64,000 nucleotides of DNA from Streptantibioticus silvisoli (lineage in GTDB: Bacteria; Actinomycetota; Actinomycetes; Streptomycetales; Streptomycetaceae). The DNA is taken from NCBI RefSeq assembly GCF_027947535.2, contig NZ_JAAGKO020000008.1, positions 124,001-188,000 on the forward strand, in the 5' to 3' direction. The position numbers and the translations under genes are program-made. Below the pieces are notes generated by a model. That model worked only from the letters and a program-made list of their open reading frames with translations. It searched no databases and was not told the DNA's origin. Positions 1 through 64,000 of the stretch are shown here, in pieces; within the stretch, counting starts at the first letter, position 1, and every line of letters begins with the position of its first letter.

Positions 1-126
1 TACCTCCGCACGGTGAAGACCGGCAACGGGACCGCGTCGCTCACCTCGGTGACGATGACCCGTCGCGGACGCGCGGCGCTGGAGGCGTACACGGCGGCCC
101 TGCGTGACCTGATCGCCGGGGTGTAG
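1..126 (+). CDS. C-terminal end of a winged-helix transcriptional regulator (partial)
   Basis: The window opens inside a gene; the last 41 codons read in frame 1 to a TAG stop. The tail contains a basic stretch with a TMTRRGRAALEAY segment, which matches the wing and last helix of small MarR/PadR-like winged-helix regulators common in Streptomyces (an inference from family resemblance; the recognition helix lies outside the window). Nothing can be said about its start or operon. A short G-rich repeat tract follows. Confidence 0.6.
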   Translation, partial: YLRTVKTGNGTASLTSVTMTRRGRAALEAYTAALRDLIAGV

Positions 127-129
127 AGG

Positions 130-310
130 GGCGGCTCGTCGGTCGGCGGGGTGCGGTGTGTTGGGGTGCGGTGCCGGGTCCTGCGGTGCGGTGTCTTGGG
201 GTGCGGTGCGGTGCGGTGTCCGGCGGTGCGGTGTCTTGAGGTGCGGTGCCGAGTCCTCCGGTGCGGTGTCTTGGGGGCCGGGTCCTCCGGTACCGGGTCC
301 GCTCCGGTGT
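130..310. repeat. Low-complexity GTGCGGTG-rich tract
   Basis: About 180 bp made of irregular copies of GTGCGGTG and TCTTGGGGTGCGG on the plus strand, strongly G/T skewed. Open frames crossing it are compositional artefacts. The remaining spacer to 516 includes an AT-richer stretch just before the secreted-protein gene, where its promoter probably lies. Similar tracts recur at 30.2 and 48.4 kb. Confidence 0.75.
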
Positions 311-516
311 TTTGTCCGCCGGTCGGACGGCGTGTCCTGTTCGTCGGCGAACGGTGGGCCCCCGGCCGGGGGCGTGGAAAATACTCGGTCGGGGTGGCCG
401 GATCTCATCCATACGTGGCGGATGCCGTGCCACTAGCATTCTGCTGCTCCTGCACGGTTCACCCCTCGCTCACCAGGGCCATGGGCGGCCTTGGTCGCGC
501 CTATTCGGAGGTTGAC

Positions 517-1017
517 ATGCACGGTAAGCACCGCCGCCTGAGAACGTACGGAACGATCGCCGCCTTCGTGCTGCTGGGCGGGGCCGTCGGCCTCCCGTCG
601 GCCGCCGCGACGGTCGATCCGGCCCCCATCGGGGCGAACCAGTTCTTCAACGGCCAGGTCAACGGCGCCTCGGCCAGCGCGGTGATCCGGGTGGTGTGCC
701 CCGTGCCGGCGACGGTCGGTGAGACGGGCCACCCGATCGCGGGCCAGACGGTGGACGTGGTGCCCGGCGCCTCCTCGACGTCGGCCGTCGTCGGCTACAC
801 GGGTTCGGCCGGCACCCACGTCAACGTCGAATTCGGCACCGCCTCCGCGAATGCTCCCGTCACGTTGAGCAGCTACGCGGTGCAGGCCGCGATCCCGACC
901 ACCCTCAACCTGCCCTGCTCCGGCACGGGCAAGGTCGACTTCGTCCCCACCCCCACCAGCCCCACCGCGCAGACGTCGTCGGTCACCGTCACGTACGCGG
1001 ACATCGCCGCCTCCTGA
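517..1017 (+). CDS. Small secreted protein of unknown function
   Basis: Encodes 166 aa. The start at 517 is set by GGAGG at 507-511 with a 5-nt spacer. The N-terminus is a clear Sec-type signal: basic residues (HGKHRRLR), a hydrophobic stretch of about 17 residues and an AAA cleavage region near residues 30-33. The mature part is rich in Ala, Val, Thr and Ser, with two cysteines (in the VVCPVP and LPCSG segments) that could form one disulfide. No catalytic motif is seen. The predicted beta-rich exported protein resembles the many short secreted Streptomyces proteins without assigned role. A strong hairpin terminator follows, so it is monocistronic at the 3' side. Confidence 0.75.
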   Translation: MHGKHRRLRTYGTIAAFVLLGGAVGLPSAAATVDPAPIGANQFFNGQVNGASASAVIRVVCPVPATVGETGHPIAGQTVDVVPGASSTSAVVGYTGSAGTHVNVEFGTASANAPVTLSSYAVQAAIPTTLNLPCSGTGKVDFVPTPTSPTAQTSSVTVTYADIAAS

Positions 1018-1029
1018 CCCGGCCCAGCC

Positions 1030-1070
1030 GGCCTCGTGTCCGCCGGGTCGCGGCGGACACGAGGCCTTTC
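1030..1070 (+). terminator. Rho-independent-type terminator
   Basis: A perfect 15-bp stem (1030-1044 with 1052-1066) around a 7-nt loop, followed by a short TTT, 12 nt after the stop of the secreted-protein gene. Confidence 0.85.
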
Positions 1071-1568
1071 GCGCCGCGGGGTTAGGGGGTGAGGGGTGAG
1101 GGGTGACCGTGGGAAGGACGGGCGGGGTGCTGCGGCGCTGACCTGCCGAGGCGGGCACGGGTGCGGAATTCCAACCGCTCTCGTTCCAAATCTCGTAGTC
1201 GATCCGCGGACTGAAGCCGAATATTTCGCCCCGCGGGAGCCCGAGCCCGCACTTGACCTCCGCAGCGTGCTGGTGATGCACCTACAGATCGCCTCACGAG
1301 ACTTCGGCCGTCCCAGCCGCGTAAAGCTCCTACGGCCACGCCATTGACGCGGTGACAGCAGGAGTGGTCGCGCCTGATGACGTTGCGTACTCGGACGGGT
1401 TCGGCTACCCGGCGCCCAGTCGCGCGCTCGGCAGCGGGCCCTTGCCTTATCTGCTTCGGGGTCAGGAGCCACGTGAGCAGGCGCATGCGAATCCGGCCGT
1501 TGGCGCTCACTTCATGGAACGGCACCCCGAACCGCTTGGTCCCGGGTGCCGTCGTCGTCACGGCATCG
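1071..1568. other. Gene-poor stretch, no supported gene
   Basis: About 500 bp of mixed, somewhat lower-GC DNA between the terminator and the ESX-like gene. Open frames exist on both strands, but none has a family resemblance, a convincing ribosome site and actinobacterial codon bias together. It may be decayed DNA at the edge of the accessory island. Confidence 0.5.
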
Positions 1569-1889
1569 CTACTGATGGCGGCCCGGAAGGGTGAGGGGAC
1601 CGCCGGCAGGCAGGTTGGCGGCGCCGAGGGCCTGGTCGGTGATGCACAGGTGTGTGTTGCCGTCCTGGATGCGCTTGATGAAGTCGTTCAACGCGGCCTC
1701 CCGTCCCTGGACTGTGACTCGGGTCAGGTACGCTGCCGGGCCGAGCGCGTCGAGGACCGCATCGCCGCCGATCTCTTCGGCCGTCGGCTGACTGGGCTGG
1801 GCGATCTTCTCCGGTCCGGCCTTGCGGAGCGCCGCACACAGGTTGGTGATGCCCTCGTCCGTGACGCGCAGCCGGTTCGCACCTGCCAT
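1569..1889 (-). CDS. Small ESX-like / type VII secretion-associated protein
   Basis: Encodes 106 aa starting MAGANRLRVTDEGI; GAGGGG lies 7 nt before this ATG, so the in-frame ATG at 1919 was not chosen. The N-terminal helix pattern (L-V, then I-x-x-L-x-x-A-L) resembles the small alpha-helical type VII secretion targets (EspC/DUF2580-like) found beside T7SS-like toxin genes. There is no WXG motif and no signal peptide. It is divergent from the putative T7SS toxin gene at 1997 with about 107 bp between starts, suggesting a shared control region. Function as a secretion partner or chaperone is inferred from size and context; it could be an unrelated small helical protein. Confidence 0.55.
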   Translation of the reverse strand: MAGANRLRVTDEGITNLCAALRKAGPEKIAQPSQPTAEEIGGDAVLDALGPAAYLTRVTVQGREAALNDFIKRIQDGNTHLCITDQALGAANLPAGGPLTLPGRHQ

Positions 1890-1996
1890 GTCAAGTCCCC
1901 TCGGTGATCCGGATATCACTGCTGGATATTGTTGATCCGACTATCCTACGAAGGATTTTCCATTATGCAGTCGTGTGTCTGACGGGGAGTGGGGAA

Positions 1997-3400
1997 GTGG
2001 GGGGCAGGCCGACCGACTGGCACTGGGTGGACCGTACGAAGGACCCCACGCCGGGGGACGCGCACACGCTCACCGACTGGGAGAACTACTTCCGCAAACG
2101 GGCTGACGACGCGCAGGACGCGATGTACCGGCTGCGCGACATCCAGAACCAGTCCACGAGCCTGGACCTCGAAGGCACGTGGATCACTGCCATCTGGGGT
2201 CGGTGCGACTACCTTGCGGACCAGCTCCTGCCCGAGCAGACCTGCCATCAGAACGTCGCCGACGCGATGAAGTCCTTTCGCCACGCCCTCCCCGACATCC
2301 AGGCCGACGCCGACTACGGACTGAAAACGGCCCGCGAGGCTGCCGCCGACCACCGGGCGGCCGCAGGGGCCCTGCATGCCATCGATATGGGGAACGCGGC
2401 GGCGGATCAAGCGGCCGGCGTCTGCGTACCCGGCGACCCTGCCACGCTGCACAGGACACGCGCCGCGCAGGGGGACCTCAATGACGCCGAAGGTCGTATC
2501 CGCAAAGCCAAAGGCATTGTCAACGAAGCGGCAGCCAATTTCCACACGGCCGCCACCGCTCTGATCGCCGCGCTCAACGAATCCGTCCGGACTCTCGGGA
2601 CCGGCGTCTTCGATCCCGTGCCCCCCGACCGTGACCAAACCCCGCCACCACACCCGGGCATGCTGCACCAAGCTGTCATTAACGAGCTCAACGGCCTGTA
2701 CATCACCGCTTCTGTGGCCACTGGTGTCATGCGGCGCACCGATGACATCGGCGAGAACGTTGACGAGATGATGATGTTCGGTGGTCCCGAAAGCGGGGGC
2801 CCCGGGGACGAGTTCGCACTGACCGGTGACTCGATGTCGGCTTCCCTCGCCGACTCGTATGCCTTCGGCGACGACCCCTTCTCGGGGTACGGCACGAACT
2901 CGCCGTCCAAGCCGCTGGACGACCCGTGGCTGATGAGCAAGACGTGGCAGGCTCGCGCCGATATCAAGGGGCCGGCGCGGGGCAAGGTTTTGAAGCAACC
3001 CAACGCACGCCACACGATCCTTGGGTCGAAGGGGGGAGAGGTCAAGGGGGAGAACACCATTATTCCGCCGGATCGATACGATGATGTGGATCAAGACATC
3101 AAAGCCATTGCTGATGGAGAGGCGGCGTTCGACAATAGAACTGGTTTGTATGAATTTCATGGCAGAACGTACAATGTAAAACCGAGTGGCACTGTCTTCC
3201 CGGTTTCAGGGCCTGGACTTGTCGAGATGGACAACAACGACTACTTTGCCTTGCATATGCTGGCGAAATGCGATGGCAATGTGGAGAAGTTTGATCAGCA
3301 GGTTCAGTACAACCCGCGATTGCGAAACAATCCGGCCAGTGTGGCGAAAGCAACCGCTCTCTATGACACATATTATGAACCCGGAGGGGTGCCGCGATGA
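1997..3400 (+). CDS. Putative T7SS-secreted polymorphic toxin with unrecognised C-terminal domain
   Basis: Encodes 467 aa from GTG 1997, preceded by GGGGAG at 1984-1989. An upstream ATG at 1904 adds 31 residues unlike the family and overlaps the divergent promoter region. Residues 1-130 match the N-terminal signal domain of Streptomyces T7SS polymorphic toxins: the opening GGRPTDW and DPTPGD, then a helical region with conserved tryptophans. A helical middle (130-230) and a Pro-rich linker (around 215-225) follow. The last ~110 residues form a separate charged domain containing VFPVSGPGLVEM and YFALHMLAKC. The DNA there (about 3050-3375) is clearly more AT-rich than the rest, as expected for a swapped toxin tip. 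The stop overlaps the next start (ATGA), typical of toxin-immunity pairs. No known nuclease or deaminase motif was recognised, so the toxic activity is unknown. Confidence 0.7.
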   Translation: MGGRPTDWHWVDRTKDPTPGDAHTLTDWENYFRKRADDAQDAMYRLRDIQNQSTSLDLEGTWITAIWGRCDYLADQLLPEQTCHQNVADAMKSFRHALPDIQADADYGLKTAREAAADHRAAAGALHAIDMGNAAADQAAGVCVPGDPATLHRTRAAQGDLNDAEGRIRKAKGIVNEAAANFHTAATALIAALNESVRTLGTGVFDPVPPDRDQTPPPHPGMLHQAVINELNGLYITASVATGVMRRTDDIGENVDEMMMFGGPESGGPGDEFALTGDSMSASLADSYAFGDDPFSGYGTNSPSKPLDDPWLMSKTWQARADIKGPARGKVLKQPNARHTILGSKGGEVKGENTIIPPDRYDDVDQDIKAIADGEAAFDNRTGLYEFHGRTYNVKPSGTVFPVSGPGLVEMDNNDYFALHMLAKCDGNVEKFDQQVQYNPRLRNNPASVAKATALYDTYYEPGGVPR

Positions 3401-4275
3401 GCTACGACGTCCTGGTCACCGGACACCACGTGCCGGAACGGCTCGGCGGCTTCCTGGCGGCCTTGTTCGACGTGTCGGCGGACCGTGTCTTCGTAGGGGA
3501 CATGTCCGAGGTGGACAGCTGGGACAAGGCGGCCGTGGACCGGTCGCTGGTGTCCTGTACCTACGAACCGCGATCCGCGGAACTGGCGTGGTACCTGAGT
3601 ATCTACGCCGACCCGGCAGACCTTCCGCAGCAGCCGTCTCAGGCGGAGTTGTCACGACGGATGTCCGCCGAACTCGACACCGTGACACTCTTTCCCGAAG
3701 GCACCCGGACTCCCGAGGTCTTTCATTTCGTGACGAGCGGGGGAACGCAGGGTCTCGTCCGATTCGCCGAGGACGAACCGGGCATCTGTGAAGTCAGCAC
3801 GCCCGTGCCGGAGTTCCCCGCGGCTGCCGTCGCGCACTTCGAGGACGAGGTCCGATACATCCCCTTTCCCAGCCCCGTCACGCTGCGGTATTTCCCGGCG
3901 GACCCCGGCGGCGGGTCGTTCGGTGACGTGCGCGACCGCCTGACGGTATGGGAGCGGCTGACGGTGCGGATGGCACGAAACTGGCCGCCCCTCGGCTGGT
4001 ACGGGCCGTCGCTGTACGCCGCCGACCTTGAGTGCCGTGACGACATCACCGCCCTGCTCCCCGAACTCGCCGAGCCCGAGCGGGACAACGCCCGGACGGT
4101 CCTCGCGGTCCTCGACGACGCCTACCGCGAACTCACCGTCCAGGACGGCGGTGCGGCGCTCGTCGCCTCCGGCGTCATCGGCGCCGATCTTGTGCGGGGC
4201 ATGCCCTGGTACTGGCAGCGCGGACCGCTTGTCCTCCCGTGGGATCCCGCGGAGCCCGCGCCAGCCGGGGCCTGA
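3397..4275 (+). CDS. Candidate immunity protein for the upstream toxin
   Basis: Encodes 292 aa and starts inside the stop of the toxin gene (ATGA at 3397-3400), so translation is coupled. It has no signal peptide or membrane segment, as expected for a cytoplasmic antidote. It seems to have two halves: residues 1-140 begin YDVLVTGHHVPERL and are acidic and aromatic; residues 150-292 include DVRDRLTVWERLTVRMARNW and an ESP-rich stretch that resembles stand-alone hypothetical Streptomyces proteins, so the gene could be a fusion. GC content returns to the genomic norm. The immunity role rests only on position and coupling; no immunity family was recognised by sequence. Confidence 0.6.
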   Translation: MSYDVLVTGHHVPERLGGFLAALFDVSADRVFVGDMSEVDSWDKAAVDRSLVSCTYEPRSAELAWYLSIYADPADLPQQPSQAELSRRMSAELDTVTLFPEGTRTPEVFHFVTSGGTQGLVRFAEDEPGICEVSTPVPEFPAAAVAHFEDEVRYIPFPSPVTLRYFPADPGGGSFGDVRDRLTVWERLTVRMARNWPPLGWYGPSLYAADLECRDDITALLPELAEPERDNARTVLAVLDDAYRELTVQDGGAALVASGVIGADLVRGMPWYWQRGPLVLPWDPAEPAPAGA

Positions 4276-4327
4276 TCACGGAGGCGGGCGCACTCCCGCA
4301 GCCCAGGCGTCCTCCCGGAGACGTTCC

Positions 4328-4385
4328 GCCCGCCCCCAAAAGAACTGTTTGCGCAGCTCACCCCACCCCACCCCACCCCTCAGCA
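4328..4385. repeat. Left copy of an imperfect direct repeat bracketing 4.3-7.7 kb
   Basis: About 55 bp running from GCCCCCAAAAGAA through a C/A-rich run to CCCCACCCCTCAGCA, very similar to the DNA immediately after the sdaA stop (7628-7686); the last 15 bases are identical. See findings. Confidence 0.55.
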
Positions 4386-4399
4386 ACGGTACGAACGCA

Positions 4400-4573
4400 T
4401 CAGGAGACGGGGCGTTCGGGCGGTTCCAGGCCGGTGGCGGCCAGTTCGGTGTGGATGTCGACGACGGTGCAGCGCCTGAGGCGTGCCACCGGCTGGAGGG
4501 CGAGCATCCACGGCAGGAGTTTGCGGTCGTAGGCGCAGCACCTGATGTTGCGGCGGATTCGCAATGGGGTCAC
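4400..4573 (-). pseudogene. Possible C-terminal remnant of an unidentified gene
   Basis: On the minus strand about 57 codons with actinobacterial codon bias read to a TGA at 4400. They include AYDRKLLPWMLALQPVARL and DIHTELAATGLEPP, which look like a genuine protein tail. No plausible start or N-terminal part remains, and the 5' side runs into the divergent XRE/GIY-YIG gene. Likely a truncated relic; family not identified. Confidence 0.3.
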
Positions 4574-5949
4574 CTGAGCCGAACACCGTGTTGCGGACAC
4601 GCATGCGAGCAGCTGGCATGACCGAAGCCGAACTGGCGGAAGAAATGAACCGCGTCCTGCTGGCCAGGACAAGCCGCTCGGGCGACTACATCGACAGGAC
4701 TATCCGGCGCTTTCTGAGCGGACAAACCCGCTGGCCGCAGAGTCGCGCGCAGTTGGCATTGACGACCATCTTCCGGTCTGCTGCCCAGGAACTGGGCTTC
4801 ATCGATCCCAGGAAGCCGCGTCAAGGAGCGGGGGATCCAGTGCGGCGACGTGATTTCGCCAGCAACGCAGTCGGCCTCACGGCCGCAAGCGTGCTACCAC
4901 TCGCCTCGACGTCGGCCAGTCTGATGAGATCGCGAGACCCTCCCATGGTTGTCAGACCCCAGCTTCAGACTGTAGAGATGAGTACACACGACACCGGCTT
5001 CGTCTACGTCATGAGTAACCGGGCGATGCCCGGGTTGGTGAAAGTCGGCTTTACTACACTGCTGCCTGAAGAGCGGGCGAGCCAGCTCTCCAGGCACACC
5101 GGAGTACCCGTACCGTTCGATGTCGAGTTCAGGGCACTCACGATGCGCTGGAAGGCGGTGGAGGGGCTCGTCCACCAGAAGATGGATGGGGCGAGGGTCT
5201 CGTCCCGCAGGGAGTTCTTCGCCCTGCCGGTGGACAAGGCTGTCGAAAGCGTCAGGGAGTGCGTTCTGGAGGTCAACGGGATCGACGCCTGGACGACGTC
5301 TGGCTTCGGCAGTCCCCATCCTCTCGGGGGACGTGACCGGGTCGTGCTGCCGTTGGAGGCAGGCCAGGTGTTCGTACTGCTGTCGAATCCGTCGCCGCTG
5401 AAGTCACCCCCCAGCGGCGGTTGGCAGCCACTCGACCTTTGGCAAGCACATGCAGTCGGGGACCAGCTCGAGATCTATGCGACTGCAGGGCCGGGCGAGA
5501 CCGCTGGCTTCGGGGGTGGAGACGTAGGCGGCGAGGATGACCCCGTGCCGTACCTCGACCGCTCCGAGAAGGTTGCCAACGGAACGCTGAACGGCAAAGA
5601 GCAACTTGCACCCGGAGACCGGCTGCTGTGGCTGGAAGACGGCGATGACCCTGAGAAGTGCAAAAGCGTTCTGTTCGAGGCGCGGGACTACTGTCAAGTC
5701 GCGTGCCGGACGTGGAGTCCCCAGTTCACGGAGGAAGGCTTTCCGCTCATACTCAACGCCCTCGTGCGCGACCCGTCGAAAGCCATGCTCTTCGCAGCAC
5801 AGGAAGCGATCACTCTGCCGATGCCGCGCAATTGGGGCCCGCGCCCGGCGCCGCGTGGGGACCAGGCCTTTCCACTACCGGGCCCTGAGCGCTGGTTGCC
5901 CCAGCTCCGACCGAAAGGCAAGCGCCCGCGTCGCAAATCGGGATCCTGA
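4564..5949 (+). CDS. XRE-like DNA-binding / GIY-YIG (T5orf172/MUG113-type) nuclease fusion
   Basis: Encodes 461 aa. Residues 1-75 fit the HTH-type N-terminus seen in many Streptomyces regulators (PNTVLRTRMRAAGMTEAELA, then RRFLSGQTRWPQSRAQLAL). Residues 85-120 form a short Ala/Ser-rich hydrophobic segment and linker. Residues 139-235 match the T5orf172/MUG113 branch of the GIY-YIG superfamily: GFVYVMSNRAMPGLVKVGFT, an Arg in the ERASQLS helix, then VEGLVHQKM and the REFFAL box. The rest (240-461) is an unassigned domain. The GIY-YIG motif is the variant form expected of this branch, so nuclease activity is plausible but unproven. It stands alone in an island with toxin-antitoxin and transposon relics, consistent with phage defence or a selfish element; this role is inferred. 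Confidence 0.65.
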   Translation: MGSPEPNTVLRTRMRAAGMTEAELAEEMNRVLLARTSRSGDYIDRTIRRFLSGQTRWPQSRAQLALTTIFRSAAQELGFIDPRKPRQGAGDPVRRRDFASNAVGLTAASVLPLASTSASLMRSRDPPMVVRPQLQTVEMSTHDTGFVYVMSNRAMPGLVKVGFTTLLPEERASQLSRHTGVPVPFDVEFRALTMRWKAVEGLVHQKMDGARVSSRREFFALPVDKAVESVRECVLEVNGIDAWTTSGFGSPHPLGGRDRVVLPLEAGQVFVLLSNPSPLKSPPSGGWQPLDLWQAHAVGDQLEIYATAGPGETAGFGGGDVGGEDDPVPYLDRSEKVANGTLNGKEQLAPGDRLLWLEDGDDPEKCKSVLFEARDYCQVACRTWSPQFTEEGFPLILNALVRDPSKAMLFAAQEAITLPMPRNWGPRPAPRGDQAFPLPGPERWLPQLRPKGKRPRRKSGS

Positions 5950-6017
5950 CCGGTAGACCGCGGTGGTGGGATTGGGGCCTGCGTCGGCCGGTGGGGACGG
6001 CGCAGGCAGCTGGTGAT

Positions 6018-6122
6018 GGCTCGGTCCAAGCCGTATATGAGGCGTGGGGATATCGAAAGATCGGCGACCAGCAGCCGTTTCCCGACTCGCCGGTCTTCGC
6101 CTGCATGATGCGCCCAATTTAA
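6018..6122 (+). pseudogene. C-terminal remnant of a GNAT acetyltransferase
   Basis: About 34 codons end at TAA 6120-6122 and encode AVYEAWGYRKIGDQQPFPDS, then PVFACMMRPI. This is the characteristic last helix and strand of GNAT N-acetyltransferases of the ALYE-WGY type. No upstream acetyl-CoA-binding region is present in any frame, so only the 3' end of a gene survives. It marks a recombination breakpoint in the island. Confidence 0.6.
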
Positions 6123-6195
6123 TTCGCAGTCGTCTGGGCTATCGGAACCGCCGTGCCGCGCTACTGAACTTGATTGGGTTTTGACCGGTGCCCGC

Positions 6196-6654
6196 TCAGT
6201 GATCGTGCGGAAGCGCCGGGCGGGTGACCGGTACGACGGTCAGAAGTGTCTCCAGCCCCTTGAAGTCGTCGGGGTTGGTGGTGAACAGAGGGAGGGCCTC
6301 GGCGATGGCGATGGCGGCGATCATCAGGTCGGCCACGCGCCTTCGCGGTTTCCGCCCCGCGCCGATCACGGCGGCGCAGATCCGGCCGTAGATGCGTGCG
6401 GCCTCCGTATCGAAGGGGATGGGGTCGAACTCATTCTCCGCACGTTGCAGAACGTCGAGTCGGCGGGCCCGCTCCGCGTATTCGTCGTAGTCGGCCTGTT
6501 CTTCGTTCCGCCGGACCTCGTGCGGTCCGGCGGACAGCTCCGCCAAGGTGATCGCGCTGATGGCCATCTCGACCGGGAGCTCGGCCGGGTTCACCCAGCG
6601 ACGAAGGATCATGATGTTGGTGTCCAGCAGACCACGCTCATGTTCAACGGGCAT
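6196..6654 (-). CDS. PIN-domain (VapC-family) toxin
   Basis: Encodes 152 aa from the ATG at 6652-6654 (MPVEHERGLLDTNIM). The PIN signature is complete: Asp in LLDTNIMIL, Glu in TLAELSAG, Asp in RVADLMIAAIA and Asp in TTNPDDF, the acidic residues that bind Mg2+ in VapC ribonucleases. The gene overlaps the end of the upstream antitoxin gene by 11 bp, so the two are co-translated. Expected to be a Mg2+-dependent RNase held inactive by its partner; the RNA target cannot be predicted. Length is normal for the family. Confidence 0.9.
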   Translation of the reverse strand: MPVEHERGLLDTNIMILRRWVNPAELPVEMAISAITLAELSAGPHEVRRNEEQADYDEYAERARRLDVLQRAENEFDPIPFDTEAARIYGRICAAVIGAGRKPRRRVADLMIAAIAIAEALPLFTTNPDDFKGLETLLTVVPVTRPALPHDH

Positions 6655-6913
6655 AGGGATCGTCCGTCTCCTGTGCCGCCGTGGCGTCCTGATCCGCCCG
6701 GAAGGCATCCAGGGAGATGCCGGGTGCGCTGCGTGACATCGCGGCGAACTCCGCCCGAGGGACGAAGCGCCTGCGGCGCTTCAGTGGGATCAACTCGCCG
6801 ATGCGGTGGCCGTCCCGGGTGACGGTGAACGACTGCCCGGCCTCGACGGCATCCATGATCTCTCTCGACCTGCTGCGCAGGTCCCGCTGGGTGATCTCCG
6901 GCTGTGCTGTCAT
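6644..6913 (-). CDS. Phd/YefM-family antitoxin
   Basis: Encodes 89 aa beginning MTAQPEITQRDLRSRSREIM. The N-terminal half carries the Phd/YefM fold pattern (EITQRDLR, then EIMDAVEAGQSFTVTRDGHR and IGELIPL), which dimerises and binds DNA. The charged C-terminal half would wrap the PIN toxin. Upstream of the toxin with an 11-bp overlap, the usual order. Probably represses its own promoter through the repeated ACCWGGT sites just upstream. Confidence 0.88.
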   Translation of the reverse strand: MTAQPEITQRDLRSRSREIMDAVEAGQSFTVTRDGHRIGELIPLKRRRRFVPRAEFAAMSRSAPGISLDAFRADQDATAAQETDDPYAR

Positions 6914-6944
6914 GCCACCAGGTTACCGACGTGTGCCACCTGGT
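6913..6944 (-). promoter_or_regulatory. Candidate operator of the toxin-antitoxin pair
   Basis: Two 11-bp direct repeats, TGCCACCAGGT (6913-6923) and TGCCACCTGGT (6934-6944), differ at one base and are 21 bp apart, two helical turns. Each contains the self-complementary core ACCWGGT. They lie directly before the antitoxin start, where Phd-type antitoxins bind. Confidence 0.55.
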
Positions 6945-7041
6945 GCTACGCGGAGGCACACCATCTGCCTGCGGGAGCTGTTCCCCCATGCGCTGCCGGT
7001 CGAAGAGCGTTTCGTCCCGGGAAAGGTGCTTGGTCCAAGCT

Positions 7042-7230
7042 TCAGGCGTCGCGCCGGTTCGGGCTGGATTGCCTGGTGAGTCGTCTGCTCATGAAGTCGA
7101 TCATCGCAAGGTGGATCATGGCTTCGCAGCGGTGTGGTCGGGTCTCGTGGTCACGGGCGAGGCGGCGGTGATACCTGAACCGGCCGAAGTCCGCTCGACG
7201 ACCCGGCGCCGGGGATGACGGTGAAGCGTT
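7042..7230 (-). pseudogene. Frameshifted C-terminal fragment of an IS4/IS5-type transposase
   Basis: On the minus strand, RRVVERT in one frame continues in the next as FGRFRYHRRLARDHETRPHR, then MIHLAMIDFMSRRL. Together these resemble the C-terminal end of IS5-family DDE transposases (the glutamate-containing VVERT box and last helices). A frameshift separates the two parts and the N-terminal two thirds are absent. Non-functional relic. Confidence 0.55.
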
Positions 7231-7260
7231 GTGGGCTGGTGACCCTTTCCCGGTGGGGAG

Positions 7261-7488
7261 TTGAGCGTTCGGCCGGGCATGGAGTCTTCGCCGCCACGGG
7301 GGGTGCCGGACGGGGTGTGGGAGCCGGTCGAGCCGCTGCTTCCGGGGCGTGAGCGGAGATTCCTGTGTCCGCGGCGCAAGCCGGTGCCTGACCGGAACGT
7401 GCTGTACGGGAACCCGTACGCGCTGCTGCACACCGGGATCCAGTGGGAATGCCTGCCGCAGGAACTGGGGTTGCCTCGTCATTGGTGA
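7261..7488 (+). pseudogene. N-terminal fragment of an IS5-family transposase (DUF4096-type)
   Basis: About 75 codons encode VPDGVWEPVEPLLPG, a conserved Arg/Lys-rich loop and HTGIQWECLPQELG. This is the hallmark N-terminal domain of IS5/IS4-like transposases. The frame stops right after PRHW, so the DDE catalytic core is missing. It points away from the minus-strand C-terminal fragment 30 bp upstream, so the two cannot be halves of one intact gene without an inversion. The rest of the gap to 7627 shows no further recognisable gene. Confidence 0.7.
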
Positions 7489-7627
7489 GGGCCGGGGGCC
7501 GCCGGCAGCGGATCCTTCGGCTCTGGATGAACCGGTTCTGACAGCGCGAGGCGGATCGGAGCGCCGACGGCTCAAGAGGGCTTGCGCACGCGGCGAGCGG
7601 TGCCACCTCTGCATGGCAACCACGCCC

Positions 7628-7686
7628 CGGCCGCCCCAAAAAGAAACGTTTCCCCCCACCCCACTCCCACCCCACCCCTCAGCACT
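7628..7686. repeat. Right copy of the imperfect direct repeat, at the sdaA 3' end
   Basis: Runs from GCCCCAAAAAGAAACG through a C/A-rich run to CCCCACCCCTCAGCA, overlapping the sdaA stop codon. Similar to 4328-4385. On the minus strand it places a G-rich run and TTTCTTTTT after sdaA, so this copy may also serve in sdaA transcript ending. Confidence 0.55.
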
Positions 7687-9046
7687 CGATGACGTTCACC
7701 GCCAGCCCGCCCCGCGCGGTCTCCTTGTACTTGACCTTCATGTCCGCCCCGGTCTCCTTCATCGTCTTGATGACCTTGTCGAGGGAGACGTGGTGGCGGC
7801 CGTCGCCGCGCAGCGCCATCCTCGCGGCGGTCACCGCCTTCGCCGCCGCCATGCCGTTGCGCTCTATGCACGGGATCTGGACGAGGCCGCCGACCGGGTC
7901 GCAGGTCAGGCCGAGGTTGTGCTCCATGCCGATCTCCGCGGCGTTCTCCACCTGCTCGGGGGAACCGCCGAGGACCTCGGCCAGGCCGCCGGCCGCCATC
8001 GAGCAGGCGGAGCCGACCTCGCCCTGGCAGCCGACCTCCGCGCCGGAGATGGACGCGTTCTCCTTGAACAGCATGCCGATGGCGCCGGCCGCGAGCAGGA
8101 AGCGGATGACGTCCTCCTCGTCGGCGCCCGGTACGAAGTTGACGTAGTAGTGCAGGACCGCCGGGATGATGCCCGCCGCGCCGTTCGTGGGGGCCGTCAC
8201 CACGCGGCCGCCGGCGGCGTTCTCCTCGTTGACCGCCATCGCGTAGAGCGTCACCCACTCCATCGCGCGGGCCGGCGCGTCGCCCTCGGCGCGCAGCTGG
8301 CGGGCGGAGGCCGCGGCGCGGCGGCGGACCTTCAGGCCGCCGGGCAGGATGCCCTCGCGGGCCATGCCGCGCGCCACGCACTCCCGCATGACCTGCCAGA
8401 TCTCCAGCAGCCCGGCGCGGATCTCGGCCTCGGTGCGCCACGCCTTCTCGTTCTCCAGCATCAGCCCGGAGATGGACAGGCCGGTCTCCCGGGCGAACCG
8501 CAGCAGCTCGTCGCCGGTGCGGAACGGGTGGCGCAGCACGGTGTCGTCGAGCTTGATGCGGTCCTCGCCGATCGCCTCCTCGTCGACCACGAAGCCGCCG
8601 CCGACCGAGTAGTAGGTCCGGGTCAGCAGGTCGGCGCCGGCCGCGTCGCGGGCGGTCAGCCGCATGCCGTTGGCGTGGTACGGCAGCGAGCGGCGCCGGT
8701 GCAGCAGCAGGTCGCGGTCGGCGTCGAAGGCGATCTCGTGCACGCCCAGCAGGCTGAGCCGGCCGGTGGCGCGGATGCGGGCGGCCTCGTCGTCGGCGGT
8801 CTCCACGTCCACCGTGCGCGGGGAGTGGCCCTCCAGGCCGAGCAGGACCGCCTTGGGGGTGCCGTGACCGTGGCCGGTGGCGCCGAGCGAGCCGAACAGT
8901 TCGGCCCGGACCGCGGCCACCCGGGGCAGGACGTCCTCGTTCTTCAGCCGGTTGGCGAACATCCGCGCGGCCCGCATCGGGCCGACGGTGTGCGAACTGG
9001 ACGGGCCGATGCCGACCGAGAACAGGTCGAAGACGGAGATGGCCAT
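7679..9046 (-). CDS. sdaA: L-serine ammonia-lyase (L-serine dehydratase)
   Basis: Encodes 455 aa; ATG at 9044-9046 preceded by AAAGGAG. Converts L-serine to pyruvate and ammonia in the cytoplasm. Single-chain type: the N-terminal beta domain has the SSSHTVGP signature (residues 16-23). The C-terminal alpha domain carries the cysteines expected to hold the 4Fe-4S cluster ([27 protein letters not shown]) and [11 protein letters not shown]-like surroundings. Last gene of the gcvT-gcvH-glyA-sdaA unit, so glycine processed by the cleavage system and SHMT to serine can be drained to pyruvate. Regulation by the upstream glycine riboswitch is inferred from co-orientation; the 92-nt gap after glyA could hold a secondary promoter. 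Confidence 0.95.
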
Positions 9047-9138
9047 GGTCACAACTCCTTTGTTGTGGCTTGCCGGGCCGGCCGGGGGCGCCGTCGCCCG
9101 CGGGGTCGCGCGGCGGCCCCGGCCGGACGGGACCGGGT

Positions 9139-10395
9139 CTACAGACCCGGGTAGAGCGGGAACGCGGCCGCCAGGGTCTCGACCCGGGCGCGCAGCGCGG
9201 CCGCGTCGTACCCGGGCAGCAGCGCCAGGGCGATGACGTCGGCGACCTCGCGGAACTGCTCGGCGCCGAAGCCGCGGGTGGCCAGCGCCGGGGTGCCGAT
9301 GCGCAGGCCGGAGGTGACCATCGGCGGGCGCGGGTCGTTCGGCACCGCGTTGCGGTTGACGGTGATGCCGATCTCGTGCAGCCGGTCCTCGGCCTGCTGC
9401 CCGTCCAGCTCGCTCTCGCGCAGGTCGACCAGGACCAGGTGCACGTCGGTGCCGCCGGACAGCACCGAGATGCCGGCCTGGCGGGCGTCGTCGGCCAGCA
9501 GGCGGTCGGCCAGCAGCCGGGCGCCTTCCAGGGTACGCACCTGCCGGTCCTTGAACTCCGGCGTGGCGGCCACCTTGAAGGCCACCGCCTTGGCCGCGAT
9601 GACGTGCTCCAGCGGGCCGCCCTGCTGGCCGGGGAAGACCGCGGAGTTGATCTTCTTGGCCAGCTCGGCGGTGGACAGGATCACCCCGCCGCGCGGACCG
9701 CCGAGGGTCTTGTGCGTGGTGGTGGTCACCACGTGGGCGTGCGGCACCGGCGACGGGTGCAGTCCGGCGGCCACCAGGCCGGCGAAGTGCGCCATGTCGA
9801 CCATCAGGTACGCGCCGACCTCGTCGGCCACCCGGCGGAACGCGGCGAAGTCCAGCTGCCGCGGGTACGCCGACCAACCGGCGATGATCAGCTGCGGGCG
9901 GTGCTCCTTGGCCAGCGCCTCGACCTCGGCCATGTCGACCACACCGGTGTCGTCCACGTGGTACGGGACCACGTTGTACAGCTTGCCGGAGAAGTTGATC
10001 TTCATACCGTGGGTCAGGTGGCCGCCGTGCGCGAGGCTCAGGCCCAGGATGGTGTCACCCGGCTTGAGCAGCGCGAACATCGCCGCGGCGTTGGCCTGCG
10101 CGCCGGAGTGCGGCTGCACGTTGGCCGCCTCGGCGCCGAACAGGTCCTTGACCCGTTCGATGGCGATCCGCTCGGCGACGTCCACGTGCTCGCAGCCGCC
10201 GTAGTAGCGGCGGCCCGGGTAGCCCTCGGCGTACTTGTTGGTCAGGACCGAGCCCTGCGCCTCCATGACGGCCACCGGGGCGAAGTTCTCCGAGGCGATC
10301 ATCTCCAGCGTGGACTGCTGGCGGCGCAGTTCGGCGTCGACGGCCGCCGCGATGTCCGGGTCCACCTCGTGCAGCGGGCTGTTCAGCAGCGACAT
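9139..10395 (-). CDS. glyA: Serine hydroxymethyltransferase
   Basis: Encodes 418 aa from ATG 10395 ([12 protein letters not shown]), preceded by GGAGA 5 nt upstream and matching the family's usual N-terminus. An in-frame ATG at 10437 overlaps the gcvH stop as ATGA and would add 14 residues; that start would give translational coupling and cannot be excluded. PLP enzyme interconverting serine and glycine with tetrahydrofolate. Signatures: LEMIASENF near the N-terminus, [17 protein letters not shown], and the PLP lysine in [14 protein letters not shown]. Lies between gcvH and sdaA, linking glycine cleavage to serine breakdown. Confidence 0.96.
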
Positions 10396-10433
10396 GCGGT
10401 TCTCCAGGTCCTGTCGGGGGTCTGCGGGCGCCG

Positions 10434-10811
10434 TCATTCGCCGGCGAAGGCGGTGTAGTCGTCCGCCGACAGCAGGTCGTCCGGCTCGGCGGAGACCCGC
10501 ACCTTGAACAGCCAGCCCGCCTCGAACGGCGCGCTGTTGACCAGCGCCGGGTCGTCGACGACGTCCTGGTTGAAGGCGGTGACGGTGCCGGAGACCGGCG
10601 AGTACAGGTCGCTGACCGACTTGGTCGACTCCAGCTCACCGCACGACTCGCCCGCGGTGACCTCCTGGCCCTCCTCGGGGAGCTGGACGAAGACCACGTC
10701 ACCGAGGGCGTGGGCGGCGTGCTCGGTGATGCCGATCGTGGCCACGCCGTCCTCGACGGCGGAGAGCCACTCGTGCTCCTTGCTGTAACGCAGCTGCGCG
10801 GGGTTGTTCAT
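10434..10811 (-). CDS. gcvH: Glycine cleavage system H protein
   Basis: Encodes 125 aa, normal length. Carries the lipoyl arm that shuttles the aminomethyl group between the P, T and L proteins. The lipoylated lysine is K64 in [14 protein letters not shown]. The start follows a GGAGA element. It lies 134 nt after gcvT and overlaps or abuts glyA. No gcvP lies in the window, so the P protein must be encoded elsewhere. Confidence 0.96.
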
Positions 10812-10945
10812 GGGAAAAGTCTCCTGGATACGGAAGCGGTACGCGAAACAGGGTGGGCGGTACGCGGACGGCACCCGGCGCGAGGGCCGGGCGGCCGGGC
10901 GCGCGCGGGGCCGGGACACCCGGGTCGTCCCGGGCGCCGCACGGG

Positions 10946-12064
10946 TCAGCGGGCGCGGCGGTAGAACGGCAGCGCGACGACCTCGTGGGCCTCGTGCGCC
11001 CCGCGGATGTCCACCGCGACGCCCCCGGTGCCGGGCTCGGCATGCGCGGCGTCCAGGTAGGCCATGGCCAGCGGCTTGCCCAGGGTGGGCGACGGCGCGC
11101 CGGAGGTGACCTCGCCGATCACCGTGCCGGCCGCGTCCACCACCGGGTAACCGGCCCGCGGCACCCGGCGGCCCGCGGCGACCAGGCCGACCAGGACGCG
11201 CGGCGGGTTGGCGGCCGCCTTCCGCGCGGCGGCCTCCAGCGCCGCGCGGCCGGTGAAGTCGCCCGGCTTGTCGAACTTCACCACCCGGCCGAGCCCGGCG
11301 TCGAACGGGGTCAGCGCGGTCGTCAGCTCGTGTCCGTACAGCGGCATGCCCGCCTCCAGGCGCAGCGTGTCGCGGCACGACAGCCCGCACGGCACCAGGC
11401 CGCGCTCGCGCCCGGCGTCGGTCAGCGCGGTCCACAGCGCCTCGGCGTCGGCGGGGGCGGCGAACAGCTCGAAGCCGTCCTCACCGGTGTAGCCGGTGCG
11501 CGCGATCATCGCGGGCACCCCGGCGACGGTGCCGGGCAGCCCGGCGTAGTACTTCAGGCCGTCGAGGTCGGCGTCGGTGACGGCGGCCAGGATCGCCGGG
11601 GCCTGCGGACCCTGGACCGCGATCAGCGCGTAGGCGTCCCGGTCGTCGCGGACGGTGACGTCGAAGCCCGCGGCGCGCGCGGTCAGCTCGTCCAGCACGA
11701 CCTGCGCGTTGGAGGCGTTGGCGACCACCATGAACGCCTGCTCGGCGAGCCGGTAGACGATCAGGTCGTCCAGGATGCCGCCGTCCTCGCGGCAGATCAT
11801 GGTGTACCGCGCCCGGCCCGGCTTGACCGCCGACAGGTGGCCGACCAGCGCGAAGTCCAGCGCCTCGGCCGCCTGCGGGCCGGTCAGGGTGATCTCGCCC
11901 ATGTGCGACAGGTCGAACAGGCCGGCCGCGGTGCGCACCGCGACGTGCTCGTCGCGCTCGCTGCCGTACCGCAGCGGCATGTCCCAGCCCGCGAAGTCGG
12001 TCATGGTCGCGCCGAGCGCGCGGTGCACGGCGTCCAGCGCGGTGCGGCGGGGGGCGGTGGTCAT
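10946..12064 (-). CDS. gcvT: Glycine cleavage system T protein (aminomethyltransferase)
   Basis: Encodes 372 aa from ATG 12064 ([18 protein letters not shown]). Transfers the methylene group from the H-protein aminomethyl-lipoyl arm to tetrahydrofolate, releasing ammonia. Typical features: [11 protein letters not shown] near residue 22, [10 protein letters not shown], a GYTGEDGFE segment and the C-terminal barrel with a final LPFYRR. Length fits the family. First gene after the glycine riboswitch, about 55 nt downstream of aptamer 2. An extended upstream frame into the riboswitch was rejected. Confidence 0.96.
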
Positions 12065-12116
12065 GGGCGGGCTCCCAGTGCAGACGGTCGGAAGGCAGAG
12101 GACGACGATCCTCCCC

Positions 12117-12306
12117 ATCTGTCATCGGAACCTGAGAGGTTCACCACGATCCCGCCGGGGGAGTGGCTTGCACCTTGGGTGGGGCAGCGCGCTGCCCGCT
12201 TTTCAGATCTGCCTAGCTCATGCGGTATCGGGGCCTGAGAGATTCAAGGGAGGACTTGCTCCTTCGGCGCCCCGGCGGGCGTGTCGCGCCACCCGGGGAC
12301 TCTCCC
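12117..12306 (-). promoter_or_regulatory. Tandem glycine riboswitch (two aptamers) upstream of gcvT
   Basis: Read on the minus strand from 12306, aptamer 1 has the 5' element GGGAGAGTC, the core GCGCCGAAGGAGCAA and the closing AATCTCTCAGGCCCCG. After a linker rich in purines, aptamer 2 has AAGGTGCAAGCC and AACCTCTCAGGTTCCGATGA. These are the conserved gcvT/glycine motif elements in tandem. It ends about 52 nt before the gcvT start, positioned to switch the gcvT-gcvH-glyA-sdaA transcript on with glycine. The switch mechanism is not clear from sequence; no obvious T-tract terminator was seen. Confidence 0.93.
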
Positions 12307-12465
12307 GCACAAATTCGAACGGCCGGTATGCAATTGGCGCGGTCATCATTGCACGGGCCGGCCGTCGCGATCCAGACAGTCCGGTCACCGCGATCCGGGG
12401 CAGTAGGGTTTCGCCGGACGGTACCGGGAGGTACCGGGGAACAGCACGGCGGCAGGTGGGTGGAG

Positions 12466-13314
12466 ATGAGTGTTCCGGCGGAGTACGAGCCAGGTGAGCA
12501 CACGTTCGGGCCGTTCGAGCCCGGCGTCGGCCAGGGCTTTCCCGGGCCGGCGGACGGCATGCCGCCCGGCGCCGGTCCCGTCCCGCAGCAGGTGCCGCTG
12601 CCGGCCGTGCTGACCGGCAGCGGCTGGCCGGCCAACGAGCTGGAGGAGGTGCTGACGGCCGCCATCGGCGACCCCGGCGCCACCCCGCGCGTCATCGAGG
12701 TGCTCGCCCGCTCCACCGTGTGGGTCCCGGTGCCCGGTGGCGACGTCGACGCCGGACTGCCCGGCCTCGACCTGGACGGCCTGCCCTACGCCCCGGTCTT
12801 CAGCTCCGAGGCGCAGCTGCGGCAGGCCGCGCCCGGCCTGATGTTCGGGGTGCTGCCCGCGCTGGAGTTCGCCCGCGGCCTGCCCCCGCAGGTGGGCCTG
12901 GCCGTCAACCCCGGCGGCGCCGTCGGCATCCCGCTGCCCGCCGCCGCGGTCGAGGAACTGTGCCGGGCCGGCGCCAGCGGCGGCGCCCGGGTCCGGCTGT
13001 GGGAGCCCGAGCCCGACGAGGAGCCGGTCGACTTCCTGGCCACCGCCGCCGGCGAGTTCGCCGTCACCCCGGTCGTCCTGTCCGCCCGCCGCGCGCTGGG
13101 CTCGGTCGAGGGCGAGTCGCCCACGCTGTTCGTCGGCGTCGAGCTGGACCGCTGGCAGGAGGAGGACCGCGCCGAGGCCATGAACGCCCTCGGCCGCGCG
13201 CTGGCCGCCGCACCGCTGCCCTGGCCGGTCAACCTGCTGCTGCTCGACGTCGCGCAGGACCCGCTGGGCGACTGGATGCACGGCGCCGTCCAGCCGTTCT
13301 TCAGCCGCGACTGA
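12466..13314 (+). CDS. SseB-like (enhanced serine sensitivity) protein, first copy
   Basis: Encodes 282 aa (MSVPAEYEPGEHTFG). After a Gly/Pro-rich N-terminal tail (1-45), residues 50-180 fit the SseB N-terminal domain (ELEEVLTAAIGDP, VWVPVPGGD, LPYAPVFSSEAQLRQ, GLAVNPGG). Residues 190-282 fit the SseB C-terminal domain (VRLWEPEPDEEP, then QDPLGDWM near the end). Cytosolic; biochemical role unknown. The family name comes from serine sensitivity on overexpression of a rhodanese-linked E. coli gene. It is divergent from the serine/glycine riboswitch operon. A second SseB-like gene follows, 278 bp on. Confidence 0.85.
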   Translation: MSVPAEYEPGEHTFGPFEPGVGQGFPGPADGMPPGAGPVPQQVPLPAVLTGSGWPANELEEVLTAAIGDPGATPRVIEVLARSTVWVPVPGGDVDAGLPGLDLDGLPYAPVFSSEAQLRQAAPGLMFGVLPALEFARGLPPQVGLAVNPGGAVGIPLPAAAVEELCRAGASGGARVRLWEPEPDEEPVDFLATAAGEFAVTPVVLSARRALGSVEGESPTLFVGVELDRWQEEDRAEAMNALGRALAAAPLPWPVNLLLLDVAQDPLGDWMHGAVQPFFSRD

Positions 13315-13592
13315 CCCGGCCCCGGCCGCCCCCGTGACGGAACGTGAGCGCCCGCCACCGAACGTGCCGCGAACGCCGTCCGGCGCCGTCCGGGAACCGC
13401 TCCACGTGTGCGTTTCGTCCTGGGTCGATAACGGGTCCACCACGGCGCTGTCAGTGGCCGCACTTAACCTGGTTTGATGGCGGCGGAAACGGGCCGGTCA
13501 CCCGGCTGCGCGGTACGCGTCGTTGCGACCGGCGGCGGAGACGGTGGACGCGACAGACGTCCGACGGCGGAGCAGAAGGGACGGGTCCGACG

Positions 13593-14405
13593 GTGAACGC
13601 GGGCGTTGAGGACGCGCTGCGCCAAGTGGCGCCCGGGCGGTACGACACCTACGAGGTCCTGCTGCACGCGCTGTCCGAGGGCCAGGTGTGGATGCTGCTG
13701 TGGCACGGCCAGCCCGGCTCGCCCGACGCGCAGTACGGCAACATGGAGCTGGACGGCCTCGGCTACGCGCCGTGCGTCACCTCCACCCAGGAACTGCTGG
13801 CCAGTGGCTGGAACCGGTCGCACGAGATCGTCACCGGCCGTGACATCGCCGCCGAGCTGTACCGCGAGCGCTACGGCCTGTGGCTCAACCCGCACGCGCC
13901 CGGCGGCGGCGTCGGCGTGCCGTGGCTGGACCTGCGCCGGACGGCCACCGGCCTGGACCGGCTGCCGGCCGGTCCGCTGCACATCGGCGAACCCGACGGC
14001 GGCGCCCAGCAGTTCTACGCCCCGCTCGGCCAGTACGCGCAGAGCACCCCGGTGGTCCGCGCGCTGCGCGGCGCCTGGGTGCGCCCGGCGCTCGGCGACC
14101 CCTACCTCGCCGTCGGCCTCGACCTGTACGACAACGGCCCGCAGGCCGTCGAGGCGGTCCGGCTGATGATGCAGCAGGCGGTGGCCGGCGCGCCCGCCGG
14201 GCTGGCGGTCTCCACGGTCGCGATGGCCGACGAGTACGACCAGGTCGCCCTGTGGATGCGCCACTGCGCCCGGCCGTTCTACGACCGCGACCTGTTCGGC
14301 GCCACCCAGGCGATGCCCGCCCCGGCCACCGGCGCCTGGGGCGGGCAGCCCACCGCGTACGGCGCCCCGCCGCAGCAGGGCTGGGCGCCGCCGCGGCCGT
14401 ACTGA
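13593..14405 (+). CDS. SseB-like protein, second copy
   Basis: Encodes 270 aa from GTG 13593, preceded by AGAAGGGACGGG. Organisation parallels the previous gene: an SseB N-terminal domain with WMLLWHGQPG, LGYAPCVTSTQELLASGW and GLWLNPHAPGGG (residues 35-115), then a C-terminal domain ending ALWMRHCARPFYDRD. A 35-residue Pro/Gly/Ala tail follows, possibly disordered. Sequence identity to the first copy is low, suggesting an old duplication. Convergent with the DUF885 gene; a GC hairpin lies between them. Confidence 0.82.
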   Translation: MNAGVEDALRQVAPGRYDTYEVLLHALSEGQVWMLLWHGQPGSPDAQYGNMELDGLGYAPCVTSTQELLASGWNRSHEIVTGRDIAAELYRERYGLWLNPHAPGGGVGVPWLDLRRTATGLDRLPAGPLHIGEPDGGAQQFYAPLGQYAQSTPVVRALRGAWVRPALGDPYLAVGLDLYDNGPQAVEAVRLMMQQAVAGAPAGLAVSTVAMADEYDQVALWMRHCARPFYDRDLFGATQAMPAPATGAWGGQPTAYGAPPQQGWAPPRPY

Positions 14406-14415
14406 CCGGGGCGGC

Positions 14416-14438
14416 CCGGCCCGCGGACGGCGGGCCGG
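14416..14438. terminator. Hairpin between convergent genes
   Basis: A 9-bp perfect stem (CCGGCCCGC with GCGGGCCGG) with a 5-nt loop sits in the 79-bp gap between two convergent genes and could serve both strands. No T-tract. Confidence 0.45.
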
Positions 14439-14484
14439 ACACGTCGGCCGGCGGCGTCCCGCCCGGTGCGGCCCCGCGCCGCGT

Positions 14485-16002
14485 TCAGCCCTTCAGCGCG
14501 GTCTCCAGCAGGCCCAGCGGCGGGCTGCCCAGGTCGAGCATCGCGCGGTGGAAGCGGTCCAGGCAGAAGCCCGTGCCCCACGCGGTCCTGGCCCGGTCGC
14601 GCAGGCCCAGCAGCTCCAGCTTGCCCCAGGTGTAGCGCCCGTAGGTGGCGTCGAAGGTGCCGCGCCGGGCCTCCGAGACCGCGCCGGCCCGCGCCAGGAA
14701 GGCGTCCCGCTCGAACCGCGCGGTCGCCTCCGCGACGTCCATCGCCCCGGTGTGCAGCCCGATCGCGCAGGTCAGCCGGGTGCTGCGGATCAACGCCTCC
14801 AGCGCGACGCCGATCGCGTAGCGCGGGTCGCCGTCGCGGAAGCCCTCCTCCCAGAAGACCTCCTCGGCGTAGTGCGCCCAGCCCTCGCAGAACGCCAGCG
14901 AGTACAGCGTGCCGCGCACCTCGCCCGGCGCGTGCCGCAGCGAGCGGCCGTGCGCGAAGTGGCCGGGGGCGACCTCGTGCGCGGTGATGGCCGGCAGGCT
15001 GGTGCGGTTGAAGATCGACAGCCACTCCTCGCGCTCCGCCCGCGGCCACCGCGGGTCGGGCGGGGTGACGTGGTACCAGGAGGGGGAGTCCGGCTCGTGC
15101 GGCGCGGCCCACGTCATCATCGCGGTCGCCCAGCGCCGGGAGGCCGGCGCCGGGCCGACCCGCCACTCGCCGTCGACGTGCGGGGCGAGCCGGCGTTCCC
15201 GGGTGAACGCGATGACCTCCTCGGTCAGCGCCGCCGCCTCCGCGATCACCGTCTCCGCGTCCGGGTGGTCCGCCAGCAGCTCCGGGACCAGTCCGGCCAC
15301 GGTCCGCGTCGGGTCCAGCGCCCGGCAGCCCTCGGTCAGCAGCTCCGTCATCCGGGCGCGTTCGCGGTCGGCGGCGTCGGCCAGCGCTGTCAGGTCGACG
15401 CTGACGCCCTCCTGCGACCCCATCAGCGCCGCCAGGCCCGCCCCGCCGAGCCGCCCGTCCGGGTCGCCGGTGCGTGCGGCACGGTCGATGTGCTCCACCA
15501 GGCGTTCGTGCGCCGCCAGCGCCTCGACGACGTGCGGTCCCTCGGCCGGGTCGACGCCGTCCGTCAGCCCCCGCACCGCGGGCAGCAGGGATGCGGCCAC
15601 CGGTGCGGCCAGCCGGTCGAGCGACTCGATGGCGGCGTCCACCGCCTGCGGCCACTGCGCCAGGTGGCGTCTGCGGGCCAGCGCGCGGTCCCCGGCCGGC
15701 GCGTACTGCCGGTCGTAGCAGGCCAGATCGAGGTTGGAGATGTGCGCGTGCGGGTCGCGCCGGTGCAGTTCCAGCTCGCCGAACTGCACCCGGGCGGCGT
15801 CCTCGAAGACCGCCAGATGGGCCTCGTCGTGCGCGTCCGGCAGCGCGGGACCGTCGCGGCGGGCCCGGGCCAGCGCGGCCAGCGAGCGCCGCACGCCGTC
15901 CGGCGAGAGGTCCTGCGCCACTCCGTCGTACTCGTGCCGGCCGGCCATCTCGCGGACCGTGGAGACGTTCAGATCGCACACCGCGCGCATTCGGTTGTCC
16001 AT
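14485..16002 (-). CDS. DUF885 family putative zinc metallopeptidase
   Basis: Encodes 505 aa. The central motif HEVAPGH, inside TAHEVAPGHFAHGRSLRH (about residues 345-355), and a downstream glutamate in FCEGWAHYAEE match the zinc-binding arrangement of DUF885 proteins, a family related to M1/M32-like peptidases. No signal peptide, so likely cytoplasmic. Substrate unknown. Length is slightly shorter than many members (550-600 aa). The start at 16002 has a weak ribosome site; no better start is seen. Divergent from the thioesterase gene with 84 bp between starts. Confidence 0.82.
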   Translation of the reverse strand: MDNRMRAVCDLNVSTVREMAGRHEYDGVAQDLSPDGVRRSLAALARARRDGPALPDAHDEAHLAVFEDAARVQFGELELHRRDPHAHISNLDLACYDRQYAPAGDRALARRRHLAQWPQAVDAAIESLDRLAAPVAASLLPAVRGLTDGVDPAEGPHVVEALAAHERLVEHIDRAARTGDPDGRLGGAGLAALMGSQEGVSVDLTALADAADRERARMTELLTEGCRALDPTRTVAGLVPELLADHPDAETVIAEAAALTEEVIAFTRERRLAPHVDGEWRVGPAPASRRWATAMMTWAAPHEPDSPSWYHVTPPDPRWPRAEREEWLSIFNRTSLPAITAHEVAPGHFAHGRSLRHAPGEVRGTLYSLAFCEGWAHYAEEVFWEEGFRDGDPRYAIGVALEALIRSTRLTCAIGLHTGAMDVAEATARFERDAFLARAGAVSEARRGTFDATYGRYTWGKLELLGLRDRARTAWGTGFCLDRFHRAMLDLGSPPLGLLETALKG

Positions 16003-16086
16003 GCCGCAGACCGTACCGAGACCGGGGCCGGTGGCCGGAAACCACTGGCTACCCGCCGGTAACATTTTCGGTGTACGGTACAGCTC

Positions 16087-16938
16087 ATGGCACGAGCGAC
16101 CATCGGTGACAGCGAGTTCGACCGGGACACCGCGATCACCCCGCGACCGGGAGAGCCGGGCGTCTTCGACACCACGCTGTCCGCCGGCTGGACCATCATT
16201 CGCGCGGTCAACGGCGGTTACCTGCTGGCCGTCGCGGCCCGCGCGCTGGCCGCCACCCTCCCGCACCCCGACCCGGTCGCCGTCAGCGCGCACTACCTGA
16301 CGCCCACCGAGCCCGGCCCGGCCGTGCTGCGCGCCGAACCGGTCCGCACCGGCCGCACGCTGTCCACCGGTACCGTCCGGCTGCTCCAGCCCGGCGCCGA
16401 CGGCACCGAGATCGAACGCCTGCGGGTCACCGCCACCTTCGGCGACCTGGCCGCCCTGCCCGACGACGTGCGCACCACCGCCACCCCGCCGCTCCTGCCG
16501 CCCCGCGACCGGTGCCCCGGCAGCCGGGACGCCCCCGGCGTCGACCGGATCGTGCCGGGCAGCACCGAGATCCTCGACCGGCTCGACCTGCGGCTGGACC
16601 CGGCCACCGCCGGCTGGGCGCTCGGCCGGCCCGGCGGCCACGGCGAGATGCGCGGCTGGCTCGGCCTCGCCGACGGCCGCGACCCCGACCCGCTCGCGCT
16701 GCTGCTCGCCGTCGACGCCCTGCCGCCCACCGCCTTCGAGATGGGCCTGCGCGGCTGGGTGCCCACCATCGAACTCACCGTCCACGTCCGCGCCCGCCCC
16801 GCACCGGGCCCGCTGCGCGTCGCCATCACCACGCGGAACCTGGCCGGCGGCTTCCTGGAGGAGGACGCGGAGGTCTGGGACAGCGCGGACCGCCTGGTCG
16901 CCCAGTCCCGGCAACTGGCGCAGGTGCTGCTGGGGTGA
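16087..16938 (+). CDS. Acyl-CoA thioesterase family protein (double hotdog)
   Basis: Encodes 283 aa. Two hotdog-like halves: residues 1-130 with WTIIRAVNGGYLLAVAARAL and SAHYLTPTEPGPA, and residues 150-283 with LALLLAVDALPPTAFEMG and IELTVHVRARP. This matches the TesB-like thioesterase superfamily (mycobacterial Rv-type, usual length 260-290). Expected to hydrolyse acyl-CoA; chain preference unknown. A TACGGT hexamer at 16074-16079 ends 7 nt before the ATG and no ribosome site is present, so the mRNA is probably leaderless. Confidence 0.82.
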   Translation: MARATIGDSEFDRDTAITPRPGEPGVFDTTLSAGWTIIRAVNGGYLLAVAARALAATLPHPDPVAVSAHYLTPTEPGPAVLRAEPVRTGRTLSTGTVRLLQPGADGTEIERLRVTATFGDLAALPDDVRTTATPPLLPPRDRCPGSRDAPGVDRIVPGSTEILDRLDLRLDPATAGWALGRPGGHGEMRGWLGLADGRDPDPLALLLAVDALPPTAFEMGLRGWVPTIELTVHVRARPAPGPLRVAITTRNLAGGFLEEDAEVWDSADRLVAQSRQLAQVLLG

Positions 16939-17352
16939 GCGCGGGGGCGTCGCCGGGGTGAGCGCGGGGGCGTTGTCGGGGTGAGGGCGCTGCGACGTGA
17001 GCGCCGGGAGGCTTGGCACGGGGATACGGGCAGGCGGTGAGGCGAGTGTCCGGCGCCGGCCCGGACGCCGGCATCACGTCGGACATCGCAACTCGGTTCC
17101 GCCCCCGGCGCCGACCGCTCCACCCCCGGCGCCGACCGCTGCCCCCCGGCGCCGGTCCCCGCCTGAGCCGCCCCCGCCCCCCGCGCAACGGTCACCGCGC
17201 CCCCGCGACGCCCACCCCGCATCCCGCGCGACCGCCACCCCGCGCCCCGCGAAACCCCCCGCGCCCCCGCGCAACACCCCCCGCGCGACCACCGCCCCCG
17301 GCCTCCGGCGCCCCCAACCGGAGGCCGCCTCCCCCCTGGCGGGTCCTGGCCG
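16939..17352. repeat. C-rich low-complexity spacer
   Basis: About 410 bp of GGGGCG and CCCCCGGCGCCGACCGC-like short repeats (three close copies of the latter around 17105-17160), then runs of CCCCGCGC. A 9-bp inverted repeat (17300-17308 with 17318-17326) sits just before the promoter of the next gene. No gene supported. Confidence 0.6.
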
Positions 17353-17367
17353 TAGAATCCAGGGATC

Positions 17368-18537
17368 ATGGCCTACCTCGATCACGCCGCCACCACCCCG
17401 ATGCTGCCGGAGGCGGTTCGGGCGATGACCGCGCAGTTGACCGCCACCGGCAACGCCTCGTCGCTGCACGCCGCGGGGCGCCGGGCCCGCCGGGCGGTGG
17501 AGGAGTCCCGGGAGGCGCTGGCCGCCGCGCTGGGAGCACGGCCCAGCGAGGTGGTCTTCACCGCCGGCGGCACCGAGGCGGACAACCTCGGCGTCAAGGG
17601 CCTGTACTGGGCCCGCCGGGCCGCCGACCCGGCCCGGGTGCGGGTGCTGGCCAACCCGGTCGAGCACCACGCCGTGCTCGACGCCGTCCACTGGCTCGGC
17701 GACCACGAGGGCGCCCGGGTGGAGTGGCTGCCGGTCGACGCGGTCGGCCGGGTCCACCCCGAGGCGTTGCGCGAGGCGATCGCGCGCGACCCCGACGACG
17801 TCGCGCTGGTCACCGTCATGTGGGCCAACAACGAGGTCGGCACGGTCAACCCGATCCCTCAACTCGCCGAAGTCGCCCACGAGTTCGGCGTTCCGCTGCA
17901 CACCGACGCGGTCCAGGCGTTCGGCCAGCTCCGGCTGGACTTCGCCGCCAGCGGCGCGGACGCGCTCACCGTCAGCGGCCACAAGGTCGGCGGCCCGTAC
18001 GCCACCGGCGCGCTGCTGCTGCGCCGCGAGTGGACCCCGGTGCCGGTGCTGCACGGCGGCGGGCAGGAGCGTGACGTGCGGTCCGGGACGCTCGACGTGC
18101 CGGGGATCGTCGGCTTCGCCACCGCCGGCGTGCTCGCCGAGGAACGCCGCCCGGACTTCGCCCGGGTGACCGGCGCGCTGCGCGACGCGTTGGTGGCCGC
18201 GGTCCGCGAGGCGGTGCCGGACGCCGTCCTCAACGGCGACCCGGACCCGGCGGGCCGGCTGCCGGCCAACGCCCACTTCTCCTTCCCCGGCTGCGAGGGC
18301 GACTCGTTGCTGCTGCTGCTCGACGCGCGCGGCATCGAGTGCTCCACCGGCTCGGCCTGCACCGCCGGCATCGCCCAGCCCAGCCACGTGCTGCTGGCGA
18401 TGGGCGCCGACCCGGCCCGCGCCCGCGGCACGCTGCGCTTCAGCCTCGGGCACACCTCCACCGGCGCCGAGGTCGCCGAGCTGGCCGGGGCCATCGGCCC
18501 GGTGGTCGAACGCGCCCGCGGCGCCGGACTGGTCTGA
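17368..18537 (+). CDS. Cysteine desulfurase (NifS/IscS-like)
   Basis: Encodes 389 aa. PLP enzyme that takes sulfur from cysteine as a protein persulfide for tRNA thiolation and Fe-S assembly. Signatures: YLDHAATTP at the start, [17 protein letters not shown], the PLP lysine K206 in SGHKVGGP, and the active-site cysteine in [10 protein letters not shown] with the long IscS-type loop. Followed 88 nt later by mnmA, the tRNA 2-thiouridylase, so its likely job is to feed sulfur to MnmA. TAGAAT at 17353-17358 ends 9 nt before the ATG. Confidence 0.94.
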
Positions 18538-18625
18538 CCCGGCCGCCGGCCGGACCCCCGGGTCCGGCGGGCACCGGGGTACGCGGGAGCGCGGCACCGG
18601 CCGGGGCACGTACCCTGGAGGCGCT

Positions 18626-19774
18626 ATGACGTATCCCGGTGCTCCCACAGGTCCCCGTGACGGCTCCCGGCTGCGGGTGCTCGCCGCCATGTCCGGCGGG
18701 GTCGACTCCGCCGTCGCCGCCGCCCGCGCCGCCGAGGCCGGCCACGACGTCACCGGCGTCCACCTCGCGCTGTCCGCCAACCCGCAGTCGTTCCGCACCG
18801 GAGCGCGCGGGTGCTGCACGCTGGAGGACTCCCGCGACGCGCGCCGGGCCGCCGACGTCATCGGCATCCCGTTCTACGTCTGGGACCTGGCCGAACGCTT
18901 CCGTGAGGACGTCGTCGAGGACTTCGTCGCCGAGTACGCGGCCGGCCGCACCCCCAACCCGTGCCTGCGCTGCAACGAGAAGATCAAGTTCTCGGCGCTG
19001 CTGGACAAGGCGCTGGCCCTCGGCTTCGACGCGGTCTGCACCGGCCACTACGCCACCGTCGTGGTGCGCGACGACGGCTCCCGCGAACTGCACCGCGCCG
19101 ACGACGCCGCCAAGGACCAGTCCTACGTCCTCGGCGTGCTGGACGAACGGCAGCTGGCGCACGCGATGTTCCCGCTGGGCGACACCCTCACCACCAAGGA
19201 CGAGATCCGCGCCGAGGCCGAACGCCGGGACCTGGCCGTCGCCCGCAAGCCCGACAGCCACGACATCTGCTTCATCGCCGACGGCGACACCCAGGGCTTC
19301 CTGGCCCGGCGGCTCGGTACCGCCGAGGGCGACATCGTCGACGAGGACGGCAACCGGCTCGGCGGCCACGACGGCGCCTACGGCTTCACCATCGGCCAGC
19401 GCAAGGGCATGCGCATCGGCACCCCGGCCGCCGACGGCAGGCCGCGCTACGTCCTGGACATCTCGCCGGTGACCAACACCGTCACCGTCGGCCCCGCCGA
19501 GGCGCTCGACGTCACCGCGCTCACCGCGATCCGCCCCCGCTGGTGCGGCACCCCGCCGACCGCCGCCGGCCGCTACACCGCCCAGCTGCGCGCGCACGGC
19601 GAGGACGTCCCGGTCACCGCCGAGCCCACCCCCGACGGCCTGCACGTCACCTTCGACGCCCCGGTCCGCGGCATCGCCCCCGGCCAGGCGGTCGTCCTCT
19701 ACGACGGCACCCGCGTCGTCGGCTCCGCCACCATCGCCACCACCCGGCGCCGTACCCCGGCGGGCACGGTCTGA
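18626..19774 (+). CDS. mnmA: tRNA-specific 2-thiouridylase
   Basis: Encodes 382 aa. Adenylates and thiolates U34 of Lys, Glu and Gln tRNAs. Signatures: the ATP-pyrophosphatase loop MSGGVDSAV (about residue 25), the catalytic cysteine in [12 protein letters not shown] and its partner in [10 protein letters not shown], plus the C-terminal beta-barrel. Directly after the sulfur-donor desulfurase. GGAGG lies just before the start and TACCCT (18611-18616) overlaps it, so the start may be leaderless or short-leadered. Confidence 0.95.
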
Positions 19775-19782
19775 CGGTCCGC

Positions 19783-19826
19783 CGTACGAGGCCGTACGAA
19801 GCCGTAGGAGGCCGTACGACGAGGTC
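19783..19826. repeat. Short GCCGTACGA repeats after mnmA
   Basis: Four imperfect copies of GGCCGTACGA with a 10-14 bp spacing just downstream of the mnmA stop. The rest of the spacer to 19980 is GTCGTGGCGACGG-like repetitive DNA without a gene. Confidence 0.5.
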
Positions 19827-19980
19827 GGCGCCGCAGTCGTGGCGCCGGCGCGTCCGGCGTCGTGGCGACGGCCCCGCGGTCCTGGCGACGGCCAACCCGG
19901 TCGTGGTGACGGTACCCGGAGCCGGGGTGGCGGCCCACCTGGCGGAGAGCGCCGGGGCGCGGTGATGCGAGCATGACCGC

Positions 19981-20670
19981 ATGAGCACCTATCTGATCAC
20001 CGGCGCCGGATCGGGCATCGGCGCGGCCGTGGCGCGGCGGCTGAGCGAACGCGGCGACGACCTGTGGCTGCTGGCCCGCAACGCCGGCCGGGCCAAGGAG
20101 CTCGCCGCCCGCTTCCCCGGCGCCGCCACCGTGGTCGGCGACCTGGCCGAACCCGGGCGGCTGTCCTGGGCGTTCGGCCAGCAGCGGATGCCGCAGGAGC
20201 TCGACGGCCTGCTGCACTCGGCCGGCGTCGTCGACCTCGGCCAGGTCGGCGAGCTGACCCCCAAGGTCTGGCTGCGCACGCTGGCCGCCAACCTGGTCGC
20301 CCCCGCCGAGGTCACCCGGCTGCTGCTGCCGCAACTGCGCCTCGCCCAGGGCCACGTGCTGTTCGTCAACTCCGGCGCCGGGCTGGCCGCCCACGCCGAG
20401 TGGAGCGCGTACGCCGCCAGCAAGCACGGCCTGAAGGCGCTCGCCGACTCCCTGCGCGAGGAGGAGCGCGGCAACGGGGTGCGCGTCACCACCGTCCACC
20501 CGGGCCGCACCGCGACCCCCATGCAGGAGAAGGTCCACCACCAGGAGGGCAAGGAGTACGACGCCGCCCGGTGGATCGACCCGGAATCGGTGGCCACCGC
20601 CCTCCTGACCGCCCTCGACCTGCCGCGCGACGCGGAGATCTCCGACCTGACGATCCGCCCGGGCCGATGA
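19981..20670 (+). CDS. SDR family short-chain oxidoreductase
   Basis: Encodes 229 aa. Classical short-chain dehydrogenase pattern: the Rossmann motif TGAGSGIGAAVARRL at residues 7-21, an NAD(P)-side NAG-like HSAGVVD segment, the catalytic Ser in FVNSGAG and the YxxxK pair in YAASKHGLK. Substrate cannot be told; similar genes in Streptomyces are annotated only as SDR. Sits between mnmA and a MetE-C-like gene on the same strand, with spacers of about 200-250 bp, so probably its own unit. Confidence 0.9.
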   Translation: MSTYLITGAGSGIGAAVARRLSERGDDLWLLARNAGRAKELAARFPGAATVVGDLAEPGRLSWAFGQQRMPQELDGLLHSAGVVDLGQVGELTPKVWLRTLAANLVAPAEVTRLLLPQLRLAQGHVLFVNSGAGLAAHAEWSAYAASKHGLKALADSLREEERGNGVRVTTVHPGRTATPMQEKVHHQEGKEYDAARWIDPESVATALLTALDLPRDAEISDLTIRPGR

Positions 20671-20916
20671 CCACACCGTCGCCGGCCGGCACTCCGCCGG
20701 CCGGCGGCACCTCTCCCGCCGGCCTGTTCCCCGCCGGCCCCGCCGACGTGCGGCGGACGCGCCGCCCCCAACCCCGCTCCCCACCACCGCCCCCAGCCCT
20801 TCTGCGCTCCTTCCCCGCCACCGTTCCCGTCCCGCTCCCGCCGCCGTTCCCGTCACCGCTCCGGCCACCCCTCCCGCCCCGACCCCGCCCCCCTGACCGG
20901 CGGCTACGCTTCCCCG

Positions 20917-24197
<3,281 letters not shown>

Positions 24198-24398
24198 CGC
24201 CGCGCCCGTGAACTCGGCCCGGACCGCGCTCATATCAGACGACCGGTTGGTTCAGGATGCCATTCGGGCAACCCGGCAGGTTCCGTCCCCCGACGGCTGT
24301 TCGCGGCCTACTGTGGAGACGCGTTCCTGCCGGGCAACGACGTCAGCGCCGGGTGTGGCTCGCTACCCAGCGCGCGATCCGGCGGTGAGAGGGACGGC

Positions 24399-26492
24399 AT
24401 GAAACGGACGGAACAGGCGGGAGCGGTGCCCCGCCGGCGGCGCACGGCCGTCCGGCCGCCACCGCCCACGGTGCTGCGCGGCGCCACGATCGGCGCCGCC
24501 GTGCTCACCCTCGCGGCCGGCTTCGCCCACACCGTCGCCGGACACCACGCGCTCTTCCCCGGCGGCGCGGCCGGCTGGGCGTTCGCGGTGCTCATCGGCG
24601 TCCTCGTCGGCCACCTGGTCGCCCTCGGCCAGGACCGCTGGTGGGGCGGCACCGGTTCCGGCGCCGCCCTCACCCTGGCCGTCCTGCTGCTGTACGGCTG
24701 GATGCCGTCCACCCTGGTCGGCCTGACCGTCGTCGTGCTGGTCTGCGCCGCCCGCCGGCACCGCTGGCGGCAGGCCGCCGTGCACGCCGCGGTGGACGCC
24801 CTCGGCGTCGCGGCCGCCGCCGGCACGCTGTGGCTGTGCGGCCGCCACCCCTCGCCCGCCCACCCCTGGCAACCCGCCCTGTGGGGCTGGGCGGACGTCC
24901 CGGTGCTGCTGGCGGTCTCCCTGACCTACCTCGCCGCCACCCGCGCCCTGCTGTGGTACACCGTCGCCCCGCGCCGCACCGGCGTGCCCAGCGTGGTACG
25001 CACCGCGCTGGCCCGGCAGGGCCTGGTCGGGCTGGCCACCCTCGGCATCGCCCCGCTGGTCGTGGTGGTCGCGGCCGACCGCCCGGTGCTGCTGCCGCTG
25101 TTCGCGGTGCCGCTGGTCGCCCTCGACCACTCGCTGTGGATGGCCCGGGCCCGCGCCGAGGAGCAACTGCGCGACCCGCTCACCGGCCTGCCCAACCGCC
25201 AGTGGCTGCTGGAACGCGCCTGGGCCGCCCTGGACGACGCCGAACGCGACGGACAGCGCTGCGCCCTGCTGCTGATCGACCTCGACGGCTTCCGGCACGT
25301 CAACGACACCCTCGGCCACCTGGCCGGCGACCGGCTGCTGCTCCAGATCGCCGACCGGCTGCGGCTCGCGCTGCCGCGCGGCGCCGAGGCGGCCCGGCTC
25401 GGCGGCGACGAGTTCGCCGTCCTGCTGCCCGCCTGCGACTCCGCCACCCGCGCCCAGCGCGCCGCCCGCGCCCTGGTCGCCGCCCTGCGCTCCCCGCTGG
25501 ACATCGACGGCCTCACCCTGGTGCTGGAGGCCAGCGCCGGCGTCGCCGTCTACCCCGACCACGCCCGGGACGCCGAGGGCCTGCTGCGCCGCGCCGACGT
25601 CGCGATGTACGAGGCCAAGCGGGACCGCACCGGCGTCGAGGTCTACGAGGCCACCAAGGACGGCAACACCCCCGACCGCCTCGGCCTGCTCGGCGACCTG
25701 CGGCACGCCCTGGAACTGGGCGACGTCGAACTGCACTACCAGCCCAAGGTCCGCTTCGACGGCAAGGTGGCCGGCCTGGAGGCGCTGCTGCGCTGGGAGC
25801 ACCCGGAACGCGGCAAGGTCAGCCCGGAGGAGTTCATCGCGATCGCCGAGACCTCCGGCCTGATGCCCGACCTGACCGACTACGTGCTGGAGACCGCCCT
25901 CGGCCAGGTCGCCCGCTGGCGCGCCATGGGCATCGAGGTCCCGGTCGCCGTCAACGTCTCGCCGCGCGACGTCCACACCCCCGGGTTCGCCGGCTCGGTC
26001 GCCGCCCGGCTGGCCCGGCACCGCGTGCCGCCCGGCTCGTTACAACTGGAGATCACCGAACACGCCATGCTGGAGGAGCCGCAGCGCGCCGCCGACACGC
26101 TGGCCGCCCTGACCGGTCACGGCGTGAAGATGTCGCTGGACGACTTCGGCACCGGCTACTCCTCCCTGGTGCACCTGCGCAAGCTGCCGGTCAGTGAACT
26201 GAAGATCGACCGCTCGTTCGTGGCCCGGCTGGTCGCCGACGCCGAGGACGCCGCGATCGTGCGCTGCACGATAGACCTCGCGCACTCCCTCGGCCTGCTG
26301 GTGGTCGCCGAGGGCGTCGAGGACGACGAGACGTGGGAACGGCTGCGCGACCTGGGGTGCGACGCCATCCAGGGGTGGCTGGTGGCCGCCGCCATGCCGG
26401 CCGAGGAGGCCACCGCCTGGCTGCGGATCCGGGCCAAGGACGGCTGGCACCGCGAGAGCGCCGACCTGCCCGCCACCGCCCCCGGCCGGTGA
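24399..26492 (+). CDS. Membrane GGDEF/EAL dual-domain c-di-GMP enzyme (RmdB-like)
   Basis: Encodes 697 aa. Residues 25-250 contain about six to eight hydrophobic segments. A GGDEF domain with intact GGDEF at 335-339 follows, then an EAL domain with EAL at 461-463. The EAL core keeps its catalytic residues: Gln in HYQPKV, NVSPRDVH, ITEHAM, DDFGTGYSSL, KIDRSF and EGVED, so phosphodiesterase activity is expected. The inhibitory RxxD site before GGDEF is absent (PRGA in that position). Its place directly after ligA matches the phosphodiesterase gene rmdB of S. coelicolor as remembered. Probably influences development through c-di-GMP and BldD. The 200-bp upstream spacer contains a possible TACTGT promoter element near 24310. 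Confidence 0.88.
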   Translation: MKRTEQAGAVPRRRRTAVRPPPPTVLRGATIGAAVLTLAAGFAHTVAGHHALFPGGAAGWAFAVLIGVLVGHLVALGQDRWWGGTGSGAALTLAVLLLYGWMPSTLVGLTVVVLVCAARRHRWRQAAVHAAVDALGVAAAAGTLWLCGRHPSPAHPWQPALWGWADVPVLLAVSLTYLAATRALLWYTVAPRRTGVPSVVRTALARQGLVGLATLGIAPLVVVVAADRPVLLPLFAVPLVALDHSLWMARARAEEQLRDPLTGLPNRQWLLERAWAALDDAERDGQRCALLLIDLDGFRHVNDTLGHLAGDRLLLQIADRLRLALPRGAEAARLGGDEFAVLLPACDSATRAQRAARALVAALRSPLDIDGLTLVLEASAGVAVYPDHARDAEGLLRRADVAMYEAKRDRTGVEVYEATKDGNTPDRLGLLGDLRHALELGDVELHYQPKVRFDGKVAGLEALLRWEHPERGKVSPEEFIAIAETSGLMPDLTDYVLETALGQVARWRAMGIEVPVAVNVSPRDVHTPGFAGSVAARLARHRVPPGSLQLEITEHAMLEEPQRAADTLAALTGHGVKMSLDDFGTGYSSLVHLRKLPVSELKIDRSFVARLVADAEDAAIVRCTIDLAHSLGLLVVAEGVEDDETWERLRDLGCDAIQGWLVAAAMPAEEATAWLRIRAKDGWHRESADLPATAPGR

Positions 26493-26567
26493 CCGTTTAG
26501 CGGCCCGGGCACGCGGCGCCATAGGATTGGCGGCGAAACTCCCGACAACACCCCTGAGGACCGCCGC

Positions 26568-26864
26568 ATGCCTGGCATCACGCGCGAGGAGGTCGCCCAC
26601 CTCGGACGGCTGTCGCGTCTGGAGCTGAAGGACGAAGAGCTCGACCACTTCGCCGGACAGCTCGACGCAATCATCGGCGCGGTCGCCCGCGTCGCCGAGG
26701 TGGCCGGCGAGGACGTACCGCCGACCTCGCACCCGCTGCCGCTCACCAACGTCATGCGGCCGGACGTCGTCCGGCCGTCACTGACCCCGCGGCAGGCGCT
26801 GTCCGGGGCCCCGGCCCAGGAGCAGCAGCGGTTCAAGGTTCCGCAGATCCTGGGGGAGGACTGA
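26568..26864 (+). CDS. gatC: Asp-tRNA(Asn)/Glu-tRNA(Gln) amidotransferase subunit C
   Basis: Encodes 98 aa, the normal size. Starts [20 protein letters not shown], the typical helix of GatC, and ends with a conserved FKVPQIL. It bridges and stabilises GatA and GatB. First gene of the gatCAB unit; gatA starts 2 nt after its stop. Confidence 0.95.
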
Positions 26865-26866
26865 TC

Positions 26867-28360
<1,494 letters not shown>

Positions 28361-28374
28361 GTACTGGGAGCAAC

Positions 28375-28614
28375 GTGAGCAAGCTGGAGAAGGCCAAGAA
28401 CTTCCGCAAGTCCAAGGCCGGCACGTACCTGTCCATCGGCACCACCGTGTTCGGCACGCTCGGTGTCGTCAAGCAGTTCCGCACCGCCCGCGGCGAGGGC
28501 GACACCCTCCGGGTCGTCGACGCGGTGGTCCGCGCCGCCGTCATCGTCACCGGTGTCGCGGTCCTGCTGCGCGAACTGCGCGACCTCAGCGGCGACGACG
28601 TCCTCGCCGGCTGA
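28375..28614 (+). CDS. Small conserved-type protein between gatA and gatB
   Basis: Encodes 79 aa from GTG 28375 (VSKLEKAKNFRKSKAGTY), preceded by GGGAG. An alternative GTG at 28357 overlaps the gatA stop and has GGAGG 11 nt upstream. Basic N-terminus, then two hydrophobic stretches (about 20-35 and 50-68) ending in LLRELRDLSGDDVLAG. Possibly membrane-associated. As remembered, S. coelicolor also has a small gene between gatA and gatB, so it may be a stable operon member with unknown function. Confidence 0.7.
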   Translation: MSKLEKAKNFRKSKAGTYLSIGTTVFGTLGVVKQFRTARGEGDTLRVVDAVVRAAVIVTGVAVLLRELRDLSGDDVLAG

Positions 28615-28637
28615 CGACGCGGAGATAAGGAAACACC

Positions 28638-30149
28638 GTGACTGTCACTGACGAGCTGGTGTCGTACGAGGACGCCCTGGCGACGTACGACCCGGTCATG
28701 GGCCTGGAGGTCCATGTCGAACTGGGCACCCGGACGAAGATGTTCTGCGGCTGCTCGACCGAGCTGGGCGCCGAGCCCAACTCGCAGACCTGCCCCACCT
28801 GCCTCGGCCTGCCCGGCTCGCTGCCGGTGGTCAACGCGGTCGGCGTGGAGTCCGCGATCAAGATCGGCCTGGCGCTCAACTGCGATATCGCGGAATGGTG
28901 CCGGTTCGCCCGGAAGAACTACTTCTACCCGGACATGCCGAAGAACTTCCAGACCTCGCAGTACGACGAGCCGATCGCCTTCAACGGCCACCTGGACGTC
29001 GCGCTGGAGGACGGCGAGATCTTCCGGGTGCAGATCGAGCGCGCCCACATGGAGGAGGACACCGGCAAGTCCACCCACGTCGGCGGTGCCACCGGCCGCA
29101 TCCACGGCGCCTCGCACTCGCTGCTGGACTACAACCGGGCCGGCATCCCGCTCATCGAGATCGTCACCAAGCCGATCGAGGGCGCCGGCGCGCGGTCCCC
29201 GGAGGTCGCCAAGGCGTACGTGGCGGAGCTGCGCGAGCTGATCCGCGCCCTGGGGGTCTCCGACGCCCGCATGGAGATGGGCCAGATGCGCTGCGACGTC
29301 AACCTGTCGCTGCGCCCGCACGGCCGGGAGAAGTTCGGCACCCGCAGCGAGACCAAGAACGTCAACTCGCTGCGCAGCGTCGAGCGGGCCGCCCGGTTCG
29401 AGATCCAGCGGCACGCCGCGGTCCTCAACGGCGGCGGCACCATCGTGCAGGAGACCCGGCACTTCCACGAGGAGGACGGCTCCACCACCTCCGGGCGCAT
29501 CAAGGAGGAGGCCGAGGACTACCGGTACTTCCCCGAGCCCGACCTCGTGCCGGTCGCCCCGGCCCGCGCATGGGTCGAGGAGCTGCGCGCCGGCCTGCCG
29601 GAGCTGCCGCGGGTCCGCCGCGAACGGCTGCGCACCGACTGGGGCATCTCCGACCACGAGATGCAGTCGGCGCTCAACGCGGGCGCCATCGACCTGATCG
29701 TGGCGACCATCGAGGCCGGCGCCCCCGCCGACCAGGCCCGCAAGTGGTGGATGGGCGAGCTGGCCCGCCGTTCCAACGAGGACGGCGTGGAGCTGGCCGC
29801 GCTGCCCATCACCTCCGGGCAGGTCGCCCGGGTCTGCGCGCTGGTCGCCGACGGCAAGCTCAACGACAAGCTGGCCCGCCAGGTCATCGAGGGCGTGCTG
29901 GCCGGTGAGGGCGATCCGGACGCGGTCGTCGCGGGACGCGGCCTCGCCGTGGTCTCCGACGAAGGCGCCCTGGGCACCGCCGTCGATGAGGCGATCGCCG
30001 GCAACCCCGGCATCGCCGACAAGATCCGCTCCGGCAAGGTCGCCGCGGCCGGCGCGCTGGTCGGCGCGGTCATGAAGGCCACCCGCGGCCAGGCCGACGC
30101 CGGCCGGGTGCGGGAGCTCATCCTGGAGAAGCTCGGCGCGGAAGGCTGA
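28638..30149 (+). CDS. gatB: Asp-tRNA(Asn)/Glu-tRNA(Gln) amidotransferase subunit B
   Basis: Encodes 503 aa. Binds the mischarged tRNA and performs the kinase/transamidase step. Signatures: [16 protein letters not shown], the zinc-site cysteines (CGCS, then CPTCLGLPG), [14 protein letters not shown], and a C-terminal YqeY-like tail. Ends in a strong terminator 17 nt on, closing the gatC-gatA-small ORF-gatB operon. Confidence 0.96.
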
Positions 30150-30166
30150 CGCCGCCGGACTCCACA

Positions 30167-30206
30167 CGTGAGGCGGCCCCCGGTCCCGGGGGCCGCCTCA
30201 CGCGTT
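30167..30206 (+). terminator. Strong terminator of the gat operon
   Basis: A perfect 17-bp stem (30167-30183 with 30186-30202) and minimal loop, followed by CGTTTTCG. Confidence 0.9.
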
Positions 30207-30209
30207 TTC

Positions 30210-30545
30210 GTGCGGTGTACGTGCGGTGGACGATCGTGCGGTGTACGTACGGATTCCGCCGTGTTCGTGCGGTGGGCGTGGGGCGTGGGCCTGGGGCTTC
30301 GGGTGCGGTGGCGTGCGGTGCGGTGAGGGGTGCGGCGGGGTGCGGTGGCGTGCGGCGCGGTGAGGGGTGCGGCGGCGTGCGTGGCGTGCGGCGCGGTGCG
30401 GGATGCGGCGGCATGCGTGGCGTGCGGCGCGGTGCGGTGAGGGGGCGGTGGCGTGCGGTGCGGTGCGATGGCCTGCGTGCGGTGCGGGAGGCCGAGGGGG
30501 CCGGGGCCGGCGGGAGGGGGACGGGGCGTGGCCGGGGCGTCCGGT
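30210..30545. repeat. GTGCGGTG / GCGTGCGGCG low-complexity tract
   Basis: About 335 bp of irregular GTGCGGTG, GTACGTGCGG and GCGGCGTGCGTGGCGTGCGG repeats with strong G skew on the plus strand, between the gat terminator and the convergent aldo/keto reductase gene. Open frames through it are repeats only. Same sequence style as 130-310. Confidence 0.7.
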
Positions 30546-31538
30546 TCAGTCCCACGCCCGGCGGCCGGCCGGCAGCGCGTCGAGTTCGGCGCGGTCGGCC
30601 GGGCTGAGGCGGATCGAGGCGGCGGCGGCGTTCTCCACCGCCCAGCGGGCCGACTTCGTGCCAGGCACCGGGATCACCCGCGGGCCCTGGGCCAGGGTCC
30701 AGGCCAGCGCTATCTGCGCGGCGGTCGCGTCGTGCCGTTCGGCGACCCGCCGCAGGCCGGCGACGACCGGCTGGTTGGCCGCCATCATCTCGGCCGTGAA
30801 TCGCCCGTCGCGGGCCCGCAGGTCGTCCGGTTCGAAGCCCTGGCCGGGGGTGAGTTCCCCGGTCAGGTAGCCGCTCCCCAACGGCATCGCCGCCAGCATG
30901 CCTATGCCGCGCGCCGCGCACCACGGCAGCAGGTCCTCCAGCGCCTCGCGGGACCACACCGACAGTTCCGCCTGTACGCACGCCACCGGGAAGACCTGCT
31001 GCACGCAGCGCAGCTGGCGCAACGTGGTGGCGTACCGCCCGGCCGGACCGCGCCGGTCCGCGCGGGCGCCGACGGCGCTCAACCCCAGCGCGCGCACCTT
31101 TCCGGCCGCCACCAATTCCGACATCGCGCCCCAGGTCTCCTCCACCGGCACCTCCGGGTCGGCCCGGTGCAGCTGGTAGAGGTCGATCACGTCGGTCCGC
31201 AGCCGCCGCAGCGACGCGTCGCAGGCCCGCCGCACGTACGCGGGCCGGCCGCAGGCCACCATGTGCTGGTCGCCCACCCGCAGCCCGCACTTGGTGGCGA
31301 TGAAGATGTCGGCCCGCCGCCGTTGCAGTATCCGGCTGAGCAGCAGTTCGTTGGTGAACGGCCCGTAGATGTCGGCGGTGTCGAGCAGCGAGACGCCCGC
31401 GTCCAGCGCCGCGTCGGCCGCGCGCAGCGACTCGGCACCGGAGCGCCGGGACGCGGAGTAGGCCCAGGTCATCGGCATGCAGCCCAGCCCCACCGCGCCG
31501 ACGTCCAGCGACCCCGCGCCGATCGGCCTGCGTTCCAC
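30546..31538 (-). CDS. Aldo/keto reductase
   Basis: Encodes 330 aa from GTG 31538 (VERRPIGAGSLDVGAVGLG), with GGAGCAG and GAGGAGGA just upstream. A longer frame to 31661 has an atypical Gly/Arg-rich extension and was not used. TIM-barrel AKR signatures: LLDTADIYGPFTNE (catalytic Asp and Tyr), the lysine in IATKCGLRVG, the histidine in LYQLHRADPEVP and an NADPH-binding IPVPGTKSARW near the C-terminus. Physiological substrate unknown. Divergent from the 2-hydroxyacid dehydrogenase gene with 109 bp between starts. Confidence 0.92.
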   Translation of the reverse strand: MERRPIGAGSLDVGAVGLGCMPMTWAYSASRRSGAESLRAADAALDAGVSLLDTADIYGPFTNELLLSRILQRRRADIFIATKCGLRVGDQHMVACGRPAYVRRACDASLRRLRTDVIDLYQLHRADPEVPVEETWGAMSELVAAGKVRALGLSAVGARADRRGPAGRYATTLRQLRCVQQVFPVACVQAELSVWSREALEDLLPWCAARGIGMLAAMPLGSGYLTGELTPGQGFEPDDLRARDGRFTAEMMAANQPVVAGLRRVAERHDATAAQIALAWTLAQGPRVIPVPGTKSARWAVENAAAASIRLSPADRAELDALPAGRRAWD

Positions 31539-31647
31539 CTGCTCCGGTCCTCCTCGTGTCCCCCCGCTGGGACGCAACACACCGTAACCTTCCTGGGCCC
31601 TGCCCCCTGCCCGAGGTTGCCGCCCGGATCGGGCATAGCCTCCTGAC

Positions 31648-32607
31648 ATGGCCGAATCCATCCTTGACCCCGCCGCGGGACCGGCGAACGGGTCGGCGAC
31701 CGTCTGGCTGCCGATCCCGCCCGCCGAGATCCCCGGCCTGCCCGAAGGCCCCGCGTACCACTTCTGGGACGGCGAGGAGGAGTTCCCCGCCGACCCGGCC
31801 GGGCTGGACTTCTACGTCACGCCGTACATGCTGCCCGCCGAGCAGGTCACGCGCCCGCTGCGCGCCGGCGCACGCCCCGCGGTGGTCCAGACGCTCAGCG
31901 CGGGCGTCGACCACCTGAGCGGCCACCTGCCCGACGGCACCGTGCTGTGCAACGCCCGCGGGGTGCACGACGCCAGCACCGCCGAACTCGCCGTCGCCCT
32001 CATGCTCGCCTCCCTGCGCGGGTTCCAGGACTTCACCCGGGGGCAGGACGCCGGCGAGTGGCGTACGGGCCGCTACCGGGCGCTGGCCGACCGCACGGTA
32101 CTGATCGTCGGCCACGGCTCGGTGGGGTCCGCCATCGAGGAGCGGGTGCTGCCGTTCGAGTGCGACGTGCTGCGGGTCGCGCGCTCCGCCCGGCAGACGG
32201 CGCGCGGCGAGGTGCACGCGCTGTCCGCACTCCCCGAACTGCTCCCGCGCGCCGACGTGGTGGTGCTGGTCACCCCGCTGACCGACACCACCCGGCACCT
32301 CGCCGACGCCGGCTTCCTGGCCCGCATGAAGGACGGCGCGCTGCTGGTCAACGTGGGCCGCGGCCCGGTCGTCGACACCGGTGCCCTGCTCGCCGAGGTC
32401 ACCTCGGGCCGGCTGTGCGCCGCGCTCGACGTCACCGACCCGGAACCGCTGCCCGCCGACCACCCGCTCTGGCGGGCCCCCGGCGTCCTGATCAGCCCGC
32501 ACGTGGGCGGCAACACCTCCGCGTTCCTCCCGCGCGCCAAGCGCCTGCTCGTCGCCCAGCTGAACCGCTGGACGGCGGGGGAGCCCCTGGAGAACGTGAT
32601 GGGCTGA
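31648..32607 (+). CDS. D-isomer-specific 2-hydroxyacid dehydrogenase
   Basis: Encodes 319 aa. NAD-binding motif in VLIVGHGSVGSAIEERV (about residue 152); catalytic Arg in NVGRGPVVDTG, Glu in DVTDPEPLP and His in SPHVGGNT are all present, so it should be active. Substrate (phosphoglycerate-like, glyoxylate or another 2-ketoacid) cannot be assigned; the N-terminal domain is unlike that of serA. TAGCCT (31636-31641) ends 6 nt before the ATG and no ribosome site is seen, so the transcript is probably leaderless. Confidence 0.9.
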   Translation: MAESILDPAAGPANGSATVWLPIPPAEIPGLPEGPAYHFWDGEEEFPADPAGLDFYVTPYMLPAEQVTRPLRAGARPAVVQTLSAGVDHLSGHLPDGTVLCNARGVHDASTAELAVALMLASLRGFQDFTRGQDAGEWRTGRYRALADRTVLIVGHGSVGSAIEERVLPFECDVLRVARSARQTARGEVHALSALPELLPRADVVVLVTPLTDTTRHLADAGFLARMKDGALLVNVGRGPVVDTGALLAEVTSGRLCAALDVTDPEPLPADHPLWRAPGVLISPHVGGNTSAFLPRAKRLLVAQLNRWTAGEPLENVMG

Positions 32608-32867
32608 CCGGACGTCGAGGGGCGGTGGGCTCCACCGGGGGCCGTGGGCTCCGCCGGGGCAGGTGAGGGCTGATGGGTGCCGGTGGGCTCCGCAGGGTGC
32701 CGCGGGCTCCGGTGGGTGCTGGTGGGTGCGTGGGCTCCGCAGGGTGCCGGTGGGTGCTGCTGCTGGGTGCCGTGCGGGTGTCGTGCGGTGGCGGTTCGGG
32801 GCGTCGTGCGTGGCGCCGGCTGTCGGGCCGGGCGGCCGATTCCGTGCGGTCACCGGACGGCGGTCCC

Positions 32868-32948
32868 GTCCGCCGGCTCACCGCCCGCCGTCCGCCGGCT
32901 CACCGCCCGCCGTCCGCCGGCTCACCGCCCGCCGTCCGCCGGCTCACC
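32868..32948. repeat. 22-bp tandem repeat array
   Basis: Three exact head-to-tail copies of a 22-bp unit (32868-32889, 32890-32911, 32912-32933), beginning GTCCGCCGGCTCACC, plus a partial fourth. It passes into the 15-bp array. DNA from 32608 to 32867 is GGTGGGCTCCGCAGGG-type repetitive spacer. Confidence 0.85.
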
Positions 32949-33035
32949 GGCTCACCGCCCACCGACTCACCGCCCACCGACTCACCGCCCACCGACTCAC
33001 CGCCCACCGACTCACCGCCCGCCGGCTCACCGCCC
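32946..33035. repeat. 15-bp tandem repeat array
   Basis: Six adjacent 15-bp units at 32946-33035; the four central ones are identical ACCGACTCACCGCCC and the outer two read GGC instead of GAC. Units are contiguous, so not a CRISPR. The 15-bp period leaves every frame open (an Asp-Ser-Pro-Pro-Thr-type peptide), but there is no start or family support for a protein. Confidence 0.85.
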
Positions 33036-33125
33036 CCACCCGCCCAGCGAACTCCTGCCCCGCCCAGCGGGACTCTCCCCGCGCACCCCTCCGTGAGGGT
33101 CCGGCATCCGCCAACATCCGCTCGA

Positions 33126-33139
33126 TTACGCTGAGTAGA
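33126..33139 (+). promoter_or_regulatory. BldD-box-like site upstream of the diguanylate cyclase gene
   Basis: TTACGCTGAGTAGA fits the BldD consensus as remembered (TNACNCWGNGTNAN) at all fixed positions but one. A second inverted repeat, CACCA-CTC-TGGTG (33158-33170), lies just downstream. The remaining DNA to 33447 is a long leader or promoter region without a supported gene. Confidence 0.5.
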
Positions 33140-33447
33140 CGAACTATGTCCCTGAGTCACCACTCTGGTGTATCGTCCCGAAGGAGGGCCGGAACGCCTC
33201 GTCACCACGGGTGGGTGGGCGACGGGCGCGGAACCGGTTCCCGGCGGGCCGAGCACGGTTCGGCGAAGGACTGAGACGGGTTCGGGACGGTTCACGACGG
33301 GAGCGTTCGGGACACGAGGGGGAGGACGACGATGCGCGGTCCGACGAGAGACTTCCGGGCCCCCGGCGGCGCACGGCGCCCGGGTGGCCGGCCGGGCGAC
33401 GCGCGGGCTCCCCGGGGCGCCCGCCCCCGACGGCTCAGGGCGGCGCC

Positions 33448-36400
33448 GTGACCACACCGCTGCCCCCGCGCCGCCCGGACCCCCGACCCCTGACCGGCCG
33501 TCCCGCGCGTACACCGGAGCCGTCCGCACCGGCCCCCCGGGCCACGTTGCCCGCGCAAGCGGTGCCGTCCCCGCAGACCGCGCCGCCCACGCCCCCGCCG
33601 CCGGCCCCGACCACGGCCCTGGCTCCGACCGCGGCCCCGGCCCCGCCGGTCCCCGCCCCGACCCCGGCCCCGGCCACGCCCCTTGCCGCGGCCCCGACCG
33701 AGCCCCTGCCGCCCGCCGTGGCCGGCGGTGCGCTCGCCTGGCCCGTCGGGCCGGCCGACGCGGCCGAGCGGCCGGCGGTGGCCCCGCGGCGGCCGCTCAC
33801 CGTGCCGCAGATGATCGTCGCCCTGCTGTGCGGCGGATACGCCACCGGTGCCGCCTTCGACTGGGGCTCCTCCCGACTGGCCCAGGTCATGGGCGACTTC
33901 GGGCTCGCCGCCGCCGCGCTGGCCGCCTGCCTGTCCTGCCTGTGGTACGCCCGCACGGTCTCCGGCCGCAACCGGCCCGCCTGGGTGCTGTTCGCCCTGT
34001 CGTCGGCGATGGTCTCGGCCGGCAACGGCGTCTGGGGCTGGTACGAGGTGGTGCTGCGGCAGCCGGTGCCGCGCGCCTCGGTCGCCGACCTGTGCTTCCT
34101 GATGTTCGCCCCGCCCGCCATCATCGGCCTGCTGGTGCTCGCCAAACGGCCGGTGAACCGGACCGGCTGGGTCTGCCTCGCGCTGGACGCCTGGCTGATC
34201 GGCGGCTCGCTGCTGACCATCACCTGGAGCCTGGCGCTGTCCAGGGCCGCCGACTTCGACGGCCGCAGCACCGCGCGGATCGCCCTGGCACTGGCCTACC
34301 CGGTGCTGGACATCATGCTCATCTCGATGGTGCTGGCGCTGCACTTCCGCCGCTCGGCCGCCAACCGCTCCGCCGTCAACACCGCGATCTGCGCGCTCGG
34401 GCTGACCGTGCTGTGCGACGCGCTGTTCACCTCGCCGCTGCTGCGCGAGCACTACCACTCCGGCCAGATCCTGGACGCCGGCTGGTTCGCCGGCAGCATG
34501 CTGCTGGCCTACGCCCCCTGGGTCGGGCACCGCGAGCGGGCGCGGGCCGCCGCCGAGAACGCCACGGGCCCGCGCCCGCGGCCGCAGAGCACCACCGGCG
34601 GCTCGCTGGGCGCCCTCACGCCGTACCTCGCGGCGGCCGTGTGCACCCTCGGCATCCTGTACGACGTGCTCGGCGGCCGGCGGGTCGACCGCGTGGTGAT
34701 CTTCACCGGCTGCACGGTGGCGCTGGTCCTGGTGGTCCGCCAGGGCCTCACGCTGCTCGACAACATCGCGCTGACCCAGGCCCTGGCCCACAAGGAGAAC
34801 CACTTCCGCTCGCTGGTCCAAAGCTCCAGCGACGTCATCATGATCGCCGCCCCCACCGGCGTCCTGCGGTACGTCAGCCCGGCCGCCCAGGGCGTCTACG
34901 GCCGCGACCCCGACGCGATGGTCGACACCGAACTGGCCGCCCACATCCACCCCGAGGACCTGGGCCGGGTGCTGCACGAGGTGCGCCGGTTCCTCGCCGC
35001 GCCCTGCGGTGACGAACCGGCCACCCGCATCGAGTGCCGCATCCGCTCCGGCGACCGCGGCTGGCTCAACGTCGAGTCCTCCGTCACCCGTTACCAGGGC
35101 GGTCTGATCTTCAACAGCCGCGACGTCACCGAACGGGTGCGGCTACAGGCCCAGTTGCAGCACAACGCCTCGCACGACCCGCTCACCGACCTGCCCAACC
35201 GCGCCCTGTTCACCGAACGCGTCACCCGGGCGCTGAACGGCCGCCGTGCCGAGGACGGCGGGGCCGCGGTGCTCTACATCGACCTCGACGGCTTCAAGGC
35301 GGTCAACGACACCGTCGGCCACCAGGCCGGCGACGAGCTGCTGATCCAGGCCGCCCGGCGCCTGCAGGCCGGGGTCCGGGCCGGCGACACCGCCGCCCGG
35401 CTCGGCGGCGACGAGTTCGCGGCGCTGATCGTGGGCGCCCCCACCGACCGGCGGCAGCGCGAGCGGCGGATACGGGAGATCGCCGAACGCCTGCGGCTGA
35501 CGCTGTCCGAGCCGTACGTCGTCACCGGGCCTACCCAGGTGCGGGTCGCCGCCAGCATCGGCGTCGCCTTCGCCGGCCCGGCCAGTACCTCCGCCGAGCT
35601 GATGCGCGAGGCGGACCTGGCGATGTACCGGGCGAAGTCCGGCGGCAAGAACCGCGTCGAGCTGTACGCGCCGCAGCTGCACGCCGACGCCGCCCGCCGC
35701 GCCGAGGTCACCACCCGGGTCCACGGAGCCCTGCGGGACGGCGAGTTCACCCTGCTCCACCAGCCGGTCGTCGACCTGCGCACCGGCGCGGTGGAGGGCG
35801 TGCACGCCAGCGCCCACTGGCGGTCGGCGCAGGGCGCGCTGTTCACGCCGGAGGAGTTCCTGCGCTTCACCGACGGCGTCGCGCCCCGATCCCCCACCCG
35901 TGCCCGCGCCCCGCACCCGGCCGCCACCGCCGCCGGGCACCCCGTCCCCGGTCACGCCTCGGCCGGCGGCCACCCCACCGCGGCCACCGCCGACCGGGCC
36001 GCCGACGGTGCCGCCGACCGGGCATCCGACCGCGCCCTGCACCACCCCGCCGCCCCGCACCCGGCACCCGGCGACACCGGCCCCCCGTACACCGCGGCGC
36101 CCGGCGTCCCCACGCCGTACCGCGGCCCCCGGGACACCGCCGGCGCGTACGCCGCCGTACCGCCCGGCACCGCCGCCCCGCACCCGGACACGTATCCGCA
36201 CGGCGCCGCCCTCCCGCACGGCGCCGCCCACCCGCACGCCCTCGCGCCGCCGCACGCCTTCGCACCCCGTGACCCCGCGGGCGGGGACGGCGCGCCCGAC
36301 CGGGCCGAGGTGCTGCGGTGGACGCTGGAGGAGGCCGTCGAGCAGGCGGCGCTCCGCTTCCGGCTCGGGCACCGGATCCCGGTCACCGTGCGGGTTCCGG

Positions 36401-37023
36401 TGCGGCGGCTGATGGACCGCGATCTGCCGCCCCGCAGCGTCGAGGCGCTGCTGGCCCGGCACGAACTGGCCCCCGGCGCTCTGGTGCTGGAGCTGACCGA
36501 CCACGACCCGGGCGTGCCGCTGGACGAGCTGGAGCGGCGGCTGACGGCGCTGCGCCGGGCCGGGGCGCGGATCGCGCTGGGCGGCTTCGGCACCGGGTAC
36601 GCGGCCATGGTGGCGCTGCGGCGGCTGCCGGTGGACGTGCTGGCGCTGGAGCGGGCGCTGACCGACGCCCTGCCGGAGTCCGCCCGGCTGCGCAAGATCA
36701 CCGCCGGGCTGCTGCGGATCGCCCGGGACCTGGGGCTGCTGGTGGTGGCCGACGGCGTGGACCGGCCGGAGCAGGCGGCGGCGCTGCGCGAGATCGGCTG
36801 CACCCACGGGCGCGGCGCGGTGTTCGCCGGACCGCTGGAGGACGTCCGGTTGCGCGGCACCCTGGCGGTCGGCGGCTATCCGGTGGGGCCGCGGCCGTAC
36901 CTCGCCACGGTCCCGGCCGGCGCCGGAGTGCTGCCGGTGCGGCAGGGCGGCGGCGCCGGTCCCGACCCGTTGACGGGTCCCCCGCCGCGTTCACATCATG
37001 AGACGCCCGTCCCACCGACTTGA
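33448..37023 (+). CDS. Large membrane PAS-GGDEF protein with a degenerate, interrupted EAL domain (probable diguanylate cyclase)
   Basis: Encodes about 1191 aa from GTG 33448 (VTTPLPPRRP); the frame is open further upstream, so the start is uncertain. Residues 1-110 are Pro/Ala-rich. Residues 115-440 carry about ten hydrophobic helices. A PAS domain follows (452-560). The GGDEF domain has intact GGDEF at 653-657 and an RxxD inhibitory site (RAGD, 644-647), so it should make c-di-GMP with product inhibition. The EAL part is broken: EAL reads VHA, DDFGTGYSS reads GGFGTGYAA, and the KIDR lysine is gone. It is also split by a ~145-residue Pro/His/Ala/Gly insert (about 811-954). Position before ilvB matches a GGDEF gene I remember there in S. 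coelicolor (cdgD, unverified). Confidence 0.85.
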   Translation: MTTPLPPRRPDPRPLTGRPARTPEPSAPAPRATLPAQAVPSPQTAPPTPPPPAPTTALAPTAAPAPPVPAPTPAPATPLAAAPTEPLPPAVAGGALAWPVGPADAAERPAVAPRRPLTVPQMIVALLCGGYATGAAFDWGSSRLAQVMGDFGLAAAALAACLSCLWYARTVSGRNRPAWVLFALSSAMVSAGNGVWGWYEVVLRQPVPRASVADLCFLMFAPPAIIGLLVLAKRPVNRTGWVCLALDAWLIGGSLLTITWSLALSRAADFDGRSTARIALALAYPVLDIMLISMVLALHFRRSAANRSAVNTAICALGLTVLCDALFTSPLLREHYHSGQILDAGWFAGSMLLAYAPWVGHRERARAAAENATGPRPRPQSTTGGSLGALTPYLAAAVCTLGILYDVLGGRRVDRVVIFTGCTVALVLVVRQGLTLLDNIALTQALAHKENHFRSLVQSSSDVIMIAAPTGVLRYVSPAAQGVYGRDPDAMVDTELAAHIHPEDLGRVLHEVRRFLAAPCGDEPATRIECRIRSGDRGWLNVESSVTRYQGGLIFNSRDVTERVRLQAQLQHNASHDPLTDLPNRALFTERVTRALNGRRAEDGGAAVLYIDLDGFKAVNDTVGHQAGDELLIQAARRLQAGVRAGDTAARLGGDEFAALIVGAPTDRRQRERRIREIAERLRLTLSEPYVVTGPTQVRVAASIGVAFAGPASTSAELMREADLAMYRAKSGGKNRVELYAPQLHADAARRAEVTTRVHGALRDGEFTLLHQPVVDLRTGAVEGVHASAHWRSAQGALFTPEEFLRFTDGVAPRSPTRARAPHPAATAAGHPVPGHASAGGHPTAATADRAADGAADRASDRALHHPAAPHPAPGDTGPPYTAAPGVPTPYRGPRDTAGAYAAVPPGTAAPHPDTYPHGAALPHGAAHPHALAPPHAFAPRDPAGGDGAPDRAEVLRWTLEEAVEQAALRFRLGHRIPVTVRVPVRRLMDRDLPPRSVEALLARHELAPGALVLELTDHDPGVPLDELERRLTALRRAGARIALGGFGTGYAAMVALRRLPVDVLALERALTDALPESARLRKITAGLLRIARDLGLLVVADGVDRPEQAAALREIGCTHGRGAVFAGPLEDVRLRGTLAVGGYPVGPRPYLATVPAGAGVLPVRQGGGAGPDPLTGPPPRSHHETPVPPT

Positions 37024-37056
37024 CAGTGGCCTTGTGCCGGAGGGAGGGTCGATGCC

Positions 37057-37098
37057 ATGCGCACCCGAATTCTCGTACTTGGACGGCGCGTCGGCTGA
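37057..37098 (+). CDS. ilvB leader peptide
   Basis: A 13-codon ORF, MRTRILVLGRRVG, with Ile, Leu, Val, Leu and a later Val codon, preceded by GGAGGGAGGG (37039-37048) at 8-nt spacing. It lies 44 nt upstream of a hairpin with a T6 tract and 145 nt before ilvB. Charged branched-chain tRNAs would let the ribosome pass and the terminator form; starvation would stall it in the ILVL stretch. This is classical attenuation, known for actinobacterial ilvB operons. Confidence 0.85.
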   Translation: MRTRILVLGRRVG

Positions 37099-37142
37099 TC
37101 CGGGGCCCGTTCCTCCGCCCCGTTGACAGCACCGGCGCGCTT

Positions 37143-37176
37143 CCCCTCGCTTGCCCTTGGGCACGAGGGGTTTTTT
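37143..37176 (+). terminator. Attenuator terminator upstream of ilvB
   Basis: Stem CCCCTCG (37143-37149) with CGAGGGG (37164-37170), extended internally by TGCCC/GGGCA with a two-base bulge, followed by six T. It sits between the leader peptide and ilvB, so it is the regulated terminator. Confidence 0.88.
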
Positions 37177-37243
37177 GTTGCACTGGCACCTCCCGCCCCC
37201 GGCGACCCGAGCCGGGCGGCCTCTTTCGAGAAGAGACACGCAG

Positions 37244-40742
<3,499 letters not shown>

Positions 40743-40751
40743 CACACCGTC

Positions 40752-40810
40752 CGGTCCGCGGTCCGCGGCCGTTCCGCCCCTGTCGGGCGGCCCGGCCGCG
40801 GTCCGGACCG
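40752..40810 (+). terminator. Long GC hairpin after ilvC
   Basis: CGGTCCG (40752-40758) pairs with CGGACCG (40804-40810), and CCGCGGCC (40763-40770) with GGCCGCGG (40794-40801), around a 23-nt loop. No T-tract. Probably ends the ilvBNC transcript; a TACACT box at 40884-40889 then offers a serA promoter with a ~110-nt leader. Confidence 0.5.
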
Positions 40811-41005
40811 GGCTGCCGCGGTCCGTTCCTCCCTCGCCCGGGTGATTTTCCGGTGAGCGCCAGGACAGGCCGCGTATCGCCGATACACTGCACGCACAAG
40901 CGCGTCAGGCTCACAACGTCGTGCGTCTTCCACGCGGCATGCCATTCTGCCCTCCCTGGAACGGCCGCACGGGACCGGCCGTCCACGTAGGCAAGCGAGG
41001 ATCAC

Positions 41006-42610
41006 GTGAGCAACGCTTCTTCCCACAAACCTGTCGTCCTCATCGCGGAAGAGCTGTCGCCGGCCACTGTCGACGCGCTCGGCCCCGACTTCGAGATCCG
41101 GCACTGCAACGGGGCGGACCGGGCCGAACTGCTGTCCGCCATCGTCGACGTGGACGCCATCCTGGTCCGCAGTGCCACCAAGGTGGACGCCGAGGCCATC
41201 GCCGCCGCCCCCCGTCTGCGGGTCGTCGCCCGCGCCGGGGTCGGCCTGGACAACGTGGACGTGCCCACCGCCACCAAGGCCGGCGTCATGGTGGTCAACG
41301 CCCCCACGTCCAACATCGTGACCGCCGCCGAACTGGCCTGCGGTCTGCTGGTCTCCGTCGCCCGCAACATCCCGCAGGCCAACGCCTCGCTGAAGCAGGG
41401 CGAGTGGAAGCGGAACAAGTACACCGGCGTCGAACTGGCCGAGAAGACCCTGGGCGTCGTGGGCCTGGGCCGCATCGGCGTGCTGGTGGCGCAGCGGATG
41501 TCCGCGTTCGGCATGAAGATCGTGGCGTACGACCCCTACGTCCAGCCGGCCCGCGCCGCGCAGATGGGCGTCAAGCTGCTGACGCTGGACGAGCTGCTGG
41601 AGGTCGCCGACTTCATCACCGTCCACCTGCCCAAGACGCCCGAGACGCTCGGCCTGATCGGCGACGAGGCGCTGCACAAGGTCAAGCCGTCGGTGCGGAT
41701 CGTCAACGCGGCGCGCGGTGGCATCGTGGACGAGGCGGCGCTGGCCAGCGCGCTGAAGGAGGGCCGGGTCGCGGGTGCGGGCCTGGACGTCTTCAGCTCC
41801 GAGCCGTGCACCGACTCCCCGCTGTTCGAGTTCGACTCGGTGGTGGCCACCCCGCACCTGGGCGCCTCCACCGGTGAGGCGCAGGAGAAGGCCGGCATCT
41901 CGGTGGCCCGTTCGGTGCGCCTGGCGCTGGCCGGCGAACTGGTGCCGGACGCGGTCAACGTGCAGGGCGGCGTGATCGCCGAGGACGTGCGCCCCGGTCT
42001 GCCGCTGGCGGAGAAGCTGGGCCGGATCTTCACCGCGCTGGCCGGCGAGGTCGCGGTCCGCCTCGACGTCGAGGTACGCGGCGAGATCACCCAGCACGAC
42101 GTCAAGGTGCTCGAACTGTCCACCCTCAAGGGGGTGTTCGAGGACGTGGTGGCCGAGACGGTCTCCTACGTCAACGCGCCGCTGTTCGCGCAGGAGCGCG
42201 GCATCGAGGTCCGGCTCACCACCAGCTCCGAGTCGCCCGAGCACCGCAACCTGGTGACGGTCTCCGGCACGCTGGCCAGCGGTGACGAGGTGTCGGTCTC
42301 CGGCACCCTGTCCGGCCCCAAGCACATCCTGAAGATCGTCGCCGTCGGTGAGTTCGAGGTGGACCTCGTCCTCAACGACCACATGGCGTTCCTGCGGTAC
42401 GGCGACCGGCCCGGCGTGGTCGGCACCCTCGGCCGGATCCTGGGCGAGGCCGGCATCAACATCGCCGGCATGCAGGTGGCGCGGACCGCCGAGGGCGGCG
42501 ACGCGCTGGTGGCGCTCACCGTGGACGACTCCATCCCGGTGCCGGTGCTGGCCGAGATCGCTCAGGAGATCGGCGCCACGTCGGCCCGCGCGGTCAACCT
42601 GGTGGACTGA
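41006..42610 (+). CDS. serA: D-3-phosphoglycerate dehydrogenase
   Basis: Encodes 534 aa from GTG 41006, with GCGAGGA upstream. First step of serine synthesis. Long actinobacterial type: substrate and NAD domains (GVVGLGRIGVLVAQ, Arg in NAARGGIVDEAAL, Glu in LDVFSSEPCTDSP, His in TPHLGASTGEAQ), an allosteric substrate-binding domain (residues about 315-455) and a C-terminal ACT domain (DRPGVVGTLGRILGEAGINI) for serine feedback. It feeds the same serine pool drained by glyA/sdaA earlier in the window. Confidence 0.97.
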   Translation: MSNASSHKPVVLIAEELSPATVDALGPDFEIRHCNGADRAELLSAIVDVDAILVRSATKVDAEAIAAAPRLRVVARAGVGLDNVDVPTATKAGVMVVNAPTSNIVTAAELACGLLVSVARNIPQANASLKQGEWKRNKYTGVELAEKTLGVVGLGRIGVLVAQRMSAFGMKIVAYDPYVQPARAAQMGVKLLTLDELLEVADFITVHLPKTPETLGLIGDEALHKVKPSVRIVNAARGGIVDEAALASALKEGRVAGAGLDVFSSEPCTDSPLFEFDSVVATPHLGASTGEAQEKAGISVARSVRLALAGELVPDAVNVQGGVIAEDVRPGLPLAEKLGRIFTALAGEVAVRLDVEVRGEITQHDVKVLELSTLKGVFEDVVAETVSYVNAPLFAQERGIEVRLTTSSESPEHRNLVTVSGTLASGDEVSVSGTLSGPKHILKIVAVGEFEVDLVLNDHMAFLRYGDRPGVVGTLGRILGEAGINIAGMQVARTAEGGDALVALTVDDSIPVPVLAEIAQEIGATSARAVNLVD

Positions 42611-42632
42611 CCCGGTACGCCGGGTGGTGCGG

Positions 42633-42680
42633 GGCCGGTGGCCCGCCGCGTGCGCTGCGCGGCGGGCCACCGGCCTTTTT
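42633..42680 (+). terminator. Strong terminator after serA
   Basis: A perfect 18-bp stem (42633-42650 with 42658-42675), 7-nt loop and five T. It also lies 26 nt from the 3' end of the convergent secreted-protein gene. Confidence 0.93.
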
Positions 42681-42705
42681 CACGGTGACCGACGGGTGGC
42701 GGACG

Positions 42706-43927
<1,222 letters not shown>

Positions 43928-44737
43928 ATGAAGGAAACCCCTCCGCCCGGGCCCCTGTTGCTCCTTCCCGGCACGCGGCCGGGCCGTGACCCGGAACGTT
44001 CCATCCGCCGCGGACCGCGCCGCGCCTCGCCGGAGGAAGTGGCCGCCACCCAGCGGGAACGGCTGCTGGACGGCCTGGTACGCACGGTCGCGGACAAGGG
44101 GTACGCCCGGGCGCGGGTCAGCGACATCTGCGCGGCCGCCGGGGTGACCCGGCCGGTGTTCTACGAGCTGTTCGACGGCAAGGAGGACGCCTTCGTCGTG
44201 GCCCACCGGCACGGCACCGACCTGCTGCTGCGGGCCATGCGGGAGTCCTTCGCCGGCGGTCCGGACTGGCCGGCCGCGATGCGCCGCGGGCTGGCCACCA
44301 TGCTGGCGATCCTGGCCTCCGCGCCGGCCTTCGCGGTCACCGCGGTGGTGGAGGCCGACGCGGTCGGCCCGGCCGGGCGGCACGAGCGGGACCGTTTACT
44401 GGCTCGATTCCACCCGTTCTTCGCCGACGCGCCGACCCGCCCGCTGCCGGTTCCGCACGACGAACTGGTGGCCTGCGCGGTGGGCGGAGCGTATACGGCC
44501 CTGCACCGGTGGGTGGACGAAGGCCGCACGCGCGAGTTGCCGGAACTGCTGCCCACCCTCACCTACTACGTGCTCGCGCCGTTCCTCGGCGTGGCCGCCG
44601 CGGCCCAGGTGGCGGCGGTCGAGACGCCGGTCGCCCACGTCGCGCTGCGCTGCGCCACGCCGGACCGTCCCGTGATCGACGCGACGTCAACACCGTTTAT
44701 TCACAAGCGGGTTGACCCAGCCGCTACCCCTGGGTAA
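43928..44737 (+). CDS. TetR family transcriptional regulator
   Basis: Encodes 269 aa from ATG 43928, with GGAAGAAG at good spacing. Residues 1-35 form a Pro/Arg-rich extension. The TetR HTH spans about 40-90: LLDGLVRTVADKGYARARVSD, ICAAAGVTRPVFYELFDGKE with the usual recognition helix. The rest is the variable ligand domain. It precedes the DUF6230-DUF6114 pair on the same strand by 152 bp and faces the secreted-protein gene, so it likely controls one or both. Ligand unknown. Confidence 0.9.
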   Translation: MKETPPPGPLLLLPGTRPGRDPERSIRRGPRRASPEEVAATQRERLLDGLVRTVADKGYARARVSDICAAAGVTRPVFYELFDGKEDAFVVAHRHGTDLLLRAMRESFAGGPDWPAAMRRGLATMLAILASAPAFAVTAVVEADAVGPAGRHERDRLLARFHPFFADAPTRPLPVPHDELVACAVGGAYTALHRWVDEGRTRELPELLPTLTYYVLAPFLGVAAAAQVAAVETPVAHVALRCATPDRPVIDATSTPFIHKRVDPAATPG

Positions 44738-44889
44738 CACTGCGATACGCGAACGTGACGTCCGCCACGCGCGCCGGGTCCCCTGCCAGGGACGTCGGCG
44801 CCCGGGATCCGCGTCCGCCATCGCTGTCCGCGCCAGGGCAACGCGCTGGAAGAGCTCGTTGTAGTGATCAGCCTCATCAGGGAGTCGCC

Positions 44890-45510
44890 ATGGCACCGTC
44901 CACCCCGTCCGTTCCCGCCCGCAGAGGACGGGTCCGGTTGCGCCGGACCGCGCTGATGGGCGTGCCGGCCGCGGCGGCCGCCGCCGCGCTGGTCGTCCTG
45001 ACCGCGCAGGGCGCGATAGCCGCCCAGTTCTCCATCTCGGGCATGCCGTTCACCGTCACCGCCACCCAGCTGCAGGGCACCGGGTTCGAGCAGTACGGCG
45101 GCCTGGACAACATGGCCCCCAACAGCCCGAACGCGGGCGACACCGGCGGCCAGGAACTCGTCATGGTCTCCGCGATCAAGGACGCCACCCTGGCGAACCT
45201 GTGCCAGAGCGTGGACCTGGGCGGGGTCGACCTGGTGATCCACGCCGGCGGCGGCAGCAAACTGGTCGCCGCGCACGACCTGGTCACCGACTCCTCGACG
45301 ATCGCCGGCGACGCGTCGTTCAAGAACATCGAGATCGGCGGCGACGCCTCCACCTTCACCAAGGGCGACTCCAAGGGGCCGTCCGGCGTCTTCGGCCAGC
45401 AGGCCGACACCGTCACCATCAACAACCTGCGGCAGGTCAACTACGCCACCACGGCTGCCGCGTTCACGCTCCCCGGCCTCCACATGAGTTTCAACAGCAA
45501 GGGCTGCTGA
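44890..45510 (+). CDS. DUF6230-like secreted or surface protein
   Basis: Encodes 206 aa from ATG 44890 with AGGGAG upstream. A basic stretch (RRGRVRLRRTALMG) is followed by a hydrophobic segment (about residues 20-40) that can act as signal or anchor. The rest (FSISGMPFTVTATQLQG, then IKDATLANLCQSV, a final FNSKGC) fits the actinobacterial DUF6230 family; older annotations sometimes call members cholesterol esterase, unsupported here. Two cysteines (NLCQS and the last residue) may pair. The stop is 3 nt before the DUF6114 gene, so the two are co-translated. Confidence 0.72.
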   Translation: MAPSTPSVPARRGRVRLRRTALMGVPAAAAAAALVVLTAQGAIAAQFSISGMPFTVTATQLQGTGFEQYGGLDNMAPNSPNAGDTGGQELVMVSAIKDATLANLCQSVDLGGVDLVIHAGGGSKLVAAHDLVTDSSTIAGDASFKNIEIGGDASTFTKGDSKGPSGVFGQQADTVTINNLRQVNYATTAAAFTLPGLHMSFNSKGC

Positions 45511-45513
45511 CCC

Positions 45514-46110
45514 ATGGTCTCGCGCGACCCCGTTCCAGGAGACGCGCCGGAAGGGGAACCGGCCGACGGCCGGTTCCCCGCCCCGCCGGCGCCCCGGGAA
45601 CCGTCCGCCCGGTGGCCGGCCGCTCCGGCGCCCGAAGCGTCCGGCGACCCGTCACGCGACGCGTTCGCCGCCCCGCCGGCCGACCCCGCGCCGCCGTCCC
45701 GGCCGGCCGGTGCCTTCAGGACGTGGCGCGGCCGGCGGCCCTTCGCCGGCGGCCTGCTCATGACACTCGGCGGCGCCGAGATCCTGGTCACCGAGAAGGC
45801 GTCCATCGGCGTCGTGGTGCACATCGGCATGCAGGGCCTGACCGGCTACCTCATCCCGGCGGTCCTGGTGGTGTGCGGCGTGCTGACGATCGTCAACCCG
45901 GCCCAGCGGATGTTCTACTCCGTCCTGGGCGTGCTGCTGGCCCTGGGCAGCTGGGTGACGTCCAACCTCGGCGGGTTCTTCGCCGGCCTGCTGCTCGGCA
46001 TCCTCGGCGCCTGCCTGACCTTCGGCTGGGTGCCCGACCAGGAACCCCGCACCGGCCCGCTGCGCCGCCGCCGGGCCCGCCGCGCGGCCGCCGCGGACGC
46101 CCGCCCGTGA
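45514..46110 (+). CDS. DUF6114-like membrane protein
   Basis: Encodes 198 aa. A disordered Pro/Ala-rich cytoplasmic tail (1-75) precedes four closely packed hydrophobic helices (about residues 82-175: FAGGLLMTLGGAEILV, IGMQGLTGYLIPAVLVV, MFYSVLGVLLALGSWV, GGFFAGLLLGILGACL) and a short basic C-terminus. Matches the small DUF6114 membrane proteins that travel with DUF6230. Starts 3 nt after the DUF6230 stop. Together they may form an anchored surface complex; this is inferred from pairing. Confidence 0.72.
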   Translation: MVSRDPVPGDAPEGEPADGRFPAPPAPREPSARWPAAPAPEASGDPSRDAFAAPPADPAPPSRPAGAFRTWRGRRPFAGGLLMTLGGAEILVTEKASIGVVVHIGMQGLTGYLIPAVLVVCGVLTIVNPAQRMFYSVLGVLLALGSWVTSNLGGFFAGLLLGILGACLTFGWVPDQEPRTGPLRRRRARRAAAADARP

Positions 46111-46159
46111 CGCCGCCGCGGGCGGGCGGACGGGATGCCGCCGTGTACGTCACGAAGGC

Positions 46160-46203
46160 GTCCGTACGCCGCGTTGTCGGGCAGGTCCCGGCGGCGTACG
46201 GAC
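46160..46203 (+). terminator. Hairpin after the DUF6230-DUF6114 pair
   Basis: A perfect 13-bp inverted repeat (46160-46172 with 46191-46203) and 18-nt loop, 50 nt after the DUF6114 stop. No T-tract, so less certain. Confidence 0.5.
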
Positions 46204-46293
46204 GACACGCCGTGTAGATCCCGGTTCGCCACGACATGAGTACCGCCCCGCATGTATGCGACGCTGAAGGCAGAGCGGTTGCGGGAGGTGGCT

Positions 46294-48366
46294 GTGGTCT
46301 CCGTTCGGCTGAGCGTGCGGCATGTCACCGTCCTGCTGCTCGGATGGATCGCGCTGGCCACCTTCGTCCAGATCGACTTCGGCGAGGGTGGCCTGCTGCG
46401 GTGGTCCGGCTACTCGGTGCTGACGCCGGTGGTCGCCGGCGCGCTGCTGCCGATGCGCCAGAGCCTGCTGATCTCGGTGGTCAACCTGGTGGTGTCCGGC
46501 TGCGTCTACGGCGTCGTCATCGACCACCTCACCGACGGCGGCCGGGTGGTGGTGCTGGTCGCGGTCCTGCTGGCCTCCGTCGTCGGGGTGCTGGTGTGCC
46601 GGGTGCGGCTGGAACGCGAGGAGCGGCTGGTCCGGCTGATGGTCGCCCGCGACCGGCTGGCGCTGCTCGGCCAGGCCACCGCCGGGGTCGGCACCACCTT
46701 GGACGTGGTGCGCACCGCCCGGGAACTGGCCGACGTGGCCACCCCGCGGTTCGCCGACTTCGTCACCGTCGACCTGTTCGACTGGGTGCTGTCCGGCGAC
46801 GACCCGGAACCCGGCCCCTTCGAAGGAGCGGTCCGACTGCGCCGGGTGGCGCACACCTCGGTGCTGGACAGCTCACCGGAGGCGGTGCTCGACCTCGGCG
46901 AGGCCGACGTGTACCCGCCGATCTCGGTACCCGCCCGCAGCCTCGCCGCCGGCACCCCCATCAGGGCCGGCCAGCTGCTGCGGGACGCCGAGGTGGTCGA
47001 GTGGCTGGCGCAGGACCCGCGCCGGGCCGCCAAGGTCGAGGACTTCGGCCTGCACTCCGGCATCACCATCCCGCTGCGGGCCCGCGGCGCCACGCTGGGC
47101 GTCGCGGTCTTCATCCGCCACCGCCGCCCCGAGCCGTTCGACGACGACGACCTGCTGCTCGCCGAGGAGATCACCTCCCGCGCCTCGGTGTGCCTGGACA
47201 ACGCCCACCGCTACACCCGTGAACACCACCGCTCCCTGACCCTCCAGCGCAGCCTCATGCCGCGCGGCCTGCCCAGGAACGCCGCCGTGGAGGCCGCCAG
47301 CCGCTACCTGCCGGCCGGCAGCGAGGCGGGCGTGGGCGGCGACTGGTTCGACGTGATCCCGCTGTCCGGCGCCCGGGTCGCCCTGGTGGTCGGCGACGTC
47401 GTCGGGCACGGCATGCACGCCTCCGCCACCATGGGCCGGCTGCGCGCCGCGGTGCGCACGCTGGCCGACATCGACCTCCCCCCCGACGAACTGCTCACCC
47501 ACCTCGACGACGTCGTCACCCGGCTCGGCACCGAGACCGATCCCGGCCAGGACGAGTGCGGCGCCCCCCTCGACCCGCTGCCGGCCGGCGAGACCGGTGC
47601 CACCTGCCTGTACGCCGTCTACGACCCGGTCTCCCGCCGCTGCACCCTGGCCCGGGCCGGCCACCCGCCGCCGGTGCTGGTCGCCCCGGACGGCACCACC
47701 GCCTTCGTCGACCTGCCCGCCGGACCGCCGCTGGGCCTGGGCAGCCTGCCGTTCGAATCCCGGGAGCTGGAACTCGCCGAGGGTTCCCTGCTGGCGCTCT
47801 ACACCAACGGCCTGGTCGAGTCCCGCCGCCGGGAGATGGACGAGGGCCTCGACCGGCTGCGCCACGCGCTGTCCGGCGCCGGCCCGTCCCTGGAGGCCAC
47901 CTGCGACGCGGTCCTCGCCAGCCTGCTCGACGACCAGCAGACCGACGACATCGCCCTGCTGCTGGCCCGCACCCGGGCGCTCGACGCCCAGCACGTCGCC
48001 ACCTGGGACCTGGCCGCCGAGCCCGCCTCCGTCGGCCGGGCCCGCGACCTGGCCACCTCCCAGCTGGCCGCCTGGGGACTGGAGGCCATCGCGTTCACCA
48101 CGGAACTCGTGGTCAGCGAGCTGGTCACCAACGCGGTCCGCTACGGCGAGGCCCCCGTCCAGCTGCGCCTGATCCGGGAGAAGACCCTCATCTGCGAGGT
48201 CTCCGACGGCAGCAGCACCGCCCCGCACCTGCGCCGCGCCCGCACCCTCGACGAGGGCGGCCGCGGGCTGTTCATCGTCGCCCAGCTCACCGACCGCTGG
48301 GGCACCCGGCACGACCCGCAGGGCAAGACCATCTGGTCCGAGCTGTCGCTGACCCCGCCGGTGTAG
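46294..48366 (+). CDS. Membrane GAF / SpoIIE (PP2C) phosphatase with C-terminal HATPase domain
   Basis: Encodes 690 aa from GTG 46294, chosen for GGGAGG 5 nt upstream; an ATG at 46252 adds 14 residues. Residues 5-105 have four hydrophobic helices, then a GAF domain (about 120-315). The SpoIIE-type Ser/Thr phosphatase (about 325-555) carries GGDWFDV (348-353), VGDVVGHGMHA and the aspartates in QQTDDIALL. A GHKL anti-sigma-kinase-like ATPase (about 565-690) carries ELVVSELVTNAVRYG (N box) and GRGLFIVAQL (G box). Such proteins usually act in partner-switching control of sigma factors; no anti-anti-sigma gene is nearby. Confidence 0.93.
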   Translation: MVSVRLSVRHVTVLLLGWIALATFVQIDFGEGGLLRWSGYSVLTPVVAGALLPMRQSLLISVVNLVVSGCVYGVVIDHLTDGGRVVVLVAVLLASVVGVLVCRVRLEREERLVRLMVARDRLALLGQATAGVGTTLDVVRTARELADVATPRFADFVTVDLFDWVLSGDDPEPGPFEGAVRLRRVAHTSVLDSSPEAVLDLGEADVYPPISVPARSLAAGTPIRAGQLLRDAEVVEWLAQDPRRAAKVEDFGLHSGITIPLRARGATLGVAVFIRHRRPEPFDDDDLLLAEEITSRASVCLDNAHRYTREHHRSLTLQRSLMPRGLPRNAAVEAASRYLPAGSEAGVGGDWFDVIPLSGARVALVVGDVVGHGMHASATMGRLRAAVRTLADIDLPPDELLTHLDDVVTRLGTETDPGQDECGAPLDPLPAGETGATCLYAVYDPVSRRCTLARAGHPPPVLVAPDGTTAFVDLPAGPPLGLGSLPFESRELELAEGSLLALYTNGLVESRRREMDEGLDRLRHALSGAGPSLEATCDAVLASLLDDQQTDDIALLLARTRALDAQHVATWDLAAEPASVGRARDLATSQLAAWGLEAIAFTTELVVSELVTNAVRYGEAPVQLRLIREKTLICEVSDGSSTAPHLRRARTLDEGGRGLFIVAQLTDRWGTRHDPQGKTIWSELSLTPPV

Positions 48367-48762
48367 GGGGCGGTCGGCGCAACGGGGAGCCGGGGTCCGG
48401 GGCGGGCGTGCGGGGATGGGGCGTGCGGGGGCGCGTGCGGGGCGGACGTCCGGGGGCGCGTGCGGGGCGTGCGGGGCGGACGTCCGGTGGCGCGGTGTTT
48501 CCGGCGCGACGGCAATCCTGGTGGCGGATTCCCGGCGGGCGGCCCGCGCGGTGGCGGATCTCCCACCGGCGAGCGTATTCCGCCGGTGTTTCCGGGGCTT
48601 TTCCGCGCGTCAAGGTCACGGCGTGAGGTTCATATGACTTAGCGAAGTCTTTACCGTTTCCTTTAGCTTTCTTGGGTTCATCTGGCACCATTGACCTGGC
48701 AACGGGTCAAGAGGGCCTGTTGTCAGGTGACTTCGCGATGCCGAAAACCCAAGGGAGAGTAA
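48367..48762. other. GC repeats followed by an AT-rich leader
   Basis: 48400-48490 holds near-repeats of GCGGGGCGGACGTCCG. From 48615 to 48762 the DNA is strikingly AT-richer and carries two inverted repeats: GACTT-AGCG-AAGTC (48636-48649) and TTGACC-8 nt-GGTCAA (48691-48710). These mark it as the regulated promoter of the next gene. No other gene. Confidence 0.55.
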
Positions 48763-49647
48763 ATGGAATACGGACGTGCCCTGCGCGCCGACATCTCCGC
48801 CGAGCGCACCACTCCGCTCATCGGAATTTACGACATGTATTCCGCGTCCATCGCGGCGCAGCACTACGAGGGATTCTTCGTCTCCGGATTCGGCTTCGCC
48901 GCCTCGCACTACGGCCTGCCCGACATCGGCTACATCGCCTGGCCGGACATGGTCGCGTTCGTCCAGCGGCTGCGCATGGCCTTCCCCGGCCACCACCTGC
49001 TGGTCGACATCGACGACGGCTACGTCGACCCCGAGGTCGCCTGCCACGTCGTCCAGCAGGTGGAACGGGCCGGCGCCTCCGGCGTCATCCTGGAGGACCA
49101 GAAGCGCCCCCGCCGCTGCGGACACGCCGACGGCAAGCAGATCCTGCCGCTGGAGGAGTACCTCGACAAGCTCCAGCTCGTCCTGGAGACCCGCGAGGAC
49201 CTGCTGGTCGTCGCCCGCACCGACGCGACGGAGGAGTCGGAGATCCTGCGCCGGGCCGCCGCCCTGGCCGCCACCGACGCCGACGTCGTGCTGGTCGACG
49301 GGGTGCGCAGCCTGGAGTGGATCCGCCGGGTGCGCGACGTCATCGGCGACAAGCCGCTGCTGTTCAACCAGATCGCCGGCGGCAAGTCACCGCGCATCTC
49401 GCTGACCGAGCTCACCGACCTCGGCGTCGACGTGGCGATCTACAGCACCCCGTGCCTGTTCGCCGCGCACACCGCGATCGACACCGCGCTGGCCGAGCTG
49501 AAGTTCGCCGACGGCCGGCTCCCCGAGGTCGGCGACGGCGGCGTCGGCGTGCGGGCCTCCACCGAACTGCTGGAACGCAACATCAGCCGGCACCACCCGC
49601 CCACGGCCCGCGTCAGCGCCCCGGCGCCGGCCAGCGCCGGTTCATGA
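48763..49647 (+). CDS. Isocitrate lyase / PEP mutase superfamily enzyme
   Basis: Encodes 294 aa, with GGGAGA before the ATG. Superfamily motifs are clear: the Mg-binding LLVDIDDGYVDPE (about residues 75-85), ILEDQK and the lyase-type loop RRCGHADGKQI, VARTD and LFNQIAGG. The cysteine in RCGH argues for a C-C lyase (methylisocitrate-lyase-like, petal-death-protein-like) rather than a PEP mutase. Usual length about 290. Substrate cannot be assigned. Its 3' end overlaps a small exported-protein gene by ATGA, and it has a special AT-rich promoter region. Confidence 0.85.
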   Translation: MEYGRALRADISAERTTPLIGIYDMYSASIAAQHYEGFFVSGFGFAASHYGLPDIGYIAWPDMVAFVQRLRMAFPGHHLLVDIDDGYVDPEVACHVVQQVERAGASGVILEDQKRPRRCGHADGKQILPLEEYLDKLQLVLETREDLLVVARTDATEESEILRRAAALAATDADVVLVDGVRSLEWIRRVRDVIGDKPLLFNQIAGGKSPRISLTELTDLGVDVAIYSTPCLFAAHTAIDTALAELKFADGRLPEVGDGGVGVRASTELLERNISRHHPPTARVSAPAPASAGS

Positions 49648-49979
49648 GCGGGCCCACGGGCCGCCCGCCGCGCGGTGCGGTGCGGCGGTACGCCTGCCGG
49701 GCGCTGCTGGTGACGACCGGCGCCGGCCTGCTGCTCGGCGGCACCGGTGGGATCTCGTACGCCAACGACGACTCCCCGCCGGCCACCGAGTCGCGCGGCG
49801 CCGCCTTCTCGCTGATCGACAACTCGCACGCCGACTCCTGGCTGGAGGTCGACCGCACCCTCAACCAGCAGCTCGGCTCCGGCACCGCCGGCAGCGATCA
49901 CGACGGCGCGGAGGTCTCCGTCTCCGATTCCCCGGCGACCGCCACGGCCCCGGTCGGCACGGCCACCCAGGCGGAGTAG
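49644..49979 (+). CDS. Small exported protein translationally coupled to the lyase gene
   Basis: Encodes 111 aa and starts in the ATGA overlap with the lyase stop. The N-terminal Arg-rich part (RPPRGAVRRYACR) and hydrophobic ALLVTTGAGLLLGGTGG then YAND give a signal peptide with likely cleavage near residue 42. The mature ~70 residues are acidic and Ser/Thr/Asp-rich (a LIDNSHADSWLEVDRTLNQQ segment). No cysteine pair in the mature part and no family recognised. Confidence 0.65.
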   Translation: MSGPTGRPPRGAVRRYACRALLVTTGAGLLLGGTGGISYANDDSPPATESRGAAFSLIDNSHADSWLEVDRTLNQQLGSGTAGSDHDGAEVSVSDSPATATAPVGTATQAE

Positions 49980-50127
49980 CGACGCACGGGGGCCGGTCGC
50001 CGGCGCGGTCGACGACGCGTCCCGCGTCCTCCCCGCCCGGCGCGGCCTCCGGCGTCAGGGGCGACGGGGTGCGGCGAGGGGGTGCGGCGGGGGCGGTATC
50101 CCGGCGCGGTGGCCGGCCGCGGCGCCG

Positions 50128-50290
50128 CGAACGCCTCCGGTGCGGTGAACGCCTGCGGGGTCATCGTTGCCGCGGTGCGGCGGGTGGCCGCGGTTCCGTG
50201 CGGACGCCTCCGGTGCGGTGAACGCCTGCGGCGCGGTGAACGCCTGCGGGGTCACCGTTAACGCGGTGCGGCGGGTGGCTGCGGCTTCCC
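50128..50290. repeat. Duplicated segment at the 3' end of the GlxA-type gene
   Basis: Two near copies of a ~65-75 bp unit containing GGTGCGGTGAACGCCTGCG and GCGGTGCGGCGGGTGGC (about 50128-50195 and 50210-50285). The second copy has an extra internal GCGGTGAACGCCTGC. Part lies inside the coding tail and part in the downstream spacer. Confidence 0.6.
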
Positions 50291-51351
50291 TCTGACGTTG
50301 CCTCCGATGCCGCCCTTGAGCCTGACCGCGGCTCCGACCCCGAGGTCGAAGCCGTCCCCGCCGCCGATCCCGGTCCGAAGCGGTGCCGGTAGGCCGACGG
50401 GGTCAGTCCGGTCTCGCGGCGCAGCAGGGTACGCAGGTTGGCCGCGGTGCCCAGGCCGCTGTGCCGGGCGACGAGGTCGACGCCGCACGTGCCGCGTTCG
50501 AGCAACCGGCGGGCCTGCGTGAGGCGTTCACCGGTCAGCCAGGCCAGCGGCGTCGTGCCGAGCTGGGCGCGGAAGCGGCGGTGCAGCGTCGCCGGGCTGA
50601 CCCCGGCGCGGGCCGCCAGGCCGGCCACCGTCAGCGGCGAGTCCAGGTGTTCCTGCGCCCAGGCCAGTACCGGCGCCAGCGACTCGTCGGGCAGGTCGGG
50701 CACCGGGCGTTCCACGAACTGGCGCTGGCCGCCGTCCCGGTGGGCGGCGAAGACCAGGCGGCGGCTGACCGAGGCGGCCACTTCGGCGCCGTGGTCGCGG
50801 CGGACCACGTGCAGCCCGAGGTCGAGCGCGGCGGCGCTGCCCGCGGCGGTGAGGATGTCGCCGTCGTCCACGAAGAGCACGTCGGTCTCCAGGCGCACGG
50901 CGGGGAACCGGGCCCGGAAGGAGTCGGCCCACTGCCAGTGCGCGGTGGCCCGGCGGCCGTCCAGTACCCCGGCCTCGGCCAGCGTGAAGGCGCCGCTGCA
51001 CAGCCCCAGCAGCCGGGCCCCGCGCGCGTGCGCCCGCCGGACCGCCGCCAGTACGGCCGGGCGGCGCGGCACCTCGGTGTCCGGCCGGTTGGGGACGATC
51101 AGCGTGTCCGCCGTGTCGGCCGCCTCCAGGCCGGCCACCCCGGTCAGCGTGAAGAACCCGTCCCGCATCAGCGTGCGCGGCGTGGCCGAGCAGAGCCGGA
51201 AGTCGTAGAGATCACGGCCGAGTTCGGGCCTGCGCAGCCCGAATACCTCGGTCGCGCAGCCGAGTTCGAACGGGTTGGAGTTCTCGTCCACGATCACCAC
51301 GACCCGGTGCGCACCGGGTCGGGTAACCGCCTGCGAGGATTCTTGCGCCAT
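50161..51351 (-). CDS. GlxA-type AraC family regulator (DJ-1/PfpI plus HTH)
   Basis: Encodes 396 aa. Residues 15-190 form a DJ-1/PfpI-like domain (RVVVIVDENSNPFELGCATE, LLGLCSGAFTLAEAG with the nucleophile-elbow cysteine, then ATAHWQW). Residues 215-325 form the AraC HTH pair (VAGLAARAGVSPATLHRRFR; VARHSGLGTAANLRTLLRRE). The last ~60 residues are a Ser/Gly/Pro/His-rich tail of repeated VNGDPAGVHR and GVHRTGGVR units, arising from the local DNA duplication and probably dispensable. Divergent from the cupin gene, start to start 51 bp apart. Confidence 0.92.
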   Translation of the reverse strand: MAQESSQAVTRPGAHRVVVIVDENSNPFELGCATEVFGLRRPELGRDLYDFRLCSATPRTLMRDGFFTLTGVAGLEAADTADTLIVPNRPDTEVPRRPAVLAAVRRAHARGARLLGLCSGAFTLAEAGVLDGRRATAHWQWADSFRARFPAVRLETDVLFVDDGDILTAAGSAAALDLGLHVVRRDHGAEVAASVSRRLVFAAHRDGGQRQFVERPVPDLPDESLAPVLAWAQEHLDSPLTVAGLAARAGVSPATLHRRFRAQLGTTPLAWLTGERLTQARRLLERGTCGVDLVARHSGLGTAANLRTLLRRETGLTPSAYRHRFGPGSAAGTASTSGSEPRSGSRAASEATSEGSRSHPPHRVNGDPAGVHRAAGVHRTGGVRTEPRPPAAPRQR

Positions 51352-51402
51352 CCGCCATTCCTAGCACTTACCCCGCCCGGAAGGACCGGCGAAGGTGGAC
51401 CG

Positions 51403-51798
51403 GTGAGCAACGAACCCATCGCCCTCGGCGAAGCGCTGGCCTCCTTCGACGCCCTGTGGAGCCCCCGACTGGTCACCCGCGTCAACGACTACGGCGTCCG
51501 CGTCGCCAAGGTCGCCGGCGAGCACGTCTGGCACGTCCACGACGACACCGACGAGTTCTTCCTCGTGCTGGACGGCGCCCTGCGCATCTCGCTGCGCGAA
51601 CCGGCGGGGGAGCGCACCGTGCGGCTGGCCCGGGGCGACGTCTTCACCGTCCCGCGCGGCACCCCGCACAAGCCGCACGCCCCCGAAGGCGCCGCGATCC
51701 TGATGGTCGAACGCACCGGCACCTCCACCGTCGGCGACCGCCACGACGACGTCCCCGCCCACGTGGACGTGACGACGGGCCACGCGCTGCGGCTGTGA
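51403..51798 (+). CDS. Cupin domain protein
   Basis: Encodes 131 aa from GTG 51403, with GAAGGTGG upstream. Single cupin barrel: motif 1 GEHVWHVHDDTDEFFLVLDG (His, His, Glu metal ligands) and motif 2 GDVFTVPRGTPHKPH. Probably binds a metal; catalytic role unknown. The very short divergent gap suggests regulation by the GlxA-type gene. Convergent with the PucR gene; the ~265-bp gap is repetitive C-rich DNA without a gene. Confidence 0.88.
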   Translation: MSNEPIALGEALASFDALWSPRLVTRVNDYGVRVAKVAGEHVWHVHDDTDEFFLVLDGALRISLREPAGERTVRLARGDVFTVPRGTPHKPHAPEGAAILMVERTGTSTVGDRHDDVPAHVDVTTGHALRL

Positions 51799-52065
51799 CG
51801 GATCACGCGCTGCGGGTCCGACGGAGGCGGGGTTCGTACGGGGTCGGCGTGCCGCGTTCGTTCCCGGGCGGACGTGCGTCCGGGGGCCGCTTCGGGCACA
51901 CCGCACCCCCGCGGCCCCGCCCCGCCTTCCGGCCCGCGTCCCCGCCGGCGACCGCGCCCCCGTCCACCCCGTCCCACCTGCCGGCGACCGTGCCCCCGCC
52001 AACGCCCGCGCCCCACACCACCCCATCCCGCCCGGCAGGGCACCCCGCCCGGCCGCGCACCCCGC

Positions 52066-53349
52066 CTACAGCCGGACCGCCTTCAGTGCCATGTGTAGCA
52101 GCAGGCGGTCCTCACCGTCGGCCAGGTCGAGGCCGGTGAGGGCCTGGATGCGGGAGAGGCGGTAGTAGAGGGTCTGCCGGTGGACGGCCAGGACCGCCGC
52201 GGCCCGGCCGGCGCCGCCCGCGCAGTCGAGGAACACCTCGGCGGTGTGGGCGAGTTCGGCGTGGGCCGGTTCCAGCAGGGGGAGTACCGCCGGGTCGGTC
52301 GCACCGCGCGGCAGCGCCGCCAGCAGGCGGTACGGGCCGATGCCGGACCAGAGGGCGACCGGGCCGAGCCGCGGCTGGGCCCGGGCCGCGCGGGCGGCCG
52401 TCAGCGCCTCGCGGAACGCGCCGGGCAGGCCGTCCAGACCGTGCCGCGGGTCGCTCACCCCGGCCCGGCCGTCCGCGCCGCGTGCGGACTCCACCAGCCG
52501 CCCGGCCACCGCCGCCGCCGACCGCCCCCGCGTCAGCACCACCAGCCCGTCGCCGTCCCCCGGCCCGCCCGGCCCGGCAGCCCCGCCCGCTCCGCCGTCC
52601 GCCGTCCGGCCGGACCGCCCCGGCGTCTCGCGGCCCGCACCGCCGCCCGGCGGGCCGGACTCCGGTGCCGCGCACAGCGCCAGCGCGCCCGGCAGTGTCC
52701 GTACCCCCGGCAGCACCTCGGAGTCGGGCGACTCGGCACTGTCCCACGGGGTCACGCACACCACCGCCAGCTCGCTGTCCGCCGCGCGGCCCAGCGCGGT
52801 CCGCAGCGTGTCGCGGGCCGCCTCCCGCCGGGCCTTGGAGTCGGTCAGCACGTCCAGCAGCGCCCGCCCGGCGTCCGCCCCGGCCCGGGTGTCCGCCGCC
52901 AGCAGCACGCCGATCCGGTCGGCCACCCCCATCGCCGCCCGCAGCGCCCGTTCCTCGTGGGGCGGCCGGCCGGGCTCGTCGTCCTCCAGCAGCCACACGT
53001 AGCCGTAGACCACCCCCCGGTGGCGTACCGGCAGGCAGACCCGGGCGTGGATGCCGGCCCGCGGGTCGGCCGGCACCCGCAGCGGGCCGGTGGCGCGGGC
53101 GATGCCGAAGCCCTCGAACCAGGCGCGCACCTCGGCGCTGGAGCGCCGGGTCAGTACCGAACGGGTGCGCACCGGATCGGTGACCGCCGCGTCGTCGCTG
53201 TCGTGCGCGCCGAAGGCGATCAGCCGGAAGTCGCGGTCCTCCAAGGTGGCCGGTGCGCCGAGCAGCGCGGACACCTCGTCGACCAGATCCTGGTAGCCCT
53301 CGAAGTCGCCGTAGTCCCCGTAGCCGTGCACCCCGCCATTGTCCCTCAT
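52066..53349 (-). CDS. PucR family transcriptional regulator, probable regulator of proline catabolism
   Basis: Encodes 427 aa from ATG 53349. N-terminal sensory part (about 15-135: [40 protein letters not shown]), a GGDEF-like middle with a long Gly/Pro/Ala-rich insert (about 190-265), and a C-terminal PucR helix-turn-helix ([35 protein letters not shown]). Divergent from proline dehydrogenase and P5C dehydrogenase genes, as PutR-like PucR regulators often are in actinobacteria. Its start codon lies inside a palindrome, so autoregulation is likely. Confidence 0.88.
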
Positions 53350-53360
53350 ACAGATGTATG
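53347..53360. promoter_or_regulatory. Palindromic candidate operator in the pucR/proline dehydrogenase gap
   Basis: CATACA-GA-TGTATG is a perfect inverted repeat overlapping the regulator's start codon, 122 bp before proline dehydrogenase. Confidence 0.5.
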
Positions 53361-53481
53361 ACGGGGGTGCCGCGGATGCGTGACACCTGTCGATGGCCGA
53401 CGGTGAGCGGGAAAACCTACATTCACGGCAGTGGACCGCCGGCGTGTGCCGCGGTGACCGTCGCGTCAACTGGAGGAGCCC

Positions 53482-54414
53482 GTGCTGGGTCCCGTGCTGC
53501 TCGCCGTGTCGCGGAGCGACCGCATGCGCCGCCTGGTCGCGGCCGCGCCCGTCACCCGGCCGGTCGTGCACCGCTTCGTGGCCGGCGACGACCTGCCCAC
53601 CGCGATGGACCGGGTGCGCGCGCTGGCCGACGCCGGCCTGGAGGTCACCCTCGACCACCTCGGCGAGGACGTCACCGACCGGGCCACCGCCGGCGCCACC
53701 CGCGACGCCTACCTGCGGCTGCTGGAGGCGCTGGACGCCGAGGGTCTCGGCAAGCGGGCCGAGGTGTCGGTCAAGCTGTCCGCCTTCGGGCAGGCGCTGC
53801 CGGTCGGCGGCCACGACATCGCGCTGGAGAACGTGCGGCAGGTCGCCGCCGCGGCCAGTGCCGCCGGCACCACGGTGACCTGCGACATGGAGGACCACAC
53901 CACCGTGGACTCCACGCTGGCCGTGGTCGCCGAGCTGCGCCGCGAGCACCCGGGCACCGGCGCCGTCGTGCAGTCCTACCTGTTCCGCACCGAGCAGGAC
54001 TGCCGGGCGCTGGCCGTCCCCGGCTCCCGGGTGCGGCTGGTCAAGGGCGCCTACAAGGAGCCGGCCTCCGTCGCGTACCAGGACAAGCGTGAGGTGGACC
54101 GGGCCTACGTGCGGTGCCTGCGCATCCTGATGGCCGGCGGCGGTTACCCGATGGTCGGATCGCACGATCCCCGGATGATCTCCATCGCCCGCCATCTGGC
54201 CCGCGAGGCCGGCCGGGTCGCCGGGGACTACGAGTTCCAGATGCTCTACGGCATCCGGGCCGCCGAGCAGGCCAGACTGGCCGCCGACGGCGAGCGGATG
54301 CGGATCTACGTCCCGTACGGCGCCGACTGGTACGGCTACTTCATGCGGCGGCTGGCGGAGCGCCCGGCGAACCTGGCCTTCTTCCTCCGCTCGTTCGTCC
54401 CGGCCGGCGCCTGA
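53482..54414 (+). CDS. Proline dehydrogenase
   Basis: Encodes 310 aa from GTG 53482 with GGAGG-type site. FAD enzyme oxidising proline to P5C; the monofunctional bacterial size. TIM-barrel features: [10 protein letters not shown] (substrate region), [38 protein letters not shown] and the C-terminal [20 protein letters not shown] with the Arg-Arg pair that binds proline carboxylate. Followed by the P5C dehydrogenase gene. Divergent from the PucR regulator. Confidence 0.95.
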
Positions 54415-54697
54415 CCCCGCCGGCGCCACCGATGTCGGCGCCCGACCCCGCCGGCACCCCGGCTCCGGCGCCCGGCGCCCCGGAAACCCGGCTCCGGCCC
54501 CCGACGGCCCCGACGGCGCCGGCACCGGGCACCCCGGGCGGCCCCGGCTCCGGCACCCGACACCGCCGGAAACCGGCCCCCGCTTTCGCCCCCCGGCACC
54601 CGACAGCCCCCGTACCCCCGATTCCGTCGCACGCCGGCGGATTCCGCAGCAGACTCGCAGGCAGAAGCGCAGACCACCTTCGAAGGAGATCCGTTTC
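54415..54697. other. C-rich repetitive spacer between the two proline catabolism genes
   Basis: About 280 bp of CCGGCACCCCGGCTCCGGCGCC-style short repeats, then an AT-richer end with a strong GAAGGAGAT site for the next gene. No gene; long enough for a separate promoter. Confidence 0.55.
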
Positions 54698-56329
54698 ATG
54701 GACGCCGTGACCCAGGTCCCCACCCCGGTCAACGAGCCGGTGCACTCCTACGCACCGGGCTCCCCGGAGCGGGCCCGGCTGGAGGCCAAGCTCAAGGAGC
54801 TGGGCGAGAACCCCGTCGACCTGCCGATGACCATCGGCGGCACCAAGCGGATGGGCGCCGGAGCGCCGTTCGACGTCGTCCAGCCGCACGCGCACGCCAA
54901 GCGGCTCGGCACCGGGCGCAACGCCACCCGGCAGGACGCGCAGGAGGCCGTCGACGCGGCGCTGGCCGCGGCCCCCGGCTGGCGGGCGATGTCGTTCGAC
55001 GACCGGGCCGCGATCATCCTGCGCGCCGCCGACCTGCTGGCCGGCCCGTGGCGCGAGACCATCGCCGCCGCCACCATGCTGGGGCAGTCCAAGACCGCCC
55101 AGCAGGCCGAGGTCGACGCGCCCTGCGAGCTGATCGACTTCTGGCGCTTCAACGTCGCCTACGCCCGGCAGATCCTCGCCGAGCAGCCCCCGGCCAACGC
55201 CCCGCAGGTGTGGAACCGGATGGACCACCGCCCGCTGGAGGGCTTCGTCTACGCCATCACGCCGTTCAACTTCACCGCCATCGCCGTCAACCTGCCGACC
55301 GCGCCCGCGCTGATGGGCAACGTCGTGGTGTGGAAGCCGTCGCCCACCCAGACCCGGGCCGCCGTGCTGATGATGGAGCTGCTGGAGGAGGCCGGGCTGC
55401 CGAAGGGCGTCATCAACCTGCTCACCGGGGACGGCCTGGAGGTCTCCGAGGTCGCGCTGACCCACCCGGACCTGGCCGGCGTGCACTTCACCGGCTCGAC
55501 CCGGACCTTCCAGCACCTGTGGAAGACGGTCGGCAACAACATCGAGAACTACAAGACCTACCCGCGGCTGGTCGGCGAGACCGGCGGCAAGGACTTCGTG
55601 GTCGCCCACCCGTCGGCCGACACCGCGGTGCTCAGGACCGCGCTGACCCGCGGCGCCTTCGAGTACCAGGGCCAGAAGTGCTCGGCGACCTCCCGCGCCT
55701 ACATCCCGCGCTCGATCTGGGACGGCGGTTTCAAGGAGGCCTTCGTCGCCGAGACCGAGGGGCTGACCATGGGCGACGTCACCGACCTCGACCACTTCAT
55801 CGGCGCCCTGATCGACGAGCGGGCGTTCGCCAAGAACAAGGCCGCCATCGACCGCGCCAAGGCCGACCCCACCGTGGAGGTCGTGGCCGGCGGCAGCTAC
55901 GACGACTCGGTCGGCTACTTCGTCCGCCCGACCGTGCTGGTCTGCTCCGACCCGGACAACGAGGTCTTCCGCGAGGAGTACTTCGGCCCGATCCTCGCCG
56001 TGCACGTCTACGAGGACGACCGGTACGACGAGATGCTCACGCAGATGGAGTCGGTCTCCCAGTACGCGCTGACCGGCTCGGTCATCGCCAACGACCGGCA
56101 GGCCGTGGCGCACACCATGGACAAGCTGCGCTACGCGGCCGGCAACTTCTACGTCAACGACAAGTCGACCGGCGCGGTCGTCGGCCAGCAGCCGTTCGGC
56201 GGCGGCCGGGCGTCGGGCACCAACGACAAGGCCGGTGCCAAGCAGAACCTGATGCGCTGGTCGTCCACCCGCGCCATCAAGGAGGCGCTGCTCCCGCCGA
56301 CCGACTACCGCTACCCGCACATGGGCTGA
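54698..56329 (+). CDS. pruA: L-glutamate gamma-semialdehyde (P5C) dehydrogenase
   Basis: Encodes 543 aa. NAD+ enzyme finishing proline breakdown to glutamate. Aldehyde dehydrogenase motifs: catalytic Cys in [13 protein letters not shown] (about residue 328), general-base Glu in [10 protein letters not shown], and cofactor residues in [13 protein letters not shown] and [12 protein letters not shown]. Length is normal for the monofunctional type. Follows proline dehydrogenase on the same strand; ends in a hairpin. Confidence 0.96.
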
Positions 56330-56358
56330 CCGCCCCCGGCCGCTCCGGCCGACCCCTT

Positions 56359-56396
56359 CGCAACGGCCGTCCGGCATCCGCCGGGCGGCCGTTGCG
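56359..56396 (+). terminator. Terminator after pruA
   Basis: A 17-bp stem (56359-56375 with 56380-56396) with one G-T pair and a 4-nt loop, 29 nt after the stop. No T-tract. Confidence 0.8.
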
Positions 56397-56620
56397 TCAC
56401 CCGGCCGAGTGATGACCGTCTCAGATAGTAGGAAGTCCGAGTAACTGTGCAGACAGAACGGCTGTGGGGCTCTAGCGTTGTAGGAGCCGAACGTCTCGCT
56501 TGATCCAGCGAACGGCGGACGAGAGCCGGTGCACCGCGCAGGCCACCCCTGCCGCACCCGTTCCCCGCCTCTTCCGGCGCACCCCCTCACACCTACGTTC
56601 TGGTCTGGAGTTGTGCACCC

Positions 56621-56716
56621 ATGGATGAGACCACCCGCAAGAACGCCGCCGAGGCCCTCCAGCGCGCCCTTGACCGCCGTGACAACGGCGGTGCGACCGG
56701 CCACGAGGCCCACTGA
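56621..56716 (+). CDS. Very small ORF upstream of leuB
   Basis: Encodes 31 aa, MDETTRKNAAEALQRALDRRD then a Gly/His tail ending GHEAH. GGAG lies 10 nt before the ATG. One amphipathic charged helix with even codon bias. Preceded by a plain promoter-like, AT-richer stretch (56400-56520). It is not a classical attenuation leader, since it lacks clustered Leu codons. Similar small helical ORFs upstream of leuB occur in streptomycetes as I remember; unverified. Confidence 0.5.
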   Translation: MDETTRKNAAEALQRALDRRDNGGATGHEAH

Positions 56717-56800
56717 CCCAGCGGTCCGCCGACGACGCGCCTCGCGTCCATCATCCGGACGGTCCATGTCATGGGGTGGACGCGGGCGTACAGTCGCCGC

Positions 56801-57841
56801 ATGTCTCGCACCATCAGCCTCGCAGTGATCCCCGGTGACGGAATCGGCAAGGAGGTGGTGGCCGAGGGTCTCAAGGTGCTCGGCGCCGTCCTGCCGAGCG
56901 ACGTGAAGCTGGAGACCCGGGCCTACGACTTCGGCGCCGCCCGCTACCACGCCACCGGTGAGACCCTCACCGACGACGACCTGGCCGCCCTCAAGGCGCA
57001 CGACGCGATCCTGCTCGGCGCCATCGGCGACCCCTCGGTCCCGTCCGGCGTGCTGGAACGCGGTTTCCTGCTCAAGCTGCGGTTCGCCTTCGACCACCAC
57101 GTCAACCTGCGCCCGGGCAAGCTGCTGCCCGGCGTCACCTCGCCGCTGGCCGGCAAGGACGACATCGACTTCGTCGTGGTCCGCGAGGGCACCGAGGGCC
57201 CCTACACCGGCAACGGCGGCGTGCTGCGGGCCGGCACCCCGCACGAGGTGGCCACCGAGGTCAGCCTCAACACCGCCTTCGGCATCGAACGCGTGGTGCG
57301 CGACGCCTACACCCGTGCCCAGGCCCGGCCGCGCCGCAAGCTCACCCTGGTCCACAAGAACAACGTGCTGGTGCACGCCGGCCACCTGTGGAGCCGGATC
57401 TTCGCCGAGGTCGGCCGCGACTTCCCCGAGGTCACCACCGACTACCTGCACGTCGACGCCGCGACGATCTTCTTCGTCACCCAGCCCGAGCGCTTCGACG
57501 TCATCGTCACCGACAACCTCTTCGGCGACATCATCACCGACCTGGCCGCCGCCATCACCGGCGGCATCGGCCTGGCCGCCAGCGGCAACATCAACCCCTC
57601 CGGCGACTTCCCGTCGATGTTCGAGCCGGTGCACGGCTCCGCGCCGGACATCGCCGGCCAGGGCAAGGCCGACCCGACGGCCACCGTGCTGTCGGTCGCG
57701 CTGCTGCTCCAGCACCTCGGCTACGACCAGGAGGCCGCCCGGGTGGAGGCCGCCGTCGCCGCCGACCTGGCCGAACGCGGCACCGGCACCCGTTCCACCT
57801 CGGCGGTCGGCGACGCGCTGGCCGCCCGGGTGGCGGGCTGA
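56801..57841 (+). CDS. leuB: 3-isopropylmalate dehydrogenase
   Basis: Encodes 346 aa from ATG 56801 ([16 protein letters not shown]). Oxidative decarboxylation in leucine synthesis. Signatures: [37 protein letters not shown] and the [10 protein letters not shown] / [15 protein letters not shown] metal and substrate loops, plus the NAD-binding [22 protein letters not shown] at 56789-56794 ends 6 nt before the ATG, so the mRNA is probably leaderless; the open frame upstream to 56771 was not used. Confidence 0.96.
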
Positions 57842-57920
57842 CCGCCGGCGGCGACGCCGCACGACGGCGCTCCCCGGTCGACCCCGGCCGGCGGGTGCCG
57901 GGCCCCGCGCCCGCCGCCCG

Positions 57921-57960
57921 GCCGAACCCGGCCCGCGCCACCGCGCGGGCCGGGTTCGGC
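57921..57960 (+). terminator. Terminator after leuB
   Basis: A perfect 18-bp stem (57921-57938 with 57943-57960) with a CACC loop. Confidence 0.85.
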
Positions 57961-58049
57961 GCGCTCCCTCGCGGGGCCTGGCCCCCTCCGGGGCCGCACT
58001 GACGGGTAGATCACCTCGGCCCGCCCTTTCTGCCTTCGGTCCTATTCGG

Positions 58050-58056
58050 TGATAAT
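58050..58056 (+). promoter_or_regulatory. Probable -10 element of ilvE
   Basis: TGATAAT, an extended -10-like sequence in an AT-richer pocket, about 104 nt before the ilvE start. The intervening leader has short G-rich repeats and no convincing leader peptide. Confidence 0.4.
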
Positions 58057-58159
58057 CGGACCAGGGCCGCCGCGTGAGCCAAGTCGGACGTCCTGATGAC
58101 CGCCGTGCGGCGGGGACGTCGGTGCGGTCCGCCACGACCACACGGTGAAGGACACCCAC

Positions 58160-59260
58160 ATGACGACGCCCACCATCGAGCTCAAGCCCTCCGCGCACAC
58201 CCTCCCCGACGCGGAGCGCGCTGCGGTGCTGGCCAACCCCGGCTTCGGCCGGTACTTCACCGACCACATGGTCACCATCCGCTGGACCGCCGGCCGCGGC
58301 TGGCACGACGCCGAGCTCGTCCCGTACGCGCCGCTGTCCATCGACCCGGCCAACATGACGCTGCACTACGCCCAGTCGGTTTTCGAGGGCCTGAAGGCGT
58401 TCCGGCAGGCCGACGGCTCGGTCGCGATGTTCCGCCCGGAGAACAACGCCGCCCGCTTCCAGGCGTCCGCCCGCCGGCTGGCCATGCCCGAGCTGCCGCA
58501 GGAGCTGTTCACCGCCGCCTGCGAGGCGCTGGTCGCCCAGGACCGCGCCTGGGTGCCCTCCGAACCCGAGCAGTCGCTCTACCTGCGGCCCTTCATGTTC
58601 GCCACCGAGGTCGGCCTCGGCGTCAAGCCGGCCGGCGAGTTCCTGTTCATGGTCATCGCCTCCCCGGCCGGCGCCTACTTCCCCGGCGGGGTCAAGCCGG
58701 TCTCGGTGTGGATATCCGAGGAGTACGTGCGCGCCGCGCCCGGCGGCACCGGCGCGGCCAAGTGCGCCGGCAACTACGCCGCCTCGCTGGTCGCCCAGGC
58801 CCAGGCCATCGAGCAGGGCTGCGAGCAGGTCGTCTGGCTGGACGCCGTGGAACGCCGCTGGATCGAGGAGATGGGCGGCATGAACCTCTACTTCGTCCGC
58901 CGCGACGCCGACGGCACCGAGTGCGTCGTCACCCCCGAGCTGTCCGGCTCCCTGCTGCCCGGCATCACCCGCGACTCCCTGCTGCGGATCGCCGCCGACC
59001 TCGGGTACCGCACCGCCGAGACCCGCATCAGCGTCGAGGACTGGAAGGCCGGCACCGCCGACGGCAGCATCACCGAGGTCTTCGCCTGCGGCACCGCCGC
59101 CGCCATCACCCCGGTCGGCTCCGCGAAGTCCACCAGCGCCGAGTGGACCGTCGGCGACGGCACCCCCGGCCAGGTCACCATGCGCTTGCGCGAGCGGCTG
59201 CTCGCCCTCCAGACCGGCCGGGCCGCCGACACCCACGGCTGGCTGCACCCCGTCGCCTGA
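58160..59260 (+). CDS. ilvE: Branched-chain amino acid aminotransferase
   Basis: Encodes 366 aa from ATG 58160, with GAAGGA upstream; an ATG at 58145 lacks spacing. Fold-IV PLP enzyme. Signatures: the [15 protein letters not shown] entry motif, [13 protein letters not shown] lysine in [13 protein letters not shown], and [15 protein letters not shown]. Last transamination of Val, Leu and Ile synthesis. Its own promoter; followed by 1.1 kb of repeats. Confidence 0.96.
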
Positions 59261-59510
59261 CGGCGCCGGCCGCCTCCGGCGGTAAGGACCGCGTCGCCTG
59301 TCGGGTCGCCTCTGGCGGTCCGACCGCCGTCGCCCGACGGCGTCGCCGCGCGCTCCGACCCCGGTCGCTCGACCGCACCGCCCCTGCGGCCCGACCCCCG
59401 TCGCCCGGTTCCGGTCCCCGCGCACCCCGCGCGGGCCGGCCGGAGCGGGCCCGCGCCCCGGCATACCGAACCACGACCGCGCGCCGGACCACCACGGACC
59501 GGAGCCCAGT

Positions 59511-59785
59511 GGCCCGGCCACCGCGTACCGGTGCACGGCCGACCCGGCCACAGCGGACCGGATGACCGGGCCGGACCACGGCGTCCAGGCGTACCGGACG
59601 ACCGCGCGCCGGGGCGCGGCGTACCGGCCACTGCTGGCCCGGCCACCACGTACCTGTGCACGGCCGACCCGGCCACAGCGGACCGGATGACCGGGCCGGA
59701 CCACGGCGTCCAGGCGTACCGGACGACCACGCGCCGGGGCGCGGCGTACCGGCCACTGCTGGCCCGGCCACCACGTACCGGTGCA
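59511..59785. repeat. 125-bp tandem repeat downstream of ilvE
   Basis: Two full near-identical copies (59511-59635, 59636-59760) of a 125-bp unit starting GGCCCGGCCACCRCGTACC, and 25 bp of a third. The unit length is not a multiple of three, so it is not a protein repeat. 59261-59510 is simple C/G-rich spacer. Confidence 0.85.
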
Positions 59786-59821
59786 CCGCCTGCCCGACCA
59801 CCGCGTACCCGGCCACCGTGT

Positions 59822-60027
59822 ACCGGAGCCCAGCGGCCCGTCCACTGCGTACCGCAGTACGGGGGATCGGACCACGGCCGGCCGCACCGGTGCACCGTCC
59901 ACCGCGTACCCGCCGCCCTGCGGGCTCCCCGTCCACCGCGTACCCGACCACCGCGTACCGGAGCCCAGCGGCCCGTCCACTGCGTACCGCAGTACGGGGG
60001 ACCGGACCACGGCCGGCCGCACCGGTG
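59822..60027. repeat. 135-bp-period repeat between ilvE and cimA
   Basis: A ~75-bp block (59822-59896) recurs at 59957 with one mismatch (T/C), 135 bp apart. The DNA between is built from related ACCGCGTACC elements also found in the 125-bp units. Confidence 0.8.
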
Positions 60028-60128
60028 CACCGCTCACCGGGCCCCGCGGGCACCCCGTACCGGATAATGAGACGGTGGTCCCGCCTCCGGAGACGGTGTG
60101 CGAAACTTCGACCGTGTCCTCGTACGCC

Positions 60129-60164
60129 ATGATTATCGGCAGCAGGCGCGCCGGTCCGCAGTGA
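60129..60164 (+). CDS. Candidate cimA leader peptide with tandem Ile codons
   Basis: An 11-codon ORF, MIIGSRRAGPQ, ending 60 nt before a terminator hairpin with a T6 tract and about 185 nt before cimA. A longer in-frame GTG start at 60114 (VSSYAMIIG) is possible. Two adjacent Ile codons near the 5' end suit isoleucine-sensing attenuation of the first committed citramalate-route enzyme. No clear Shine-Dalgarno, so translation may be leaderless. I know no published description; see findings. Confidence 0.6.
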   Translation: MIIGSRRAGPQ

Positions 60165-60223
60165 CCGCCGGAGCGGACAACTCCCCGCGACGGCGAACAC
60201 CGTGTCCCAGACCCGCGCGCAGA

Positions 60224-60249
60224 CCTCTCGCACCCGCGAGAGGTTTTTT
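60224..60249 (+). terminator. Attenuator-like terminator upstream of cimA
   Basis: Perfect 8-bp stem CCTCTCGC (60224-60231) with GCGAGAGG (60236-60243), ACCC loop, followed by six T. It lies before, not after, the gene on this strand, so it is likely a regulated terminator. Confidence 0.8.
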
Positions 60250-60349
60250 CGTTTCCGGGGCCCGACCGGCCCGGTGAGCGAGGCGCGACGGAGATTACGG
60301 GGGCAAGTGGAATCGGATCCTCCGACCACCACCCGACAGGAGCACCACC

Positions 60350-61963
60350 ATGACGGCAGCACCGGAAACCGTCACGCCCGACGACGCGTTCCACGTCTTC
60401 GACACCACGCTGCGCGACGGCGCCCAGCGCGAGGGGATCAACCTCACGGTCGCCGACAAGCTCGCCATCGCCCGTCACCTGGACGACTTCGGCGTGGGCT
60501 TCATCGAGGGCGGCTGGCCCGGCGCCAACCCGCGCGACACGGAGTTCTTCGAGCGCGCGGCGCGCGAGATCGACTTCCGGCACGCCCGGCTGGTCGCCTT
60601 CGGCGCCACCCGCAAGGCCGGCGGCACCGCCGCGGCGGACCCGCAGGTGGCCGCGCTGCTGGCGTCCGGCGCGCCGGTCGTCACGCTGGTGGCCAAGTCG
60701 CACGACCGCCACGTGGAGCTGGCGCTGCGCACCACGCTGGAGGAGAACCTCGCGATGGTCCGCGACACCGTCGCGCACCTGCGCGAGCACGGCCGGCGGG
60801 TGTTCGTCGACTGCGAGCACTTCTTCGACGGCTACCGCGCCAACCCCGAGTACGCCAAGGCCGTGGTCCGGGCCGCGCACGAGGCCGGCGCCGACGTCGT
60901 CGTGCTGTGCGACACCAACGGCGGCATGCTGCCCGCCCAGGTCACCGCGGTGGTCCGCACCGTGCTGGCCGACACCGGCGCCCGGCTGGGCATCCACGCC
61001 CAGGACGACACCGGCTGCGCGGTGGCCAACACCCTGGCCGCCGTGGACGCCGGCGCCACCCACGTGCAGTGCACCGCCAACGGCTACGGCGAGCGGGTCG
61101 GCAACTCCAACCTCTTCCCGGTCGTCGCCGCGCTGGAGCTGAAGTACGGCAAGCGGGTCCTGCCGGACGGCGCGCTGGAGGAGATGACCCGGATCTCGCA
61201 CGCCATCGCCGAGGTCGTCAACCTCACCCCCTCCACCCACCAGCCCTACGTGGGCGTGTCGGCGTTCGCCCACAAGGCCGGCCTGCACGCCTCCGCGATC
61301 AAGGTCGACCCGGACCTCTACCAGCACATCGACCCCGAACTCGTCGGCAACACCATGCGCATGCTGGTCTCCGACATGGCCGGCCGCGCCTCGATCGAGC
61401 TGAAGGGCAAGGAGCTGGGCTACGACCTGTCCGGCGACCGGGCGCTGGCCGGGCGGGTGGTGGAGCGCGTCAAGGAGCGCGAACTGCGCGGCTACACCTA
61501 CGAGGCCGCCGACGCCTCCTTCGAACTGCTGCTCATCGACGAGGTGCGCGGCACTGCCGAGCGCTTCTTCCGGGTGGAGTCCTGGCGGGCCATCGTCGAG
61601 CAGCGCCCGGACGGCGCCCAGGTCAACGAGGCCACCGTCAAGCTGTGGGCCAAGGGCGAGCGGATCGTCGCCACCGGTGAGGGCAACGGCCCGGTCGACG
61701 CCCTGGACCGCGCGCTGCGGCAGGGCCTGGAGCGGATCTACCCGCAACTGGCCCGCATGGAGCTGGTCGACTACAAGGTCCGCATCCTGGAGGGCCGGCA
61801 CGGCACCGAGTCCACCACCCGGGTGCTGATCGCCACCGGCGACGGCCGCACCGAGTGGTCCACCGTCGGCGTGGGGGAGAACGTCATCGCCGCGTCCTGG
61901 CAGGCACTGGAGGACGCCTACACCTACGGCCTGTTCCAGGCCGGCGTGACGCCGCAGGACTGA
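60350..61963 (+). CDS. cimA: (R)-citramalate synthase
   Basis: Encodes 537 aa, with AGGAG upstream. Condenses acetyl-CoA and pyruvate to citramalate, an entry to isoleucine. HMGL-like barrel with FDTTLRDGAQREG at residues 16-28, metal His in GIHAQDDTGCAVANT and AHKAGLHASAI, and a C-terminal LeuA-type allosteric domain (about 400-530). Length fits CimA rather than shorter NifV/LeuA variants. Isopropylmalate synthase is not in the window. Leader ORF and attenuator-like hairpin lie upstream. Confidence 0.92.
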   Translation: MTAAPETVTPDDAFHVFDTTLRDGAQREGINLTVADKLAIARHLDDFGVGFIEGGWPGANPRDTEFFERAAREIDFRHARLVAFGATRKAGGTAAADPQVAALLASGAPVVTLVAKSHDRHVELALRTTLEENLAMVRDTVAHLREHGRRVFVDCEHFFDGYRANPEYAKAVVRAAHEAGADVVVLCDTNGGMLPAQVTAVVRTVLADTGARLGIHAQDDTGCAVANTLAAVDAGATHVQCTANGYGERVGNSNLFPVVAALELKYGKRVLPDGALEEMTRISHAIAEVVNLTPSTHQPYVGVSAFAHKAGLHASAIKVDPDLYQHIDPELVGNTMRMLVSDMAGRASIELKGKELGYDLSGDRALAGRVVERVKERELRGYTYEAADASFELLLIDEVRGTAERFFRVESWRAIVEQRPDGAQVNEATVKLWAKGERIVATGEGNGPVDALDRALRQGLERIYPQLARMELVDYKVRILEGRHGTESTTRVLIATGDGRTEWSTVGVGENVIAASWQALEDAYTYGLFQAGVTPQD

Positions 61964-61999
61964 CCCGCCCCCGCCCCCCGCCCGGTGCCCCGCGCCGCG

Positions 62000-62995
62000 T
62001 CAGGCCAGCGTGTCCAGGTCGGCGGCCAGCACCGGGTGGGCGTACGGCGACCCCTCGGCGTACCGCTGGAGTTCGTCGAGGGCGGCGTGCGCGAGCCGGG
62101 GCAGCTCGTTGCCCAGCGAACCGGCGACGTGCGGGGTCAGCAGCACGTTCGGCAGGTCGTACAACGGGCTGTCGGCGGGCAGCACTTCGGGGTCGGTGTG
62201 GTCCAGCACCGCGCGCAGCCGGCCGGCCACCAGTTCGGCGGTGAGCGCGGCGGTGTCGACCAGCGTGCCGCGCGCGGTGTTGACCAGCGTCGCGCCGTCC
62301 GGCATCAGCGCCAGCCGCCGGGCGTCGAACAGGTGCCGGGTGGACGGCAGTTGAGGGGCGTGCAACGTGACGATGTCGCTGCGGCGGGCGAGTTCGTCCA
62401 GGCCGACGTGCTCCGCGCCGAGCCGGGCCGCCTGCGCCGCGGTGACGTACGGGTCGTACAGCAGCGTCAACACGTCGTAGGGGCGCAGGAGTTCCAGCAC
62501 CCGGCGGCCGATCCGCGAGGCGCCCACCACGCCGACGACGCGGTGGAAGTTGCCCAGGTCCGCCGGCCGTTCCAGCGCGGTGCGCCGCTCGCGGTACTCG
62601 CGTGCCGTCTCCAGCACCCGCTTGCCGGCGAACAGGATCGCGGCCACCGTGTACTCCGCCACCGGCAGCGCGTTCGCCCACGCCGCGCTGGAGACCGTCA
62701 GGCCCCGCTCCCAGCACGCCGCCGTCACATGTTCCTTGACCGATCCGGCGGCGTGCACCACGGTCCGCAGCGCCGGCATCCGCTCCAGCACCGCGCCAGT
62801 CAGCGGCGGGCACCCCCAGCAGGTCAACAGCGCCTCGACGTCGGCCAGTTCACCGCCGGCGGCGTCGAAGTCGGCGACCACGAAGCCCGGATCGCACACC
62901 GCCAGCGCCGCCAGCCGCCGCACCGCCCGCGCGTCCAGCAGCGCGTCGCGGACATCCGGTGCCATGGCCAGGACGGTGCGGGGGCGTCGGGTCAT
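62000..62995 (-). CDS. 2-hydroxyacid dehydrogenase family protein
   Basis: Encodes 331 aa, convergent with cimA (36-bp gap). NAD-binding region [20 protein letters not shown] (about 165), catalytic Arg in [11 protein letters not shown], Glu in [11 protein letters not shown], His in TPHVAGSLG. These fit the D-isomer 2-hydroxyacid dehydrogenases; the alternating [11 protein letters not shown] is typical of the actinobacterial subfamily with undefined substrate. Only remotely like the enzyme at 31648-32607. Confidence 0.88.
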
Positions 62996-63241
62996 GGGGG
63001 GAGGGTAGCGCCGCGCTCCGGGCCGGCGGGGGGTGAACGGGCCGGCGGGCGTGCCGCGGGCGGCCGGAAAGCGCCCGGGCGGAGCGGACCGAAAGGAGAT
63101 GAAGTCCACAGGTACTGGCCGGTAACGAGGACCGCCCGCCACCCTAGAGTGACGGTGGCGTCGTACGCGCTCGGCGTTGTGCGGACGACCGGCGGGTACG
63201 ACGACGACCGACCCGACCCTCAACCGATCAGGGAGACCCGT

Positions 63242-64000
63242 ATGCGTTCTCCGAAGGACTTCTTCCGGCCGCTCGCGGTCGGGGCACCGCAGCCGGTGCG
63301 CGAGGTGCCCTTCCGGCCGTCCCGGATGATCCACTTCTTCGACCCGTCCAACCCGAAGATGGCCGCCAAGGTGCCGGACATCGCGCCCACCGTCGACGTG
63401 CTGCTGGGCAACCTGGAGGACGCGGTCGCCGCGGACCGCAAGGAGGCCGCGCGCGCCGGCCTGGTGGAGATCGCGGCGAAGGCGGACTTCGGCGACACCC
63501 AGCTGTGGACCCGGATCAACAGCCTCGACTCGCCCTGGGCGCTGGACGACCTGCTGACCCTGGTCGGCGCGGTCGGCCACAAGCTCGACGTCGTCATGGT
63601 CCCGAAGGTCGAGGGCGCCCAGGACATCCACTACGTCGACCGGCTGCTGGCCCAGCTGGAGGCGAAGGCGGGCCTGGAGCGGCCGATCCTGGTGCACGCG
63701 ATCCTGGAGACGCCGTCCGGCATGGCCAACGTCGAGGAGATCGCCGGCGCCAGCCCGCGCATGCAGGGCATCTCGCTGGGCCCGGCCGACCTGGCCGCCA
63801 GCCGGCGGATGAAGACCACCCGGGTCGGCGGCGGGCACCCCGGCTACCTGGTCCGCCAGGACCCGTCCGGCGACGACGCGCCGCGGGCCACCTTCCAGCA
63901 GGACCTGTGGCACTACACGGTGGCCCGCATGGTGGACGCCTGCGCGGCGCACGGCATCCTGCCGTACTACGGGCCGTTCGGCGACATCAAGGACACCCTG
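63242..64000 (+). CDS. HpcH/HpaI aldolase / citrate lyase family protein (partial)
   Basis: The first 253 codons are present; the gene runs past the window end. AGGGAGA precedes the ATG. Barrel features of the malyl-CoA lyase/citrate lyase beta family: [52 protein letters not shown] and [15 protein letters not shown] with the Mg-binding Glu and Asp. Probably acts on an acyl-CoA such as malyl-CoA; substrate not defined. A TAGAGT hexamer near 63146 may belong to its promoter. Confidence 0.88.

Follow-up and report, generated by a model that had tools for sequence, protein, structure and literature searches.

The cimA gene of Streptantibioticus silvisoli is preceded by a short open reading frame (ORF) with adjacent isoleucine codons and by a hairpin followed by six T residues. 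Is this an attenuator through which isoleucine governs transcription of the gene, as an original prediction from the sequence had proposed? The locus lies in a stretch of 64,000 nucleotides, which is the whole of the DNA analysed and is called the window here, and was compared with related loci in other genomes. The comparison argues that the element is very probably a ribosome-mediated transcription attenuator by which the level of charged isoleucine tRNA governs cimA expression; from sequence, we infer translation of the leader, stalling on it and the sign of the response. Many members of the class Actinomycetes have the citramalate route to isoleucine (the citramalate synthase family TIGR00977 is found in 310 of 394 sampled genomes), and the cimA leader would let the end product control the first gene of that route.

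The element upstream of cimA

The element spans 136 bases (60114-60249, + strand) upstream of cimA (60350-61963, +; TIGR00977, 620.7 bits, cut-off 450) and comprises a leader ORF, a stem called P1 and an intrinsic terminator, T. The leader ORF, MSSYAMIIGSRRAGPQ including its stop (60114-60164, +), starts with GTG at 60114 and ends with TGA at 60162-60164; its regulatory codons are codons 7 and 8, ATT at 60132 and ATC at 60135 (60132-60137, +). The 5' arm of P1, GCGCGCCGGTCCGCAGTG, lies at 60146-60163 (+) and overlaps the end of the ORF, and the outer part of its 3' arm, GACCCGCGCGC, lies at 60210-60220 (+) and adjoins the terminator directly. Both arms were assigned from the family fold and from covariation, which for the 5' arm covers 92 elements and concerns positions 5, 6, 9 and 10. 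T with its T6 tract (60221-60249, +) is a predicted and conserved hairpin (60221-60246) of 11 pairs with an 8-bp core, CCUCUCGC/GCGAGAGG, and the six T residues are at 60244-60249. The short ORF, the adjacent isoleucine codons, the hairpin with its 8-bp core, the T6 tract and cimA behind them are thus all present where the original prediction had placed them.

How well is this arrangement kept? A family set was formed from the best 80 of 576 CimA relatives, ranked by protein similarity, which together with the window gives 81 elements; the element is present at all 80 of these cimA loci. Moreover, a model that includes the leader codons (R1) matches 392 of 394 genomes of the family at E <= 0.01, and the sequence of P1 and T is nearly fixed within the family. 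Taken singly the terminator is weak: the 5 kb scanned contain 3 terminator-like sites, and shuffled sequence gives 0.7 (sd 0.9). A chance terminator is excluded by the conservation in the family set and across the family genomes. A small hairpin could also form over the isoleucine codons (60129-60140, GCCAU-GAUU-AUnGGC), and by eye it covaries in a single element (L044), with a change on both sides.

Codon 7 is ATT in all 81 family leaders, as read by a script anchored on GATTA, which is itself present in all 81. Codon 8 is more variable, being ATT in 50 leaders, ATC in 22, ATG in 8 and ACC in 1, so that it does not encode isoleucine in 9 of the 81. Inside the cimA genes of the same set isoleucine is written ATC 1499 times and ATT 7 times. 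The distance from the leader start to codon 7 is 18 nt in 79 of the 81 elements and 15 nt in one (L006); in another (L079) the script picked a TTG that lies two codons into the frame opened by GTG. Two forms of the leader had been offered, and the one started by GTG is the better. The shorter peptide MIIGSRRAGPQ is rejected, since its internal ATG is replaced by ACG in 6 and by GTG in 1 of the 81 (7/81 in all). Behind the isoleucine codons the frame is free: 62 leaders have 16 residues, 17 have 18 residues in a different frame, and that of L006 stops directly after IIG. The frame there is not conserved, and attenuation does not need conservation at that place.

A putative leader promoter, the -10-like box GAAACT (60102-60107, +), precedes the ORF, and 77 of the 81 family elements have a box of the form NANNNT that ends 6 nt upstream of the start codon. 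Because of this spacing, transcription probably begins at the GTG or right beside it, which would make the leader ORF leaderless. Several leader peptides of S. lividans are described as leaderless in PMC8079986.

The next gene upstream is ilvE (58145-59260), on the same strand as cimA. Tandem repeats of about 125 and about 135 bases occupy positions 59510-60039, between ilvE and the cimA leader. Could the hairpin simply end the ilvE transcript, with an ORF placed before it by chance? The shared strand allows it, yet ilvE ends about 850 bases before the element and the intervening DNA is largely repeats, the element has its own -10-like box, and at distant loci it accompanies cimA (57 of 60 fetched R1 matches outside the family; the other three lie before two ilvB genes and a relative of threonine ammonia-lyase). 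This explanation is almost certainly wrong and was rejected on these grounds, and the assignment of the hairpin to another upstream transcript, named in the original prediction as a way for it to fail, is not borne out.

Leader codons and the gene downstream

Beyond the family, R1 matches 202 of 394 genomes of the class at E <= 1, of which 37 are weak (best E > 0.001). Its further matches lie before more cimA genes, three ilvB genes (L199, L203, L205), a leuA gene (L204; 717.4 bits, cut-off 532) and the locus L197; one weak match (L201) was left out. When 20 cimA upstream regions from genomes lacking an R1 match were searched alone, 8 carried the element and 12 were without it. At L197 the leader MFALVIIM, P1 and a terminator precede a 107-codon ORF that matches no NCBIfam family, and the cimA gene of the same genome also has the element (L173).

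A second model, R2, describes P1 and the terminator and holds no leader codons. Among the 42 elements used to build it are 3 ilvB, 1 leuA, 1 ilvA and L197, so that the re-finding of such genes is not independent, while the codons found in front of them are. R2 matches 184 of 296 class genomes (E <= 0.01), and 20 hand-picked new places in the class all precede branched-chain genes (15 cimA, 2 ilvB, 2 ilvA-like and 1 leuA). In the window's own genome a single place scores below E 1, the cimA element, and the 5' arm taken there (60187) is nearer than the true one.

In a sample of the phylum, R2 matches 24 of 246 genomes (E <= 0.001); 13 of these genomes lie outside the class and hold 14 places. 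Ten of these places precede ilvB: in L254, L255 and L261 it is the first gene, and in the remaining seven it comes second, after a short ORF. In two more leuA is the first gene. The last two places are L259, where a short ORF is followed by a prephenate dehydratase gene and the leader tail reads RVLLIT, and L260, which precedes isocitrate lyase with the tail GFVAIA. The short ORFs have about 92-121 codons in L256, L258, L262, L263 and L264, and likewise in L259, where prephenate dehydratase takes the place of ilvB. Several of them look alike by eye; those of L256, L262 and L264 match no Pfam family, and those of L262 and L264 no NCBIfam family.

The element does not follow cimA everywhere. In family f18 eight cimA genes have no leader (L213-L217, L220, L221, L225), and in three genomes the element stands at an ilvA-like gene instead (L233, L234, L190). 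The name ilvA rests here on L190, whose best family is threonine ammonia-lyase at 294 bits, under the cut-off of 496. In two small genomes (L210, L224) cimA appears by eye to lie directly behind the end of an apparent ilvE.

What do the leaders encode at these different genes? Loss of the isoleucine codons or their frame with the hairpin kept, a pattern that would have told against the original prediction, was not found at the cimA loci with a resolved leader: besides the family leaders, all 68 distant cimA leaders with a resolved ORF carry isoleucine, 64 of them as Ile-Ile. In this count the ORF rule yielded nothing at one further cimA locus (L168), 3 of 77 elements were unresolved overall and L178 was given a wrong ORF. 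Leaders of cimA and ilvA carry isoleucine codons, and those of ilvB carry valine with leucine or isoleucine, a valine count that includes L178 in the wrong frame (by eye RVVP). Among the elements resolved in other families, the leader ends in Ile-Ile at 66 of 79 cimA loci (the frame rule missed the isoleucine frame in 5 of the 79) and at 0 of 21 ilvB or leuA loci, whereas Leu-Leu-Leu occurs in 4 of 4 leuA leaders and 1 of 79 cimA leaders; the loci are related by descent, and Fisher values overstate their independence. With R2, isoleucine triplets lie within 15 nt of P1 at 17 of 17 cimA and ilvA loci, compared with 3 to 8 of 17 in five intervals further upstream. Of the 161 isoleucine codons in the 68 distant leaders 83 are ATT, compared with 12 of 522 in the cimA matches downstream (34 in number), and part of this excess may reflect selection by R1, which favours AUU.

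Codon identity changes with the downstream gene, which is a criterion of the leader-peptide attenuator. Indeed, the element combines codons for the product of the pathway in a short ORF, a terminator before the gene and a second stem predicted to be switched by the ribosome, the features by which such attenuators are recognized. Because the leader codons track the genes, some regulation is taken to exist. The isoleucine reading of the cimA leader is strongly supported by these comparisons, and the exchange of codons with the gene is stronger evidence for it than the original prediction had at hand.

The same exchange bears on two readings in which the codons play no part. In one, P1 and T would answer to a ligand or protein in the manner of a riboswitch, with the short ORF incidental. 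The near invariance of P1 and T within the family fits such an RNA; against it, the loops differ freely outside the family, codon identity follows the gene, and at the element Rfam yields no match at gathering score, only a weak one to ar14 (22.4 bits against 58.8). We consider it very unlikely. Throughout the window the Rfam scan gave a single gathering-score match, a glycine riboswitch aptamer (RF00504, 12213-12317, - strand, 61.5 bits). The other reading, that the terminated leader of about 136 nt also acts in trans as a small RNA, draws on the strong conservation of the element in the family; the codon exchange, however, requires only action in cis, and this additional role is extremely unlikely.

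Stem P1, the ribosome and the terminator

Covariation in P1 was scored in 92 of 97 elements (4 had no T run by the rule and 1 no GCGC; L178 was mis-anchored), with both ends anchored on GCGC, so that the first four pairs are fixed by construction. Position 6 occurs as CG, UA, AU, GC and UG and is paired in 90 of the 92, compared with a shuffle mean of 70.2. Positions 9 and 10 are paired in 87 (68.9 shuffled) and 73 (41.8), position 8 in 76 (66.8) and position 7 in only 51 (42.2), against shuffles that do not preserve relatedness. By this evidence from alignment P1 is a real helix, its pairing kept through base changes.

A ribosome covers about 15 nt past the first base of the P site. In 78 of 85 elements P1 begins 11-14 nt after the start of the first regulatory isoleucine codon; the stop codons range from 4 nt before P1 to 23 nt into it. 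When 13 elements were folded with ribosome masks, P1 formed at 0.47-1.00 with the ribosome stalled at the first isoleucine codon and at 0.00-0.07 with the ribosome at the stop codon. A stall at the first isoleucine codon leaves the ribosome at the base of P1, which would explain why codon 7 is fixed and codon 8 may be methionine.

The mechanism that we propose begins with a transcript that would start at or beside the GTG. With isoleucine plentiful, the ribosome would reach the stop codon and cover the 5' arm of P1; P1 would then not form, T would form, and transcription would end before cimA. With isoleucine scarce, the ribosome would halt with codon 7 in the A site and its front edge just before P1. 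P1 could then fold flush against T, T would not be completed in the exit channel of the polymerase, and cimA would be transcribed. The block of T by P1 is a separate and weaker step, to which we give about an even chance.

How could a stem prevent a terminator with which it shares no bases? Of 92 predicted folds, 71 have no nucleotide between P1 and T, 18 have 1 and 2 have 2, so that the two do not overlap in 91. Whether P1 is allowed or masked, the predicted probability of T is 0.95-1.00, and P1 and T form together in equilibrium folds. The mutually exclusive overlap of antiterminator and terminator by which the classical trp type is defined was not found for P1 and T, and in 88 elements, folded without pseudoknots, no upstream segment captured the 5' arm of T. 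While the 3' arm of T has yet to be transcribed, pairing of the 5' arm is higher when P1 is masked (mean 0.369) and lower when P1 is allowed to form (0.097). At equilibrium, these models suggest, P1 would if anything be a mild helper of T. PMC8355165 argues that clusters of contiguous hairpins can terminate well, which counts against P1 as an antiterminator.

Perhaps, then, isoleucine is sensed by the ribosome in just the same way, and P1 serves as a pause hairpin, holding the polymerase in step with the ribosome, with termination decided by coupling or by another structure such as a pseudoknot. The compatibility of P1 and T in equilibrium folds, and the failure of the search for an overlapping antiterminator, speak for this alternative; pausing alone, however, leaves the spacing of 0-2 nt in 91 of the 92 folds unexplained. 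We regard it as possible, though on the unlikely side. A broader proposal builds on the preferred reading, in which P1 itself blocks T: one scaffold, in and beyond the class Actinomycetes, would serve cimA, ilvA, ilvB and leuA, would be respecified by exchange of a few codons before the conserved stem, and would antiterminate without shared terminator bases by means of a flush helix that prevents closure in the exit channel of RNA polymerase. We advance this tentatively, at slightly less than even chances.

Relation to known attenuators

The codon exchange on one scaffold offers a natural series for studying the switching of a terminator by a stalled ribosome, and the lack of overlap between P1 and T poses a direct mechanistic question. 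In practical terms, deleting the leader or changing its codons would be a simple way to alter isoleucine supply in Streptomyces, both in the laboratory and in industry. The original prediction knew of no report of a cimA leader peptide, and among the matches listed in the open-licence literature, to which the search was confined, none was found. PMC1262725 states that no conserved structures were found for other amino acid pathways, and the main text of PMC2965389 does not contain the words Streptomyces, ilv or isoleucine.

Leader peptides of S. lividans (alaL, ilvL, thrL, trpL1/2, leuL1/2 and metL) are described in PMC8079986, whose table of eight has none at cimA; several resemble the cimA leader as predicted here, with a short leaderless ORF and, behind it, a hairpin and a U-rich stretch. 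The LEU element of leuA (PMC1262725) has a run of leucine codons in a leader ORF before leuA, as do the leuA leaders found here. It is described there as a pseudoknot with the Shine-Dalgarno box and no obvious terminator, whereas the present leuA leaders (L204, L246, L252, L265) use the scaffold of P1 and terminator.

The window holds a second leader, that of ilvB (37244-39085, +). Read by eye (37057-37176, +), it consists of the ORF MRTRILVLGRRVG, a stem (37086-37097 with 37127-37140) and a terminator (37143-37176), a layout the same as that of the cimA element, and to this extent the likeness noted in the original prediction stands. The arginine pair that the two leaders share, taken there as part of the likeness, was rejected as a signal: on our reading it arises when the P1 5' arm AGG CGC GCC is translated in one of two frames, and many relatives have a stop codon at that place. 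Neither R1 nor R2 reported this ilvB leader in the window's own genome.

In the classical trp-type attenuator the antiterminator and the terminator share a segment. The cimA leader resembles it in that codon stalling selects between RNA states, and differs in that such a shared segment was sought in the cimA element and not found. The closest relatives are the ilvB attenuators of Actinobacteria (PMC1262725, PMC11857589, PMC13236596), which likewise have a short ORF with branched-chain codons, one or more stems, an intrinsic terminator and a biosynthetic gene; the cimA element differs from them in its gene and in having isoleucine codons only. The hairpins of C. glutamicum ilvBNC are described as overlapping (PMC11857589), unlike P1 and T, so the layout at cimA would be a variant. 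In the S. coelicolor ilvB leader, as PMC1262725 reports, codon changes were without effect, which counts against the attenuation reading. In M. tuberculosis ilvB1, changing LVVI to AAAA abolished induction, and the proposal is that the antiterminator is masked when a ribosome reaches the stop codon (PMC13236596), which is the same logic as that proposed here for the cimA leader.
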